Below the pieces are notes generated by a model. It was not told where the DNA came from. It saw nothing but the letters and a program-made list of their open reading frames with translations, and did no database searches. Shown in pieces: positions 1 through 61,933 of a stretch of DNA of 61,933 nt. A program made the translations under genes and the position numbers. Location of the stretch: contig CAIUIT010000082.1 in the NCBI GenBank assembly GCA_903899375.1, positions 1 to 61,933 of the forward strand, given 5' to 3'. Origin of the DNA: an uncultured Actinomycetes bacterium (GTDB lineage Bacteria; Actinomycetota; Actinomycetes; Nanopelagicales; Nanopelagicaceae). The first letter of the stretch is position 1, and every line of letters starts with the position of its first letter.

Positions 1-1
1 A

Positions 2-562
2 TCAATACGTACAGCGATCGGTTACCTGGCCCGCTTCCCTTCCGCCCGCTTGAGGCTCTCTTTCGGTTCCCAGTTTTCACTCTCCATAGGTGCCTACACC
101 AGGAATTCCAAGCCACTCAAAGTGGGCATAGTTGAACAACAGTTGGTAGCCGGGATAGGCCCACATAAAGCATTTCCGTATTGGCGCAATCTCGATATTT
201 TGCGATCTGCGCACTTTGAGGGCTTTGATGAGCTCCTCCTGATTGACGACAAAGGAGTTGTTGGCGAAGGCGCTACATGTAATTACCTCTTCCGGATTGG
301 TGGAAATTGGTTCACGCCTGCTCTAAGTAGCGGCGTTCTTCCCGGGATTATGAGGGGGATCGCCCTTGATAAGGGTCTGGCTGTTGAACGAGAAATTACC
401 CGACTCGATCTAGCCGATGTGGAATCTATGGTCGCCCTATCGAGCCTGCGTATTTCCACTCCGGTCGAGATCTTGGGGGAGCGGAAATTGGTGGTAGGTC
501 TTGAAAGTGAATTGATCTACGAGGCATTATGGAGTGAGGCGCAATCAGATTCGGTAGGCTGA
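2..562 (+). CDS. Aminotransferase class IV, C-terminal part (4-amino-4-deoxychorismate lyase / branched-chain aminotransferase-like)
   Basis: The frame is open to the left edge with no stop, so this is the 3' part of a longer gene; the TTG start in the ORF track at 50 is only the first start-like codon. The protein belongs to fold-type IV PLP enzymes. The segment [10 protein letters not shown] carries the likely PLP lysine, and EGATCNYLF followed by [15 protein letters not shown] matches the cofactor-phosphate and substrate region of PabC/IlvE-like proteins. PabC releases pyruvate from aminodeoxychorismate to give p-aminobenzoate for folate; IlvE-like members transaminate branched-chain amino acids. 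PabC-type is my preference because the motif spacing is short, but the missing N-terminus prevents a firm choice. The stop lies 4 bases before thrS, and the thrS promoter box sits inside this gene's last codons. Confidence 0.7.
555..560 (+). promoter_or_regulatory. -10 box TAGGCT for leaderless thrS
   Basis: TAGGCT ends 6 bases before the thrS ATG, so transcription should begin at or next to the A of the start codon. No Shine-Dalgarno sequence is present. The same arrangement recurs at many genes in this window. A leaderless transcript leaves no room for a T-box leader. Confidence 0.6.
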
Positions 563-566
563 GTCC

Positions 567-2555
567 ATGTCTTCACTCATTTCTATCACTGTAGATGGTG
601 TAACTCGAGAGATCGAGTCCGATCAACGACCGACCCAACTCTTCGCTGACCGTACCTCGGTTGTGGTTTGTCGGGTGAATGGGGAGTTACGAGATCTCTG
701 GACCGAACTTCGCGCTGGCGACACGGTTGAAGCTATTGAAATTGGATCACCCGAAGGGTTAGCCGTACTTCGCCACTCGACCGCCCACGTTTTAGCGCAG
801 GCTGTACAAGAGGTATTCCCAGAGACCAAACTCGGGATTGGACCTCCTATTAAGGATGGCTTCTACTATGACTTCGATCCTTTAAAACCTTTTACTCCTG
901 AAGATCTAGAAAAACTTGAATCTGCCATGCGCAAGATCGTCAAAGCTGGTCAGCGCTTTAGGCGTCGTGTAGTCACAGAGGCAGAGGCTCTTGCTGAACT
1001 TGCTAAAGAACCTTACAAGTGCGAACTCGTCGGACTCAAAAGTGGTGATGATGAATCATCCGTTGAAGTAGGCGGAAAAGAGCTAACCATCTATGACAAT
1101 CTCGGACGAGATGGCGCACCTGTGTGGAAAGATCTCTGCCGCGGCCCTCATCTGCCTTCGACGAAACACATTCCCGCATTTAAATTGATGCGATCTGCTG
1201 GTGCCTATTGGCGCGCATCAGAGAAGAACCCGATGCTGCAGCGCATTTACGGAACAGCGTGGCCTGCCCAAGAGCAGCTAGATGCATATCTCGAATTATT
1301 GATTGAAGCCGAGAAGCGCGATCATCGTCGCCTCGGTAGCGAGTTAGACCTTTTCTCATTTCCAGAAGAGATCGGATCTGGTCTAGCGGTCTTTCACCCC
1401 AAGGGCGGGATTATTCGCCGGGCGATGGAAGATTATTCTCGTCGTCGCCATGAAGAAGAGGGTTACCAGTTTGTTTATTCGCCTCACTTAACCAAAGCGA
1501 CGCTCTTTGAAACTTCCGGACACTTGGATTGGTACTCCGAAGGCATGTATCCGCCGATGGTCATGGATGAAGAGTTGCACGCTGACGGCACGGTAAAGCG
1601 TCAAGGGCAGAAGTACTACATGAAACCTATGAACTGCCCATTTCACAATTTGATATACAAGTCCAACAGTCGTTCCTACCGTGAACTCCCGCTTCGACTC
1701 TTCGAATTTGGAACGGTCTATCGCTATGAGAAATCTGGCGTAATCCACGGTCTGACCCGAGCCCGCGGCTTTACCCAAGACGATGCCCACATTTATTGCA
1801 CCAAAGATCAGATGATGGGAGAACTCGATTCCCTTCTCACATTCGTGCTGAATTTGTTGCGAGATTATGGTCTGAACGACTTTTACCTAGAGCTCTCTAC
1901 TCGCAACCCCCAAAAGTCTGTTGGATCTGATGAAGCGTGGGTTGAGGCAACTGAAGCACTGCGCCAAGCCGCCGAAAAGCAGAACCTCGATCTAGTGCTT
2001 GACCCTGAAGGCGCAGCCTTCTATGGTCCGAAGATTTCTGTGCAGGCAAAGGATGCGATCGGTCGCACTTGGCAAATGTCCACAATACAAGTCGATTTCC
2101 AACTTCCTCAAAGGTTCGATTTGGAATATCAATCCTCCGACGGATCACGCCAACAGCCGGTGATGATTCACCGGGCCCTCTTCGGCTCGATCGAACGATT
2201 CTTTGGCGTTCTTACAGAACATTACGCAGGAGCATTCCCTCCTTGGTTGGCGCCAGTTCAAGTCCGCGGAATTCCCGTGGCCGAAGCCTTTCTGCCTTAT
2301 CTTCAAGAGATAGCTGCATCGATGCGAAAAGCAGGAATACGTGTTGATGTCGACACATCTGATGATCGCATGCAGAAAAAGGTACGCAATGCGCAGTTAG
2401 AGAAGATCCCTTTCATGATGATTGCAGGGGAAGAAGATCAGAACAATGGAGCTATTTCCTTCCGTTATCGCAACGGTGATCAGAAAAACGGAATCTCCAT
2501 CGCTGATGCCATTGCTGAAATTTCAGCCGCCGTCTCTAACCGCATTCAGATTTAA
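567..2555 (+). CDS. thrS: Threonine--tRNA ligase
   Basis: Class II aminoacyl-tRNA synthetase that charges tRNA-Thr in the cytoplasm. At 662 aa it has the full bacterial layout: an N-terminal TGS domain (about 1-62), a second additional/editing domain that begins with the HxxxH motif H70-STA-H74, the class II catalytic core, and a C-terminal anticodon-binding domain (about 555-655). The zinc ligands are visible as the Cys in [10 protein letters not shown] (near residue 357), the His in DDAHIYC and the His in [13 protein letters not shown]. The start is the ATG placed 6 bases after a TAGGCT box. The downstream order HIT-pgsA-patA-pimA is the same as in Mycobacterium. Nothing looks damaged. Confidence 0.98.
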
Positions 2556-2590
2556 TTGCCATGGATGAGCAAATAACTGGAGGGGCAGGA

Positions 2591-3100
2591 ATGCCCGATT
2601 CGTGGTCCAGGCTATGGGCTCCACATCGCATCTCCTACCTCTCGGGCGAAAATCGACCTCTTCCAGGTAATGAAGTGCCCTGTCCGTTCTGCCGGATTCC
2701 AACGATGGACGATGTCGAAGCTTTGATCGTCGTGCGCGGAACCACGGCCTATGTGGTGATGAATCTTTACCCTTACAACGCAGGACACGTTTTAATCTGT
2801 GCCTATAGGCACGTTTCAGATCTGACAGAACTGACGGACCAAGAGCGCAACGAGATCTTTGCAATGTCTGCACATGCCATGAAGGTATTACGTAAAGTTG
2901 CGAATCCCTCTGGTTTTAATGTGGGGCTCAATCAAGGTTCGGTTTCCGGAGCAGGAATTCCAGGACACATCCATCAACACGTTGTACCTCGTTGGGGTGG
3001 CGATTCGAATTTCATGCCGGTCATTGGACAGACAAAGGTGATGCCCCAATTATTGCAAGAGACGCGAGATGCTTTAGCTAATAATTGGAACCTGATTTAA
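2591..3100 (+). CDS. HIT-family hydrolase / Ap4A phosphorylase-like
   Basis: Histidine-triad nucleotide-binding protein. The catalytic triad is HIHQHVVPRW and the segment NLYPYNAGHVLI is typical of the family. CPFCRIP near the N-terminus may bind zinc. The whole protein resembles the mycobacterial enzyme encoded directly downstream of thrS, which is known as a diadenosine tetraphosphate phosphorylase; the same reaction is inferred here. I chose the ATG at 2591 because GGAGGGG lies 5 bases upstream; the ORF track start at 2561 has no ribosome binding site and would add ten residues. The last 27 bases overlap the end of the convergent gene 3074-3649. Ap4A is made by aminoacyl-tRNA synthetases, so the position beside thrS is sensible. 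Confidence 0.9.
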   Translation: MPDSWSRLWAPHRISYLSGENRPLPGNEVPCPFCRIPTMDDVEALIVVRGTTAYVVMNLYPYNAGHVLICAYRHVSDLTELTDQERNEIFAMSAHAMKVLRKVANPSGFNVGLNQGSVSGAGIPGHIHQHVVPRWGGDSNFMPVIGQTKVMPQLLQETRDALANNWNLI

Positions 3101-3649
3101 GAATTCTATAATTTGATCTAAGCCGATTCTCGTTCCCTCGATCCAAGGAAGTGCGGGGAAGAGCAGGCCCGCGGCGAAGCTATCTTCACCGGCATCCTCG
3201 ATATCTTCCAGGTACTCGGCGCGGAACTGGGCGACAAGTTCAATGTGCTCGGGGTCTGCTGGGCGAAGAACTCTTGTCTCCCCGGAATAATCGATGACTT
3301 CAAGATTTTCTAAATGAATCAGTGCAGCGGGTGCTCCTTCATCACTATGCAGAACTAGATACGGAGTCACGACAGGATCGAGCATCTTGCTGGCAATCGC
3401 AGTCATATCTTCGAAGTCGATCTCGCTAGCTCCCAAGTCACAGATGATGACGAGAGAGGGAATATATAGCTCGCGAGCTAGCCGCCATCTTTCTAGGTCC
3501 GCTGAGACGATTCCATCGTTAGCGCTGACCAGGAAGAGAGCCAGGTCGCAAACTTCAAGTTCACTCGTGGCTACGCCCAATTCAACCGCCAACTGCGCCG
3601 ATTTGCCGCCCACGATCGCGATTTTATGAGTACTAATTAGGTCTGGCAC
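3074..3649 (-). CDS. Reduced EF-G2-like G-domain protein lacking GTPase motifs
   Basis: A 191 aa protein that reads as a shrunken G domain of the actinobacterial EF-G-like protein (EF-G2/FusA2). The stretch EVCDLALFLVSANDGI resembles the segment after switch II (AADxALFVVSAxDGV), and PSLVIICDL stands where the G4 motif NKxD/TKLD should be. IAIVGGKSAQ near the N-terminus looks like a decayed P-loop. Switch I and II are absent, and domains II-V are missing altogether, so GTP hydrolysis is unlikely. Function unknown; a regulatory or structural role or a dying gene are both possible. The start is a GTG preceded by TAGGCT at 8 bases. It is divergent from pgsA with overlapping -10 boxes, and convergent with and overlapping the HIT gene. 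Homology was judged by eye. Confidence 0.6.
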   Translation of the reverse strand: MPDLISTHKIAIVGGKSAQLAVELGVATSELEVCDLALFLVSANDGIVSADLERWRLARELYIPSLVIICDLGASEIDFEDMTAIASKMLDPVVTPYLVLHSDEGAPAALIHLENLEVIDYSGETRVLRPADPEHIELVAQFRAEYLEDIEDAGEDSFAAGLLFPALPWIEGTRIGLDQIIEFLNQVPIIS

Positions 3650-3657
3650 AGTATCCG

Positions 3658-3663
3658 AGCCTA
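3658..3663 (-). promoter_or_regulatory. -10 box TAGGCT for the minus-strand EF-G-like gene
   Basis: On the minus strand TAGGCT lies 8 bases before the GTG start at 3649. It overlaps by two bases the plus-strand box that serves pgsA. Confidence 0.4.
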
Positions 3664-3667
3664 CGAT
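3662..3667 (+). promoter_or_regulatory. -10 box TACGAT for leaderless pgsA
   Basis: TACGAT ends 6 bases before the GTG of pgsA, the spacing seen at other leaderless genes here. This supports the GTG at 3674 as the true start. Confidence 0.5.
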
Positions 3668-3673
3668 GTAATC

Positions 3674-4276
3674 GTGATTTCGGCTTCGATCAAAGCACCC
3701 GTGACACGGGTTATAACCCCGTTCTGCGGATGGTTGCTGACCCGCGGCGTTACGGCAAATCTGCTCAGCGCGATCGGTGGCCTGGGAGCCAGCGTTAGTG
3801 CGCTCGTATTTTTCAGTAGAGGTAGTTATCTCTGGGGAACTGCGACCACGCTCTTCTTCGTACTCTTTGATCTCTTCGATGGAACTCTTGCTCGTTTGTC
3901 GGATTCGGGTGGATCGACCTGGGGAGCGCTCTTGGATTCCACGTTGGATCGTATTTCAGATGCTGCCGTGCTCGGTTCGATCGCCTACTTCCTAATGAAG
4001 AGTCACGATCGTTTAGTGCCAGTGTTGATCATTGCTCTTGTCGCTGGGGGGTTGGTTTCTTATATCAAAGCTCGGGCCGAAGGGTTGGGGATTGCATGTA
4101 ATGGCGGACTCGCCGAACGCACTGAAAGATTAATGATTATATTTCTCGCAACTTGGATTGCCGGCTTTGGTGTTCCGTATATTTTGGCGGTTGGCGTGTG
4201 GCTGCTTGCCGTTGCCAGTGTTTATACCATCGGGGAAAGATTGTTGATTGTCTATCGTGCAACGTTGAGTGCGTGA
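3674..4276 (+). CDS. pgsA: Phosphatidylinositol phosphate synthase (CDP-alcohol phosphatidyltransferase)
   Basis: Integral membrane enzyme of 200 aa that joins CDP-diacylglycerol to inositol 1-phosphate, the first step toward phosphatidylinositol and its mannosides. The family signature is complete: D66, D69-G70, A73-R74, G84, D88 and D92 fit D-x2-DG-x2-AR-x9-G-x3-D-x3-D, which binds two metal ions. About six membrane helices follow. In mycobacteria the gene at this position, between the HIT gene and patA, is the PI-phosphate synthase pgsA1; that context decides against phosphatidylglycerol-phosphate synthase. The GTG start is supported by the -10 box 6 bases upstream. The stop nearly touches the next start, so pgsA-patA-pimA should be one operon. 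Confidence 0.9.
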   Translation: MISASIKAPVTRVITPFCGWLLTRGVTANLLSAIGGLGASVSALVFFSRGSYLWGTATTLFFVLFDLFDGTLARLSDSGGSTWGALLDSTLDRISDAAVLGSIAYFLMKSHDRLVPVLIIALVAGGLVSYIKARAEGLGIACNGGLAERTERLMIIFLATWIAGFGVPYILAVGVWLLAVASVYTIGERLLIVYRATLSA

Positions 4277-4278
4277 CG

Positions 4279-5160
4279 ATGTCTTTCACATATCTTGCAT
4301 ATTTTTCGGCGTGGAAGTTTTTAGGGCTCATTTCAGAGCGCCGTGCCTATGCTCTTATGGATTGGATCGCAGACCAAATTACTAGACGAAATCCTGTGGC
4401 GGTCCAGCGACTGCGCTCTAATTATCTGCGAGTTCGTCCCGATTTAGTTGAACCAGAGCTAGAGGCAACAGTTAAGGCGGGGATGCGTTCCTATCTACGT
4501 TACTGGTGTGACACCTTCAGACTTCCGCTCTGGTCAAGCGAAGACATTGTCGGAAGTACTACGGTGATCAATGACCATTTGTTGCGCGATGCGCTGGCTG
4601 CCGGCAAGGGAGCCATCGTCTCATTACCGCATGCAGGCAACTGGGATCGTGCAGGCGCTTACTATTGTGAAACAGGCGCTCCAGTTGTGACCGTCGCCGA
4701 ACACCTTGAGCCAGAGCGATTGTTCAAGAAATTTTTGGCATATCGAGAGTCTCTCGGTATGGAAGTACTGGATGCCAGTGCTCGTTCGCTTGCATTACTA
4801 TCGCAAAGACTCCGCCAGGGACGACTGATTGCGCTCGTTGCAGATCGAGATCTTTCGCGGAACGGCGTGGATGTGACTTTCTTTGGACACCCAGCACGTA
4901 TGCCCGCTGGCCCAGCAGTCCTCTCTATCAAAACGGGTGCTCCACTTCTGACGGCATTCGTTAGGTATATCGATACTGGTATAGAAATTTACTTCGAACC
5001 TGCAATCCAAATTCCTAAGGGTGGATCCACCCAGGAAAAAGTTGCAAGCATGATTCAAGAGTCGGCAACTAGGCTTGAGGGCCATCTCATCAACCATCTG
5101 AGTGATTGGCACATGCTGCAGCGCATCTGGGTTGATGGCGATTTCAAGGAGCGTGATTGA
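4279..5160 (+). CDS. patA: Phosphatidylinositol mannoside acyltransferase
   Basis: Lysophospholipid/LpxL-type acyltransferase of 293 aa. The HX4D catalytic motif is HAGNWD, in the segment SLPHAGNWDRAGAYY. The mycobacterial counterpart at the same place transfers an acyl chain to the mannose of PIM1/PIM2 on the inner face of the plasma membrane; I infer the same role. The ORF track extends back to 4153 inside pgsA, but that piece is a shadow. The ATG at 4279 lies 2 bases after the pgsA stop, and a GTG at 4273 overlapping that stop is an alternative. It ends in TGATG shared with pimA, which indicates translational coupling. Confidence 0.88.
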   Translation: MSFTYLAYFSAWKFLGLISERRAYALMDWIADQITRRNPVAVQRLRSNYLRVRPDLVEPELEATVKAGMRSYLRYWCDTFRLPLWSSEDIVGSTTVINDHLLRDALAAGKGAIVSLPHAGNWDRAGAYYCETGAPVVTVAEHLEPERLFKKFLAYRESLGMEVLDASARSLALLSQRLRQGRLIALVADRDLSRNGVDVTFFGHPARMPAGPAVLSIKTGAPLLTAFVRYIDTGIEIYFEPAIQIPKGGSTQEKVASMIQESATRLEGHLINHLSDWHMLQRIWVDGDFKERD

Positions 5161-6335
5161 TGAATAAGCCGCTGCGGATTGGAATGGTCTGCCCATATGG
5201 ATGGGACGTTCCCGGCGGAGTGCAGATGCACATCAGAGAGCTGGCAGAGCATTTTATTGAACAAGGCCATTACGTTTCAGTTATCGCTCCAGTAAGCGAT
5301 GAAGAGACAATCACCGATTCTTGGCTCGTCAATGCAGGACGACCCGTTCCCATTCCATTCAATGGTTCCGTTGCTCGGGTACTTTTCGGGCCTATTGCGG
5401 CCTCGCGGGTTCGGCAATGGATTGCGCAGGGAGATTTCGATGTGCTTCATATGCACGAACCTGGAATCCCATCCATTTCACTACTGGCATGCTGGGCAGC
5501 AGAGGGCGCGATGGTTGGAACATTCCACGCCTCAACTCCAAAGATGCGCGCGATCTCTTCAGTAGGTCCGCTGATCGAACCCATGATCGAAAAATTGAGT
5601 GCTCGAATTGCTGTCAGCGAAATGGCGCAAGCCACGTTAAACAATCTCTATGGAACAGAGGCAGTGGTGATTCCTAACGGGATCGACTATGCGCGTTTCA
5701 ACCTGGCAGGGGTGGGAAGAGTAAAAGAGATAGATACCCCTTTGCGTATCGGTTTTCTTGGCAGGTTTGAAGAGACTCGCAAGGGGCTTCCACTACTTTT
5801 AGAGGCGCTGCCAAAGATCCTGAAAGCGCTACCCGCGTTAGAGCTAGTCATTGCTGGTCCAGGAGATCCAGAGAAAGTCCTCTCAAAAATTGATTCGCAA
5901 GTTGCCAAGCACATCACTTTCTTGGGCAGACTCTCCGAGCCAGAGAAGGTGGAATTCTTCTCTGCTATTGATTTATATATCGCCCCAAATACAGGTGGCG
6001 AATCCTTTGGAATTATTCTCGCCGAAGCGATGGCTTCCGGGACTCCAGTTTTGGCGAGTGATATTCAGGCATTCGTTGATCTGCTGAGTCAAGGAGCAAG
6101 CGGCGTGAACTTCGTTTCGGAAGATTCCAATGATTTAGCTAAGAGAGTCATTGAATTACTCCGCGATTCTGCGCGATTGCATCAACTTTCTGAGAATGGT
6201 TTGCTTTCGGCGATTCGTTTCGACTGGGGGAGCGTCGCGTCCCAGATAATGAGCGTCTACGAAGTCGCAATGACGGGCCAAGGAAAAGTTGCTGTTGGCT
6301 CTGAAAATGCCAGTTATAAGAAGGGCAGGCCCTGA
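5160..6335 (+). CDS. pimA: Phosphatidyl-myo-inositol mannosyltransferase
   Basis: GT4-family (GT-B fold) glycosyltransferase of 391 aa. It adds the first mannose from GDP-mannose to phosphatidylinositol at the cytoplasmic membrane surface. The N-terminal acceptor domain begins with PYGWDVPGGVQMHIRELAEH, which is characteristic of PimA. The C-terminal donor domain shows FLGRFEETRKGL and the EX7E motif in ESFGIILAEAMASGTPV. The ATG at 5160 shares one base with the patA stop; the TTG at 5157 in the ORF track is less likely. With pgsA and patA upstream it forms a complete early PIM pathway, which suggests a PIM-containing envelope. The order matches Mycobacterium exactly. Confidence 0.92.
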   Translation: MNKPLRIGMVCPYGWDVPGGVQMHIRELAEHFIEQGHYVSVIAPVSDEETITDSWLVNAGRPVPIPFNGSVARVLFGPIAASRVRQWIAQGDFDVLHMHEPGIPSISLLACWAAEGAMVGTFHASTPKMRAISSVGPLIEPMIEKLSARIAVSEMAQATLNNLYGTEAVVIPNGIDYARFNLAGVGRVKEIDTPLRIGFLGRFEETRKGLPLLLEALPKILKALPALELVIAGPGDPEKVLSKIDSQVAKHITFLGRLSEPEKVEFFSAIDLYIAPNTGGESFGIILAEAMASGTPVLASDIQAFVDLLSQGASGVNFVSEDSNDLAKRVIELLRDSARLHQLSENGLLSAIRFDWGSVASQIMSVYEVAMTGQGKVAVGSENASYKKGRP

Positions 6336-6835
6336 TGACTCTTGTACTTGTCGCGTTCGTGGTTATTCTCTTTGGTTGGTATTTGTCGTTTTCTGCTTCT
6401 CGTCTAGATCGCTTGCATCACCGTGTTGAAACATCGTGGGAGCATCTCGATGCGCTTCTGCAGCGTCGAGCAGCCCTGGCCTTGGAAATTTCTCACCAGA
6501 CCGATCTCGACCCCGCCACAGATTTAATCCTCACCCAATCGGCCTATGTCAGTCGCGAGGAGGCGATCAGTAATAGAAATGATGCCGAACGTTCGCTCTC
6601 GCAATCTCTTAAATTTCTAAGAGAGTCAGCGGATAGTGGCGAGCTATCAATATTTCTTCCACTCCTATCCGAACTTACGACGCTGACAGAGAAGATCACA
6701 CTCGCTGTCGCTATTCATTTAGAAGCAGTCAATTCCGTGGCAAAATTACGTTCCCGTCCCATCTATCGGCTCTTTCATCTTGCCGGTAAGGCAAAGCTGC
6801 CAAAGATCTACTCATTCGAAGAGGATTCTCTGTGA
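6335..6835 (+). CDS. Membrane-anchored protein of the pimA cluster, NUDIX part absent
   Basis: A 166 aa protein with one N-terminal membrane helix (about residues 2-20, VLVAFVVILFGWYLSF) followed by an amphipathic, helical, LemA-like segment starting SASRLDRLHHRVETSWEHLDALLQ. Mycobacteria have a longer membrane protein at this spot that carries a NUDIX hydrolase domain after a similar N-terminus; no NUDIX box (GX5EX7REUXEEXGU) is present here. Function is not known. The ATG shares one base with the pimA stop, and the gene overlaps the next by 4 bases (GTGA), so it is translated as part of the pimA operon. Confidence 0.65.
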   Translation: MTLVLVAFVVILFGWYLSFSASRLDRLHHRVETSWEHLDALLQRRAALALEISHQTDLDPATDLILTQSAYVSREEAISNRNDAERSLSQSLKFLRESADSGELSIFLPLLSELTTLTEKITLAVAIHLEAVNSVAKLRSRPIYRLFHLAGKAKLPKIYSFEEDSL

Positions 6836-7866
6836 TAAACCGTTGGACAAAATTTCTCACCGCCACCGTAGCAACAGCTTCTCTTCTCTTACTAACTAGC
6901 TGCGGCTCTTCCTCTACTAGTGCAACCAAATATCCAAAAGTCGTCTCTACCAATGCTTTGACGGGTTTGCCAGGAATCAACGGTCCGGTTCTTTTCGTCA
7001 AGATTGATGACACTCGACAGGCGCACCCGCAGATCGGCTTGGATAGCGCCGATGTGATTTACATTGAACAGGTAGAAGGCGGACTGACTCGATTGGCCGC
7101 TATTTTTAGCAATACCTTGCCTGCAAAGATTGGCCCGATCCGTTCGGCCCGAATAAGCGATATCGATCTCATGGCGAACTATGGTCGAGTTGGCATGGCC
7201 TATAGCGGTGCGCAATCTAAATTCTTACCAGTTTTACGTGCCTCCAATATCGAAGATATTGGTGCCGACACCGAGCCAGCATCCATTTACTCACGAGATC
7301 CTTCGCGCTCTGCTCCAACCGATATGGTTGTGGATCCCAAAGCGCTTCTCAATAAATCTATTAACGTGGAACACCGAAGCATCGTGACGGCAAAGTCGGT
7401 TGGCTGGAAATTCGGTCCGCTTCCCGTCGGGGGCCAAGTGATTAAGAGCGTCGAACTGAAGTGGCCTGCTGCTCGGTACAAAGCAGTCTGGTCATCTGGC
7501 ACACAGAAGTGGCAGATGTATTACAACGGAGCCCTGGATGTGGCCGCCGATGGCGCTCAACTTGGCTCTCCGACCCTTTTAATTCAAGAGGTCAGCATTA
7601 CTCCTTCGACTTACCACGATAAGTTGGGAAGTTATACACCTTTTAGCAACACCATCGGATCGGGTTCCGGCTTTCTCTTGCGCGATGGCCAGGAAATTCC
7701 TGTCTTCTGGAACCGAGTCAATGCCACCGAACCGACTACTTGGACGCTCAAGGATGGTTCGCCTGCATACCTACCCGTAGGCCAGGTCTGGATCGCCCTC
7801 ACCGACCAGCAGCCAGTATTCGTCCTTCCAGCGCTTAGTACTCCAACACCCTCCGCTTCAAAGTAG
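6832..7866 (+). CDS. DUF3048 lipoprotein (YerB-like)
   Basis: Exported lipoprotein of 344 aa. The signal peptide has basic residues (INRWTK), a hydrophobic core and the lipobox LLTSC-G, so Cys24 should be lipidated and the mature protein anchored outside the membrane. The body is a DUF3048 protein: GPVLFVKIDDTRQAHPQIGL and VYIEQ-type residues followed by LAAIFSNTLPAKIGPIRSAR are typical of YerB-like proteins. YerB has no firmly settled function; a role at the cell wall is commonly assumed. GTG start overlaps the previous stop by 4 bases. A -10 box for pdxS overlaps the end of the gene. Confidence 0.8.
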   Translation: MINRWTKFLTATVATASLLLLTSCGSSSTSATKYPKVVSTNALTGLPGINGPVLFVKIDDTRQAHPQIGLDSADVIYIEQVEGGLTRLAAIFSNTLPAKIGPIRSARISDIDLMANYGRVGMAYSGAQSKFLPVLRASNIEDIGADTEPASIYSRDPSRSAPTDMVVDPKALLNKSINVEHRSIVTAKSVGWKFGPLPVGGQVIKSVELKWPAARYKAVWSSGTQKWQMYYNGALDVAADGAQLGSPTLLIQEVSITPSTYHDKLGSYTPFSNTIGSGSGFLLRDGQEIPVFWNRVNATEPTTWTLKDGSPAYLPVGQVWIALTDQQPVFVLPALSTPTPSASK

Positions 7867-7869
7867 ACT
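7864..7869 (+). promoter_or_regulatory. -10 box TAGACT and structured leader of pdxS
   Basis: TAGACT overlaps the stop of the lipoprotein gene and would start RNA near 7876. The RNA would open with TTGCCC (7877-7882), which can pair with GGGCAA (7903-7908). It would then run to the Shine-Dalgarno GAGGAG (7919-7924), 5 bases before the pdxS ATG. The leader is about 54 bases, unusual in a window where most transcripts look leaderless. Confidence 0.4.
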
Positions 7870-7929
7870 TGAACTCTTGCCCCCAGGGGTAGCCGCCCAA
7901 GAGGGCAATAAAGCGTACGAGGAGATGAC

Positions 7930-8829
7930 ATGTCTGATAGCACCCAGAAGGTAACCGGTACTGGACGCGTAAAGCGCGGTATGGCAGAGATGCTTAAGGG
8001 CGGCGTCATCATGGACGTGGTCAATGTTGAACAGGCGAAGATTGCCGAAGATGCGGGCGCTGTCGCCGTCATGGCACTCGAGCGAGTTCCTGCAGATATT
8101 CGAGCACAAGGTGGCGTCGCACGCATGTCTGATCCTGACATGATCGAAAAGATTCAAGCAGCGGTCTCCATCCCAGTGATGGCTAAGGCTCGAATTGGCC
8201 ACTTTGTAGAAGCTCAGATCTTGCAGAGCCTGGGCGTCGATTACATCGATGAATCTGAAGTTTTGACTCCCGCTGACTACGAGAATCACATCGACAAGTG
8301 GAACTTCACTGTTCCCTTTGTTTGCGGTGCTACAAATCTAGGAGAGGCTCTACGTCGAATTAACGAAGGCGCTGCCATGATCCGCTCTAAGGGCGAAGCC
8401 GGAACTGGGGATGTTTCGAACGCAACAACTCACATGCGAAAGATCTCGCAAGAGATTCGTCGCCTCTCCAACATGCGCGAAGATGAACTGTATGTGGCCG
8501 CGAAGGAACTATCTGCTCCATACGACTTGGTAAAAGAAGTAGCTCAAAGCGGAAAGCTTCCAGTTGTGCTCTTCACCGCCGGTGGAATTGCAACGCCTGC
8601 TGACGCTGCGATGATGATGCAACTCGGAGCAGATGGAGTATTCGTAGGTTCTGGAATCTTTAAGTCGGGCAATCCAGCTGCACGAGCGAGCGCATGCGTG
8701 AAAGCAGTTACATATTTCACTGATGCAAAGGTTATTGCCGATGTATCTCGCGGACTCGGGGATGCTATGGTCGGCATCAACGTCGCTGATATTCCTGTTC
8801 CACATCGTTTGGCTGAGCGCGGCTGGTAA
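7930..8829 (+). CDS. pdxS: Pyridoxal 5'-phosphate synthase, synthase subunit PdxS
   Basis: The 299 aa TIM-barrel subunit of the ribose-5-phosphate-dependent PLP synthase. It condenses ribose 5-phosphate, glyceraldehyde 3-phosphate and ammonia into PLP; the ammonia comes from PdxT through an internal tunnel. Family landmarks are [42 protein letters not shown], the lysine in [11 protein letters not shown] and the phosphate loop [14 protein letters not shown] with GVFVGSGIF. Length is normal. GAGGAG sits 5 bases upstream of the ATG. pdxT follows after 15 bases, so the two subunits are co-transcribed. No PdxR regulator is adjacent. Confidence 0.97.
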
Positions 8830-8844
8830 GACCGCCCACTTTCT

Positions 8845-9444
8845 ATGTTGGTTGGAGTTTTAGCGCTGCAAGGGGATTTCCGAGAGCACCTTCTTGCCCT
8901 AGCGGAGTGTGGTGTTGATGCAGTAGCCGTCAAAACTCTGGAAGAAATTAATTCGATCGATGCCCTAGTACTCCCAGGGGGAGAATCGACAACGATCGCC
9001 AAGTTGGCTCGCACTTTTGGGCTCTTCGATCGCATCTCAGAGCGAATTCGCGCTGGGATGCCGACTTATGGTTCGTGCGCCGGAATGATTCTGCTGGCTG
9101 ATCGGATTGAAGGCGCTATGCATGGCCAAGAGAGCTTCGGTGGCATCGATATTACGGTTAGAAGGAATGCTTTTGGGCGTCAGGTGGACTCTTTTGAGGT
9201 CGATCTGAATATGGTTGGAATTACTGCCCCGCCGATACGCGCAATTTTTATCAGGGCTCCCTGGGTCGAAGCGGTCGGATCGGGTGTCGAAGTTTTGGCT
9301 TCCGTGGAAATTAATGGAGAATTGCACCCTGTTGCGGTCCGGCAAGGGAACTTGCTAGCGACTTCATTCCACCCGGAAATAACGGGAGATATGCGGGTTC
9401 ATCGATACTTTATCGAGAGCGTTTGCAAGACGGTTGTCGCGTAA
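8845..9444 (+). CDS. pdxT: Pyridoxal 5'-phosphate synthase, glutaminase subunit PdxT
   Basis: Class I glutamine amidotransferase subunit of 199 aa that hydrolyses glutamine and feeds ammonia to PdxS. The nucleophile elbow is [11 protein letters not shown] (Cys near residue 78), the histidine-glutamate pair is in SFHPEITGD near the C-terminus, and [12 protein letters not shown] is the PdxT-specific oxyanion/ATP-like loop. [16 protein letters not shown] at the N-terminus is diagnostic. No strong Shine-Dalgarno is visible before the ATG, so translation may depend on coupling with pdxS 15 bases upstream. In mycobacteria a tesB gene separates the two; here it is absent. Confidence 0.96.
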
Positions 9445-9490
9445 CAATGCGCGGTGATCCATATTCGTGAGAGCAAGGTTGGTGAATTAA

Positions 9491-10246
9491 ATGTCAGGCC
9501 ATTCCAAGTGGGCAACGACAAAGCACAAGAAGGCGGTAATCGATTCCCGCCGTGCTAAGAATTTCGCAAAGCTTATTAAGTCGATTGAAATTGCGGCGCG
9601 CAATGGTGGACCTGATATCGATGGCAACCCAACTCTCTTTGATGCGATTGCTAAAGCCAAGAAGAACTCTATGCCTGCCGACAATATTGAACGTGCAGTA
9701 AAGCGCGGTGGAGGTTTGGAATCAGGTGGCGCTGATTGGCAGACAATTATGTATGAAGGTTATGCGCCGGGCGGCGTTGCTCTTATGATTGAGTGTCTTA
9801 CTGATAGTCGCAACCGTGCCGCCTCTGAAGTACGCGTGGCAGTGACACGGAACGGCGGAACGATGGCAGATCCAGGGTCCGTCTCTTACATGTTCAATCG
9901 CAAGGGCGTAGTTCTGGTAAATAAAGTTGCTGGGGTCACCGAAGATCGGATCTTAGAAGTAGTCCTCGATGCCGGCTGCGAAGAGGTAAACGATCTGGGA
10001 GATTCCTTCGAAATTGTTTCAGAGCCAAGCGATTTAGTGGCGGTTCGTACCGCCCTGCAAGGTGCTGGTCTGGATTATGAGTCAGCTGACACTTCCTTTC
10101 TTCCCACCCTCTCTGTGCCGCTCGATGCCGAAACGGCAACAAAAGTCTTCAACCTCATAGATGCTATTGAGGAGCTAGACGATGTACAGAATGTGTATGG
10201 CAACTTTGATGTGTCTGACGAGGTAATGGCTAGCCTCGGCGAATAG
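9491..10246 (+). CDS. yebC: YebC/PmpR family regulator or translation factor
   Basis: Protein of 251 aa of the YebC (TACO1) family. [22 protein letters not shown] at the start and [31 protein letters not shown]-type and [13 protein letters not shown] segments are family hallmarks. Members have been described as transcription regulators and, more recently, as factors that relieve ribosome stalling at proline-rich stretches, so the name should stay neutral. The 46-base gap upstream has a possible -10 (CATATT) and an AAGG motif before the ATG. It precedes ruvCAB as in other actinobacteria. Confidence 0.93.
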
Positions 10247-10249
10247 GCT
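10244..10249 (+). promoter_or_regulatory. -10 box TAGGCT for leaderless ruvC
   Basis: TAGGCT ends 7 bases before the ruvC ATG and overlaps the yebC stop. This suggests that ruvCAB has its own leaderless promoter. No LexA-like GAAC-N4-GTTC palindrome was seen here. Confidence 0.55.
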
Positions 10250-10256
10250 TACCTGC

Positions 10257-10808
10257 ATGAGAGTGCTGGGGATCGATCCGGGTTTAACCCGCTGTGGCCT
10301 CGGCGTTGTCGAAAGTAATGGCTCTCAGATTCTCACCATGGTGGATGTAGGAATCATTCGCACTACTGTTGGCGCTCCATTAGAGGCACGATTAATGGAG
10401 CTGGAAGTACAGATTTCAGAGTGGATAATTCGAGCTCAACCAGATGTAATTGCCGTTGAAAGAGTCTTTTCGCAACTCAATGTTCGAACCGCTATGGCAA
10501 CCGGACAAGCCGCTGGGGTAGCGCTTCTACTAGCCGCAAAAGCTGGAATTCCAGTCGCGATGCACACCCCATCAGAGGTGAAGGCCGCAGTGACCGGTTC
10601 GGGTCGTGCGGACAAGAAGCAAGTTGCGATGATGGTTCAGAAATTGCTGCGCCTTGATTCGATTCCAAAACCCGTAGACAGTACCGATGCTCTCGCCCTT
10701 GCAATCTGCCACCATTGGCGCGGCGTCGGCGATTCCAAAATACAGATAGCTTTAGCTAACGAGAAAGAGCGATTACGTGCTCGCGAAGCGAAGGCGGCAA
10801 CGAAGTGA
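10257..10808 (+). CDS. ruvC: Crossover junction endodeoxyribonuclease RuvC
   Basis: RNase H-fold Holliday junction resolvase of 183 aa that cuts four-way junctions in concert with RuvAB. The first catalytic Asp is in VLGIDPGLTRCGLGVV, the glutamate is in IAVERVFSQLN, and the C-terminal acidic pair is in DSTDALALAICHHW. YTPSEVK-like residues (HTPSEVKAAVTGSGRADKKQV) complete the family pattern. The ATG is set by a TAGGCT box 7 bases upstream. It overlaps ruvA by 4 bases (GTGA), consistent with equal expression of the resolvasome. Confidence 0.96.
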   Translation: MRVLGIDPGLTRCGLGVVESNGSQILTMVDVGIIRTTVGAPLEARLMELEVQISEWIIRAQPDVIAVERVFSQLNVRTAMATGQAAGVALLLAAKAGIPVAMHTPSEVKAAVTGSGRADKKQVAMMVQKLLRLDSIPKPVDSTDALALAICHHWRGVGDSKIQIALANEKERLRAREAKAATK

Positions 10809-11395
10809 TCGCCTCTTTAACTGGGACTATCAAGTCGGTTCGATCAGGAAATGTTGTCATCGAAGTAGGTGGGGTTGGGTTGCTGGTCAACGTATCTCCA
10901 CGAATCGCTGCAACATTTACTGTCGGGACCACAACCTCCCTGCAGACCGTTTTAGTGGTTCGGGAAGATGCGCTGACTCTCTATGGTTTTGAAAGCCATG
11001 CCGCCCGTGAGATATTCGAACTACTCCAAACCGTTACCGGAATTGGACCAAAAGTTGCGCAGTCGGCGCTCAATATTTATGAGACAGTCGAAATCGTAAG
11101 CGCTATCAAGAATGGGCAGACAGAAATTTTGGAACGTATTCCTGGTTTGGGCAAGAAGGGTGCACAACGTCTTGTTCTGGAATTGCGCGAAAAGGTTGAT
11201 AATTTTGAGGCGGGGGAGATGTCGACTCTAGGTAGTTGGCGCGATCAGATTACGAGCGCACTCATTGGACTTGGTTTCACTGCCCGTGAGACGCAAGATC
11301 GAATTGATCAACTCTCAGCACAATATAAAGATGTTGCAGCGGAACCCATAGGCGACTTGCTCCGCGCCGCACTTGCTGGCGGGGTTCAACGATGA
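10805..11395 (+). CDS. ruvA: Holliday junction branch migration protein RuvA
   Basis: Tetrameric DNA-binding subunit (196 aa) that recognises the four-way junction and loads the RuvB motors. It has the N-terminal OB-fold (about 1-65, [11 protein letters not shown]), tandem helix-hairpin-helix motifs ([12 protein letters not shown] and [12 protein letters not shown]), and a C-terminal three-helix domain (about 150-196, [14 protein letters not shown]) that contacts RuvB. GTG start overlaps the ruvC stop by 4 bases, and ATGA links it to ruvB. Confidence 0.96.
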
Positions 11396-12429
11396 GCGAT
11401 TCGTTGGTGAGCGATTATTCTGATGATGCAGAACGCGTACAGGAATTAGCGCTCCGCCCTAAGAATCTAGGTGAGTTTGTCGGTCAGCAACGAGTCGCTG
11501 CTCAGATAAATCTTCTACTCACCGCGGCTCGTTCACGTAAGACACCAGCGGATCACATCTTGCTTTCGGGCCCTCCTGGTTTAGGCAAAACCACACTAGC
11601 CATGATCATTGCCACGGAGATGGGCGCTCCGATCAGAATTACCAGCGGTCCGGCAATCCAACATGCTGGGGATTTAGCTTCCATCCTCTCTTCGCTGGTA
11701 GAAGGTGAGATTCTCTTCCTCGACGAGATTCACAGAATGTCTCGCCCCGCCGAAGAGCTGCTTTACATGGCAATGGAAGATTTCCGCGTCGATGTTGTTG
11801 TCGGCAAGGGAGCGGGAGCCACAGCAATCCCACTTACATTGCCGCACTTCACTCTCATAGGTGCAACCACTCGCGCTGGCCTATTGCCAAGCCCTTTACG
11901 TGATCGCTTCGGATTTACAGCACAATTAGATTTTTATGCAGAGAGCGAACTTTCGACAATTGTTCGACGCAGCGCAGCGCTCATCCAGGTTCCTATTGAT
12001 GAAGATGCTATTGATGAGATTGGCTCTCGCTCGCGCGGTACCCCACGCGTCGCCAATCGCCTCCTGCGCCGAGTGCGCGACTATGCCGAAGTTCATGGCA
12101 ATGGCGAGATAGATCTAGCCGCTGCCCAATCTGCTTTAGAAATGTATGAGGTGGACTTAATTGGATTAGATCGCCTCGACCGCACCTTGCTGGAAATTCT
12201 CATTAAGAAGTTCAACGGAGGTCCAGTGGGTCTGACCACCCTGGCGATGTCGATGGGCGAAGAGGCAGAGACCCTTGAGGGCCTTGCAGAGCCATTTTTG
12301 CTGCGCAAAGGGCTATTGGCTCGAACTCCGCGCGGGAGGATGGCGACGGCTTCTGGATGGGCCCACCTGGGGCTGACGCCGCCGCAGGCAGAGCTCGGCA
12401 TTTTCGACATGCCACCGCTTGATGCCTAG
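11392..12429 (+). CDS. ruvB: Holliday junction branch migration helicase RuvB
   Basis: AAA+ ATPase of 345 aa that forms hexameric rings and drives branch migration. Walker A is [11 protein letters not shown], Walker B is [10 protein letters not shown], sensor 1 is in [11 protein letters not shown], and the arginine finger region is [10 protein letters not shown] winged-helix DNA-binding domain follows ([15 protein letters not shown]). ATG overlaps ruvA by 4 bases. secD follows after only a few bases; yajC, which sits between ruvB and secD in mycobacteria, is not here. Confidence 0.97.
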
Positions 12430-12432
12430 ACT
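12427..12432 (+). promoter_or_regulatory. -10 box TAGACT for secD
   Basis: TAGACT overlaps the ruvB stop codon and ends 8 bases before the secD ATG at 12441. It would give an mRNA with one or two bases of leader, so secD-secF may be transcribed independently of ruvCAB. Confidence 0.4.
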
Positions 12433-12440
12433 TGCGTCTT

Positions 12441-14036
12441 ATGTCTGCCAACATTTCCAAATCCATTAAGTCCCAGGCGAAGCCCGGACGAACCCTTGCC
12501 ATCCTGGCCATCATTTTGGTCGCCTTTAGCGCTCTGGCCTTGATCCAGAATGACAAGGTAAAACTCGGGTTAGACCTTCGCGGAGGAACCAGCGTGACCT
12601 TGCAACCTCGTGTTGCTAAGGGTGGGAGTGTCTCTTCTGCGGCGATCACGCAAGCAGTGGCGATCATTCGCCAACGCGTCAACTCTCTTGGCGTAGCCGA
12701 GAGCCAAGTGACATCACAAGGAACCGGAAACAATCAGCAGATTGTTATTTCTGTCCCCGGCGATACCGGAACTCGGATTGTTGATCTAGTTGGCCAGACC
12801 GCAGAGCTTCGCTTCCGCCAGGTATATGCAGTGGGCGCAGCTAGCGCGAAAACGACTTCTACATCATCTACTTCAACTACGACAGTTACTGTTCCAAAGC
12901 CAGGAGCGAAGGCGACTCCTACTCCAAAGGCCTCTACACCTGCAGCTGTTACCCCAACGTTTCCTACGGGGGTGAGCGCAGATCTCAATACAAAATTTGG
13001 TCTACTGGATTGCACCAAGGCTGCAAATCGCCAAGGTGGAAATATCGATGATCCAAGTTCGCCTTTAGTTGCTTGTAATCGCGATGGAAGCGGCAAATAT
13101 ATCCTTGGACCGGCCGAAGTAGTCGGAACTGATGTGGCATCTGCTAGCGCAAACCTGGATCAGACAAATGGAAATGGATGGATGGTCCTTCTGAACTTCA
13201 CCGGATCGGGTACAACCAAATTCGGTGCGATTACTACTCGCGTTACAAAGTTGCCTTCTCCGCAGAATCAGGTTGCCGTTGTTCTCGATGGATTGGTCTA
13301 TACCTCTCCACAGATCAATCAGGCGATTACTGGCGGAAATGCGCAGATCACTGGAAACTTCACTCAACTCCAAGCTTCGGATCTGGCAAACGTACTAAAG
13401 TACGGCGCTCTTCCACTCGCCTTCGATCGTGGCAATGTTGAGCAAGTTTCACCAACACTTGGCGCTAACCAATTACATGATGGACTGCTCGCCGGACTAC
13501 TCGGTTTGATCCTCGTGGTTCTGTACTCAGTCTTCTACTATCGCGGGCTTGGCGTTGTAAGCGTTGGTTCCCTCTCGGTAGCTGGTGGAATCACATACCT
13601 CCTCTTCCTGCTCTTGGGGAAGTGGATTGGATTTTCTCTATCGCTGGCTGGCATCGCTGGAGCGATCGTCTCCATCGGTATCACCGCCGACTCATTTATC
13701 GTTTACTTTGAACGCTTGCGCGATGAAGTACGCGATGGTCGATCGCTGCGAACAGCTGTTGATACCGGCTGGACGCGTGCAAAACGCACGATCATTGTGG
13801 CCGACTCCGTCTCCTTGATTGCTTCTGCGCTTCTTTACTTCTTCGCAGTCGGAGATGTACGAGGCTTCGCGTTCACTCTCGGGTTAACAACCCTCGTCGA
13901 TCTTCTTGTGGTCTTCTTCTTCACCAAGCCGTTGGTCACGTTGTTGGCACGGGTGAATTTCTATTCAAGCGGGCACCGATTATCTGGATTCTCCGCAAAG
14001 AGCTTGGGTGTTGTCACAGGAAAGGACGTCGCTTAA
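12441..14036 (+). CDS. secD: Protein translocase subunit SecD
   Basis: RND-type membrane protein of 531 aa. With SecF it uses the proton gradient to pull exported proteins through SecYEG. An N-terminal helix (about 17-35) is followed by LGLDLRGGTSVTLQP, then the large extracytoplasmic P1 domain. Five further helices occupy the C-terminal third, including GITADSFIVYFERLRDEV with the conserved acidic residue. The P1 region carries an S/T/P-rich low-complexity insert (about 140-175). The ATG at 12441 is preferred to the TTG at 12432. secF begins directly after the stop. YajC is not encoded beside it. Confidence 0.95.
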   Translation: MSANISKSIKSQAKPGRTLAILAIILVAFSALALIQNDKVKLGLDLRGGTSVTLQPRVAKGGSVSSAAITQAVAIIRQRVNSLGVAESQVTSQGTGNNQQIVISVPGDTGTRIVDLVGQTAELRFRQVYAVGAASAKTTSTSSTSTTTVTVPKPGAKATPTPKASTPAAVTPTFPTGVSADLNTKFGLLDCTKAANRQGGNIDDPSSPLVACNRDGSGKYILGPAEVVGTDVASASANLDQTNGNGWMVLLNFTGSGTTKFGAITTRVTKLPSPQNQVAVVLDGLVYTSPQINQAITGGNAQITGNFTQLQASDLANVLKYGALPLAFDRGNVEQVSPTLGANQLHDGLLAGLLGLILVVLYSVFYYRGLGVVSVGSLSVAGGITYLLFLLLGKWIGFSLSLAGIAGAIVSIGITADSFIVYFERLRDEVRDGRSLRTAVDTGWTRAKRTIIVADSVSLIASALLYFFAVGDVRGFAFTLGLTTLVDLLVVFFFTKPLVTLLARVNFYSSGHRLSGFSAKSLGVVTGKDVA

Positions 14037-15128
14037 ATGTCACGTTTATCTGGAATGGGTGGACGTCTCTATCGAGGCGAAAAATCCTTCAACATTATTG
14101 GCAACCGTCGCCGCTTTTATGCGCTTTCTGGAATAGTAATTCTGATCGCCGCAATCTCTTTGAGCGTGCAAGGTCTCAAACTTGGTATCGAATTCAAGGG
14201 CGGCTCACAATTTACGCTGACCTCTCCTGGCGCAACAATTGCGATGGGGCAGCAGGCGGTAACCGATAGCGGAATCACATCTGAGACGATTGTTCAGAAG
14301 ATCGGAACCGACAAGATCCAGATCACTACAAAATCTTTGACCAATGCGCAGAACGATGCAGTTGAAAATGCCATTGTTAAAGATTTCAAGGTCGCTATTG
14401 GCAATATCAACGTAATGAGTATCGGACCTTCTTGGGGCAAAGACATTACGCACAAGGCGATCCAAGCTCTGATCGGATTCTTGCTGGTTATTTTGCTTTA
14501 CTTAGGCCTTGCATTTGAGCCAAAAATGGCGCAAGCGGCAATTGTTGCTGTACTACATGACGTGTTCATCACGGTAGGTATTTACGCTCTCGTCGGATTC
14601 GACGTTACTCCGGCGACCGTCATTGGATTCCTGACGATTCTGGGTTACTCGCTGTATGACACTGTCGTCGTCTTTGACAAGGTACGAGAGAACACCCGTT
14701 CGATCACGAGCACGGGCAAGTACACCTATTCTCAAGCTGCCAACCTCGCGGTTAATCAGACTCTGGTACGTTCCTTCAATACCTCGTTGATTGCTCTCCT
14801 TCCCGTAGCATCGATTCTCTTCGTAGGAGCTGGACTTCTGGGTGCGGGAACTTTGAAAGATCTCTCCTTAGCCCTCTTCATTGGCCTGGCTACCGGAACC
14901 TATTCCTCCATCTTTATCGCAACACCTATCTTGGCTACCTTGCGTGAGCGTGAGCCTGCTATGAAGGCGTTGGCTAAGCGTGTAGCGCAGCGTGGACCAC
15001 AGGCTCCAGGAGAAGTTGTCGTAATCGCAGGAGTTGCTGACACTGCGAATATTGTTACTTCTACGCACTCGAAGGAGAACCGCGATCGCGGTCCTCGTAA
15101 TCAACCCAAGCGCAGAAGCCGTCGCTAA
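14037..15128 (+). CDS. secF: Protein translocase subunit SecF
   Basis: Partner of SecD, 363 aa. It has an N-terminal helix (about 28-48), the LGIEFKGGSQFTL segment, a smaller P4 extracytoplasmic domain, and five C-terminal helices with TILGYSLYDTVVVFDKVREN, the SecF signature. The C-terminal tail is basic (KENRDRGPRNQPKRRSRR) and should be cytoplasmic. The ATG follows the secD stop without a gap. rel follows after 25 bases; the apt gene found between secF and rel in mycobacteria is missing. Confidence 0.95.
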   Translation: MSRLSGMGGRLYRGEKSFNIIGNRRRFYALSGIVILIAAISLSVQGLKLGIEFKGGSQFTLTSPGATIAMGQQAVTDSGITSETIVQKIGTDKIQITTKSLTNAQNDAVENAIVKDFKVAIGNINVMSIGPSWGKDITHKAIQALIGFLLVILLYLGLAFEPKMAQAAIVAVLHDVFITVGIYALVGFDVTPATVIGFLTILGYSLYDTVVVFDKVRENTRSITSTGKYTYSQAANLAVNQTLVRSFNTSLIALLPVASILFVGAGLLGAGTLKDLSLALFIGLATGTYSSIFIATPILATLREREPAMKALAKRVAQRGPQAPGEVVVIAGVADTANIVTSTHSKENRDRGPRNQPKRRSRR

Positions 15129-15153
15129 ATTTCATTGAGAGGGGTGATAAGCG

Positions 15154-17319
15154 ATGAACACGCTTTTAGCTCCTCTTGCCCAAACTCTTACCGCCAATCT
15201 TCCTGAGTTTAAGAGCGCTGAATTAGAGCGCGCTTTTGATGTAGCTAGCCACGCCCATTCCGGTCAAGTTCGTAAATCGGGGGAGCCATACATAACTCAT
15301 CCCGTCGCTGTAGCGGAAATTCTGGCCGATTTAGGAATGGATCAGGCGACCATTACCGCCGCATTGCTTCACGATACAGTTGAAGACACGCCTTACTCGC
15401 TCGACACATTGCGGAGTGAATTTGGCGATGAAGTCGCGGAGCTCGTAGATGGTGTTACGAAGTTAGATAAGTTGACCTATGGCCCCACCGCAGAGGCAGA
15501 AACCCTTCGCAAGATGGTTGTCGCGATGTCTAAAGATATTCGTGTTCTGGTCATCAAATTGGCCGATCGACTCCACAACGCACGTACCTGGCAATTCGTC
15601 TCACCGGAAAGTGCAACGCGCAAAGCGCGAGAAACCCTGGACATATACGCGCCCTTGGCCCACCGGCTAGGTATGAATGCCATTAAATGGGAATTGGAAG
15701 ATCTCTCTTTTAAAGTCTTGGAGCCGAAAAAATACGATGAGATCGAAAGACTTGTCAACGAGAGACAACCACTGCGCGAAAAATTTACCAGTGAAGTTAC
15801 AGACCAGATTACACGCGATTTAGCAGCCGAGGGAATCAAGGCGACGATCAAGGGTCGGCAGAAACATTTGTACAGTGTCTTTCAGAAGATGATTGTACGG
15901 GGACGTGAATTTGGAGAGATATACGACCTGGTAGGCATTCGGGTCATTGTGGATGATGTTCGGGATTGTTACGCAGTTCTTGGTGCCATCCACGCTCGCT
16001 GGAGTCCTATTCCTGGGCGATTTAAAGACTATATCGCGATGCCTAAATTCAATTTGTATCAATCTTTACACACCACGGTGATTGGCCCCAATGGAAAAGC
16101 GGTTGAAATTCAAATCCGCACGGCTGATATGCATGCGCGAGCCGAATTTGGTATCGCGGCCCACTGGAAATATAAAACCAAAGGGGCGAAGAGCGCTGAC
16201 AACGACCCAGGTGTCATATGGCTCAAGCAGCTTCATGAGTGGCAACAAGAGAGTGAAGATGTTGGTGATTTTCTTGACACATTGCGCTATGACCTGCGGA
16301 CCCCGGAAGTATTCGTTTTTACACCTAAGGGGAGCGTAGTAGCACTTCCTGCCGGTTCAACGCCGGTGGATTTTGCATACGCTGTCCATACCGAGGTGGG
16401 CAATCGCTGCGTTGGCGCAAAGGTCAATGGAAAGTTGATTCCATTGGAGTCAGCTCTCACCAATGGCGATGTCGTTGACATCGTCACAAATAAAAGCTTG
16501 AACGCCGCCCCGAGTCGTGACTGGCTTAACTTTGTAAAATCTCCACGCGCACGATCTAAAATCAAAGCCTGGTTCTCGAAGGAACGAAAAGAAGAGGCTA
16601 TTGAAGCTGGCCAAGAGTCGATTGCTCGTCAGATGCGCAAGGCGGGAATGCCTTTGCAAAAGATTTTGGCTGGACAGGCAATACTCGAACTTGCTCATGA
16701 TTTGCACTTTCCGGATATTGAAGCCCTGTACGCCTCTGTTGGCAATGGTCACGTCTCCGCCGCATCAGTTGTAGAAAAGCTCTCCCATCAGCTTGGAAAT
16801 GATCCGCAAGAGCCGGAAGATAATATCGAACACCTCTTCCGTCGCCCCACCGTTTCGAAGCGAAACTCATCGGGGGTTGATGTTGAAGGAGCCGGCGATC
16901 TGCTCGTGAAGTTGGCTCGTTGCTGCACGCCGGTTCCCGGCGATGAAATAACGGGCTTTGTTACAAAAGGTAGCGGTGTAAGTGTTCACCGCGCAGATTG
17001 CATCAATGTCAATGATCTCAAGGAACACCAAGGAGATCGCATCGTTGAGGTTAAATGGAACAACAGCGCCCGTTCCTTATTCCTGGTTAATATCCAAGTC
17101 GAAGCTTTAGATCGTTCAGGTTTGCTTTCTGATATCACCAGAACGCTCTCTGATCAGCATGTGAACATTTTGAATGCCGCGGTCAGTACCAGCAAGGATC
17201 GCGTCGCCTTATCCCGCTTCACCTTTGAGATGGCAGATGCGCTCCATCTCGATACCGTTCTATCAGCCGTTCGCAGCGTCGCAGGTGTCTACGACGTCTA
17301 TCGCGTTACGAATAACTGA
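15154..17319 (+). CDS. rel: Bifunctional (p)ppGpp synthetase/hydrolase Rel
   Basis: Long RSH enzyme of 721 aa that makes and degrades the stringent-response alarmone. The HD hydrolase domain is intact: HSGQVRKSGEPYITHP and LLHDTVEDT. The synthetase domain shows RVIVDDVRDCYAVLG, GRFKDYIAMPKFNLYQSLHT and VEIQIRT. A TGS domain (EVFVFTPKGSVVALPAGSTP), a zinc-finger/conserved-Cys segment (KLARCCTPVPGDEI) and a C-terminal ACT domain follow. Both activities should be present, as expected for the single Rel of actinobacteria. GAGGGG precedes the ATG at workable spacing. The gene converges on the DUF349 gene with a gap of only 3 bases. Confidence 0.97.
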   Translation: MNTLLAPLAQTLTANLPEFKSAELERAFDVASHAHSGQVRKSGEPYITHPVAVAEILADLGMDQATITAALLHDTVEDTPYSLDTLRSEFGDEVAELVDGVTKLDKLTYGPTAEAETLRKMVVAMSKDIRVLVIKLADRLHNARTWQFVSPESATRKARETLDIYAPLAHRLGMNAIKWELEDLSFKVLEPKKYDEIERLVNERQPLREKFTSEVTDQITRDLAAEGIKATIKGRQKHLYSVFQKMIVRGREFGEIYDLVGIRVIVDDVRDCYAVLGAIHARWSPIPGRFKDYIAMPKFNLYQSLHTTVIGPNGKAVEIQIRTADMHARAEFGIAAHWKYKTKGAKSADNDPGVIWLKQLHEWQQESEDVGDFLDTLRYDLRTPEVFVFTPKGSVVALPAGSTPVDFAYAVHTEVGNRCVGAKVNGKLIPLESALTNGDVVDIVTNKSLNAAPSRDWLNFVKSPRARSKIKAWFSKERKEEAIEAGQESIARQMRKAGMPLQKILAGQAILELAHDLHFPDIEALYASVGNGHVSAASVVEKLSHQLGNDPQEPEDNIEHLFRRPTVSKRNSSGVDVEGAGDLLVKLARCCTPVPGDEITGFVTKGSGVSVHRADCINVNDLKEHQGDRIVEVKWNNSARSLFLVNIQVEALDRSGLLSDITRTLSDQHVNILNAAVSTSKDRVALSRFTFEMADALHLDTVLSAVRSVAGVYDVYRVTNN

Positions 17320-17322
17320 AAG

Positions 17323-18615
17323 TTACTTCTTAAAGTCGGCTAAGCCCTTTTGAGCTTCAGTGAGCCATGATTTACGAGCGGCTGCAGCTTCACGAGCAAC
17401 CATGGCTTTGGCAGTCTGCCCAGCGGCTTCGGCCTTAGTAGCCTGCTTCTCATAATTTTCAATTGCATCGAGTAAACCTTGAACAACGGTATTGGCATGA
17501 GCGATAGCAGTCGGATCGCTGCGGCGAGCAACTTCCTCGTGGAGCGAATCAATCTCGATCTGCACTTTCTCTAGACGAGCTTCCAGGGCGGCTCGTTTTG
17601 TGCGCTCAGTCATTCCAATGCGATCCCACTTTTCGTGAAGATCGTGGAATTTATGACGAGCAGATTTGACATCGCTCACCGGTAACAAGGCCTCAAATTG
17701 TGAAATCAACTCTTCGCGCTTGGCGAGGTTGGTGGCCATTGTTCCTTGGCGCTTCTCTAAATCGGCTTTCTTCGCCGCAAAGAAGGCATCTTGAGCGCTC
17801 TTAAATTCATCCCAGAGACGAGTATCTACGCTCTTCTTGCCGCGCCCGGCGGCCTTCCAGGCATCCATAAGCTCTTTAAACCGATTTGCAGTCGCGAGCC
17901 ACTCTTTGGAAGTAGCCAACTTCTTGGCCTCTTCGATGATGGCAGCTTTTGACTGAGTGACGAGTGCGGTCTGGCTTTCGAGTTGTGCAAAATGGGTTCG
18001 GCGGCGCTTATCAAACTTATTACGGGCGCTGGAAAAACGCTTCCATAGATCTGCATCTGCTTTCTTATCCAATCGTGGCGCGGCTTTCCACTCATCAAGC
18101 AGGGTTTTTAAGCGATCCCCGGTTGACTTCCAACTTTCTGAAAGGGCGAGGGATTCGGCTTCAGTTACCAATTTCTCTTTAATCTCTGTTGCTTCGACGC
18201 GTTTGGCTTCCTTCGCTGCGTTCTCTATGGCCTTGCGAGCTTCGTATGCAGCCTTATGACCTTCTATGAGTTCTGGAATCTGATCGACAGATTTGGCCAG
18301 AGTCGCAAGATCTCCGACCCCATTGAGGTTGAGGATCTGCTCTTTCAATTTTGTTACAGCTGTATGTGCATCGCTTGGAACCATTGCTCCGCTTTTGATA
18401 CGGGCGGCAAGAAGTGCGACTTCTGATGCAAGAGATTCAAATTTTCTAACAAAATATGCAAGGGCTTCTTCGGCGCTCTTGCCAGGGTATGAGCCGACTG
18501 CGCGTTCACCTTCAGGAGTGGTTACATAAACTGTTCCATCATCACCTACGCGACCGAATTTTGCTGGATCGCCGATTAACGCTGATGCTGCACTGAGATT
18601 CTCTGGAACTGACAT
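17323..18615 (-). CDS. DUF349 repeat protein
   Basis: Mostly helical protein of 430 aa with three recognisable DUF349 repeats, each with a W-x-R-x-L-x-x-W pattern: WKSTGDRLKTLLDEWKAA, WLATANRFKELMDAWKAA and ARHKFHDLHEKWDRIG. The C-terminal part is Ala/Lys-rich coiled coil (KQATKAEAAGQTAKAMVARE). No enzyme motif is present. Proteins of this family are widespread in actinobacteria next to rel and have no established function; a nucleic-acid or scaffold role is only a guess. The strong Shine-Dalgarno AAGGAG is 7-8 bases before the ATG, so this gene has a leader, unlike most starts here. Confidence 0.85.
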   Translation of the reverse strand: MSVPENLSAASALIGDPAKFGRVGDDGTVYVTTPEGERAVGSYPGKSAEEALAYFVRKFESLASEVALLAARIKSGAMVPSDAHTAVTKLKEQILNLNGVGDLATLAKSVDQIPELIEGHKAAYEARKAIENAAKEAKRVEATEIKEKLVTEAESLALSESWKSTGDRLKTLLDEWKAAPRLDKKADADLWKRFSSARNKFDKRRRTHFAQLESQTALVTQSKAAIIEEAKKLATSKEWLATANRFKELMDAWKAAGRGKKSVDTRLWDEFKSAQDAFFAAKKADLEKRQGTMATNLAKREELISQFEALLPVSDVKSARHKFHDLHEKWDRIGMTERTKRAALEARLEKVQIEIDSLHEEVARRSDPTAIAHANTVVQGLLDAIENYEKQATKAEAAGQTAKAMVAREAAAARKSWLTEAQKGLADFKK

Positions 18616-18817
18616 GACGTACTCCTTAGGTTGCGCGTCGAGTGCTTTTACTGGATCGGTCCAGGTGAGGCACTTTCCGTTATCGGATGACTCTGGATAA
18701 GCCCGCTTTGGAGCGGGTTTACTCCTCTGATCAGGTTTAATCAGGGCTTAACGGTACCCTTAAAGCATCTACCTGGGAAAATTGGTACCCCAGACCGTTG
18801 AAAAGTAGGCCTATTGA
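18616..18817. other. Divergent intergenic region with inverted and direct repeats
   Basis: The 202 bases between DUF349 (minus) and the metallo-hydrolase (plus) hold no ORF. They contain a hairpin, CCCGCTTTGGAGCGGG, near 18701-18716, extendable on both sides with one G-U pair. They also contain two copies of GGTACCC (18753-18759 and 18784-18790) exactly 31 bases apart, about three helical turns. AACGGT and ACCGTT flank this pair as an inverted repeat. A TACCGT box on the minus strand (18751-18756) could promote DUF349 with a long leader that includes the hairpin. The hairpin lacks a U-run, so a terminator is unlikely. Confidence 0.35.
18806..18811 (+). promoter_or_regulatory. -10-like box TAGGCC for the metallo-hydrolase/hisS operon
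   Basis: TAGGCC, one base off the common TAGGCT, ends 6 bases before the GTG at 18818. It supports that GTG as a leaderless start. Confidence 0.45.
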
Positions 18818-19507
18818 GTGATTCTTGAGGTGGTTCAGGCCCAGTATTTTGGGACAAATTGTTGGATCTTTGCCAGCGGGGAGAATTCCGAGTGTTTTAT
18901 CGTCGACCCAGGTATCGCCGTCCCAGACCTTGTGGGGCAGATAGGCGATGTTATTGCCCGGCACAACCTCAAGCCGATCGCCACCATCGTCACTCACGGG
19001 CATTTAGATCACACTTTTTCGGTCCATGCCTTTGATGAGAAGTATGGCGTGGCCACGTACATTCACCCGAAAGATCGTGAATTTTTAGCCAATCCATTAG
19101 GGCTGTTAAACGCCAACGGACCGATCGCTCCGTTGCTTCACGAGATGGGCATAACGAGTTTTGATGAGCCGACTGATGTGCGCGAATTGCTCGATGGCAC
19201 CTCGATTGAAATTGCGGGTTTCACTCTAAAGGCTCGTCATGCGCCAGGTCATACTCCTGGATCCACGGTCTTTGTGGTCAACGACCAGTACTTGATCAGT
19301 GGAGATGTGCTTTTCCGGAACTCAATTGGAAATACAACTAGTCGATTGGGTTCCAACGAAAGCATGAAAAAGACGCTGCGCAATGTGATACTTCCTCTGA
19401 ATGATGACCTAATTGTGCTCCCAGGGCATGGCCCGGAAACTACAATTGGCCGAGAACGGAAGAACAATGACTATTTGCAAGATCGATACTTAAGGAGTGC
19501 TGACTGA
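18818..19507 (+). CDS. MBL-fold metallo-hydrolase (glyoxalase II-like)
   Basis: Metallo-beta-lactamase fold enzyme of 229 aa. The di-metal site is complete: THGHLDH (residues 59-65), HAPGHTPGS, the bridging Asp in LISGDVLF, and the last His in VLPGHGPETT. FGTNCWIFA at the N-terminus is typical of the glyoxalase II-like branch. In actinobacteria a member of this family always lies just before hisS. Its substrate is not known; hydroxyacylglutathione is unlikely because this lineage is expected to use mycothiol. Start is the GTG 6 bases after TAGGCC. The stop shares one base with the hisS ATG. Confidence 0.88.
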   Translation: MILEVVQAQYFGTNCWIFASGENSECFIVDPGIAVPDLVGQIGDVIARHNLKPIATIVTHGHLDHTFSVHAFDEKYGVATYIHPKDREFLANPLGLLNANGPIAPLLHEMGITSFDEPTDVRELLDGTSIEIAGFTLKARHAPGHTPGSTVFVVNDQYLISGDVLFRNSIGNTTSRLGSNESMKKTLRNVILPLNDDLIVLPGHGPETTIGRERKNNDYLQDRYLRSAD

Positions 19508-20778
19508 TGGCGAAGTTCCAAGCACCTAAAGGCGTAAGCGAGTATGTCCCTGACCGCTCATCCCACTTTGATTATGTGCGGAACGTTCTTATCGAATCCG
19601 CCGTTGTCACTGGATATCAGTTGATGGAACTTCCGGTATTTGAAGATACCGAACTCTTTACCCGTGGGGTGGGGGAGTCAACCGATGTAGTTCGCAAGGA
19701 GATGTACACCTTTGAAGATCGCGGTGGACGCTCGATCACGTTGAGGCCTGAAGGAACAGCTGGCGTGATGCGGGCCGTTATTGAACATAACTTAGATCGA
19801 GGCCAACTTCCAGTAAAGGTTTATTACTCCGGTGCATTTTTCAGAGCAGAGCGGCCCCAGGCGGGTCGATATCGCCAGTTCTACCAGGTTGGGATCGAAG
19901 CGATCGGGGTTGCCGATCCTAGAATTGATGTAGAGGTGATTGCGGTAGCGGAACGTGCATTCCGACAATTAGGGCTGAAGAACTATCGCCTTGAAATAAC
20001 CTCTCTCGGTGATGCCCTGACTAGAGAGAACTATCTCACCGACCTTCGAGTATTCATATCGACGATCGCCCTTGATGAAGAGACCAGCGCTCGAGCCCTT
20101 ATAAATCCGCTACGTCTATTCGATGACAAACGCCCCGAGGTAAAAGAAGCGATGAGCAAAGCCCCGGTGTTGATGGATTATTTGACTTCCGAAAGTGCGG
20201 CAGATTTTGCCAAGGTCAAAGAGTTGTTAGGTGCCCTAGACATAGCTTTCGTAGTGAATACTCGCATGGTGCGCGGATTGGACTATTACACCGGCACGGC
20301 ATTTGAATTTGTTCACAACGATCTCGGTGCACAATCGGGAATAGGCGGCGGAGGCCGATATGACGGGTTGATGGCACAACTTGGAGGACAGGAATTGTCC
20401 GGTATTGGTTTTGGGCTCGGAATCGATCGAGTCCTCTTGGCGCGCGAGGCAGAAGGCCTTTCTCTGCCAGATGGGTTAGGTCTAGATCTCTACATAGTTC
20501 CACTTGGAACTGGTGATGCAGCTCTGGCCGTAGCCGAGCAGTTGCGCCAACGCGGGATTCGCGTGGATTTAGCTTTCGGAGATAAGGCGCTCAAGGGAGC
20601 GATGAAATCCGCAGATAAGAGCGGTGCTAAGTACTCAATCGTCCTCGGAGTCGATGAAATCTCCTCTGGGGTCATCTCTCTCAAAGAGATGAAATCGGGG
20701 GCGACCTCTTCGGTTACTCTTAGTGCTTTAGCCAATGAATTAATCGAACGTATCGCAAACCTTGGAGAGCACCCTTAA
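19507..20778 (+). CDS. hisS: Histidine--tRNA ligase
   Basis: Class II synthetase of 423 aa that charges tRNA-His. Motif 2 is in [21 protein letters not shown], and the two histidine-specific boxes are present: [14 protein letters not shown] and GGGRYDGLM. Motif 3 is [14 protein letters not shown]-terminal anticodon-binding domain (about 325-420) completes the protein. ATG shares one base with the preceding stop, so it is translationally coupled to the metallo-hydrolase. aspS begins right after its stop. Confidence 0.97.
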
Positions 20779-20779
20779 T

Positions 20780-22528
20780 ATGTTACGCACACACGATGCT
20801 GGATCACTTTCAAAGTCCGATGTAGGTTCCACGGTTGTATTGGCTGGCTGGGTTGCTCGTCGCCGGGATCATGGCGGCGTTGCATTCATCGATCTCCGTG
20901 ATGCATCTGGAGCAGTCCAAGTTGTCATCAAGGATGATATTGCTGGTGCCCTACGGGCTGAATGGTGTGTTCTTATTACTGGAGTTGTCAGAGTCCGACC
21001 AGAAGGCAATGAAAATCCAAATATCGCAACTGGAGCTATCGAGATTGATTGCCAGAATCTGGAAGTACTCAGCGAGGCAGCGGCGCTTCCGTTTCCTGTA
21101 GATAGCGGAGATGTTTCAAACATTAGCGAAGAGATTCGTCTGAAGTATCGATACTTAGATCTGCGCAGAGAAGGTCCTTCCAAGAATTTGCGCCTGCGCT
21201 CACGGGTTACATCCACCATTCGCACAGTGATGGATCGCCTAGATTTCTTAGAGATTGAAACTCCCTATTTGACTCGTTCAACTCCCGAAGGGGCCCGCGA
21301 TTTCTTGGTTCCGGTTCGGCTGCAACCCGGCAGTTGGTATGCCTTGCCACAATCTCCGCAATTGTTTAAACAGTTACTTATGGTCGCGGGTATGGAACGT
21401 TACTATCAGATCGCTCGCTGTTTCCGCGACGAAGATTTTCGCGCCGATCGTCAGCCAGAATTCACGCAATTAGATATCGAAATGTCATTTGTTGATCAAG
21501 AAGATATTTTGCGGGTCGCTGAGGAGATTCTGGAAGAGGTTTTCAATAAGACGGTGGGTTATCAAATTCCACGACCTATTCCCCGGATGACATATGCAGA
21601 GGCGATGCGTCGCTTCGGGTCCGACAAGCCAGATCTGCGTTTTGGGCAAGAGTTAGTTGACGTTAAGGACTTTTTCGCTAGCACCACCTTTCGCGTCTTC
21701 CAGGCTGATTACGTCGGGGCCGTTGTCATGCCCGGCGGAGCAAGTTCTCCACGTCGTGAATTAGATGGCTGGCAGGACTGGGCCAAGGCGCGGGGAGCCA
21801 AGGGCTTGGCATACATTTTGGTACAAGAAGATGGAACTTTGGCGGGACCTGTTGCTAAGAATCTTTCAGTAACTGAAGCTGCAGGTATAGCTGCTCATAC
21901 AGGAGCAGCCCCAGGAGATGCAATCTTCTTCGCTGCGGGAAATAAGAGCTCCTCCCAAGCCCTTCTTGGAGCAGTTCGTCTAGAGATCGCCCAACGCTGC
22001 TCTCTTATTGCACCTAATACGTGGGAATTTCTCTGGGTTGTTGATGCACCCATGTTTGAACCGGTCGATGTGGAAAATGCAGAAGCGGGTTGGACGGCGG
22101 TTCACCATCCATTTACCGGTCCAAAGCCAGAGTTTGCAGATACATTCAATAAGGATCCTGGCGGCGCACTTGCATATGCCTACGACATCGTGCTCAATGG
22201 CAATGAGATCGGCGGTGGATCGATTCGTATTCACAAGCGCGAGATGCAGCAACGCGTCTTTGATGTGATCGGGCTAACTCCCGAAGAGGCTAAGAGTAAG
22301 TTTGGTTTCCTCCTAGAAGCATTCAATTACGGTCCGCCTCCGCATGGCGGGATAGCTATCGGCATGGATCGCCTATGCGCCCTACTCACGGGAGCTGAGT
22401 CAATTCGCGAAGTGATTGCTTTCCCTAAGACTGCCAGTGGCGGAGATCCGCTTACCGGCGCCCCAACGCCGATCACCCCGGCGCAGCGCAAAGAAGCTGC
22501 CGTCGACTACGTGCCCGAAAAGGATTAA
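20780..22528 (+). CDS. aspS: Aspartate--tRNA ligase
   Basis: Bacterial-type class II AspRS of 582 aa. It has the N-terminal OB-fold anticodon domain (about 1-105, [19 protein letters not shown]), the catalytic core with motif 1, motif 2 ([20 protein letters not shown]) and motif 3 ([13 protein letters not shown]), and the bacterial GAD insertion (about 280-410). The ORF track begins at a TTG inside hisS; the ATG at 20780 directly after the hisS stop is better. Whether it also charges tRNA-Asn cannot be told from sequence by eye. Confidence 0.97.
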
Positions 22529-22555
22529 TTTACCGCTCTGACCTTGAAGTTCAGG

Positions 22556-22561
22556 TAGGCT
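22556..22561 (+). promoter_or_regulatory. -10 box TAGGCT for leaderless DUF948-alaS operon
   Basis: TAGGCT ends 7 bases before the ATG of the DUF948 gene, in the 40-base gap after aspS. Confidence 0.55.
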
Positions 22562-22568
22562 AATACAC

Positions 22569-22856
22569 ATGGGTCCCGGAGGAATTGCGACAATCATTGC
22601 GGCTTGTTCGCTATTGGTGATTGCCTTTGCCTTGGGCTATGCGGTCATCCGGGTCGGCAATTTGATAGACGAGGTCCAGAAGACCATCAAGAGCGTTAAT
22701 CGCATCGTGTCAACAGCGGAAAATTTCACAGAGAAAGTTACCGGTTCGATCACCTCATTGATTGAGAAGAACTCCGGCTTTCTCAAAGTGATTGGAACTC
22801 TCGTAGGGGCCTTCGCTGGTAAAAAATTCGGACGCGATGATCGCGAGCACGAGTAG
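22569..22856 (+). CDS. DUF948 membrane protein
   Basis: Small protein of 95 aa with one N-terminal membrane helix (about residues 5-28, IATIIAACSLLVIAFALGYAVI), an amphipathic helical stretch (NLIDEVQKTIKSVNRIVSTAENF), and a charged tail (KKFGRDDREHE). This is the DUF948 architecture. Family members lie next to alaS across actinobacteria; their function is unknown. The ATG is set by a TAGGCT box 7 bases upstream. alaS begins 3 bases after the stop, so both share a promoter. Confidence 0.8.
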   Translation: MGPGGIATIIAACSLLVIAFALGYAVIRVGNLIDEVQKTIKSVNRIVSTAENFTEKVTGSITSLIEKNSGFLKVIGTLVGAFAGKKFGRDDREHE

Positions 22857-22859
22857 TCG

Positions 22860-25532
22860 GTGGAATCTGCAGAAATCAGAGCGCGTTGGCTGCGCTTCTT
22901 CGAGTCCGACAATGCCCTGGGGCTGAAACACACTGTCGTCCCTTCTGCCTCGTTGATTGCTGATGATCCAAATCTCCTCCTTGTAAATGCTGGAATGGTT
23001 CCTTTTAAGCCTTACTTCCTCGGCGAGGTAAAAGCTCCGTATGCGCGTGCTACATCTGTACAGAAGTGCGTACGCACCTTGGATATCGACGAGGTCGGCA
23101 AGACCACTCGACACGCCTCATTCTTTCAAATGTGTGGAAATTTCTCTTTTGGAGATTACTTCAAAGAGGGCGCAATTACGATGGCATGGGAACTTTTAAC
23201 TAAACCGATCAGCGATGGCGGTTTTGGCTTTCCAGAGGAGAAGCTCTGGGTCACCGTTTATCTCAATGACGATGAAGCAGCAGATATTTGGCATAAGAAG
23301 GTAGGCGTTCCTAAAGAGCGAATTCAGCGTCGTGGAATGGCAGATAACTTCTGGTCGATGGGCGTTGCTGGACCGTGCGGACCTTGCTCAGAGATTTATT
23401 ATGACCGTGGACCAGCGTATGGTCGCGAAGGTGGCCCGATAGCCGACGAGGATCGCTACCTTGAAGTCTGGAATCTCGTCTTCATGCAAAACATCCGTGC
23501 CGACGGCGGCTCTAAAGATGATTATCCAATTATTGGGGAACTTCCAGCTAAGAATATTGATACCGGTCTTGGGCTAGAGCGTACGGCTGCGTTGCTTCAG
23601 GGAGTCGAAAATATCTACGAAATTGATACCACGATGCAGATTCTCTCCAAGGCCTCCGAGCTTGCTGGCGTCACATATGGCAAAGATGCCAAGAGCGATG
23701 TTTCACTTCGAGTAGTCGCAGACCATGCCCGGACATCAATGATGCTCATAGGCGATGGAGTTTTGCCTGGAAATGAAGGCCGTGGCTATGTGCTGCGGCG
23801 AATGATGCGCCGAACTATTCGCAATATGCGAATTCTCGGGGCACCTGATCACAACTCTAAAGAGCTCTTAATGGCGGCAATTGGCGCTATGTCACCCCAG
23901 TATCCAGAGTTGCTGGACAAGAGCAGTCGCCTAATCGAAGTTACGCAAGCAGAAGAAGATTCATTCCTGTCGACGTTGAAAAGCGGAACGCAGATCTTTG
24001 ATTTAGCTTCGGTTGACGCAAAGAGTTCTAAGAGCGCCACATTAACCGGCGATACTGCTTTCAAGCTTCACGATACATATGGATTCCCTTTTGATCTGAC
24101 TCTAGAAATGGCATCTGAGACCGGCTTGAAAGTTGATGAAGAGGGCTTCCGTCGTCTCATGAAAGAACAGAAAGAGCGAGCTAAGGCAGATGCCAGGGCT
24201 AAAAAGAGCGGGCATACAGATCTCTCAGAGTATCGCAAGATTGTGGATGCAAAAGGCAAGACCGAATTTATTGGTTACCAACACCCCGAAGGTGAAGCGA
24301 ACGTTCGAGCGATTATGGTCGATGGCACCAGCGTCCACGAGGTTAACTCCGGTGATGTTGAAATCATTTTGGACCGAACTCCTTTTTACGCTGAAGGAGG
24401 AGGACAGCTTTCGGATGGCGGCATCCTGACTCTTGCAGATGGAACTCGCATCGAGATAGATGATGTCCAGGCACCCGTTCCCGGACTATACGTACACCGC
24501 GGAACTATTGTTTCTGGTTCCTTAAAAGTGGATCAGCAATTGTTTGCCCAGATTGATCAAGGACGACGCAAGGCTATATCTCGTGCCCATACTGCTACGC
24601 ATATGGTTCATAAGGCATTTCGAGAAGCCCTCGGTGAGAGCGCAACTCAAGCTGGTTCAGAGAATGCACCAGGACGTTTTAGGTTTGATTTCCCGGCAAA
24701 TGGTGCGGTGCCAGGCAGTGTTCTCAACGACGTTGAAGCACGCGTTAACTCACTTCTCATCGAGAATTTGGAAGTTACTGCCGAAGAGATGAGCCAGGCT
24801 AAGGCGCAGGAAATTGGCGCGATGGCTCTCTTTGGAGAAAAGTACGGCGATGTCGTACGAGTAGTGAGCGTTGGAGACTGGGCTAGAGAATTATGTGGCG
24901 GAACACACGTCCATTCTTCGGCTGAACTCGGTCTTGTTAAATTGCTTAACGAATCTTCAATTGGTGCAGGAGTTCGACGCGTTGAGGCGCTTGTCGGAGC
25001 CGATGCATTCTCCTATTTGGCTCGAGAACACCTGCTTCTCAATTCGCTCACCGAAATTATCAAAGGTGCGCGCGTTGAAGAATTGCCGGAACGTATCTCC
25101 GAACTCCTTAATAAAGTCAAAGTGATTGAAAAAGAGTTAGCCTCATTTAAATCTGCGCAGGCGATGTCTTCTATCAATGATCTGGCCAAGAACTTTGAGA
25201 ATATTGGTGGGTATAAAGTTCTCATCGCGCAGGTAGCCGATGGAATTTCGGGCGAAGACCTACGCTTGATGTCTTTGGATCTACGTAACAGAGATCCTCA
25301 TGCTGTTATTGGACTTCTCTCGGTTGTCGACGATCGAGTTGTGTTAGTAGCAGCCGTTGCACCTCAGGCGGCAGCCTCCGGGGCAAAAGCTGGTCAGCTG
25401 GTAAAGGCCGGTTCTGCACTTCTGGGAGGCGGTGGCGGCGGTAAAGATGATTACGCTCAAGGTGGCGGCAGCGATCTCACAAAAATTACGGCTGCAATTG
25501 CAGAGTTAAAGGCAGCGCTAGGTTCTAACTAG
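22860..25532 (+). CDS. alaS: Alanine--tRNA ligase
   Basis: Class II AlaRS of 890 aa with full domain set. The catalytic core starts [28 protein letters not shown]. The tRNA-recognition segment follows. The editing domain has [11 protein letters not shown] and [13 protein letters not shown], which hold the zinc that clears Ser- and Gly-tRNA-Ala. The C-terminal DHHA1-like domain ends in a glycine-rich stretch [15 protein letters not shown]. The GTG start lies 3 bases after the DUF948 stop. ruvX and mltG follow in the usual actinobacterial order. Confidence 0.97.
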
Positions 25533-25535
25533 TCT

Positions 25536-25970
25536 ATGAAGACAGGCCGCCGATTAGCTTTTGATTACGGGCAGGTAAGAATTGGCGTTGCAGCTAGCGA
25601 TACCTCTGGCTTGATAGCTTCACCCATCGCAACCCTTTTGGCCACGGATACTGATCTCACCGGGCAACTCACTGCGTTGTTCACCGAGTATGAACCGATT
25701 TATATTGTCGTAGGAGAACCCAAACACCTTTCTGGAGCATCTAACCCATCTCTTGTAGCTGCTCATGAATTTGCTGATCTTTTGCGCACCCTTACCGATA
25801 TTCCGATTCACTTAGTCGATGAACGCCTCTCGACAATTTCTGCAGCTAAAAACTTGCGCATAACAGGGCACAACGCCAAGTCAAGCAAAGCCAAGATCGA
25901 TGCAATGGCAGCCGTTTCTATTTTAGAGAGCGCACTAGAGCGCGAACGTATAGCAGGCCACCTTGATTAG
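25536..25970 (+). CDS. ruvX: Putative pre-16S rRNA nuclease / Holliday junction resolvase-like YqgF
   Basis: YqgF family RNase H-fold protein of 144 aa. Catalytic acids are in RRLAFDYGQVRIGVAASD, VDERLSTISAAKNL and KIDAMAAVSIL. Members process the 5' end of 16S rRNA in some bacteria; a role in DNA junctions was the earlier guess. ATG lies 3 bases after alaS, and the gene overlaps mltG by 8 bases. Confidence 0.93.
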   Translation: MKTGRRLAFDYGQVRIGVAASDTSGLIASPIATLLATDTDLTGQLTALFTEYEPIYIVVGEPKHLSGASNPSLVAAHEFADLLRTLTDIPIHLVDERLSTISAAKNLRITGHNAKSSKAKIDAMAAVSILESALERERIAGHLD

Positions 25971-26982
25971 GACGCGCAAGGAGCGAAATCTCATCTCTCT
26001 TTTCATTGGCCTTGTCTTGCTTCTCCTCTCGTTGGTTGCGCTACGAATCATGACCAATAGCGCAAACTCCGATTACCCCAAAGGAACCCCGGGCCCCCCT
26101 GTGCGTATAATTGTGACGCAAGGGGAGAGCGGAACAGCCATCGCCCAAGACCTCGCAACCCAGCATGTAGTTGCTAAAGCTGCCACCGTCATAACGAAGA
26201 TGATCAAGCGCAACATTGTTGGAATTGCTCCAGGGATTCATCTTATTGAGAGCGTTATTCCCAGCGATCAGGCTCTCATTGAGCTTTTAGATCAGAAGCG
26301 CATTGTCGATTCGATTTACGTCCTGCCTGGCTCCACTGAGTCGGATGTCCTAAAAGAACTTCACCTGATCACCTCGCTCACGCAGAAGGACGACCTCAAG
26401 ACGATTGCGCCCTATTATGCGAATCCACGTAATTCGCTGGAAGGGCAGATAGCTCCAGTTCAGTATTCATTCCAGCCTGGAACTAGTACGCATGAAGCGC
26501 TTACAAATATGCTCAAAAGTTTTGGGGATGAAGTTTCAGCAACAAAACTGAGCAGTGGTTACCAGCAATTCACGCCGTATCAAGTATTAACAGTTGCATC
26601 GATGATTCAAATCGAATCAGATCCAGCCGACAGCGGCGAAGTGGCACGCGTTATCTATAATCGTTTGAAGATCGGAATGCCCCTTCAGCTCAACTCTACG
26701 GTGCAATATGCGTTGGGATTGCGAGGACAGATTGGGCTGAGCATTAAAGCCACCCAAGTTGATTCCTCGTACAACACGTACTTGCATGTTGGATTGCCTC
26801 CGACGCCAATTTCAAACCCTTCAGTTACCTCGATCACAGCAGCGCTAAATCCCGTTCCGGGCGATTGGCTTTATTTCATCACAGTGAAGCCTCACGACAC
26901 CAGGTTCACTAATAGTTTCAGTACTTTCGAAACGTGGGTTGCGGTTTACAATCACAACGTGGCGATAGGTCTATTTAAATGA
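25963..26982 (+). CDS. mltG: Endolytic murein transglycosylase MltG
   Basis: YceG/MltG family protein of 339 aa. It has a short cytoplasmic head (IRTRKERN), one membrane helix (about 9-30), and the extracytoplasmic LytM-like and catalytic domains. The catalytic glutamate is probably the one in VASMIQIESDPADSGEVARVIYNR, and MPLQLNSTVQYALG is a family marker. It cuts nascent glycan strands and is thought to set strand termination. The TTG start overlaps ruvX by 8 bases; no better in-frame start precedes the membrane helix. aroE overlaps the end by 4 bases. Confidence 0.92.
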   Translation: MIRTRKERNLISLFIGLVLLLLSLVALRIMTNSANSDYPKGTPGPPVRIIVTQGESGTAIAQDLATQHVVAKAATVITKMIKRNIVGIAPGIHLIESVIPSDQALIELLDQKRIVDSIYVLPGSTESDVLKELHLITSLTQKDDLKTIAPYYANPRNSLEGQIAPVQYSFQPGTSTHEALTNMLKSFGDEVSATKLSSGYQQFTPYQVLTVASMIQIESDPADSGEVARVIYNRLKIGMPLQLNSTVQYALGLRGQIGLSIKATQVDSSYNTYLHVGLPPTPISNPSVTSITAALNPVPGDWLYFITVKPHDTRFTNSFSTFETWVAVYNHNVAIGLFK

Positions 26983-27785
26983 TCAAAGCAGCCGTCCTGG
27001 GTTCACCCATAAACCATAGTCTTTCTCCATTACTGCACAACGCCGCCTACGATTTTCTAGGAATACCTGGGAAATATGAAGCTATCGATCTGACTCCAGA
27101 AAATGCGCGCTCGTTCTTCATCGCAGCGCTGAAAGAGGATTGGACTGGTTTCTCTTTGACGATGCCGCTGAAAGAGACCGTCGTAGATGTTGGAGCTGAT
27201 CTGGGTTTTGATATTGATCCAATTGCGCTGCGTATGCGATCAGCCAATACCCTCTTTCGCAACGGTAATACTTTCGCGGCCTTATCAACAGACAGAACAG
27301 CCTTCGTGCACCTCCTTGCAGACATTAAGAAAGAGAAGGTGGCAATTATTGGCGGAGGAGGCACAGCGCGAGCGGCGCTCTGCGCCCTTGATGGTGTTGC
27401 CACCAGCATCGATTTCCTTCTCCGATCGCAGAATCGACGTGATCTTCTTTCTAGCCTTGGCCTTAAATCCCGTTTGAATTTCCATGCGATGGATTATTCA
27501 TTAGAAGGCTACGACTTGGTGATAGCGACTGTTCCTGTTGGCGCAAGTGATTTGATTGCGCATACCCTCGAATGTACGGTTCCAACGTTTTTCGAGGTTC
27601 TGTATAAGCCATACCCCACTCCGCTCTTGTCCAGAGCCCGCGCGTTGGGGAGTCGCACTATTGATGGTATGGATCTCTTGGTTGAACAGGCTATCGACCA
27701 GATCGCACTTTTCACTGGGGCGCTCTTTAATCGCGAAGAGTTACGCACTCATCTGCTCAAAGTGGGGCGATCTCACCTCGATTGA
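26979..27785 (+). CDS. aroE: Shikimate dehydrogenase
   Basis: NADP-dependent shikimate dehydrogenase of 268 aa, fourth step of the shikimate pathway. The substrate-binding part shows GSPINHSLSPLLHN and the lysine in LTMPLKETVVD. The second catalytic Asp is in STDRTAF. The nucleotide-binding loop is IIGGGGTARAALCAL. Compared with E. coli the sequence is divergent (NTLF in place of AVNTL; STD in place of NTD), but the key residues are kept. ATG overlaps mltG by 4 bases. aroC, aroK, aroB and aroQ follow. Confidence 0.9.
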   Translation: MIKAAVLGSPINHSLSPLLHNAAYDFLGIPGKYEAIDLTPENARSFFIAALKEDWTGFSLTMPLKETVVDVGADLGFDIDPIALRMRSANTLFRNGNTFAALSTDRTAFVHLLADIKKEKVAIIGGGGTARAALCALDGVATSIDFLLRSQNRRDLLSSLGLKSRLNFHAMDYSLEGYDLVIATVPVGASDLIAHTLECTVPTFFEVLYKPYPTPLLSRARALGSRTIDGMDLLVEQAIDQIALFTGALFNREELRTHLLKVGRSHLD

Positions 27786-27831
27786 TGGTGTGATGAGGCG
27801 GCGATGGGCTCCTATCTGACACAATACGCAT

Positions 27832-29016
27832 ATGTTGAGATGGCTTACTGCAGGTGAATCCCACGGTCCCGCGCTCTCTGCGATTTTGGAGGGTCTACCG
27901 GCTCATGTCGAGATTACGACTGAGAAGATCGATAGTGATCTAAGGCGTCGTCGACTGGGATATGGCAGAGGAGCCAGACAGAACTTCGAAGCCGACCAAG
28001 TAACAATTCTCGGGGGAATACGTCACGGAGAGAGCCAAGGTGGCCCCATCGCTATTCAGGTTGGTAATTCTGAATGGCCAAAATGGGAGAAGGTCATGTC
28101 TGCCGATCCCGTTGCAGCGCAGGAGCTCGCCGCTTTAGCTCGCAACGCACCGCTCACTCGTCCTCGTCCTGGACATGCCGATTTAGTGGGTATGCAAAAA
28201 TATGATTTCAATGATGCCAGGCCAATTCTGGAAAGAGCAAGTGCCCGTGAAACCGCTGCGCGAGTTGCTCTTGGCGCGGTAGCTCGCGCATTCCTGGAGC
28301 AATCGGTCGGCGTGAAAATAATGAGCCACGTGCTGTCGATAGGGACAGCCGGTAGCCAAGAAGGTTCTCCGCTCCCTTCATATTACGATCGCGACCTAGT
28401 GGATGCAGATCCAGTTCGCTCCTTTGATCCAATCGCCAGCGCTGCCATGGTTGCTGAAATTGATGCTGCCCATGCAGCCGGAGACACATTGGGCGGAGTC
28501 ATAGAGGTCTTGGCCTTTGACCTACCTCCAGGCTTAGGCTCACATACGCATTGGGATCGTCGGTTAGATTCGCGACTTGCTGGCGCGATGATGGGGATTC
28601 AAGCCATCAAAGGCGTAGAGATCGGCGATGGTTTCACTACGGCAAAACGTCGCGGGTCGGTAGCTCATGACGAAATAGAGCGCGATGCCTCCGGGAAAAT
28701 TACCCGCCGTACTGATCGTGCTGGCGGTACAGAGGGCGGAATGTCTAACGGAGAGATTCTCAGAGTCCGAGCGGCAATGAAACCAATATCCACGGTTCCG
28801 CGTGCGTTAGACACGATCGATGTTGCGACCGGCGAACCTGCCAAAGCTATCAACCAACGTTCAGATGTATGTGCTGTTCCTGCTGCAGGAATTGTTGCGG
28901 AAGCGATGTGCGCCTTGGTGTTAGCTGATGCAGTTATTGAGAAATTTGGGGGAGATAGCGTGTCAGAGACACGTCGCAATTTCCTTTCATATATCCAAGC
29001 GCTTGAAATCAAGTAA
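27832..29016 (+). CDS. aroC: Chorismate synthase
   Basis: Reduced-FMN-dependent enzyme of 394 aa that turns EPSP into chorismate, the last common step to aromatic amino acids and folate. Signatures are [52 protein letters not shown] and [16 protein letters not shown]; the second His region and [18 protein letters not shown] are present. The 46-base gap upstream shows only a weak -10 (CACAAT, 6 bases before the ATG). aroK begins directly after the stop. Confidence 0.97.
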
Positions 29017-29532
29017 ATGCAACAAGCTATTCTTATAGGTCCGCCTGGCTCGGGGAAGAGCAGCGTCGGTAAGGCTCTCGCTCGCGAGATGGCAACTAGT
29101 TTTGTAGATACTGACTCCCTCATCGTCGAAGAGAAGGGCAAGAGTATTTCTGAGATCTTCGCGGAAGTCGGAGAAACTGGATTTCGGGAGATCGAACGAG
29201 AAATTGTGCTTAAAGCCCTGCAATCCAATGTCGGAGTTATCTCTCTGGGTGGAGGCTCAATTGTGGATAAAGAGGTACAGCAAAATTTGTCGAGTGGATC
29301 TGCCCAGGTCATTTACCTCAAGGTAGGTCTCTCCAATGTTCTCTCCCGCATAGGTGTTAAAGATGAGCGACCTTTAGTTTCGCAGGATCCCGAGAGCCAG
29401 TGGCTCAAGATCCTGCAAGATCGAGAGCCTATCTATAAGAAGTTGGCGACCATAGAGATCAGCTCGGATAATAAAAAGTCGCACGAAGTGGCTCGTGAGC
29501 TAGCTGCAATTATGGAGTTGCATCATGCATAG
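29017..29532 (+). CDS. aroK: Shikimate kinase
   Basis: P-loop kinase of 171 aa that phosphorylates shikimate. Walker A is IGPPGSGKSSVGKALA; the shikimate-binding DTD is in FVDTDSLIVEEKGKSI; GETGFREIEREIV and LGGGSIVD are the core and glycine-loop signatures; the lid arginine is in DERPLV. It starts right at the aroC stop and overlaps aroB by 8 bases. Confidence 0.95.
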   Translation: MQQAILIGPPGSGKSSVGKALAREMATSFVDTDSLIVEEKGKSISEIFAEVGETGFREIEREIVLKALQSNVGVISLGGGSIVDKEVQQNLSSGSAQVIYLKVGLSNVLSRIGVKDERPLVSQDPESQWLKILQDREPIYKKLATIEISSDNKKSHEVARELAAIMELHHA

Positions 29533-30583
29533 GATTTCAGTCGGCGCAGAGATCAATTATGAAGTGCTAATTGGTAGCGAATGGCGCCCCTTTGTTGATT
29601 CAATTTTTTCAGCGCACAAGAAGGTTTTGATAATCGCTCCTTCCTACATCGCAACATCTGCGAAGTTGCTAGCGCTCACTCAAAATTCGGATCACACCCT
29701 CTTCATCACTCCTGACGGCGAAGCACAAAAGGATTATTCGACCGCCCAGCGACTTTGGAATCTTCTTGGCGAGTCGGAGTTCGGAAGAAAAGATGCCATC
29801 GTCGGAATTGGTGGAGGAGCAACCACGGATCTCGCAGGATTTGTGGCATCGACGTGGTTACGTGGCATTGATTGGTACGCGATACCTACGACTCTCGCTG
29901 GCATGGTGGATGCGGCGGTCGGCGGAAAGACGGGAATCAACACTGGCTCTGGGAAAAATCTCGTTGGTTCTTTCTACTCTCCGAAATCTGTTTGCGCAGA
30001 TATCACGTGGTTAGAGACTCTCACCGACAGAGATTTCTCTGCCGGCCTGGCTGAAGTCATTAAGACGGGTTACATACGCGACCTCACCATATTGGACCAG
30101 CTCGAAACGATTAAATCTATCGGTGAGGCACGTGAGCAGGCTTTTGAACTCGTTGCTAAAAGCGTCGCGGTGAAAGCCACCGTCGTTTCTAGCGATTTTA
30201 AGGAGGGCAAACTCCGGGAAATTCTTAACTTCGGGCATACATTCGGCCATGCGATCGAGAAGAATTGTCAGTACGCATTGCGTCACGGCGAAGCGGTCTC
30301 TATTGGACTGCATTTCGCCGCACTTCTGAGCGAGGCTACTTTAGGGTTCGACCCCAATGAAACCGCACACCTCAAGAGATTATTGGAGAAGTTTCACCTT
30401 CCTACGATGCTCGACCCCCATGAACATAATTGGAGCGATCTCCTCGCTCTCATGAGTGGCGACAAGAAGAGCCGAGATGGACAAATTCGTTTTGTTGGAT
30501 TACGGGCACCTGGTGAACCGGATTGGATCGAAGCGGCGAGTGCTGACCTCCTGAAGGCGACCTATGAGAAGATAGTTCTATGA
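29525..30583 (+). CDS. aroB: 3-dehydroquinate synthase
   Basis: NAD- and metal-dependent enzyme of 352 aa for the second shikimate step. GIGGGATTDLAGFVASTWLR, IPTTLAGMVDAAVGGKTGIN and KNLVGSFYSPK are diagnostic, and the metal ligands are the Glu in SAGLAEVIKTGYI and the histidines in LNFGHTFGHAIE and RHGEAVSIGLH. It overlaps aroK by 8 bases and aroQ by 4 bases (ATGA). Confidence 0.96.
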   Translation: MHRISVGAEINYEVLIGSEWRPFVDSIFSAHKKVLIIAPSYIATSAKLLALTQNSDHTLFITPDGEAQKDYSTAQRLWNLLGESEFGRKDAIVGIGGGATTDLAGFVASTWLRGIDWYAIPTTLAGMVDAAVGGKTGINTGSGKNLVGSFYSPKSVCADITWLETLTDRDFSAGLAEVIKTGYIRDLTILDQLETIKSIGEAREQAFELVAKSVAVKATVVSSDFKEGKLREILNFGHTFGHAIEKNCQYALRHGEAVSIGLHFAALLSEATLGFDPNETAHLKRLLEKFHLPTMLDPHEHNWSDLLALMSGDKKSRDGQIRFVGLRAPGEPDWIEAASADLLKATYEKIVL

Positions 30584-31017
30584 GCAAAGCAAAGGTTTTG
30601 GTACTTAATGGTCCCAATTTAGATCGCCTCGATCTCCGTGACTCGTCCATATACGGAACGATGAATTTCGATCAGCTCAGCTCATTCATTGGAGAGAGCG
30701 CAACCTCCCTTGGCCTTGAGGTTGAGGTTCGGCAGAGTAATTCTGAGTCCGAGATCATCACCTGGCTTCATGAGGCTGCAGATAATCGCAACCCCGTGAT
30801 TTTCAATCCGGCGGCTTTTACTCATTATTCATACGCTATTCGCGATGCAGCGGCGATGTTAACTGCGCCCCTCATAGAGGTTCACCTCAGTAATCCATTA
30901 GCGCGCGAGGAGTTTCGTCACACTTCAGTGATTTCAGGCGTCTCTCACGGGACAATCGGGGGTTTTGGCCCTGATTCCTACCGTTTAGCCCTGATCGCGA
31001 TGAAAGAGTTGATCTAA
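30580..31017 (+). CDS. aroQ: 3-dehydroquinate dehydratase, type II
   Basis: Small dodecameric type II dehydroquinase of 145 aa. The catalytic tyrosine is in SSIYGTMNF, the histidine in [14 protein letters not shown], and [18 protein letters not shown] is the substrate-closing segment. It supplies dehydroshikimate to AroE, so the aro cluster here lacks only the first (DAHP synthase) and sixth (EPSP synthase) steps, which must be elsewhere. ATG overlaps aroB by 4 bases. Confidence 0.95.
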
Positions 31018-31025
31018 CCTTCAGG

Positions 31026-31031
31026 TATTCT
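31026..31031 (+). promoter_or_regulatory. -10 box TATTCT for leaderless efp
   Basis: TATTCT ends 6 bases before the efp ATG in the 20-base gap after aroQ. Confidence 0.5.
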
Positions 31032-31037
31032 GCCCCA

Positions 31038-31601
31038 ATGGCTACTACAAATGACCTTAAGAACGGCATGACCCTCGAGATTGAAAATAAGCTCTGGACC
31101 GTCGTTGAATTCCAGCATGTGAAGCCCGGTAAGGGTCCAGCTTTCGTGCGCACCAAACTCAAATTGGTCCCCGGCGGCAAAGTTGTGGAAAGAACCTTCA
31201 ACGCTGGAGTCAAAGTTGAAATAGCTCAAGTTGAGAAGCGCGATATGCAATATCTCTATCGCGACGGTGATGGTTTCATCTTTATGGATACGCAGAACTT
31301 TGATCAAATCACGATCAGCCCTGAGGTCGTTGGCGATGCCGCCGATTACATGCTCGAGAACGTTGAAGCGCTCGTTGCTGTACATGACGGGAACCCGCTT
31401 TACATCGATCTACCAGCTTCAGTGGAGTTGAAAATTACCTACACCGAGCCAGGCCTTCAAGGCGATCGTTCCTCGGGCGGTACCAAACCCGCTACGGTCG
31501 AAACAGGAATTCAAATTCAGGTTCCTCTCTTCATCAAGCAAGATGAGAAGGTTCTCGTTGATACTCGTAACGGTGCATACCTCGGTCGCGCCAATTCTTA
31601 A
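31038..31601 (+). CDS. efp: Translation elongation factor P
   Basis: Three-domain tRNA-shaped factor of 187 aa that rescues ribosomes stalled on polyproline. The tip loop at about residue 32-36 is [15 protein letters not shown], with an unmodified-type or lysine tip; no EpmA/B or rhamnosylation gene is adjacent. The EFP signature near the C-terminus is [11 protein letters not shown]. The start is placed by the TATTCT box. nusB follows after 14 bases. Confidence 0.97.
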
Positions 31602-31615
31602 GGGCGGTTCTACAG

Positions 31616-32026
31616 ATGAGCGCTAGACGGAAGGCACGTAAGCGCGCACTCGATATTCTCTTTGAAGCAGATATGCGGGGAGTAGTTGCTTCGCAACTGC
31701 TCAACATGCGCCCCATCGATGAAATATCTGAATCAGATTACGTCCGGGCTCTCGTTCTGGGCGTGGCTGAACATAGCCTCAAGATAGATGAGATCATTCA
31801 TACCTATGCCGAAGGTTGGGATATGGACCGCATGCCGATCATTGATCGCAATCTTTTGCGGATCGCTCTCTTTGAGATCCTCTGGCTTAGCGAGTTAGAT
31901 GACAAGATTGCCGTTTCGGAGGCGGTCGAGATCGCTGGGGAACTATCCACAAAGGACTCCGCTGCCTACATCAATGGCGTCCTTGGCCGCGTAATCCTCC
32001 TCAAGTCGGTAATCTCACTCTCCTAG
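31616..32026 (+). CDS. nusB: Transcription antitermination factor NusB
   Basis: All-helical RNA-binding protein of 136 aa, which with NusE (S10) binds boxA in rRNA transcripts. KARKRALDILFEADMRG near the N-terminus and MPIIDRNLLRIALFEIL plus KDSAAYINGVLGRV in the C-terminal half are typical. It follows efp in the conserved aro-efp-nusB order and may be expressed from the efp promoter. The pyrR promoter lies just after its stop. Confidence 0.95.
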   Translation: MSARRKARKRALDILFEADMRGVVASQLLNMRPIDEISESDYVRALVLGVAEHSLKIDEIIHTYAEGWDMDRMPIIDRNLLRIALFEILWLSELDDKIAVSEAVEIAGELSTKDSAAYINGVLGRVILLKSVISLS

Positions 32027-32035
32027 TCGGGCTGA

Positions 32036-32041
32036 TAGACT
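32036..32041 (+). promoter_or_regulatory. -10 box TAGACT of the pyr operon
   Basis: TAGACT lies 9 bases after the nusB stop. A transcript starting near 32048 would have a leader of about 57 bases that holds the PyrR-type hairpin. Confidence 0.5.
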
Positions 32042-32064
32042 TCCCAAGCGGAACAAGCCGCATA

Positions 32065-32100
32065 TCCTTTAACTGACGTCCCGTGAGGCGGCAAAGGAGA
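32065..32100 (+). promoter_or_regulatory. PyrR-binding loop and Shine-Dalgarno-hiding hairpin
   Basis: TCCTTT (32065-32070) is the exact complement of AAAGGA (32093-32098), which is the core of the pyrR Shine-Dalgarno AAAGGAGA. Between them TCCCGTGAGGC (32079-32089) matches the known PyrR recognition pattern UCCNGNGAGGY, with a CCGUGA hexaloop closed by CGUC/GGCG. PyrR bound with UMP would stabilise the closed form and block translation, the mechanism known for mycobacterial pyr leaders. No terminator is present. Confidence 0.8.
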
Positions 32101-32104
32101 TTAG

Positions 32105-32626
32105 ATGAGTGTTGTACTAGAGCAGAGCGAGATTGATCGCTCCCTTCGACGAATTGCCCATGAAATAATCGAACGCAATCATGGCTTGCAATCAGTTGTT
32201 CTCCTTGGAATCCCAACGCGAGGCGTCACTTTGGCCCAACGCATTGGAACCTTCCTCGCTTCTATCGATGCGCAAGTTCCCGTCGGTGTTCTCGATATCA
32301 CTATGTTCCGCGATGATTTGCGGATGCGACCTCCAAAACCGTTGGTGCCAACACAGGTTCCCTCCGAAGGTCTAGATGGTAAAGACCTCATCCTCGTCGA
32401 TGATGTCCTTTTCTCAGGCAGGACGATCAGAGCCGCTCTGGATGCGATAGGTGAATTAGGTCGTCCAAAAACTGTGCAGGTTGCGGTACTCATCGACAGA
32501 GGACACCGTGAACTTCCAATCCGAGCCGACTACGTCGGGAAGAATATTCCAACCAATGCCCGCGAGAGCGTTCGAGTGCAACTTCGAGAGATTGATGGCA
32601 TCGACCAAGTAGAGCTGAGCGTTTGA
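32105..32626 (+). CDS. pyrR: Bifunctional pyr operon regulator / uracil phosphoribosyltransferase PyrR
   Basis: PRTase-fold protein of 173 aa that senses UMP/UTP and binds pyr mRNA; many members also convert uracil to UMP. The PRPP loop is [20 protein letters not shown], and [11 protein letters not shown] is the PyrR-specific stretch. The leader immediately upstream contains its own probable target, so the gene should autoregulate the whole operon. AAAGGAGA is 4 bases before the ATG. The last base overlaps the pyrB ATG. Confidence 0.95.
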
Positions 32627-33585
32627 TGCATTCGCCTCACCTGCTCTCTGTAAAGGATCTCAGCAAGAGTGAAGCGCTAGAAGTTTTAGATACCGCTCGC
32701 GAGCTTTCGCGCATTACCGATGGCGCTATAAAGAAACTTCCTACCTTACGTGGCCGCACTGTCGTCAATTTATTCTTTGAGGATTCGACTAGAACTCGCC
32801 TGAGCTTTGAAGCAGCAGCTAAGCGTCTTTCAGCTGAAGTGATCAACTTCTCTGCCAAAGGTTCCAGCGTAAGCAAGGGTGAATCTCTCAAAGATACCGC
32901 CCAAACCTTGGAAGCAATGGGCGCAGAGTTGATGATCATTCGCCACCCAACATCAGGATCCGCCCAACGCCTGGCCGAATCGGGTTGGGTTAACGCTCAT
33001 ATTGTTAATGCTGGCGATGGCATGCACGAACATCCCACTCAGGCCTTATTGGATGCATACACAATACGATCGCACTTCCCGGAACATGATCGCGACTTCA
33101 CAGGTTTGCGCATAGGAATTGTCGGGGACATTCTCCACTCCAGAGTTGCGCGCAGCAATGTCCTTCTCCTCACCGCCCTAGGGGCTCAAGTCGTTCTGAT
33201 TGGCCCACCAACCCTGATTCCCATTGGGGCGATTAGTTGGCCGGTTGATATTTCGTACAGTTTAGATGCCGAGATCGGAACGCTCGATGCGATCATGATG
33301 CTGCGGGTGCAAAGTGAGAGAATGACGGATGCTTTCTTTCCTACTGAACGCGAATATGCTCGAGATTTTGGCCTCGGAACGGAGCGGCTCAAAGCACTTA
33401 AGCGCAGCGCCATCATCATGCACCCAGGTCCGATGAATCGAGGGCTAGAAATTTCAGCTGCAAGTGCAGATTCTCCGCAGTCCGTGATTTTAGAGCAGGT
33501 AGCTAATGGAGTCCTGGTTCGGATGGCTATTCTCTATCTACTTATGGGTGGAACCCCAATTCCGACTGAGGGAGTTCTCGTATGA
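32626..33585 (+). CDS. pyrB: Aspartate carbamoyltransferase, catalytic subunit
   Basis: Committed enzyme of pyrimidine synthesis, 319 aa, joining carbamoyl phosphate and aspartate. The carbamoyl phosphate sites are [15 protein letters not shown] and [13 protein letters not shown], followed by [14 protein letters not shown] and the aspartate-site segment MLRVQSERM. No pyrI regulatory subunit is present, so control is probably through PyrR. ATG at 32626 shares a base with the pyrR stop; the TTG at 32623 in the ORF track is unlikely. Confidence 0.96.
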
Positions 33586-34883
33586 GCGATTCTGATTTCC
33601 TGCTAAAAAACGTAGTAACGAGCGATGGAACTCCGATTGACCTCGAAGTCCGTGAACATCGCATAGCGCGTATAGGAAACACCCTCACCTCTGATTTACC
33701 TTCGATAGATGGCGATGGAGCTATGGTCTTGCCGGGCCTCGTTGATCTCCATACTCATTTGCGCGAGCCGGGTAAGGAAAATTCTGAGACAGTCCTCTCC
33801 GGGAGCCAGGCGGCCGTTAAGGGTGGCTATACGGCGCTCAGTGCGATGGCCAATACATCGCCAGTGGCGGACACCGCTGGCGTTGTTGAGCAGGTAGCTC
33901 GTCTCGGCAAGGAGGCTGGGCTATGTGATGTATTCCCAATTGGAGCGGTGACCGTTGGGCTAAAGGGGGAGTCACTCGCTGAACTCTCAGCGATGGCGCA
34001 ATCAGCAGCACGGGTTAGGATTTTTAGCGACGATGGAAATTGCATCAGCGATCCCCTCTTGATGAGACGCGCACTCGAATATGTAAAGGCATTTGGGGGA
34101 GTGATAGCGCAACATGCGCAAGACCCGCTGTTAACAGTGGGTTCTCAAATGAATGAAGGAGTTGTTTCAAGTCGACTTGGTCTCAAGGGTTGGCCCTCGG
34201 TTGCAGAAGAATCCATCATTGCCAGAGATATCTTGATGGCTCATTACGTCCAGAGCCGCTTGCATATTTGCCACCTCACAACGAAAGGCGGCGTCGAGTT
34301 AGTTCGCTGGGCGAAGGGGCAAGGAATCGCAGTAACTGCGGAGGTCACACCGCATCATCTTATGCTCACCGACGATTTAGCAGAGAGCTATGATCCGATT
34401 TACAAGGTAAATCCACCGCTTCGCACCAAAGTTGATGTGCAGGCCCTGCGCGAAGGTCTAGCTGATGGAACCATCGACATTGTGGCCACAGATCATGCCC
34501 CACACCCCGCGGAAGATAAAGATTGCGAATGGAGCGCCGCGGCTTTTGGAATGATTGGCCTCGAGACGGCTCTCTCTGTAGTTGCGAAAGCAATGATCGA
34601 ATCTGGCTTAATGGATTGGCAGACTCTGGCTCTTCGTATGTCAACGACCCCAGCATTGATTGGCGGCTACGAAGATCATGGCACCATAGAGGTAGGCAAG
34701 CCTGCCAACATCATTGTCGTGGATACATCTTCCACTTGGACGGTAGACCGCAATAAACTCTCTTCCCGGAGTTCCAATACTCCTTTTCACGATTTCACAC
34801 TTCCTGCACGTGTAACACATACCTTCTTTCGTGGAGTTCACGTACTGGGCAACGGTCAATTGACGGGACGCAAATATGAGTAA
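33582..34883 (+). CDS. pyrC: Dihydroorotase
   Basis: Amidohydrolase of 433 aa that closes carbamoyl aspartate to dihydroorotate. Metal ligands are in [14 protein letters not shown], the histidine in VIAQHAQDP and in [12 protein letters not shown], and the Asp in [14 protein letters not shown]. It is a type I (PyrC/AllB-like) dihydroorotase, as usual in actinobacteria. It overlaps pyrB by 4 bases and carA by 8 bases. The membrane-protein gene that mycobacteria keep between pyrC and carA is absent. Confidence 0.96.
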
Positions 34884-36003
34884 AGCCTTTTTGGTCCTCG
34901 ATGATGGCACAGTCTTTGAAGGCGAAAGTTGGGCCGCTCTTGGAGAAGCCTTTGGAGAAGCGGTCTTCTCCACTGGGATGACTGGATATCAAGAGACCTT
35001 GACTGACCCTTCGTATCACAAGCAGATCGTGATCATGACAGCGCCACATATCGGTAACACAGGAATGAACGACCGTGATAAGGAATCTGAAAGAATTTGG
35101 GTAGCGGGATTCGTAGTTCGCAATCCCTCTCCGCGCGCGAGCAATTGGCGTTCTCAATATTCACTGGAGAGCGCACTCATTGCTGCTGAGGTTGTTGGAA
35201 TTCAAGGAGTCGATACGCGAGCGATCACTCGTCATCTACGCGATCGGGGAGCTATGCGAATGGGAATTTTCTCCGACTCAACGTTGACGCGTTCTGAAAT
35301 GGTGATCAAGGTCCGCGCAACAGAAGCCATGGCTGGGGCCTACCTAGCTAGCGATGTAACCACCAAGGAGAAGTACGTTGTAAGCCCACCAGAGGGCACT
35401 GCGGTACGTTTTCGCGTAGCAGCGATTGACCTGGGAATAAAGAACGCGACTCCCAGGTCGATGTCAGAGCGAGCTATCGAAGTAACAGTTTATCCCTTGG
35501 GTACAACAGCTGATGAGATAAAGGCAACTAATCCCGACGGACTATTTATCTCAAACGGACCTGGAGATCCAGCCACAATGACCCAGGTAGTCGATCTCGT
35601 ACGCGAATTTTTAACAGATGAAATTCCTATCTTTGGAATCTGCTTTGGTCACCAAATTTTGGGTCGTGCATTAGGTTTAGAAACTTATAAATTGCCTTTC
35701 GGCCATCGCGGTATTAATCAACCTGTTAAGAATTTGCGGAGTGGCCGGATTGAGATTACTGCCCATAATCATGGCTTTGCAGTTGAAGCACCGATGGATG
35801 GAAATTTTCGAACCACGTTCGGAGCGGGCCACGTGAGTCACATCTGCCTGAATGACGGAGTTGTTGAAGGACTTGAGTTGATCGAACGTCCTGCGTTTAG
35901 CGTGCAGTATCACCCAGAATCCGCCGCCGGCCCGCATGATGCCGCCTACCTCTTCGATCATTTCGTAGAGTTAATGAGCAAGTCGAAGGTAAATAATGCC
36001 TAG
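34876..36003 (+). CDS. carA: Carbamoyl-phosphate synthase small subunit
   Basis: Glutaminase subunit of 375 aa that passes ammonia to CarB. The N-terminal CarA domain ([36 protein letters not shown]) is followed by the class I amidotransferase with nucleophile [15 protein letters not shown] and the His-Glu pair in [14 protein letters not shown]. Overlaps of 8 bases on both sides imply tight coupling with pyrC and carB. Carbamoyl phosphate also feeds arginine synthesis. Confidence 0.97.
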
Positions 36004-39000
36004 AGATACCAGCATTGAAAGCGTCCTCGTTATTGGGTCCGGGCCAATAGTCATCGGGCAAGCGTGCGAATTTGATTATTCGGGAGTCCAAGCTTGCCGA
36101 GTACTTCGCGACGAGGGAGTTCGAGTTATCTTGATCAACTCCAACCCTGCAACCATTATGACCGATCCTGAGTTTGCCGATGCCACCTACATCGAACCAA
36201 TCACTCCCGATTTTATTGAGAAGATCATGGAGATCGAGAAGCCTTCTGCTGTTCTGGCAACTCTTGGAGGACAGACGGCACTCAATGCTGCCATGGAGTT
36301 GCATGCACGTGGTTCCTTTGAAAAATATGGCGTTAAATTGATTGGTGCCAATGTCGAGGCGATATCTCGCGGGGAAGATAGAGAGATTTTCAAAACTATC
36401 GTTGCAAAGGTGGGAGGGCAGTCGGCGCGATCTCGTATATGTCATTCAATGTCTGAATGTCTGAGCGCTGCAACCGCGCTGCATTATCCGGTAGTAGTCA
36501 GACCATCATTCACAATGGGTGGGCTAGGTTCTGGAATCGCCTTTAATCAGAGCGAATTAGAACTGATAGGCGGTGCTGGCCTGCGACATAGTCCAACCAA
36601 CGAGGTTCTCCTTGAGGAATCCATACTGGGATGGAAAGAATTTGAGTTAGAAGTTATGCGCGATCATCTCGACAATGTTGTTATCGTCTGCAGCATCGAA
36701 AATATTGACCCTATGGGGGTTCACACAGGAGATTCGATCACGGTAGCTCCAGCTTTGACTTTGACTGATGTTGAATATCAACGCCTACGCGATTTGTCGA
36801 TTGATATTATTCGAGAGGTCGGCGTCGAGACAGGCGGTTGCAATATTCAATTTGCGGTGAATCCCAGCGATGGACGAATTATTGTTATCGAGATGAATCC
36901 TCGGGTCTCGCGCTCATCTGCCTTGGCTTCCAAAGCAACCGGGTTCCCAATAGCTAAAATTGCAACGAAGTTGGCGCTCGGTTACACGCTCGATGAGATT
37001 CAAAATGATATAACCAAGAGCACTCCGGCATCTTTCGAGCCCACATTGGATTACATTGTGGTCAAAGTTCCAAGGTTTGCCTTCGAAAAATTCCCAGAAG
37101 CCGATCCACGCCTGACCACGACAATGAAATCAGTGGGCGAAGCGATGGCGATGGGCCGCTCCTTTCCAGAAGCCCTGCAAAAAGCTTTACGTTCCCTTGA
37201 GAAGAAAGGCAGCACATTCTCGTGGAACATCGAGGGAGAGTCGTTGGAGGCACTCCTCGCCAAGATCGGAATTCCGACTGAATGGCGTTTGCAGCAGGTC
37301 CAGCGCGCGCTCTGGTTGGGTGCATCTATCGAAGAAGTCCACGCCATATCCAAGATCGACCCATGGTTTCTTGCTCAAATAGAAGGCATCAATGATTTGG
37401 CAGATGAGATAGCCGCTGCTCCAAAGCTGGGAATTGAACTTTTGCGAAGGGCCAAGGTAAATGGTTTTGCAGATGCTCAAATTGCAGAACTGCGTCACAC
37501 ATCAGAATCGCAGATCAGAACTGATCGAGGTACTTTCAAGATTCATCCTGTCTTTAAAATGGTTGATACTTGCGCAGCAGAATTTGAATCTAATACTCCG
37601 TACTACTACTCGTCATACGACTTGGAAACTGAAGTGCTGCCAAGGGTAAAGCCGGCGGTTATCATTCTAGGAAGCGGTCCTAACCGGATCGGTCAGGGAT
37701 TGGAATTCGATTACTCGTGTGTTCACGCTGCCTTCGCGTTACGCGAAGCAGGCTTCGAAACAATTATGATCAACTGCAACCCTGAGACGGTTTCAACAGA
37801 TTATGACACCTCCGATCGTCTCTATTTTGAACCTCTAACGCTCGAAGATGTGCTGGAAGTAATAGCAGCAGAGACTGCGGCTGGACCAGTTCTTGGAGTC
37901 ATCGCGCAGTTGGGCGGCCAGACCCCTCTTGGCTTAGCACGTGGACTGCTTGAAGCAGGCGTAACGATTCTGGGAACTAGCCCGCATGCCATCGATATGG
38001 CCGAAGATCGCGGTGAATTTGGAAGGATTCTGCAAGAGAATTCCCTCAACGCTCCTAAATTTGGATTGGCGCGCTCTTACGAAGAGGCGGTCAAGGTTGC
38101 CGCAGATATTTCCTATCCAGTTTTAGTCCGCCCATCCTTTGTTCTCGGAGGTCGTGGGATGGAGATTGTCTACGACGATGAATCTCTCAAAGGCTTTATT
38201 GAGAAGGCAACGCAGATTACCCCAAACCAGCCTGTCTTGATCGATCGTTTTCTCGACGACGCGATTGAAATTGATGTCGATGCCCTCTTCGACGGCAAAG
38301 AGCTGTACATGGCTGGAATAATGGAGCATATTGAAGAAGCCGGAATTCACTCCGGAGATTCAGCGTGCGTTCTTCCAAATATCTCCCTCTCTGATTCTCA
38401 GCTAGAGCAGATTCGTATCGCTACGGTGAAGATAGCTCGCGGAGTCGATGTACGTGGCCTAATCAACATCCAATTTGCCATCTCGCGCGCCGATCAAGTT
38501 CTATATGTATTGGAAGCTAATCCACGTGCTTCTCGCACCGTTCCCTTCGTTTCTAAAGCTACGGGTATTCCACTAGCTAAGGCCGCGGCTTTAATTTCAA
38601 TCGGGCAGACTATTGCAGATCTTCGAGCCTCGCCACTCTTGCCTTCTGTGGGCGACGGGGTTCCCTTCGGTGTCTGCGTTAAAGAGGCTGTACTTCCCTG
38701 GAATCGCTTCCGTAGAGTAGATGGAACAGGCGTTGACTCGGTGCTTGGTCCAGAGATGCGATCTACTGGTGAAGTCATGGGGATTGCTGAGACATTCGGC
38801 GAGGCATATGCCAAGAGCCAGACCGCTTCCTTTGGCGCGCTGCCAATGAATGGAAATGTGTTTCTCTCGCTCTCCGAGAGAGATAAAGCGGCGAGCGTTC
38901 AACCAGCTCGAGAACTTACCAATTTAGGTTTCACTCTTTTCACAACAATCGGCACGCATGAGCTCTTAGCAAGAAACGGGGTTCCTTCCACGGTAGTGAG

Positions 39001-39262
39001 AAAGAATTCCGAACCAGGAGAGGGATTATCTGCCGTCGACATTATCAACACCGGTCAGGTAGATCTCGTCATCAATACACCTCTCGGGCGCGGCACCAGA
39101 CAGGATGGGTGGTTGATTAGAACCGCATCAGTGCAGCGCGGAATCCCGATTATTACGACCATCGCAGGATTTAAAGCCGCAGTCGCAGGCATCACGCAAT
39201 TAGGTAGAAGCGAACCTTCGGTACTGTCATTGCAACACTGGCAGAAAATGGTGGGCAGATGA
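35996..39262 (+). CDS. carB: Carbamoyl-phosphate synthase large subunit
   Basis: Protein of 1088 aa with two homologous ATP-grasp halves. The first (about 1-400) makes carboxyphosphate and the second (about 555-940) phosphorylates carbamate. [21 protein letters not shown] and [22 protein letters not shown] are the paired N-terminal signatures; [19 protein letters not shown]-like and [19 protein letters not shown] occur near each active site. The C-terminal MGS domain (about 945-1088) is the allosteric UMP/ornithine site. The gene is intact. Confidence 0.98.
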
Positions 39263-40107
39263 TCAATTCGAAGGCTATCCAAATCTCTGCCGAAATTATC
39301 TCTAATAAGAAAGTCGGCGCATATCACCATATGGTCTTTTCGGTTGGCGAGATGGCAGCCAGTTGTCGACCAGGAAATTTCGTAGCGGTCTCGGTCGGGG
39401 GAGCAAGTTCATCGCTCGTACTCCGCCGTGCCTTCGCAATTTATCGCGCTTCGCTTCGGTCTGACGGAATTGGCCTCTTGGAATTAGTTATTGCCCCTCA
39501 AGGCAGTGGTAGCAAGTGGCTGGTCGCTCAAGATCCCGGCGACCAAGTAGATCTCATCGCACCTCTAGGTACAGCTTTTGGGATTCCTAAAGAACCAATT
39601 AATGCTCTTCTAGTCGGCGGAGGTTATGGATCAGCCCCACTCTTCTCTCTGGCCGAAACTCTGAAGTCGCGCGGGTGTCGAGTGGATATGGTGCTCGGAG
39701 CCAGCACTGCAGGAAAAATCTATGCACCCCTTGAAGGCAAACGTTCTGTCAATTCCTTAACGATAACAACGGACGATGGAAGCGCAGGAGTCGCAGGTCG
39801 CGTGAGTGATGTTTTGTCATCGTTGATCCGAGAGAACAACGTCGATGTTATTTATTCGTGCGGACCCATGGCGATGCTCGAAGCCATAACGATCATTTCA
39901 CAGGAGGCGGATGTACTTCATCAATGTTCCGTTGAGGAATCAATGGCCTGTGGTATCGGAGTCTGTATGACGTGCGTCCTGCCAGTTGAGGGGGGCGATG
40001 GAGTTATCCGCATGACTCGCAGTTGCATAGAAGGTCCAGTAATGGATGGTAATAAAGTGCTCTGGAATAAATCTCGCGAGATTCCCGATGGGGTGTGGGG
40101 CAAATGA
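39259..40107 (+). CDS. pyrK: Dihydroorotate dehydrogenase B, electron transfer subunit
   Basis: Iron-sulfur flavoprotein of 282 aa that carries electrons from PyrD to NAD. It has a ferredoxin-reductase-like fold: an FAD region ([12 protein letters not shown] near residue 54), an NAD region ([17 protein letters not shown], about 117-133), and a C-terminal 2Fe-2S site with Cys231, Cys236, Cys239 and Cys256 in [13 protein letters not shown] and MTRSCIEGP. This partners with a class 1B dihydroorotate dehydrogenase; many other actinobacteria instead use the quinone-linked class 2 enzyme. Overlaps carB by 4 bases and pyrD by 4 bases. Confidence 0.93.
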
Positions 40108-41036
40108 GCATTAACTTCAGCACCTCCATTGCTGGTGCCTTCTTTGCCAATCCGATATTCACTGCTTCTGGGTGCGCTGGTTCGGGTAAAGAACTTTCCC
40201 ATTTCTTTCCATTAACTTCGTTGGGGGCAGTTGTAACCAAATCGATTATGGTCAAGCCACGTAGTGGTCGAGCCACTCCGCGCATGGCAGAGACCCCGAG
40301 CGGAATGCTTAATTCCATCGGTTTACAAGGCCCAGGAATTGACCTCTTCCTTGAAAATGATATTCCGTGGCTGCGCGATCAAGGTGCTCGAATCATTATC
40401 AGTATCGCTGGCGAGAGCGTAGATGACTATGCGGTTCTCGCTCGAAAATTGCGTAACGTTCCTGGAATTAGTGCATTAGAAGTAAATATTTCCTGCCCTA
40501 ACGTCGAAAATCGTGGGCAAGTATTTGCATGTAATCCTGATGCCGCCAGCGCCGTTATCGCGGCGGTTCGCAGAAATATTGGGGGAGAATTACCAATAAT
40601 TGCAAAGCTTTCACCTGATGTCACCGACATTACTGTCATTGCTGAGAGCGTCATAAATGCAGGTGCCGATGGGCTCGCGCTGATCAACACCCTTTTAGGC
40701 ATGGTTATCGATACCACCTCGATGTCACCCAAGCTATCTCAAAAGACCGGTGGGCTCTCCGGTCCAGCTATTCGTCCAATAGCGGTGAGAGCTATCTACC
40801 AAGTACGTGCAGCCTTTCCTAAAATTCCAATAGTTGGAATGGGCGGCGTGACCAACGGACGTGACGCATTCGAACTCGTTCTTGCAGGTGCTAATGCCGT
40901 CTCTATTGGAACTGCAACCTTCGGCAATCCAATGGCGGCGGTCAATATTAAAAATGAGTTGGAGGAGCTCTGCCAGGCGCGCGGGTTTAGCTCTTTTGCT
41001 GATGCTGTGAGTTTCGCGCATAGAGGGGATGCATAA
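40104..41036 (+). CDS. pyrD: Dihydroorotate dehydrogenase B, catalytic subunit
   Basis: FMN TIM-barrel protein of 310 aa that oxidises dihydroorotate to orotate. The catalytic base is the Cys in EVNISCPNVENRGQ, typical for class 1 enzymes (class 2 uses Ser). TPSGMLNSIGLQGPG, LINTLLGMVIDT and GGLSGPAIRPIAVRAIYQV are class 1B signatures. The ATG at 40104 overlaps the pyrK stop (ATGA); the ORF-track GTG at 40095 is an unlikely alternative. With PyrK it should be cytosolic and NAD-linked. Confidence 0.95.
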   Translation: MSINFSTSIAGAFFANPIFTASGCAGSGKELSHFFPLTSLGAVVTKSIMVKPRSGRATPRMAETPSGMLNSIGLQGPGIDLFLENDIPWLRDQGARIIISIAGESVDDYAVLARKLRNVPGISALEVNISCPNVENRGQVFACNPDAASAVIAAVRRNIGGELPIIAKLSPDVTDITVIAESVINAGADGLALINTLLGMVIDTTSMSPKLSQKTGGLSGPAIRPIAVRAIYQVRAAFPKIPIVGMGGVTNGRDAFELVLAGANAVSIGTATFGNPMAAVNIKNELEELCQARGFSSFADAVSFAHRGDA

Positions 41037-41740
41037 TGCACAAGGTCAAATCACCCATCATTTTAGCTCTCGACACAGATGAGATCGATACGGCAGCTGC
41101 ATGGATCGCAGCCACTGCCGAGAGCGTTGATGTCTACAAGGTAGGACTTGAGTTCTATCTTAAACATGGTCCCGATGGATTGCGCGAGTTACGTGCTGTC
41201 AGAGATTTTGAACTCTTCCTAGATCTCAAACTCCACGACATTCCTAATACCGTGGCAGGAGCTGTCCGTGCTATCCGTGATTTGCAACCAAGATTTCTCA
41301 CGGTGCATGCCTCTGGAGGCGCTGCCATGATAAGAGCAGCAGTCGATGAGGCGCCCGCGATCTCTATTACAGCGGTAACAGTATTGACTTCGCTGGATTC
41401 ACCAGCTCTATTAGCTATGGGAATAGATCTAGCCCCATTAGATTTTGCTGTAGCTCTGGCACGAAACGCTGTTTCATCTGGGGCGCGAGCAATCGTCTGT
41501 TCTCCCATGGAAGTGGCGGCAATTCGCCAAGCCGTAGGAGCCGATGTAGAAATTATCACTCCTGGCGTAAGGCCCACGGATTCCGCTCTAGGGGATCAAA
41601 GTCGTGTTATGACGCCACGAGAAGCGATCTCTGCCGGTGCTAATTTTCTTGTGATTGGTCGACCTATCACGTCATACTTTGCACAATCGCCACAAGCGAT
41701 GTCAGATAGATCCATACAAATATTGGAATCGCTCACTTGA
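41036..41740 (+). CDS. pyrF: Orotidine 5'-phosphate decarboxylase, class 1
   Basis: TIM-barrel enzyme of 234 aa that forms UMP. The catalytic Asp-Lys-x-x-Asp tetrad is in FLDLKLHDIPNTVAGAV, and TPGVRPTDSALGDQSRV is the phosphate loop. This is the subgroup found in E. coli and Bacillus; mycobacteria carry the other (type 2) version, so the pyrKDF block has a different flavour from the mycobacterial operon. ATG shares one base with the pyrD stop, and the next gene starts at a TTG overlapping its stop. Confidence 0.95.
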   Translation: MHKVKSPIILALDTDEIDTAAAWIAATAESVDVYKVGLEFYLKHGPDGLRELRAVRDFELFLDLKLHDIPNTVAGAVRAIRDLQPRFLTVHASGGAAMIRAAVDEAPAISITAVTVLTSLDSPALLAMGIDLAPLDFAVALARNAVSSGARAIVCSPMEVAAIRQAVGADVEIITPGVRPTDSALGDQSRVMTPREAISAGANFLVIGRPITSYFAQSPQAMSDRSIQILESLT

Positions 41741-42612
41741 CGCCAACTCCTCCGCCGCAACTCTCACAAGCGCAGCGACATGCAGCGTTAGAAAAGGCCA
41801 AGCTCTCACGTCAGGAACGTGCCGAAGTGAAACGGTTGATAACCATAGGTGAGATAAATATCTTCGATGCAATAAATGATCCGCGTGAGTCAATTCGCCG
41901 CATGAAGGTCATCGAACTTCTCTCGGCCCTTCCAGGAGTTGGTAAGGCGCGGGCTACATTGATCATGGAACGGCGAAACATCTCGCCAACCCGTAGAGTT
42001 GGTGGTCTTGGGCACCTGCAACGCAAGGCCTTGGGAAAGGAGTTGGCGGTGGCGAAGGTAAACTCGATTCGCGGTAAGTTGATAGTCATCTCGGGCCCCG
42101 GCGGGGTGGGCAAGAGCACCATCACCGCACAATTGCGCAATGACCCCAGATTTTGGATTAGCGTCTCGGCGACCACCCGTGAACCTAGGCCTGGAGAGCG
42201 AGATGGAGTCGATTACCACTTCCTGACCGCAGAGCTGTTCCAAGAGATGATAGAAGCTGGAGAGTTTTTAGAGTGGGCGCAATTTGCGGGTAACCGCTAT
42301 GGAACCCCGCGCGCTCCGGTGGAAGAGTGGCGCGCCATGGGTAAGCACGTCATCCTGGAAATAGAGATAGAGGGTGCACGCCAGGTTCGCTCCCGCGAGG
42401 CAGGGGCAACCCTTATCTTCATCGCACCACCCTCCTGGGAGGAGCTGATTCGTCGCCTTACCAGCCGCGGCACCGACTCACCCGATAGACGCGCCGCGCG
42501 CTTGGCACTTGCCGAGCAGGAGATGGCCGCAGCGGGCGAATTCGATGTAATCCTGGTAAATGAGAGCGTCGAAGGGTTGATCGCTCAACTGGTATCCTTG
42601 GCGACTGCATAA
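41737..42612 (+). CDS. gmk: Fusion of actinobacterial integration host factor (mIHF) and guanylate kinase
   Basis: One ORF of 291 aa joins two proteins that are separate neighbours in other actinobacteria. Residues 1-104 are mIHF, the nucleoid-associated DNA-binding protein: LSRQERAEVKRL, helix-hairpin-helix LPGVGKARA (65-73) and TRRVGGLGHLQRKAL (86-99). Residues 113-291 are guanylate kinase (GMP to GDP): Walker A GPGGVGKST (120-128), SATTREPRPGE (144-154), YGTP (188-191) and the lid RRLTSRGT. The linker is about ten residues. Inside it AAAGGAG (42036-42042) lies 6 bases before an in-frame GTG (42049, V105), so free Gmk of 187 aa may also be made. The TTG start overlaps pyrF by 4 bases, linking guanylate kinase to the UMP operon. 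Confidence 0.9.
   Translation: MTPTPPPQLSQAQRHAALEKAKLSRQERAEVKRLITIGEINIFDAINDPRESIRRMKVIELLSALPGVGKARATLIMERRNISPTRRVGGLGHLQRKALGKELAVAKVNSIRGKLIVISGPGGVGKSTITAQLRNDPRFWISVSATTREPRPGERDGVDYHFLTAELFQEMIEAGEFLEWAQFAGNRYGTPRAPVEEWRAMGKHVILEIEIEGARQVRSREAGATLIFIAPPSWEELIRRLTSRGTDSPDRRAARLALAEQEMAAAGEFDVILVNESVEGLIAQLVSLATA
42036..42051 (+). promoter_or_regulatory. Internal Shine-Dalgarno and GTG start inside mihF-gmk
   Basis: AAAGGAG followed after 6 bases by GTG in the reading frame of the fusion, exactly at the domain junction. It could give a free guanylate kinase starting AKVNSIRGKLIVISG. It may be the relic of the ancestral separate gmk start. Confidence 0.55.
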
Positions 42613-42633
42613 CTGATGAATAGAGGGACACAC

Positions 42634-42924
42634 ATGTCTGCTGAACTTACCGATGGAATCACTCATCCTTCAATCGATGAACTTCTCGAAGCTGCTGGAT
42701 CTAAGTACAGCCTCGTTCTCTATGCCGCCAAGCGTGCGCGCCAGATCAACGCCTATTACTCCCAATTGGGAGAAGGACTTCTTGAATATGTAGGACCGCT
42801 TGTCGAGACATATGTTCATGAGAAGCCGCTTTCAATAGCTCTGCGTGAGATCAATCAAGGATTGCTCACCATCGAAAACCTGGAACCCGTCGCTGAGGCC
42901 ACTAGCTCAGAAGTTTCTGCTTAA
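42634..42924 (+). CDS. rpoZ: DNA-directed RNA polymerase omega subunit
   Basis: Small polymerase assembly subunit of 96 aa. [29 protein letters not shown] is the conserved omega core that wraps the beta-prime tail, and [18 protein letters not shown] is typical of the actinobacterial form. The ATG at 42634 follows AGAGGG at a good distance; the earlier ATG at 42616 in the ORF track has no ribosome site. The order gmk-rpoZ-coaBC-metK-priA is conserved in the phylum. (p)ppGpp acts near omega in proteobacteria, but the actinobacterial polymerase differs. Confidence 0.94.
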
Positions 42925-42935
42925 CAAAGAAGAAG

Positions 42936-44132
42936 ATGTATCCGCGCGGGCGTGAAATCGTCCTCGGTATTACCGGGGGTATTTCTGCCTACAAGTCCTG
43001 CGATCTTCTACGTCGATTGCAAGATCTGGGTTTTTTAATCACGGTAGTTCCTACACAATCGAGTCTAAATTTTGTTGGGCGCTCTACATGGGAAGCGCTC
43101 TCGGGGCGGCAAGTACCCACGGATTTGTGGAATAACGTTCACCAAGTTCCACATATATCTTTGGCAAAGAGCGCGGATGCGATCATTATTGCACCTGCCA
43201 CTGCAGATGTAATGGCTAAGGCTGCTGCCGGTATCGCCGATGACCTTTTGACCAACATCATCCTTGCTGCCAGCGTCCCCCTTATCTTCGTACCTGCAAT
43301 GCACACCGAGATGTGGAACAACGCAGCTACGCAGGCAAATGTGCAACTTCTGCGCACCCGTGGACACCAAGTAGTCGAACCGGATTCTGGGAAACTTACT
43401 AGCGGTGATGTGGGCGTCGGTAGATATCCACAGAGCTCGAAGATCATCGATTGCCTGAGCGCAACGATGCGCAGCCGCGCGGACCTGCACGGTCTTTCCA
43501 TCTTGATTAGTGCTGGTGGCACTCGCGAGGCCATAGATCCCGTTCGCTACATCGGAAACCACTCTTCGGGTCGCCAAGGTTACGCCTTGGCGTACGCAGC
43601 AATAGTGCGCGGGGCAAAGGTCACATTGGTAGCTGCAAACTCTGCGCTGGCAGATATCGAAGGCGTAGAGACTATTCACGTCACTAGCGCTTTAGAGATG
43701 CAGGCCGCGTTAATGGAGCGCTTTGACCAAGCAGATGTCGTCATAATGTCTGCTGCGGTAGCCGATGTTCGTCCCGCTAACGCCAGTGCAGCCAAGATAT
43801 CTAAGAGCGATCTGACAGCTATATCTCTCACAGAGAACCCTGACATCACAAAGGAACTTTCGAAGAGAAAGGGCAACCAGATAATGATTGGATTCGCGGC
43901 ACAGACAGCTGTCTCCCTAGATGAAGGCTTAAAATTAGCCACGACTAAACTGCAGGAAAAGGGCCTGGATGTCATCTATTTCAATGATGTCTCTGGCGGA
44001 GCGATCTTCGGTTCTGATAGAACGCAAGGGGTTATCCTGACAGCACAGGGTCAAAAATATGAATTTGCTGATGGCCCAAAAATGACACTTGCCAACAAAC
44101 TTCTAGATTTAGTCCTTGATAAGTTAGGTTAG
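42936..44132 (+). CDS. coaBC: Bifunctional phosphopantothenoylcysteine decarboxylase / phosphopantothenate--cysteine ligase
   Basis: Protein of 398 aa for two steps of coenzyme A synthesis. The N-terminal CoaC flavoprotein (about 1-180) has [18 protein letters not shown], the [10 protein letters not shown] substrate clamp and [11 protein letters not shown]. The equivalent place in E. coli carries the catalytic Cys (ACGD), so the Ser here may mean the chemistry uses a different residue or follows a common actinobacterial variant. CoaB (about 185-398) has [30 protein letters not shown] and [17 protein letters not shown] precedes the ATG. Confidence 0.95.
44125..44130 (+). promoter_or_regulatory. 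-10 box TAGGTT for leaderless metK
   Basis: TAGGTT overlaps the coaBC stop and ends 6 bases before the metK ATG. Confidence 0.5.
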
Positions 44133-44136
44133 CCCA

Positions 44137-45330
44137 ATGACCAAGCGACTATTCACCTCCGAGTCTGTTACCGAAGGCCATCCAGACAAGATTGCCGATC
44201 AGATCTCCGACGCCATCCTTGACTCGCTGCTGGCTCAAGATGCTAAAAGTCGCGTAGCGGTCGAAACTCTTATCACCACTGGCCAGGTACATGTTGCTGG
44301 CGAGGTGACCACCAAGGGTTACGCGGATGTCATGGGCATTGTGCGCGATACAGTTCTTGAAATTGGATATGACTCTTCAGATAAAGGCTTCGACGGTAAC
44401 TCCTGTGGCGTTTCCATCTCTTTGGGTCAGCAATCAAGTGACATTGCTCAAGGCGTAAATTCCGCGATGGAAAATCGTGTCTCGTCATCAGTCGATCCTC
44501 TCGATGCCCAAGGCGCAGGGGACCAGGGATTGATGTTCGGCTACGCATGCGAAGATACTCCAGAACTTATGCCACTTCCCATCTCGCTAGCCCATAAGTT
44601 AGCTCAACAACTTTCTCACGTACGTAAATCTGGTGAGTTAGATTACCTTCGCCCAGACGGCAAAACTCAAGTGACTATTGAATATGATGGCGATCGTCCA
44701 GTTGCGCTCAACACCATCGTCATATCTTCGCAACACGCTGCTCATGTCGATCTCGATAAGGTTCTTGCACCTGACGTAGAGCGCTTGGTTATTCGTCCAG
44801 TTCTATCAGGAATAGCTCTTGATCACTCTAATGTCCGCATTCTGATCAACCCTACAGGCCGCTTTGTAACCGGCGGACCAATGGGAGATGCCGGCCTCAC
44901 GGGACGAAAGATCATTGTGGACACTTATGGTGGAATGGCCCGCCATGGTGGAGGTGCTTTCTCTGGTAAAGATCCTTCAAAGGTTGACCGTTCGGCGGCA
45001 TACGCCATGCGCTGGGTGGCTAAAAACGTCGTCGCGGCAGGACTTGCAACGCGTTGCGAGGTTCAAGTCGCATATGCCATCGGAAAGGCTCAGCCTGTTG
45101 GTCTCTTTGTCGAATGCTTCGGAACTGAAAAAATTCCAGTTCTACAAATAGAAGCTGCGATCGAGGCTGTCTTTGATCTACGCCCAGCGGCCCTCATTCG
45201 CGATCTCGATTTACTGCGCCCGATTTATCAGAAGACTGCTAGTTACGGCCATTTTGGGCGCGAACTTCCTGCCTTCACGTGGGAGAAGAGTGATCGAAGT
45301 GCTCTCTTGCAAAAGGCCGTTAAAGGTTAA
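44137..45330 (+). CDS. metK: S-adenosylmethionine synthetase
   Basis: Enzyme of 397 aa that makes AdoMet from ATP and methionine. [40 protein letters not shown] and [20 protein letters not shown] are the three canonical MAT signatures; a flexible loop and metal sites look intact. A TAGGTT box 6 bases upstream suggests its own leaderless promoter. No SAM riboswitch could fit in the 4-base gap. Confidence 0.98.
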
Positions 45331-45336
45331 TCCACC

Positions 45337-47220
45337 GTGGCTGAGGTAAAGCCTCTACGGCTGCGCCAACAGAAGGCTCAACATTTTCGTCCCCGGGCCG
45401 CTGCATGCCCAATAGCCCGAGTATTAGTGGATCATCAGATTCTGCATCTTGACCAGATCTACGAGTACGAAGTCCCCGAACTTTTTACCGAAAGTGCATC
45501 TGTGGGCGCACTTGTCGAGATTGAATTTGGGCATGCTCTAACTCAAGGAGTGATTCTCGAGCGGCGCGAAGAGGCAGAGAGCGGCGGAACTCTTAAAGAG
45601 ATCCTCAAGGTGCTTACTCTTGAGCCATATGTGATGTCAGATCAATTACTCAATATCCAAAGGGCTGCAATAACGTATGGTACGAACCCATGGGATTTTT
45701 TGCGTCGCTGCGTACCTCCATTTTCCAAAGTCGGAGAACGCAACTTTCGCAGCACCGTTGCAGCGAGCGGAAGCAACACCCCATTTGTAACATCTCTACC
45801 GAAAACGTTAACGAAAATATTAAACAATCCTTCCAAACTCATCTGCGCTATCGAACTGCCGACATCTGCGCTTTATTGGGAGTTAATCGCTGCTGTGGCG
45901 ATAGAGCGACACCGGCATGGGTCAGTGCTAGTGCTGTTGCCAAACGAAAGAGAGCTCTTACTCCTAGATGGTGCTCTACGTGAAGCAAGAGAAGAATCGA
46001 TTGCCATAGTCAGTACAGCCGGCAAGAGCGAACGTTATGAAAGTTATCTACAGAGTCGTTCTGCGAAGCCAGTTATTATTTTGGGAACTAGAAGTTCGGC
46101 ACTTCTCTCATTATCTACTCATGCATCAATTTTGGTGGTGGATGATATGGATGAATCACACTACGAGAGGCGTTCTCCAACTTGGAACACGCGCGATTTG
46201 GTTGCCCTTCGTGAAGAAGATCTATCTGTCATATACATGAGTGCGTCTATAAGTTTGGAAATAGCGAGTCGGGTATCTGAAGGATCGCTGCCTCTCTACC
46301 GTTTCCCCCCGTTTGCACCAATTCGTTTCCATAGCGCTGCCTCACCGCAGGAGAGCGACTATTTCTCGATCATTGGGGAAGGGCTAAGTAAAGGTTCGGT
46401 TCTGGTAAGCGTAGGAGCCACCGGATATGTCACCTCATTCTCCTGTCAAAAATGTCGCAATATCGCTCTATGTGCGTGCGGGGGTAAGCTCTATTTTCCC
46501 GCTCGCAGCGTAAATCCTCGTTGTGCCACGTGTTCTACCGAATTTATAGAGTGGCGCTGTTCATGGTGCCAGGAGAACAAACCTCGAATCGTGAGGAGTG
46601 GTGTTATCCGAAGAGCAGAGGAGTTTGGGCGTTCATTTCCACGCCATTCAGTACTCTCATCGTCTGCTACTAACCCAGTCTCCCTTCTTCCAGATGGCAC
46701 TCATTTAGTTCTTAGTACTCCAGGGGTTGAACCGCGCGGTGAATATTCTGCCGTTCTCTTTCTTGATCTCGAAGGCAGACTCCTGCGCACGACTTTGCGT
46801 GCTACAGAAGAGCTGCGCTTGCACATTTTACGGACACTTACCATGTTGGCAAGTGGGGGAGAGGTTTACTTCGCATTGCCCCCATCCGACCCATTCCTAC
46901 AATCGATTTTGCGGGGTAAGCCACTGGGAGCTGCAGAGCGAGAGATCGCCGAACGGGATGCCGCCCAACTTCCTCCCCATTTTTGTACAGTATTAATTGT
47001 TGGTGAACGTGTGGAGATCGTGAAAGATGTATTGGTGAGCGTTGCTCAGATGGAACTACTAGGTCCGTTTCTACGCGAAGGGAAGAAGACCATCTTGGTA
47101 AAAGCGCCACATGAAAGTCAGGGTGAGATAGTTCGACTTCTTTCTCACGTGAATCGCATCAATAGCATGCGTAAAGAGCCGCTCTTGACCTATCAGATCA
47201 ACCCTTATTCTTTGAATTGA
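45337..47220 (+). CDS. priA: Primosomal protein N' (PriA), degenerate helicase
   Basis: PriA family protein of 627 aa for replication restart. The N-terminal fork-binding domain begins PIARVLVDHQILHLDQIYEYEVP. Eight cysteines of the zinc domain are kept (CQKCRNIALCACGG and CATCSTEFIEWRCSWC). The helicase core lacks a recognisable Walker A: IELPTSALYWELIAAV stands where GxTGSGKTEVY is expected, and VVDDMDESHYERRSP replaces the DEEH box. ATPase-defective PriA is common in actinobacteria, so this is a lineage trait rather than a broken gene. GTG start, 6 bases after metK. Confidence 0.9.
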   Translation: MAEVKPLRLRQQKAQHFRPRAAACPIARVLVDHQILHLDQIYEYEVPELFTESASVGALVEIEFGHALTQGVILERREEAESGGTLKEILKVLTLEPYVMSDQLLNIQRAAITYGTNPWDFLRRCVPPFSKVGERNFRSTVAASGSNTPFVTSLPKTLTKILNNPSKLICAIELPTSALYWELIAAVAIERHRHGSVLVLLPNERELLLLDGALREAREESIAIVSTAGKSERYESYLQSRSAKPVIILGTRSSALLSLSTHASILVVDDMDESHYERRSPTWNTRDLVALREEDLSVIYMSASISLEIASRVSEGSLPLYRFPPFAPIRFHSAASPQESDYFSIIGEGLSKGSVLVSVGATGYVTSFSCQKCRNIALCACGGKLYFPARSVNPRCATCSTEFIEWRCSWCQENKPRIVRSGVIRRAEEFGRSFPRHSVLSSSATNPVSLLPDGTHLVLSTPGVEPRGEYSAVLFLDLEGRLLRTTLRATEELRLHILRTLTMLASGGEVYFALPPSDPFLQSILRGKPLGAAEREIAERDAAQLPPHFCTVLIVGERVEIVKDVLVSVAQMELLGPFLREGKKTILVKAPHESQGEIVRLLSHVNRINSMRKEPLLTYQINPYSLN

Positions 47221-47232
47221 GCCACCGACTAG

Positions 47233-47238
47233 TAGACT
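47233..47238 (+). promoter_or_regulatory. -10 box TAGACT for leaderless def
   Basis: TAGACT ends 6 bases before the def ATG in the 24-base gap after priA. Confidence 0.5.
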
Positions 47239-47244
47239 CTGCAT

Positions 47245-47805
47245 ATGTCTATTCAGCCTATTCGCCTCTTTGGCGATCCAGTACTGACGACGCCTGCCGC
47301 TCCAGTTGAAAGTTTTGATAAAGAAATACGCAACTTGGTAAAAGATTTAATGGAGACAATGCACGATGCTCCGGGAGCAGGACTAGCTGCTCCGCAAATT
47401 GGGGTGCCACTTCGAGTATTCGTCTGGGATGTCGATGACGAAGAGGGCCATCTCATTAATCCATTACTTTCCCTGAGCGATGAACTGCAAGATGGCGAAG
47501 AGGGCTGTTTGTCCTTTCCCGACCTGCGGTATGACACCCCACGAGCGCTTCGGGTGGTAGCACGCGGATTTAATATGCACGGAGAACCGATTGTCATCGA
47601 AGGTACGGAATACCTCTCGAGAGCGATCCAACACGAGAGCGACCACCTCGATGGCATTCTCTTCATCGATCGGATGCCGAGCGACGCTCGAAAGCTAGCG
47701 ATGAAAGAGATCCGAGAGAGCGAATGGTTTGGATCTGCCATCGCCCACGGTCGTGTACCAGTCATCAAAAACTCGCCACATGCCACTCGTGGCTTAGGAA
47801 TATAG
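47245..47805 (+). CDS. def: Peptide deformylase
   Basis: Metallo-enzyme of 186 aa that removes the formyl group from nascent proteins. The three motifs are present: GAGLAAPQIGVP, EEGCLSFPDL with the metal Cys, and QHESDHLDGILF with the two His and catalytic Glu. The ATG is set by TAGACT 6 bases upstream. It is followed by fmt, which adds the formyl group, and rsmB, the usual def-fmt-rsmB trio. Confidence 0.97.
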   Translation: MSIQPIRLFGDPVLTTPAAPVESFDKEIRNLVKDLMETMHDAPGAGLAAPQIGVPLRVFVWDVDDEEGHLINPLLSLSDELQDGEEGCLSFPDLRYDTPRALRVVARGFNMHGEPIVIEGTEYLSRAIQHESDHLDGILFIDRMPSDARKLAMKEIRESEWFGSAIAHGRVPVIKNSPHATRGLGI

Positions 47806-47811
47806 GTCACC

Positions 47812-48732
47812 TTGCAAATATCTGTTGCTTCCTCCTCCCTCATCGCCCTTCCCATTATCGAAGCGATTGTCGCCTCTGAACATACCCTCGCATCTGTGAT
47901 CACAACTCCTGACAGAAAAGTGGGACGTGGTCAGGTTGAAACTCCGACCGAATTGGCGGTTTGGAGCGAAGAGCAGGGTTACCTAGTCGCAAAACCATAT
48001 GACACGCCAACGCTCAACCAGCACCTTCTCGCGGCACAACCCCAACTTATTATTACTGCTTCCTATGGGCGCATGATTCCCGTTGAAGTTCTCCATGGAC
48101 CTCGCTTTGGGTGGCTCAATGTTCACTTCTCCCTTCTCCCGCGTTGGAGAGGCGCCGCTCCAGTTCAGTGGGCGCTTATGGAAGGGGAGAGCGCAACTGG
48201 CATCTCCATCTTTAAGCTAGATAAAGGCATGGATACTGGACCGGTCTATCTTCAAGAAGAGGTTGAGATCGGACCCGAGGATACAACTTCAGAACTGCTC
48301 GATCGCATGAGTAAGTTAGCAGGGATGCGCATCATGAACGTGGTCGCCGAAATTCGCAAGGGAGTAAAGCCCACCGCACAACCAACTGCCGGGATCACCT
48401 TGGCACCAAAGATTTCCAAAGAGATGGCGAAGTTGGATTGGAAGCTTGGCGCTGATGCCATCATGAGAAAAGTTCGAGCCTTAGATGATCGACCTGGCAC
48501 TTGGTCCACATTCAATGAAGAAAGAATTGGTATTCACCGACTAACAGAGTCGCTCCTTTCCAATACTCTTAAAACACCCGGCGAGGTCGCTCTTGTCGAA
48601 AACTCGCTTTTAATTCGTTGCCAAGACAGCACCTTAGAAATTTCAGAGGTCACCCCTGCCGGTAAGAAGCGTATGAAAGGTAGTGATTTCGCTCGTGGTG
48701 CACGCCTTTCCGGTGGAGAGCGTTTCGAGTAG
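47812..48732 (+). CDS. fmt: Methionyl-tRNA formyltransferase
   Basis: Folate-dependent enzyme of 306 aa that formylates initiator Met-tRNA. The N-terminal catalytic domain carries LNVHFSLLPRWRGAAPVQWAL with the conserved Asn-His pair and the distal Asp in KLDKGMDTGPVY; the C-terminal OB-like domain (about 205-306) binds tRNA. The TTG start 6 bases after def is the only reasonable one. It shares one base with rsmB. Confidence 0.95.
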   Translation: MQISVASSSLIALPIIEAIVASEHTLASVITTPDRKVGRGQVETPTELAVWSEEQGYLVAKPYDTPTLNQHLLAAQPQLIITASYGRMIPVEVLHGPRFGWLNVHFSLLPRWRGAAPVQWALMEGESATGISIFKLDKGMDTGPVYLQEEVEIGPEDTTSELLDRMSKLAGMRIMNVVAEIRKGVKPTAQPTAGITLAPKISKEMAKLDWKLGADAIMRKVRALDDRPGTWSTFNEERIGIHRLTESLLSNTLKTPGEVALVENSLLIRCQDSTLEISEVTPAGKKRMKGSDFARGARLSGGERFE

Positions 48733-50093
48733 TGTCTAACATTGGCAAAAGACCTAAGCCAGAGGCGGCACGTCTACTAGTTTTTCACTTATTGACTCAA
48801 GTTAATCGCCAAGGCGCTTACGCTAACCTGCGCCTACCTGAATTGTTATCAGAATCGAATATGGAAGAGCGCGATCGCGCCTTTGCGACTGAGCTTGGCT
48901 ATGGAACCTTACGCATGCAAGGAAAGCACGATGCGCTCATCAAACGACATATTGATCGACCCTTTGAAGAGGTTGATTCTGGCATCATAGATCTGCTCCG
49001 TATGGGTATTCACCAAGTAAAAGAGATGCGCGTTCCCGATCATGCTGCCGTGAGCGAGACCGTCGAAGTTGCTCGCGCAACTATCGGGGAATCCAAAGCA
49101 ACGTTTGTCAATGCGATTTTGCGGAAAGCGACTGCAGATCTAACCTTCGAATCTGATTCCGCTGCTATCTCCGATTCTAAAGCGCGACTTGCCACACTCT
49201 ATTCACATCCGCAATGGATCGTTGCCGCGTTTTACGATCGACTCCAAGATTGGGCGAGCGTCGAGCAACTTTTACAAGCAGATAACGTTCCAGCAAAGCC
49301 GAATTTGATTGCCTGGCCGGGTCGGAGCACAGTTGAAGAATTGATAGCTGAAGGCGGAGAGCCACTCGCGTGGACTAAGAACGGCGTGCTCTCGGCCAAG
49401 ATGCCTGGTGCTTACAAGGCGATCAGAGAACGGCGTGCCGGGGTACAAGACCGCGGCTCGCAACTCGTTTCCCAAATATTTCTCAACACCGCCAATTCGA
49501 TTGCAGATGGCGACAGCCTTTCATGGCTCGACATGTGCGCCGGACCTGGAGGTAAGGCTTCGGCTCTTTTTACCGACTTGTTGCAGAATCGTCCACAAGA
49601 TTCATTCATGGCTAATGAACCAAGTGAACATAGAGCTCGCCTCGTCTCTCACGTCATACCAGTTGAAAATGTCATGATTCATTCTGGTCAGGAGTTGCCA
49701 GCGCTTGGTGCGATGTACGACCGCATTATCATCGACGCCCCATGCACCGGGCTCGGCGCCCTTCGCCGCCGCCCAGAGGCACGCTGGCGCCGTACTCCAC
49801 AAGATCTTAAAGAATTGGTGATGACCCAAAAGGAGCTTCTTGCTTCCGGCCTACAACTTCTCAAGCCAGGTGGTTTGCTCGCTTATGTGACCTGTTCTCC
49901 ACACCTCTTAGAGACCAAGGCCCAAGTTTTAGAAGTGTTGCATCACAATAGGGATCTCAAGAGAGTTGATATTAAGCCCTTTTTACCGAACCACGTCCCG
50001 GTTCGAACTATCACGCCAGAAGGTGCGCTCCAATTGTGGACTCATCTAGATGATTCAGATTCAATGTTCATGGCTTTATTCACCCGTAATTAA
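48732..50093 (+). CDS. rsmB: 16S rRNA (cytosine-967-C5)-methyltransferase RsmB
   Basis: SAM-dependent RNA methyltransferase of 453 aa. The N-terminal NusB-like RNA-binding domain (about 1-145) starts ARLLVFHLLTQVNRQGAYANL. The Rossmann domain shows the SAM loop LDMCAGPGGKASAL and both catalytic cysteines in IDAPCTGLGALRRRPEARW and AYVTCSPHLLET. GTG start overlaps the fmt stop. Confidence 0.95.
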   Translation: MSNIGKRPKPEAARLLVFHLLTQVNRQGAYANLRLPELLSESNMEERDRAFATELGYGTLRMQGKHDALIKRHIDRPFEEVDSGIIDLLRMGIHQVKEMRVPDHAAVSETVEVARATIGESKATFVNAILRKATADLTFESDSAAISDSKARLATLYSHPQWIVAAFYDRLQDWASVEQLLQADNVPAKPNLIAWPGRSTVEELIAEGGEPLAWTKNGVLSAKMPGAYKAIRERRAGVQDRGSQLVSQIFLNTANSIADGDSLSWLDMCAGPGGKASALFTDLLQNRPQDSFMANEPSEHRARLVSHVIPVENVMIHSGQELPALGAMYDRIIIDAPCTGLGALRRRPEARWRRTPQDLKELVMTQKELLASGLQLLKPGGLLAYVTCSPHLLETKAQVLEVLHHNRDLKRVDIKPFLPNHVPVRTITPEGALQLWTHLDDSDSMFMALFTRN

Positions 50094-50101
50094 CGATTCG
50101 C

Positions 50102-50107
50102 TAGAGT
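50102..50107 (+). promoter_or_regulatory. -10 box TAGAGT for leaderless rpe
   Basis: TAGAGT ends 6 bases before the rpe ATG in the 20-base gap after rsmB. Confidence 0.5.
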
Positions 50108-50113
50108 GGTCCA

Positions 50114-50770
50114 ATGACGACCCGTATCTGTCCGAGTATCCTCAACGCCGATCACTCTCGTCTCTTGGAAGAGATTGACCGAGTCGCCAGTGCAGATCTC
50201 TTGCATCTGGATGTCATGGATAACATCTTCGTACCGAATCAGACTTTTTCACTGCAAGAATGTCGCGAGATAATCGAACACTCACGCATACCCGTAGATT
50301 CACATCTCATGATCGCCAATCCAGATGAGGATGCGATTGCATATGCAGAGGCCGGAAGCGCCAGCGTCACCTTTCATTTTGAGGCGAGTAGAAATCCTCG
50401 CCAGACGATAGCGCAATTAAAGAGTTCAGGGTCGCGGGTCGGTTTGGCAATTAAACCGAAGACCTCTTTCGAGGCGATAGCTGATCTTCTAGGTGAGATA
50501 AATATGCTTTTGGTAATGACGGTAGAGCCGGGCTTTGGAGGACAAAGTTTTATGGCCGATCAACTTCCCAAGATTGAAAGCGCCCGGGCTGCCATCTCCC
50601 AGATGCGCGGGGAACTTCCTTGGCTACAAGTGGATGGTGGCATTTCCCTCGAAACCATAGCTCTCGCTTCTCGTGCCGGGGCGGATACCTTTGTGGCGGG
50701 CAGTGCGATATATAAGGCGCAGAATCCTGCTGAAATGATCGCCATTCTGAGAGTTGCCGCAGAGTTATAG
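50114..50770 (+). CDS. rpe: Ribulose-phosphate 3-epimerase
   Basis: TIM-barrel enzyme of 218 aa in the pentose phosphate pathway that interconverts ribulose and xylulose 5-phosphate. ICPSILNADHSRLLEEI, LHLDVMDNIFVPNQTF, MTVEPGFGGQSFM and VDGGISLETI are the family signatures, with the metal-binding His/Asp residues intact. Some residues (FDVMDG to LDVMDN) are slightly unusual. The ATG is set by TAGAGT. Confidence 0.94.
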   Translation: MTTRICPSILNADHSRLLEEIDRVASADLLHLDVMDNIFVPNQTFSLQECREIIEHSRIPVDSHLMIANPDEDAIAYAEAGSASVTFHFEASRNPRQTIAQLKSSGSRVGLAIKPKTSFEAIADLLGEINMLLVMTVEPGFGGQSFMADQLPKIESARAAISQMRGELPWLQVDGGISLETIALASRAGADTFVAGSAIYKAQNPAEMIAILRVAAEL

Positions 50771-50801
50771 CTTTCGGCGAGGCATTCCAACCACCCTGTG
50801 A

Positions 50802-50807
50802 GATAAT
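50802..50807 (+). promoter_or_regulatory. -10 box GATAAT of the riboswitch transcript
   Basis: GATAAT sits so that transcription would begin near 50814, just before the first strand of the FMN aptamer P1 helix. Confidence 0.45.
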
Positions 50808-50815
50808 TTCTCCAC

Positions 50816-50940
50816 GTTGTTCCGGGGTCGGTGTAATTCCGAACCGGCGGTTAAAGTCCGCGACCCGATGGCATCCAGCTAGCGGTGGATTTGGCGAAAT
50901 TCCAAAACCGACGGTTAAAGTCCGGATGAGAGGGACACGT
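50816..50940 (+). promoter_or_regulatory. FMN riboswitch (RFN element)
   Basis: The aptamer core is unmistakable: GGTGTAATTCCGAACCGGCG, GGTTAAAGTCCGCGACCCG, then CCGACGGTTAAAGTCCGGAT and GAGAGGGACA. P1 can form from TGTTCC (50818-50823) and GGGACA (50932-50937). The 87 bases after the aptamer hold a hairpin (TGATTC/GAATCA) but no U-tract terminator, so control is probably translational. The 5' strand can alternatively pair with ACCCCGGAGTA at 50981-50991. It precedes a riboflavin-type transporter, so FMN would shut off riboflavin uptake. Confidence 0.95.
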
Positions 50941-51026
50941 AAAGGTTTGATTCCTCGTTGAATCACGCCTTAATGTGGCTACCCCGGAGTATGCGCTGAA
51001 ACTAACGCAAAAAGGGGGAACAACCA

Positions 51027-51710
51027 ATGTCAGTTATTCACTGGCTTTTTAATGCACAAGTTCATTTCGGGAATAAATATACGCAGTCGATTTATTGGAA
51101 AGAGATCATCGGAAATATCTTTGGGTTGGGCAGCGCCCTTCTCGGAATGCGCCGCAAAATGTGGGCGTGGCCGATTGGAATCATCGGAAACGTTCTGCTA
51201 TTTACTCTCTTCATTGGAAGCATGTGGGATCCACATCAGACCAGTCGCATCATGTTGGGGCAGGCAGGTCGCCAACTCCTCTTGATTGCAGTCAGCCTTT
51301 ACGGCTGGCAGAAGTGGAGTCAAAACCGCAAGAGGTCGGCCGACTCATCTAAGCCACCAGTGGAGATCCGCTGGACTACTCCCCGAGAGAAGATGGTTCT
51401 CATTCCAGCCACGATCGCCTTTTACTTCGCTACGTTCTACACGATCACTGCCATCGGCGGATCGTGGAATATCGCTGCCGATACCTGGATCTTCACGGGT
51501 ACAGCTCTTGCCACCTATGGGCTAGCCCGTGGTTTCGTTGAATTCTGGTTGGTATGGATTGCGGTAGATGCAGTCGGAGTTCCGCTGGATATTCGGGGCC
51601 ATTACTATCCAACGGCATTTATGTATATCTTCTATGGCGCCTTCGTAATATGGGGATTCATAACATGGCTTCTGGTGGCCAAACGAGAAAAAGAGGCTCG
51701 TCTCGTTTAA
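51027..51710 (+). CDS. PnuC-family riboflavin transporter (PnuX/RibM-like)
   Basis: Integral membrane protein of 227 aa with about seven helices, of the PnuC fold. [32 protein letters not shown] and [20 protein letters not shown] match PnuC-type vitamin transporters. PnuC proteins take up nicotinamide riboside, but those placed behind FMN riboswitches in actinobacteria (RibM/PnuX) import riboflavin by facilitated diffusion followed by trapping as FMN. The riboswitch here makes riboflavin the likely substrate. A strong Shine-Dalgarno AAAGGGGG is 8 bases before the ATG and may be the control point. Confidence 0.88.
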
Positions 51711-51738
51711 TAGTGCGCGAGTGGGGTAGCCCGACACT

Positions 51739-51744
51739 TAGAAT
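51739..51744 (+). promoter_or_regulatory. -10 box TAGAAT for leaderless hisE
   Basis: TAGAAT ends directly before the ATG at 51745, too close to serve it, and 6 bases before the second ATG at 51751. This selects 51751 as the real start. Confidence 0.5.
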
Positions 51745-51750
51745 ATGGGA

Positions 51751-52014
51751 ATGAAATCCTTCGAAGAACTGTGGATAGAGCTCAATGAAAAGGCCCGCAC
51801 TCGGCCAGCGGGCTCTTCCACGGTCAGCGCTCTCGATGATGGCATTCACGCCATGGGAAAGAAGATTATCGAGGAAGCAGGAGAGGTCTGGCTGGCAGCC
51901 GAACATGAAAGCGATGAAGCTTTAGCACTTGAAATCTCGCAATTGCTTTATCGATTACAGGTTCTGATGATCGCTCGTGGAATTTCGCCTTCCGACGTTT
52001 ACAAAGTTCTGTAA
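51751..52014 (+). CDS. hisE: Phosphoribosyl-ATP pyrophosphatase
   Basis: Small all-helical MazG-like enzyme of 87 aa for the second histidine step. [22 protein letters not shown] carries the metal-binding EExxE, and [18 protein letters not shown] is the second helix pair, although the usual EAADLLYH has become EISQLLYR. The start two codons after the ORF-track ATG is favoured by the promoter spacing. hisG follows after 16 bases. Confidence 0.92.
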
Positions 52015-52030
52015 GGGGCAGGGGACCATC

Positions 52031-52876
52031 ATGCTAAAGGTAGCAATTCCTAACAAGGGTTCCCTCTCGGACTCTGCAATCGCCATGCTAAAAGAGGCGG
52101 GTTATCGCCAACGTACAGACTCACGTGACCTCACTCTGATTGACCCAGAGAATGAAATCGAGTTTTACTATCTTCGTCCACGTGATATCGCCGTCTACGT
52201 TGCCAGTGGGGAACTTGAAGTAGGAATCACGGGACGTGATCTACTCATTGACAGTGGAGCGCTTGCGACAGAGATTTTGGCTTTGGATTTTGGAAAGAGT
52301 ACATTCCGATTTGCAGCGCCTATTGGCAACTCATTTACTGAGAAGAGCCTCGCCGGAAAGCGCATCGCAACAGCTTATCCAGGACTAGTAACTAGCCATT
52401 TCCAAAAAATTGGAATCCAGGTCGATGTCGTTCGCTTGGATGGAGCCGTTGAAAGTTCGGTCCGGCTCGGAGTTGCTGATGCAATAGCCGACGTGGTTTC
52501 AACGGGAGGAACGCTGCGACAAGCCGGGCTCTCCACCTTCGGGGACCCAATACTTCAGAGCGAAGCGATTCTCATTGAACGTCCATCGACACCTCGCTCA
52601 ACCGAGGTTGAAACGCTTCTACGTCGCCTGCAAGGCGTCGTTATCGCCCGCCAGTACGTCTTGGTTGATTACGATGTTAAGTCTGAGTTCCTCGACGCGG
52701 CATGCGCTCTTACGCCGGGAATAGAATCACCAACCATTTCTCCGCTGCAACGCAGCGATTGGAATGCCGTCCGTGCGATGGTAAAGCGAAGTGATATAAA
52801 TCGAATTATGGATGATCTATGGAAGGTAGGAGCACGCGGCATTCTTGTAACCGATATTCACGCCTGTCGCCTATAA
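52031..52876 (+). CDS. hisG: ATP phosphoribosyltransferase, long form
   Basis: First enzyme of histidine synthesis, 281 aa. KVAIPNKGSLSDSAIAMLKEAGY begins the periplasmic-binding-like catalytic domain, and DVVSTGGTLRQAGL is the PRPP loop. The C-terminal domain (about 205-281, ending VRAMVKRSDINRIMDDLWKVGARGILV) is the ACT-like histidine-sensing domain of the long form, so no HisZ is needed. The ORF track starts inside hisE; the ATG at 52031 has AGGGGCAGGGG upstream. It converges on serB with a 6-base gap. Confidence 0.95.
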   Translation: MLKVAIPNKGSLSDSAIAMLKEAGYRQRTDSRDLTLIDPENEIEFYYLRPRDIAVYVASGELEVGITGRDLLIDSGALATEILALDFGKSTFRFAAPIGNSFTEKSLAGKRIATAYPGLVTSHFQKIGIQVDVVRLDGAVESSVRLGVADAIADVVSTGGTLRQAGLSTFGDPILQSEAILIERPSTPRSTEVETLLRRLQGVVIARQYVLVDYDVKSEFLDAACALTPGIESPTISPLQRSDWNAVRAMVKRSDINRIMDDLWKVGARGILVTDIHACRL

Positions 52877-52882
52877 GAGAAA

Positions 52883-53530
52883 CTAATTTTGCTCCGTAAT
52901 TCCCATTAGCCCAAGCACCTGCAGTAAATTGCCATCATTTATGGAGTGCATCGCTGCAGCTTGAACTTTAGGCTTTGCATTAAATGCGATGCTCAACCCG
53001 GCAATTGCCATCATGCCCAAGTCGTTAGCCCCATCTCCCACAGCCACTGTCTGGGACAAGGGGATCCCAAGCTGCAGGGCGATCTCCTTCAAGAATTCAG
53101 CCTTTCCTAAACTGGTGATCAATGCACCCGTCGTACGCCCCGTAAGAACGCCATCGACACTCTCCAGGTGGTTTGCCCGGAAGTAATCCACCCCTGCAGT
53201 TCTCAAAATTGGATGAATTATATTTTCGAATCCCCCGGAGACCACGGCAACTTTGTGACCAGCGGCGTGAAGTTGATCAACCATCTCTTGTGCCCCACGA
53301 GAAAGGGAGATCTCCCTTCGAACCTGGTCGAAGATCTCTACTGGCAAACCCTTGAGCAGGGCCACCCTTTGCGCAAGCGAGGCGCTGAAATCTACATCCC
53401 CGCGCATCGATCGTTCCGTGATAGCGGCGACTTCCTCTCCCACCCCTGCGTGTGCGGCCAGAAGATCGATCACCTCTTGTTGGATAAAGGTGGAGTCCAT
53501 GTCGAGCACCACCAAACGTTGCCCATTCAT
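52883..53530 (-). CDS. serB: Phosphoserine phosphatase, catalytic domain
   Basis: HAD-superfamily phosphatase of 215 aa for the last step of serine synthesis. D10-M-D12-S-T14 holds the nucleophile and acid, VAVVSGGF is motif 2, LGKAEFL has the motif 3 lysine and GDGANDLGMM is motif 4; FNAKP follows as in SerB. In other actinobacteria SerB carries one or two ACT domains in front of this region. Here an ACT-domain ORF ends in TAA just 9 bases upstream, in the same frame, so the gene is split by a single stop codon. The ATG at 53530 has no close Shine-Dalgarno (AAAGGG is 14 bases away); translation may restart after the ACT stop. Confidence 0.93.
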   Translation of the reverse strand: MNGQRLVVLDMDSTFIQQEVIDLLAAHAGVGEEVAAITERSMRGDVDFSASLAQRVALLKGLPVEIFDQVRREISLSRGAQEMVDQLHAAGHKVAVVSGGFENIIHPILRTAGVDYFRANHLESVDGVLTGRTTGALITSLGKAEFLKEIALQLGIPLSQTVAVGDGANDLGMMAIAGLSIAFNAKPKVQAAAMHSINDGNLLQVLGLMGITEQN

Positions 53531-53539
53531 CGGGAGGCT

Positions 53540-53806
53540 TTAAACCCTTTCCGAGTAATCGATTGCAACGTCAAAACCAGTGCTGGCCCCAAAATCAACG
53601 AGATCAGCTTCAATGGCTTGGACATGGGCGCGATCACATGTAATCAAGAACCCCACGATCAGACGGCCGCGCAGGGCAATCTTCTGGACTTCTAGGATTT
53701 TCAGTGTAAAAGGTTCCAAGACGGCGCGCAGGGACTCTTCGACCCCGGGGACGTCATTTGATGAGAGCAGGATAAGAGCGTCAAACTCATTTTGGAGTGC
53801 AGGCAT
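53540..53806 (-). CDS. ACT-domain protein, severed N-terminal part of SerB
   Basis: A protein of 88 aa from the ATG at 53806 (PALQNEFDALILLSSND...). It fits the ACT-like N-terminal domain of SerB: LILLSSNDVPGVEESLRAVLEP and a C-terminal GFDVAIDYSERV that would run straight into the phosphatase. The TAA stop and the next 9 bases (AGCCTCCCG) are in frame with the serB ATG, so a read-through product would be a normal ACT-SerB. TAATCT ends 7 bases before the ATG, marking a leaderless start; the track's TTG at 53833 lies upstream of that box. It may act as a separate serine-sensing subunit, or the stop may be a recent mutation or sequencing error. Confidence 0.6.
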   Translation of the reverse strand: MPALQNEFDALILLSSNDVPGVEESLRAVLEPFTLKILEVQKIALRGRLIVGFLITCDRAHVQAIEADLVDFGASTGFDVAIDYSERV

Positions 53807-53813
53807 GAGGCGA

Positions 53814-53819
53814 AGATTA
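53814..53819 (-). promoter_or_regulatory. -10 box TAATCT for the ACT-serB unit
   Basis: On the minus strand TAATCT ends 7 bases before the ATG at 53806. Confidence 0.5.
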
Positions 53820-53842
53820 GCCTGTATCACCAAATGAAAGGG

Positions 53843-53848
53843 TATCTT
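53843..53848 (+). promoter_or_regulatory. -10 box TATCTT for the ABC ATPase operon
   Basis: TATCTT ends 8 bases before the GTG at 53857, giving at most a one- or two-base leader. Confidence 0.35.
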
Positions 53849-53856
53849 TCACCATT

Positions 53857-54645
53857 GTGAGCCTCGTATTAGATCTTCAAGATGTTTCCGTGATCAGGGA
53901 TGGTGTAACGATTCTGGGCCCACTCTCTTGGAGGGTCTCCACGGGAGAGCGTTGGGTGGTTCTTGGCCCGAATGGGGCAGGCAAGAGCACCCTCTTTGCG
54001 CTTGCAGGTTCACTCATTCATCCATCACGAGGTTTGGTTTCAATTCTGGATTCACAAATGGGTAGGACTGATGTATTTGAACTTCGTCCGCGCATCGGAA
54101 TGACTTCAAATGCGATTGTCGAGTTAATCCCCGAAGATGAAAACGTAATGAACGTCGTCATGACTTCCGCATATGCCATTGTCGGGCGCTGGCAGGAAAG
54201 TTATGACCTCTGGGACGAATCGAGAGCCTTGAGCTTGCTAACTATTCTTGGAGTTCGTTCACTTAAAGACCGCACCTTCGGAACGCTGAGCGAAGGCGAG
54301 AAGAAGAGAGTTCTTATAGCACGGGCTCTCATGCCTAATCCAGAGTTGCTTCTGCTCGACGAGCCGGCAGCAGGGTTAGATTTAGGCGGTCGAGAAGATT
54401 TGCTCCGCCGTTTGAATGCTCTTGCTCTGGACCCAGCTAGCCCAGCGACAATCATCGTTACGCACCACGTTGAAGAGATTCCGCAGGGAACGACGCACTG
54501 TCTGCTATTAAGCGATGGGCTCGTCGTTGCTCAGGGTGAACTTAGAGATGTACTTACCTCACAGAATCTTTCGATTGCATATGACATTGCCATCGAGGTG
54601 CAAGAAGAGAGCGGTCGATATTTCGCCCGCGCTAGCGATCGATAG
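53857..54645 (+). CDS. ABC transporter ATP-binding protein without adjacent permease
   Basis: ABC ATPase of 262 aa. Walker A is VLGPNGAGKSTLFAL, the signature is TLSEGEKKRVLIARAL, Walker B is LLLLDEPAAGLDLGG and the switch His is in IIVTHHVEEIPQG. It resembles YlmA/ModF-like stand-alone ATPases. Mycobacteria also have an ABC ATPase gene beside serB2, so the linkage is old. No membrane partner or binding protein is next to it; uppP follows after 8 bases. Substrate unknown. Confidence 0.88.
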   Translation: MSLVLDLQDVSVIRDGVTILGPLSWRVSTGERWVVLGPNGAGKSTLFALAGSLIHPSRGLVSILDSQMGRTDVFELRPRIGMTSNAIVELIPEDENVMNVVMTSAYAIVGRWQESYDLWDESRALSLLTILGVRSLKDRTFGTLSEGEKKRVLIARALMPNPELLLLDEPAAGLDLGGREDLLRRLNALALDPASPATIIVTHHVEEIPQGTTHCLLLSDGLVVAQGELRDVLTSQNLSIAYDIAIEVQEESGRYFARASDR

Positions 54646-54653
54646 GGGAGAAG

Positions 54654-55514
54654 ATGTTTCATTTTACATTTTTGCAAGCAGGGATGACTGGACTGATTCA
54701 GGGAATCACGGAGCTCTTTCCAATTTCGAGTCTGGGCCACGCCGTTCTAGTTCCAGCTTGGTTGGGGGGCTCATGGCGAGTCTTCTCAGATACACCGCAA
54801 TACCTCCTCATAGCAGTGGCCTTCCACCTGGCCAGCGCCGTCGCTCTCTTTATAGTCTTCGCTCCGCGCTGGATTGCGATACTTCGTTCAGTTGTATCCT
54901 GGAATAAGGGCTCATCAAATTTCAAACTGTTTTGGTTATTAGTTCTTGGAACAATTCCAGTGGGTCTCATTGGCGTCGCATTTAACAATTTCTTTCAGCG
55001 CAATTTTCAAAAGCCACTGGCCGCTGGAATCTTTCTTACGATCAATGGATTGATCCTCTTTAGCGCTGAAAGACTTACTTCGAGAAGACACGCTCACGCT
55101 ATTCCTGCTGATCAAAATCTGGCCATCGTCGAACGTGTATCTACGGGTCAAGCCCTCATCATCGGAGTCGGGCAGAGCGCTGCGCTCTTCGCAGGTATTA
55201 GTCGATTTGGAATCACCGTCTCTGCTGGAATGCTTCGGGGTCTCTCTCGCTCTGTCGCTGCCGATTTCGCTTTTCTCTTATCTTTTCCAGTAATCCTGGG
55301 GGCATCCATTGTTAAATTGCCTAAGTTGGGTAATGGTGAATTGGCGGGGTCCTACGGAGCGCTCACATTTGGCGTTGCCATCGCCTTCGTGGCAACAATA
55401 TTCAGCGTAAAGGTTTTGACACGTTGGTTTAAGAGCAATTCACTCCGTCCCTTCGCTGCCTATTGCCTAGTCGTTGGCCTCATCTCAATAATCAGATTTG
55501 GCTTCATTAACTGA
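54654..55514 (+). CDS. uppP: Undecaprenyl-diphosphatase
   Basis: Membrane protein of 286 aa (BacA family) that recycles the lipid carrier of peptidoglycan synthesis. The N-terminal motif is GITELFPISSLGHAVLV with the catalytic Glu, Ser pair and His. The second motif, GQSAALFAGISRFGITVSAGMLRGLSR, keeps the essential Arg but has SRFG where E. coli has SRSG. About eight helices. GGGGAG precedes the ATG. Actinobacteria often carry uppP near the phosphoglycerate mutase-DUF3090-mshC cluster, as here. Confidence 0.92.
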   Translation: MFHFTFLQAGMTGLIQGITELFPISSLGHAVLVPAWLGGSWRVFSDTPQYLLIAVAFHLASAVALFIVFAPRWIAILRSVVSWNKGSSNFKLFWLLVLGTIPVGLIGVAFNNFFQRNFQKPLAAGIFLTINGLILFSAERLTSRRHAHAIPADQNLAIVERVSTGQALIIGVGQSAALFAGISRFGITVSAGMLRGLSRSVAADFAFLLSFPVILGASIVKLPKLGNGELAGSYGALTFGVAIAFVATIFSVKVLTRWFKSNSLRPFAAYCLVVGLISIIRFGFIN

Positions 55515-56248
55515 TGTTTGTAGGTTTAGGAACAGTAATTAATGTAGGAACAATTATCCTAGGTTCGGCTCTTGGAATTTTTGGAGGTGCCCGCTTCCCA
55601 CCAAAACTGCGCGTACTTGTAACCGATGTACTCGGCTGCGTAACTCTTATTAATGCCGCTGATAATCTGAAGAGTATCTGGGCTCACACTTTTGTAGCAT
55701 CAGTTCCCAAAGGTTGGACGACTTTGGGTACCTTACTTGCCCTTATTCTCGGGGGAGTGGTGGGCTACCTATTGCATATCGAAGGGCGCCTAGAGAATTT
55801 AGGTTTAAGTATTAAGGCGCGCTTCGGCACTCGCGACAAGGGATCTTTTCTCGAGGGATTCATGGCTGCATCATTACTTTTCGCCATAGGCCCCTTAGCA
55901 ATTCTGGGCAGCGTGAGCGATGGCATGCACACCGGAATACAGCAACTGGTGTTGAAGAGCACTCTCGATGGCTTTGCCGCAATGGCTTTTGCAACAACTT
56001 TCGGTTGGGGGGTCGCATTTTCAGCAGTACCCGTAGCGATCTATCAATTCGGATGGACCGCCGTAGGATTTTTCTTGGGTAATATCTTGACTCAATATCA
56101 GGTGCAATCTTTGACTGCTGTTGGTGGGGTCATGCTCTTTGGTATTGGTTTGCGACTCCTCAACATCAAAGTTATGGCCGTTGGAGATCTTTTACCGGCG
56201 TTAATCTTTGCGCCGCTCGTTGCATTAGCGGCACATCAATTTATCTAA
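55514..56248 (+). CDS. DUF554 membrane protein (YdfK/YqgA family)
   Basis: Membrane protein of 244 aa with about seven helices. GLGTVINVGTIILGSALGIFGG at the N-terminus and GFMAASLLFAIGPLAILGSVSDG, followed by FGWGVAFSAVPVAIYQ, are the family landmarks. The function of DUF554 proteins is not established; transport is only suspected. ATG shares one base with the uppP stop. It converges on the alcohol dehydrogenase gene with a 4-base gap and no terminator. Confidence 0.85.
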   Translation: MFVGLGTVINVGTIILGSALGIFGGARFPPKLRVLVTDVLGCVTLINAADNLKSIWAHTFVASVPKGWTTLGTLLALILGGVVGYLLHIEGRLENLGLSIKARFGTRDKGSFLEGFMAASLLFAIGPLAILGSVSDGMHTGIQQLVLKSTLDGFAAMAFATTFGWGVAFSAVPVAIYQFGWTAVGFFLGNILTQYQVQSLTAVGGVMLFGIGLRLLNIKVMAVGDLLPALIFAPLVALAAHQFI

Positions 56249-56252
56249 TCCC

Positions 56253-57293
56253 TTAGAATGTCGAAGCGTCAATGACGAAGCGATATTTAACATCGCTTGC
56301 AACTGTGCGCTCGTAAGCCTCGTTGATGTAATTGGCGTTAATGACTTCTACATCACTGAGAATATTCTTCTCGGAACAGAAATGCAGCATCTCTTGCAAT
56401 TCAGGGAGGCCACCGATCATAGAACCGGCCAAAGATCGGCGAAGTCGCAGCAAGTTAAAGCCACTTACTTCATAGGGCTTGCCAGGCAACCCAATAACAA
56501 CAAGAGCACCATCCAACTTCAAGAGTCCAAGGTAGAGATTGATATCAAGATCGGCAGATACGGTATTGAGAATCAGGTCAAAGCTCTCATTGAGTCCCTC
56601 AAAGGCCTGAGGATCTTTTGTGACAATAAAGTGCTTAGCTCCCATACGTTTTGCATCGCTCTCTTTATTTGGCGAATGCGAGAATACGGTTACTTCAGCT
56701 CCCATAGCTACGGCAAATTTCACGCCCATATGCCCAAGTCCACCCAAGCCGATGACGCCGACCTTGCTTCCGACTCCTGCTTTCCAGTGGCGAAGAGGGG
56801 AGTAGAGCGTGATTCCAGCACAGAGCAAGGGCGCTACGCCGGAGAGTTCCAGGTTCCCTGGAACCAGAACTGCATAATCTTCGTCAATAACGTACTTGTT
56901 GGAGTATCCGCCCAAGGCAACCGTCGTTCCATCGCGCTCGTACCCGTTGTAGGTGCCGGTCATGCCTTCCAAGCAATATTGCTGTTGGCCGGCCAAACAG
57001 TTCTCACAGGTGCGGCATGAGTCGATAAAGACGCCCACTCCAACTTGATCCCCAATGGAGAACTTTGTTACTGATGAACCGATGGCTGTGACTACTCCAA
57101 CGATTTCATGACCGGGAACCATGGGGAATATCGCCGATCCCCATTCTTCTCGCGCCTGATGAATATCTGAGTGGCAGATTCCGGAGTATTTAACATCAAA
57201 GGCAATATCTCCAGCGCGCAATTCTCGTCTCACAAATGAATAGGGTTGTAGGGGAGCTTTTGCTTTTAGTACTGCATAACCACGAGTTTCCAT
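56253..57293 (-). CDS. Zinc-dependent NAD(P) alcohol dehydrogenase (YahK/CAD-like)
   Basis: Medium-chain dehydrogenase of 346 aa. Catalytic zinc ligands are in YSGICHSDIHQ, PGHEIVG and LLCAGITLY; the structural zinc lobe has four cysteines in CRTCENCLAGQQQYC. The Rossmann loop is GLGGLGHMGVK and FSHSPNK favours NADP(H). It groups with broad aldehyde reductases such as YahK and cinnamyl alcohol dehydrogenases; the physiological substrate cannot be told. The ATG at 57293 is preferred to the TTG at 57302. A TAAGGT box lies 12 bases before the ATG. Confidence 0.92.
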   Translation of the reverse strand: METRGYAVLKAKAPLQPYSFVRRELRAGDIAFDVKYSGICHSDIHQAREEWGSAIFPMVPGHEIVGVVTAIGSSVTKFSIGDQVGVGVFIDSCRTCENCLAGQQQYCLEGMTGTYNGYERDGTTVALGGYSNKYVIDEDYAVLVPGNLELSGVAPLLCAGITLYSPLRHWKAGVGSKVGVIGLGGLGHMGVKFAVAMGAEVTVFSHSPNKESDAKRMGAKHFIVTKDPQAFEGLNESFDLILNTVSADLDINLYLGLLKLDGALVVIGLPGKPYEVSGFNLLRLRRSLAGSMIGGLPELQEMLHFCSEKNILSDVEVINANYINEAYERTVASDVKYRFVIDASTF

Positions 57294-57364
57294 GGGGCGC
57301 AAGGTACCTTACTTATCTCCAAATTTCCCAAGGAGCTTTGGTGAAGGGTCGATTCCACACTTGT

Positions 57365-57447
57365 GTCCGAGAAGGGAGTTGAACCCTCAAGCCCTTGCGG
57401 GCACTAACACCTCAAGCTAGCGCGTCTGCCAATTCCGCCACCCGGAC
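57365..57447 (-). tRNA. tRNA-Leu (anticodon GAG)
   Basis: The minus strand reads GTCCGGGTGGCGGAATTGGC onward and folds as a class II tRNA of 83 bases. The acceptor stem GTCCGGG/CTCGGAC has one G-U pair. The anticodon stem is CTAGC/GTTAG with loop TTGAGGT, so the anticodon is GAG (codons CUC/CUU). The long variable arm GCCC-GCAA-GGGC and the T arm GAGGG-TTCAACT-CCCTT fit tRNA-Leu. CCA is not encoded; the next bases are ACA. Confidence 0.95.
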
Positions 57448-57484
57448 CGGTGCAGTCATTGATCCCTCTAGGGGAGCGACTGAG

Positions 57485-57515
57485 TGTGTAAGGATACCAA
57501 AACATTCTTGGTCAA
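57485..57515 (-). promoter_or_regulatory. Promoter of tRNA-Leu
   Basis: On the minus strand TTGACC (57515-57510) is followed after 18-19 bases by TTACAC/TACACA (57491-57485), about 40 bases before the tRNA. The -35 shares bases with TTGGTC, the plus-strand -35 of the peptidase gene. Confidence 0.45.
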
Positions 57516-57531
57516 GTTGCCATCGCTAGGG

Positions 57532-57537
57532 CAGAAT
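57532..57537 (+). promoter_or_regulatory. -10-like box CAGAAT for leaderless M20 peptidase
   Basis: CAGAAT ends 6 bases before the ATG at 57544, with TTGGTC 18 bases upstream of it at 57508-57513. Confidence 0.4.
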
Positions 57538-57543
57538 GAGGGC

Positions 57544-58857
57544 ATGACAACCACTGAGTTGAGCGCGATAGAAGATGACTGCATCCAGATCCTCCAGGAG
57601 TTAATCCGCATCCCGAGTGTTAACTACGGGGAAGGTAAAGGAGATGAAGAGGCAGTAGCTCGATATGTAGTTGCTAAATTGGCAGAAGTTGGGATCGAAT
57701 CAGAGCTCATAGAGACAGCGCCAAAGAGATTCAACGTCGTTGCTCGAATTCCTGGAAGAGATACCACCCGTCCAGGGCTAGTGGTTCACGGACATCTCGA
57801 TGTCGTGCCTGCCAATGCAGCTGATTGGAGTTTCGAGCCTTTCTGTGGAGACATAAAGGATGGCTATGTTCTTGGACGTGGAGCTGTAGATATGAAAGAT
57901 GGCGATGCCATGTTCTTATCTATCGTTCGCTCTTGGGCGCGCACTGGTTTCGTACCACCTCGCAATATTCTCCTCATCTTCTTTGCTGACGAAGAGGCTG
58001 GCAGCACCTTCGGTTCACACTGGATGGTTGAAAATCGACCAGATATTTTTGAGGGGTATTCTGAGGCTATCTCGGAGGTAGGTGGGTTCTCTGTCACGAT
58101 TACTGGAGGCCATCGCCTCTACTTCATCGAGACAGCAGAAAAAGGAATTCAATGGATGGAGATCACAGCGCGCGGCTCGGCCGGCCATGGCTCATTCATC
58201 AATAATGACAACGCGGTTACAAAGTTAGCTCGAGTTATCTCTAGAGTGGGTGCACATGTCTGGCCGCAACGAGAGACAGCAACCGGGGCAAAGTTCTGGG
58301 GCAAGATCGCGGAGCTGACTGGCGATAAATACGATCCCGCAAACGCGACTGACCTGCTCAAACATATAGGCGGGGCTGCTCGCATGATGGGCGCAACAAC
58401 TCAGAATACTTCCAATCCATCCATGCTTAACGCTGGATATAAGGCAAATGTGATTCCAGGCTCAGCAACTGCGGTCGTGGATGGGCGTTTCCTTCCTGGC
58501 TTCGAACACGAACTCGAAGAGACAATGCGTCAGATCGTTGGTGCCGATGCAGAAATTTCCGTACTTGTTCGCGACAAGGCGCTAGAAGTAGATTTCTCTG
58601 GACCACTCGTAGAGGCGATGACTGCTGCGGTTTTATCACAAGATCCGCAAGGGATCCCCGTTCCTTATCTCATGAGCGGCGGAACAGATAACAAGGCGCT
58701 TAGTGAGTTGGGGATCATTGGCTACGGGTTCAGCCCACTTCGACTCCCAGATGACCTGGACTTTTTTGCGCTATTCCACGGGGTCGATGAACGTGTTCCT
58801 GTTGAAGGAGTTAAATTTGGAGTGCGCGCACTGGTGCACTTCTTCGAAAACTGTTAG
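57544..58857 (+). CDS. M20 family metallopeptidase
   Basis: Di-zinc peptidase/deacylase of 437 aa (ArgE/DapE/CPG2 group). Metal ligands are in VVHGHLDVVPAN and GAVDMKDGDAM, the catalytic Glu pair in FFADEEAGSTFG, and the distal His in the C-terminal part (FALFHGVDERVPV). The inserted lid domain (about 195-310) is present. The family includes dipeptidases and acyl-amino-acid deacylases; the substrate is not clear. The track start at 57484 is replaced by the ATG at 57544, which has a promoter box at leaderless spacing. It converges on the aldo/keto reductase with no gap. Confidence 0.9.
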   Translation: MTTTELSAIEDDCIQILQELIRIPSVNYGEGKGDEEAVARYVVAKLAEVGIESELIETAPKRFNVVARIPGRDTTRPGLVVHGHLDVVPANAADWSFEPFCGDIKDGYVLGRGAVDMKDGDAMFLSIVRSWARTGFVPPRNILLIFFADEEAGSTFGSHWMVENRPDIFEGYSEAISEVGGFSVTITGGHRLYFIETAEKGIQWMEITARGSAGHGSFINNDNAVTKLARVISRVGAHVWPQRETATGAKFWGKIAELTGDKYDPANATDLLKHIGGAARMMGATTQNTSNPSMLNAGYKANVIPGSATAVVDGRFLPGFEHELEETMRQIVGADAEISVLVRDKALEVDFSGPLVEAMTAAVLSQDPQGIPVPYLMSGGTDNKALSELGIIGYGFSPLRLPDDLDFFALFHGVDERVPVEGVKFGVRALVHFFENC

Positions 58858-59811
58858 TTAAAACTTGCGGGTAGATATTTCGTCAAGGGCTTGGCGCACT
58901 TGGGCAGGTATTTCAATCTCTTCCACCGACAACGCGCCACGCAATTGCGCTCCTGTTCGAGCCCCCACGATGGCGCTGCTGACACCGGGCTGATCTCTCA
59001 CCCAACTGAGTGCGACTTCAATAGGGGAGTACCCCAAGCCTTCTGCTGCTACGCAAACAGCATCAACTATCGAACGCGCTCTTTGATCTAAATACGGTGC
59101 AATAAAACCAGAGAAGTGTGGGCTAGCTCCCCGGGAGTCTGAGGGAGTGCCATTGCGATATTTTCCGGTTAAGACTCCACGTCCAAGTGGTGACCACGCG
59201 ATGAATCCAAGCCCAACCGACTCACATGCTGGTAACAGTTCAGTTTCTATCTCCCGATTAAGAAGAGAGTATTCCGATTGCGCAGAACTGAGGGTGACTT
59301 TTCCGAAGAATGGATTTTGAATTGTGGCGGCTCGTGCTACCTGCCACGCTGCAAAATTGGAGACCCCTACATAACGAACTCGCCCACTCGACACCGCAAA
59401 ATCCAGTGCGGAGAGGGTTTCTTCCAAAGGTGTAGAGGGATCCCACTGGTGTATCTGCCATAGATCGACGTAATCAATACCGAGACGTTCGAGAGAGGCG
59501 TCGAGATCACTCAAGAGAGATGATCGGGAATTGTTGATGGATCGCTCGCCAGACTTGAAAGTGATTCCAGCTTTGGTAGCAATCGTGACCTCATCGCGCC
59601 CCACAAGAGTTCCCAGGAATCCACCGATAACGCGTTCGGCATCACCATCTCCATATACGGCAGCGGTGTCAATAAAACTTCCGCCAGCATCTAGGTAAAT
59701 TCGAAGCTGATTAGCCGCCTCGTGTTCATCGGTGTCCCGACCCCAGGTCATAGTTCCGAGTCCGATTCGCGAAACGTGTAGACCTGTCCGTCCTAAGGTG
59801 CGCTTCTCCAT
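58858..59811 (-). CDS. Aldo/keto reductase
   Basis: NADPH-dependent (beta/alpha)8 reductase of 317 aa. RTLGRTGLHVSRIGLGTMTWG opens the barrel; DTAAVYGDGDAERVIGGFL carries the catalytic Asp and Tyr, TIATKAGI the lysine, and YVDLWQIHQWD the histidine. ERLGIDYVDL and VGVSNFAAWQ fit the AKR11/13-like soil-bacterial group. Substrate unknown. The ATG is 6 bases after a TAGGGT box. The gene is divergent from the phosphoglycerate mutase-like gene. Confidence 0.92.
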   Translation of the reverse strand: MEKRTLGRTGLHVSRIGLGTMTWGRDTDEHEAANQLRIYLDAGGSFIDTAAVYGDGDAERVIGGFLGTLVGRDEVTIATKAGITFKSGERSINNSRSSLLSDLDASLERLGIDYVDLWQIHQWDPSTPLEETLSALDFAVSSGRVRYVGVSNFAAWQVARAATIQNPFFGKVTLSSAQSEYSLLNREIETELLPACESVGLGFIAWSPLGRGVLTGKYRNGTPSDSRGASPHFSGFIAPYLDQRARSIVDAVCVAAEGLGYSPIEVALSWVRDQPGVSSAIVGARTGAQLRGALSVEEIEIPAQVRQALDEISTRKF

Positions 59812-59817
59812 GAGGCG

Positions 59818-59823
59818 ACCCTA
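59818..59823 (-). promoter_or_regulatory. -10 box TAGGGT for leaderless aldo/keto reductase
   Basis: On the minus strand TAGGGT ends 6 bases before the ATG at 59811. Confidence 0.5.
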
Positions 59824-59847
59824 GCAACCCGCGGACGAATTTCTCGG

Positions 59848-59853
59848 TAACCT
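59848..59853 (+). promoter_or_regulatory. -10 box TAACCT for the phosphoglycerate mutase-DUF3090 operon
   Basis: TAACCT ends 6 bases before the ATG at 59860. Confidence 0.5.
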
Positions 59854-59859
59854 ACGAAC

Positions 59860-60531
59860 ATGGCAAAGTCATCAGGTTGCGAGGTAGTCCTCCTTCGGCA
59901 TGCCCATTCAACTGCCAACCTCAAAGGGATACTTGCTGGTCGCGACAATCGAGTGGGACTTTCGCCCCGGGGGAAGATAGAGGCCGGAGAGGTAGCCGAC
60001 CTGCTTAAATCTGGAAATTTTGATGCTATTTATTCATCACCACTTCGTCGTTGCAAAGAGACAATCGCTCCGCTTCTCGCACTCAAGAAGCAGAAGGTGG
60101 AGTTCTTGGATGGTCTCCTTGAGATGGAATATGGTCGTTGGTCTGGAAAATCTCTCTCACTTCTGGCCAAAGAGGAGCTTTGGAAGGCAATTCAAAGTCG
60201 TCCAAGCACAGTGCGATTTCCTGGGGGTGAAAGTTTCTCTGAGATGTCCTTGCGTGCAAACCAGGCGGTGATGGCAAAAGCGATGGGCAAGAGTCGGATA
60301 TTGATCGTTTCTCACGGTGATGTCATTAAATCGATCGTCGCATTCCACTTGGGTCTGGCCCTAGACCTATTTCAACGGATCTCCATCGATCCCGCATCAA
60401 TTACTACGATTCGATTGCCGAATTCCCAAGTTATTCAAGTTAACTCCACCGCGCATTTGCAGAAGGGCACCTCGGGAGTCAAAGGAAAGCGTGATCGCTT
60501 CACCTTGGGTGGAGGACAGGGAACTGTATGA
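59860..60531 (+). CDS. Histidine phosphatase family protein (MSMEG_4193-like)
   Basis: Phosphoglycerate mutase-fold protein of 223 aa. The phosphohistidine motif is VVLLRHAHSTANLKGILAGR, the acid residue lies in LLEMEYGRWSG, and the second His is in LIVSHGDVIKSI. This is the MSMEG_4193 branch found beside DUF3090 in most actinobacteria. It is probably a phosphatase rather than a glycolytic mutase; the substrate is unknown. GTGA-type overlap (4 bases) with the next gene makes a tight operon. Confidence 0.9.
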   Translation: MAKSSGCEVVLLRHAHSTANLKGILAGRDNRVGLSPRGKIEAGEVADLLKSGNFDAIYSSPLRRCKETIAPLLALKKQKVEFLDGLLEMEYGRWSGKSLSLLAKEELWKAIQSRPSTVRFPGGESFSEMSLRANQAVMAKAMGKSRILIVSHGDVIKSIVAFHLGLALDLFQRISIDPASITTIRLPNSQVIQVNSTAHLQKGTSGVKGKRDRFTLGGGQGTV

Positions 60532-61091
60532 GCAGATTTATTTATAGCCACGAGAACGTATCTCGCTGCATCGTCGGGACGGTTGGATTGCCCGGAGAGC
60601 GTCAATTCTTTCTGCAGGTAGTCTCCCCGCTAGAAACGACATGCGTTGCCATCGAGAAGTCGCAAGCAATGGCACTCTCTGAACGGCTTCGAATCATGAT
60701 GCGTGAACTTCGCCGAAATCAACTGGCGAGTCTGGATGAACTCAATGTCACCGTTGAACGTGATGATACAGCGCTGGAATTTCCAATCACTGAGGATTTC
60801 AGAGTTGGAGTAATTGGTATCAGTTGGGATCAAGAGACTCAACGAATTCTTGTTGAAGCGCAGGCGATAGGTGATGAAACGATCACCGAGTTATTGGATG
60901 AAGATGAGGTGGCGTTGATCGAAGATGCCCCAGATCTTCTCTCATTCAAGCTCCGGATACATCAGGCCCGCGCATTCTGCGATCGAACCGATGCGGTGGT
61001 CGCCGCCGGTAGACAACCCTGTCCTTTTTGCGGACTTCCTGTCGATCCGGCCGGCCATCTCTGTCCGCGCGCGAACGGATATCGCCGTTGA
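60528..61091 (+). CDS. DUF3090 protein with C-terminal zinc ribbon
   Basis: Protein of 187 aa of an actinobacterial family (DUF3090). SRFIYSHENVSRCIVGTVGLPGERQFFLQ at the start is typical. The C-terminus has a zinc-ribbon-like CPFCGLPVDPAGHLCPRANGYRR. Function is not established. It is always next to the histidine phosphatase and the SCO1664-type protein, with 4-base overlaps on both sides here, so the three products probably work together. Confidence 0.9.
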   Translation: MSRFIYSHENVSRCIVGTVGLPGERQFFLQVVSPLETTCVAIEKSQAMALSERLRIMMRELRRNQLASLDELNVTVERDDTALEFPITEDFRVGVIGISWDQETQRILVEAQAIGDETITELLDEDEVALIEDAPDLLSFKLRIHQARAFCDRTDAVVAAGRQPCPFCGLPVDPAGHLCPRANGYRR

Positions 61092-61780
61092 CTCCTGAAC
61101 AAAAGATCATCGAGAGCGGCGAATTGCAGGTAGAAGGGCGATTTGTAGATGCCTCTAATGCCACGCTCTTCGCAAAATGTGTTGTGGGCGCAGAAGAAGT
61201 CGCCGTGATTTACAAACCAATCGCAGGAGAGCGCCCGTTGTGGGATTTCCCTGATGGAAACTTGGCACAACGTGAGCTGGCCGCCTACTTACTCTCCGAG
61301 GCCCTACAACTACATCTCGTACCATTCACCATTATGCGCGATGGCACCTTCGGACCGGGAATGGTGCAAGAGTGGATTGAAATTGACGAGGAGTTAGATA
61401 TCGTCGAATTGACTAATAGCGAGAACGATCGTATCCGTCAGATGGCTCTCTTCGATGCCATCATCAACAACACAGATCGCAAATACGGACATATTCTCCC
61501 GACGAAAGATGGCCCCATTTATGGATGCGATCACGGGGTGACTTTTCATACCGATCCCAAACTCCGAACCGTCATATGGCAATTTGCCGGCAAAGAGTTC
61601 ACCGCCAATGAATTGCAGGTGCTGCGTAGCGCCAGCGAACTCGCCTCGAAAGAGACCGACGGAATGATCTCTGCCGCCGAACTTTCTGCCTTGAATTCCA
61701 GAATTGCTGACCTTCTTGGCGCAGGAGTCTTTCCGGAGCCGAGCGAAGATTGGCCAGCCGTCCCTTGGCCGCCTTTTTAG
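61088..61780 (+). CDS. SCO1664 family kinase-like protein
   Basis: Protein of 230 aa with a reduced PI3/4-kinase- or HipA-like fold. VAVIYKPIAGERPLWDFP has the ATP-binding lysine, and FDAIINNTDRKYGHIL with YGCDHGVTFH provide the catalytic Asp/Asn and the metal-binding Asp. It may phosphorylate a protein or small molecule; no substrate is known. The TTG at 61088 overlaps the DUF3090 stop by 4 bases; the ORF track's earlier start lies inside DUF3090 and is a shadow. Confidence 0.85.
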   Translation: MTPEQKIIESGELQVEGRFVDASNATLFAKCVVGAEEVAVIYKPIAGERPLWDFPDGNLAQRELAAYLLSEALQLHLVPFTIMRDGTFGPGMVQEWIEIDEELDIVELTNSENDRIRQMALFDAIINNTDRKYGHILPTKDGPIYGCDHGVTFHTDPKLRTVIWQFAGKEFTANELQVLRSASELASKETDGMISAAELSALNSRIADLLGAGVFPEPSEDWPAVPWPPF

Positions 61781-61781
61781 G

Positions 61782-61787
61782 TAGCCT
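61782..61787 (+). promoter_or_regulatory. -10 box TAGCCT for mshC
   Basis: TAGCCT ends 9 bases before the mshC ATG, giving a leader of two or three bases at most. Confidence 0.35.
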
Positions 61788-61796
61788 TATCGCCTC

Positions 61797-61933
61797 ATGG
61801 ATATTCTAAATAACCCTTGGCCGAGTCCAACCCTTCCAGGTATTGACCATCCCGTGCCGAGTTTGCGATTGCAGAGCACAAGCGGCTCCTTTGAAATTCT
61901 GCCCGGCTCGCAGCAGAGAATGTACATCTGCGG
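61797..61933 (+). CDS. mshC: Cysteine--1-D-myo-inosityl glucosaminide ligase (MshC), N-terminal fragment
   Basis: The window ends 45 codons into this gene. The start MDILNNPWPSPTLPGIDH, then LRLQSTSGSFEILPGSQQRMYICG, matches the N-terminus of MshC and of CysRS, from which it derives; the Cys before the edge would be a zinc ligand. The N-terminal PxPxLPG pattern and the place behind DUF3090-SCO1664 favour MshC over CysRS. MshC joins cysteine to GlcN-inositol in mycothiol synthesis. The catalytic HIGH motif lies outside the window. Confidence 0.8.
   Translation, partial: MDILNNPWPSPTLPGIDHPVPSLRLQSTSGSFEILPGSQQRMYIC

What the first reader, a model, noticed from the sequence alone, without database searches (positions are those of the whole stretch)
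52883..53806. Phosphoserine phosphatase split by one in-frame stop between ACT and catalytic domains
Seen: the ACT ORF ends in TAA; after 9 bases in the same frame comes the ATG of the phosphatase. Read through the TAA, the protein would be a normal ACT-SerB. All HAD catalytic motifs are intact and the ACT part is not decayed. Known: ACT domains of SerB bind serine in other actinobacteria. Inference: either the regulatory and catalytic parts are now two polypeptides made by reinitiation, or stop readthrough makes both, or this is a recent nonsense mutation or error.
Basis: partly seen in the sequence, partly recalled or inferred. Interest (0 to 1): 0.6.

Follow-up and report, generated by a model that had tools for sequence, protein, structure and literature searches.

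The report
Serine enzyme split into two genes
In a group of freshwater actinobacteria the last enzyme of serine synthesis, normally one protein carrying its own serine sensor, is encoded as two adjacent genes (a small sensor-like protein and the bare enzyme); this split is real and conserved, has probably arisen more than once, and suggests a two-subunit version of the enzyme.

Summary
It is not an error, a recent nonsense mutation or stop readthrough. Of 32 genomes of the same genus, 18 (window included) have one ACT ORF next to a stand-alone phosphatase ORF and 13 have the ancestral fused protein (383-412 aa, two ACT domains). Among the 18 the stop is TAA, TAG or TGA, the second ORF is in frame in only nine, and junctions include ATGA, GTGA, TAATG, TAGTG and stop-ATG abutments, typical of translationally coupled cistrons. 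Both ORFs are under purifying selection. The family also holds an apparently independent one-ACT split (genus g17), two-ACT | phosphatase splits (ten genomes) and phosphatases with no adjacent ACT. The effector-binding glycine is kept in 16 of 18; ACT2 is gone. Best reading: a fixed gene fission giving a catalytic subunit plus a small ACT regulatory subunit acting in trans, as IlvN does for acetohydroxyacid synthase. Separate polypeptides are strongly supported by sequence; trans regulation is inferred, helped by published restoration of M. tuberculosis SerB2 phosphatase-domain activity by added ACT domains.

The parts
53543..53806 (-). stand-alone ACT-domain protein (88 aa), equivalent to ACT1 of mycobacterial SerB; coding part without stop
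   Evidence: Pfam ACT_6 in the window and in all 16 aligned members; model with beta-alpha-beta-beta-alpha-beta order, pLDDT 83; best PDB fold matches are M. avium SerB2; start codon at a conserved place
53540..53542 (-). TAA stop of the ACT gene
   Evidence: same column is TAA/TAG/TAG in the three closest relatives
53531..53539 (-). 9-nt intercistronic spacer; a weak Shine-Dalgarno-like GGAAAGGG lies inside the end of the ACT gene
   Evidence: best pairing with an assumed anti-SD tail -4.5 kcal/mol in the 20 nt upstream of the ATG
52883..53530 (-). stand-alone catalytic phosphoserine phosphatase SerB (HAD-IB, 215 aa), stop included
   Evidence: TIGR00338 241 bits over cut-off 144; about 50% identity to the SerB catalytic domains of the class
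53807..53856 (.). 50-bp divergent spacer between the ACT gene and an ABC ATPase gene; presumed promoter region of the two-gene unit
   Evidence: no sigma-70-like match in the simple scan, so the promoter is inferred only

Best explanation
A fixed gene fission of SerB. An ancestral ACT1-ACT2-phosphatase gene lost ACT2 and was cut at the ACT/phosphatase boundary, leaving two overlapping or adjacent cistrons. Ribosomes finishing the ACT gene restart at the phosphatase start codon (translational coupling), so both polypeptides are made together. The ACT protein most likely works in trans on the phosphatase as a small regulatory subunit, supporting activity and/or giving L-serine feedback, in the way IlvN/IlvH works on acetohydroxyacid synthase. 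Shown by sequence: separate, conserved, selected ORFs with coupled-type junctions. Inferred: coupling itself (about 0.85), physical association (about 0.65), serine sensing by the split ACT in this clade (about 0.5).
For: 18 of 32 genus genomes have the split and 13 are fused. Junctions: stop to start +10 to -4 nt, including TAATG, TAGTG, ATGA, GTGA and TAG directly followed by ATG, with a start codon at nearly the same place in every phosphatase. Pairwise dN/dS of the ACT 0.06-0.17 in most unsaturated pairs; the phosphatase is constrained too. The split clade is one group in the HAD tree (90/76). The Gly equivalent to the ligand-binding Gly of SerB ACT1 is kept in 16 of 18. ACT model closest to M. 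avium SerB2, TM 0.82. SerA with its own ACT and SerC are present, so the pathway is complete. Published: in M. tuberculosis SerB2 the phosphatase domain alone is strongly impaired, equimolar ACT domains added in trans restore about 40% of activity, and the Gly mutants lose serine binding (PMC4270767).
Against: No direct evidence that the two proteins meet or that the ACT binds serine. In M. tuberculosis SerB2 serine is thought to act at an ACT1-ACT2 interface (PMC10564941); with ACT2 gone an ACT1 homodimer would have to replace it. Two of the 18 have lost the Gly, as have the g17 split ACTs. Some relatives keep a phosphatase with no adjacent ACT detected, so the ACT is dispensable in some lineages. 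The window's own Shine-Dalgarno pairing is modest.
Confidence: 0.7

Rival explanations
1. Two separate proteins, but the ACT protein has left SerB and now regulates something else (another enzyme, or the divergent ABC transporter), or acts only as a folding or coupling leader.
For: ACT2, which carries part of the known serine site, is gone; the Gly is lost in g17; some lineages have a phosphatase with no adjacent ACT found. The ABC ATPase gene next door is conserved in both fused and split loci.
Against: The ACT gene stays immediately upstream of and tightly coupled to the phosphatase in every split genome examined, in apparently independent fissions. The ABC neighbour is equally conserved beside fused genes, so it does not explain the coupling.
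Confidence: 0.22
2. Programmed stop readthrough makes some full-length ACT-SerB as well.
For: The window and eight relatives keep both ORFs in one frame.
Against: Nine of 18 have the ORFs in different frames; stops are TAA, TAG or TGA in varied contexts; one genome has TAATAG; residues between stop and start are not conserved.
Confidence: 0.03
3. Recent nonsense mutation, pseudogene or assembly error.
For: Only that the window is from a draft genome.
Against: Same stop column in three separately assembled relatives, the split in 18 genomes, low dN/dS, intact motifs.
Confidence: 0.01
4. The phosphatase is not SerB but another HAD-IB phosphatase, such as a histidinol-phosphatase (it lies beside hisE and hisG).
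For: His genes next door; SerB-like histidinol phosphatases are known (PMC5764234).
Against: TIGR00338 serB 241 bits over cut-off 144, while the SerB-like histidinol-phosphatase models are far below cut-off; a HisN-like protein lies elsewhere in the genome, just below its curated cut-off; only weak other SerB-like matches exist in the genome; the fused orthologues in the same place have SerB architecture.
Confidence: 0.04

Closest known systems
Mycobacterial SerB2 / M. avium SerB (ACT1-ACT2-phosphatase; PDB 3P96, 5JLP)
   Same: Catalytic domain and ACT1 are homologous (E 4e-65 with a read-through query, two matched stretches); key Gly present; ACT fold match TM 0.82
   Different: One 400-aa chain with two ACT domains; here two chains and one ACT
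IlvB-IlvN / IlvI-IlvH acetohydroxyacid synthase
   Same: Works-like analogue: small separately encoded ACT subunit next to the catalytic gene (from general knowledge)
   Different: Unrelated catalytic enzyme; not homologous as a system
ACT-free SerB of Methanocaldococcus jannaschii and Helicobacter pylori (PDB 1F5S, 3M1Y)
   Same: Stand-alone phosphatase of similar length
   Different: No partner ACT gene is part of the described enzyme; here an ACT gene is coupled upstream
Split enzymes such as the three-gene B12-dependent methionine synthase (PMC5764234)
   Same: Domains of one enzyme encoded by separate genes
   Different: Different enzyme, and no regulatory ACT is released there

Membership tests
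Phosphoserine phosphatase SerB (TIGR00338, HAD-IB) | Score above curated equivalog cut-off | tested here: met
   241.1 bits against 144.15
Phosphoserine phosphatase SerB (TIGR00338, HAD-IB) | HAD motifs DxDST, SGG, K, GDGxND | tested here: met
   DMDST, SGGF, GKAEF, GDGAND in the translation, and conserved in the alignment
Phosphoserine phosphatase SerB (TIGR00338, HAD-IB) | Hydrolysis of L-phosphoserine | not testable with these tools
   needs an assay
ACT domain (ACT_6) | Profile match and beta-alpha-beta-beta-alpha-beta fold | tested here: met
   25.2 bits against 23, all 16 aligned members match; secondary structure order and fold match
ACT domain (ACT_6) | Effector-binding Gly between beta1 and alpha1 | tested here: met
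   present in the window and in 16 of 18 split loci
ACT-ACT-SerB single-chain enzyme | Two ACT domains and phosphatase in one chain | tested here: not met
   one ACT, separate ORF
Translationally coupled gene pair | Stop and start overlapping or within a few nt, conserved | tested here: met
   -4 to +10 nt in 18 genomes
Translationally coupled gene pair | Downstream translation depends on upstream translation | not testable with these tools
   needs a reporter or ribosome profiling
Separate ACT regulatory subunit (IlvN-like in function) | Binds and regulates the catalytic subunit | not testable with these tools
   only indirect support from published M. tuberculosis SerB2 domain mixing (PMC4270767)

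The most novel reading that the evidence does not exclude
A natural two-subunit phosphoserine phosphatase: fission has repeatedly turned the serine-sensing ACT part of SerB into a dissociable regulatory subunit in small-genome freshwater actinobacteria, with intermediate stages (two-ACT | phosphatase, one-ACT | phosphatase, phosphatase with no adjacent ACT) still visible in living relatives.
Probability: 0.5. Interest if true: 0.6.

Novelty: new variant of a known kind. Interest (0 to 1): 0.47.

Why it matters
It gives a natural series for how an allosteric enzyme comes apart into catalytic and regulatory subunits, in an enzyme where domain mixing in vitro is already published. Fused, two-ACT split, one-ACT split and ACT-less forms coexist in one bacterial family, so the order of steps and the fate of feedback control can be tested directly. 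It also warns annotators that a small ACT protein next to SerB is a likely functional part and not a truncated gene.

Tried and rejected
Readthrough and frameshift: rejected from stop, context and frame variation. Nonsense mutation or error: rejected from relatives. Single origin of all one-ACT splits: AU p 0.038 against, but g1 plus g17 alone p 0.144, so the HAD tree by itself does not prove independence; the rpoB tree places one g17 genome with a fused g16 genome (97/94) away from g1, and regaining ACT2 is unlikely. A first rpoB tree was invalid because loci on the minus strand were read on the wrong strand; redone. The HisG query was out of frame, so only its HisE, ABC and UppP results are used. 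The structure of the read-through protein (pTM 0.61) was too uncertain between domains to say where the ACT docks. A family scan of another HAD protein gave nothing, perhaps through a wrong frame, and is not used. Paper searches for split SerB or gene fission found none; the library is open-access only.

Full report
Observation. The minus strand carries an 88-aa ACT ORF (53806-53543), TAA at 53542-53540, nine bases, and the ATG at 53530 of a 215-aa phosphatase ending at 52883. The ACT scores 25.2 bits with Pfam ACT_6 (cut-off 23) and the phosphatase 241 bits with TIGR00338 serB (cut-off 144). The finding is exact.

Relatives. The window lies in a 1.38-Mb draft genome. A search of its 32-genome genus followed by ORF analysis gave 18 genomes with a single ACT ORF beside a stand-alone phosphatase ORF, 13 with a fused frame of 383-412 aa (long enough for two ACT domains, as in mycobacterial SerB), and one with no SerB found. 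Named records of close relatives are metagenome-assembled uncultured actinobacteria. The three nearest, 82-83% identical over the whole stretch, have TAA, TAG and TAG at the window's stop column.

Junctions. Over the 18 split loci the distance from the ACT stop to the phosphatase start is +10 to -4 nt. Nine are in frame, nine are not. The set includes ATGA and GTGA overlaps, TAATG, TAGTG, TAG directly followed by ATG, and one TAATAG double stop. A start codon is present at nearly the same place in every phosphatase. This is the pattern of translationally coupled cistrons and it contradicts readthrough, in which stop, context and frame should be kept.

Selection. Pairwise dN/dS of the ACT ORF is 0.06-0.17 in most pairs that are not saturated (0.27 in the closest pair); the phosphatase is constrained to a similar or greater degree where it can be estimated. 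Many silent distances are near saturation, so these are approximate. In 16 of 18 the Gly that in M. tuberculosis SerB2 is needed for serine binding is kept (PMC4270767). The ACT model has the ACT strand order, pLDDT 83, and its best PDB match is M. avium SerB2.

Wider survey. In a sample of 201 family genomes and loci from it, most genera are fused. All 20 genomes of genus g17 with a usable locus have a one-ACT split, as does the single g5 genome. Ten genomes of g15 and g16 have a two-ACT protein (the second ACT inferred from length and position) followed by a separate phosphatase. Five g8 genomes and one g11 genome have a phosphatase with no ACT found upstream. Five g12 genomes have a short fused N-terminus that barely matches or does not match the ACT profile. 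The order-level sample held only this family. In the class-level sample the listed matches outside the family were long frames, except G385 and G468, which are phosphatases with no adjacent ACT, and G306 (299 aa, not examined).

Number of origins. The HAD tree separates the g1 split clade (90/76) from the g17 split clade (96/80) and puts two-ACT splits in three places. The AU test gives p 0.038 against one origin of all one-ACT splits and 0.144 for g1 plus g17. The rpoB tree joins one g17 genome to a fused g16 genome (97/94), away from g1. With the improbability of regaining ACT2, at least two fissions are likely; the exact number is open. The two-ACT splits show that fission can precede loss of ACT2.

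Mechanism. SerA with its own ACT region and SerC are present, so serine synthesis is complete. In published work, the M. tuberculosis SerB2 phosphatase domain alone loses most of its efficiency and equimolar ACT domains in trans restore about 40% (PMC4270767); serine is thought to act at the ACT1-ACT2 interface of the dimer (PMC10564941). The simplest reading is that the split keeps this interaction between two chains, with an ACT homodimer standing in for ACT1-ACT2. That step is inferred. In g17 the Gly is gone, so there the ACT may only support activity.

Novelty. The enzyme and the domain are known; a naturally split SerB with a coupled ACT gene was not found in the papers searched. It is a new variant of a known kind, moderately interesting because the stages coexist.

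Noticed in passing
G092:C1 and G157 (whole genomes, genus g16): Two nearly complete genomes (one a single contig) have no SerB over the cut-off and no PGDH over the cut-off, so they look like serine auxotrophs.
   Followed up: partly
L119, L120, L134, L141, L143 (g8) and L121 (g11): SerB phosphatase with no ACT domain found upstream: apparent loss of the ACT part in other genera of the family.
   Followed up: partly
L123-L127 (g12): Fused SerB of 317-360 aa frame whose N-terminal region hardly matches the ACT profile: a degenerate single ACT or another domain.
   Followed up: partly
window 53603-53635, minus strand, and the aligned ACTs: A DPAHxxAIExD-like motif in the ACT (DRAHVQAIEAD in the window) is kept across fused and split ACTs of the family, even where the ligand Gly is lost, and is absent from M. 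avium SerB; it could mark a contact with the phosphatase or between ACTs.
   Followed up: no
G197:C22:54973-55923: PGDH match stops at profile position 319 of 525 in a 329-aa frame, so the C-terminal ASB/ACT part seems missing in a genome that also lacks a detected SerB.
   Followed up: no
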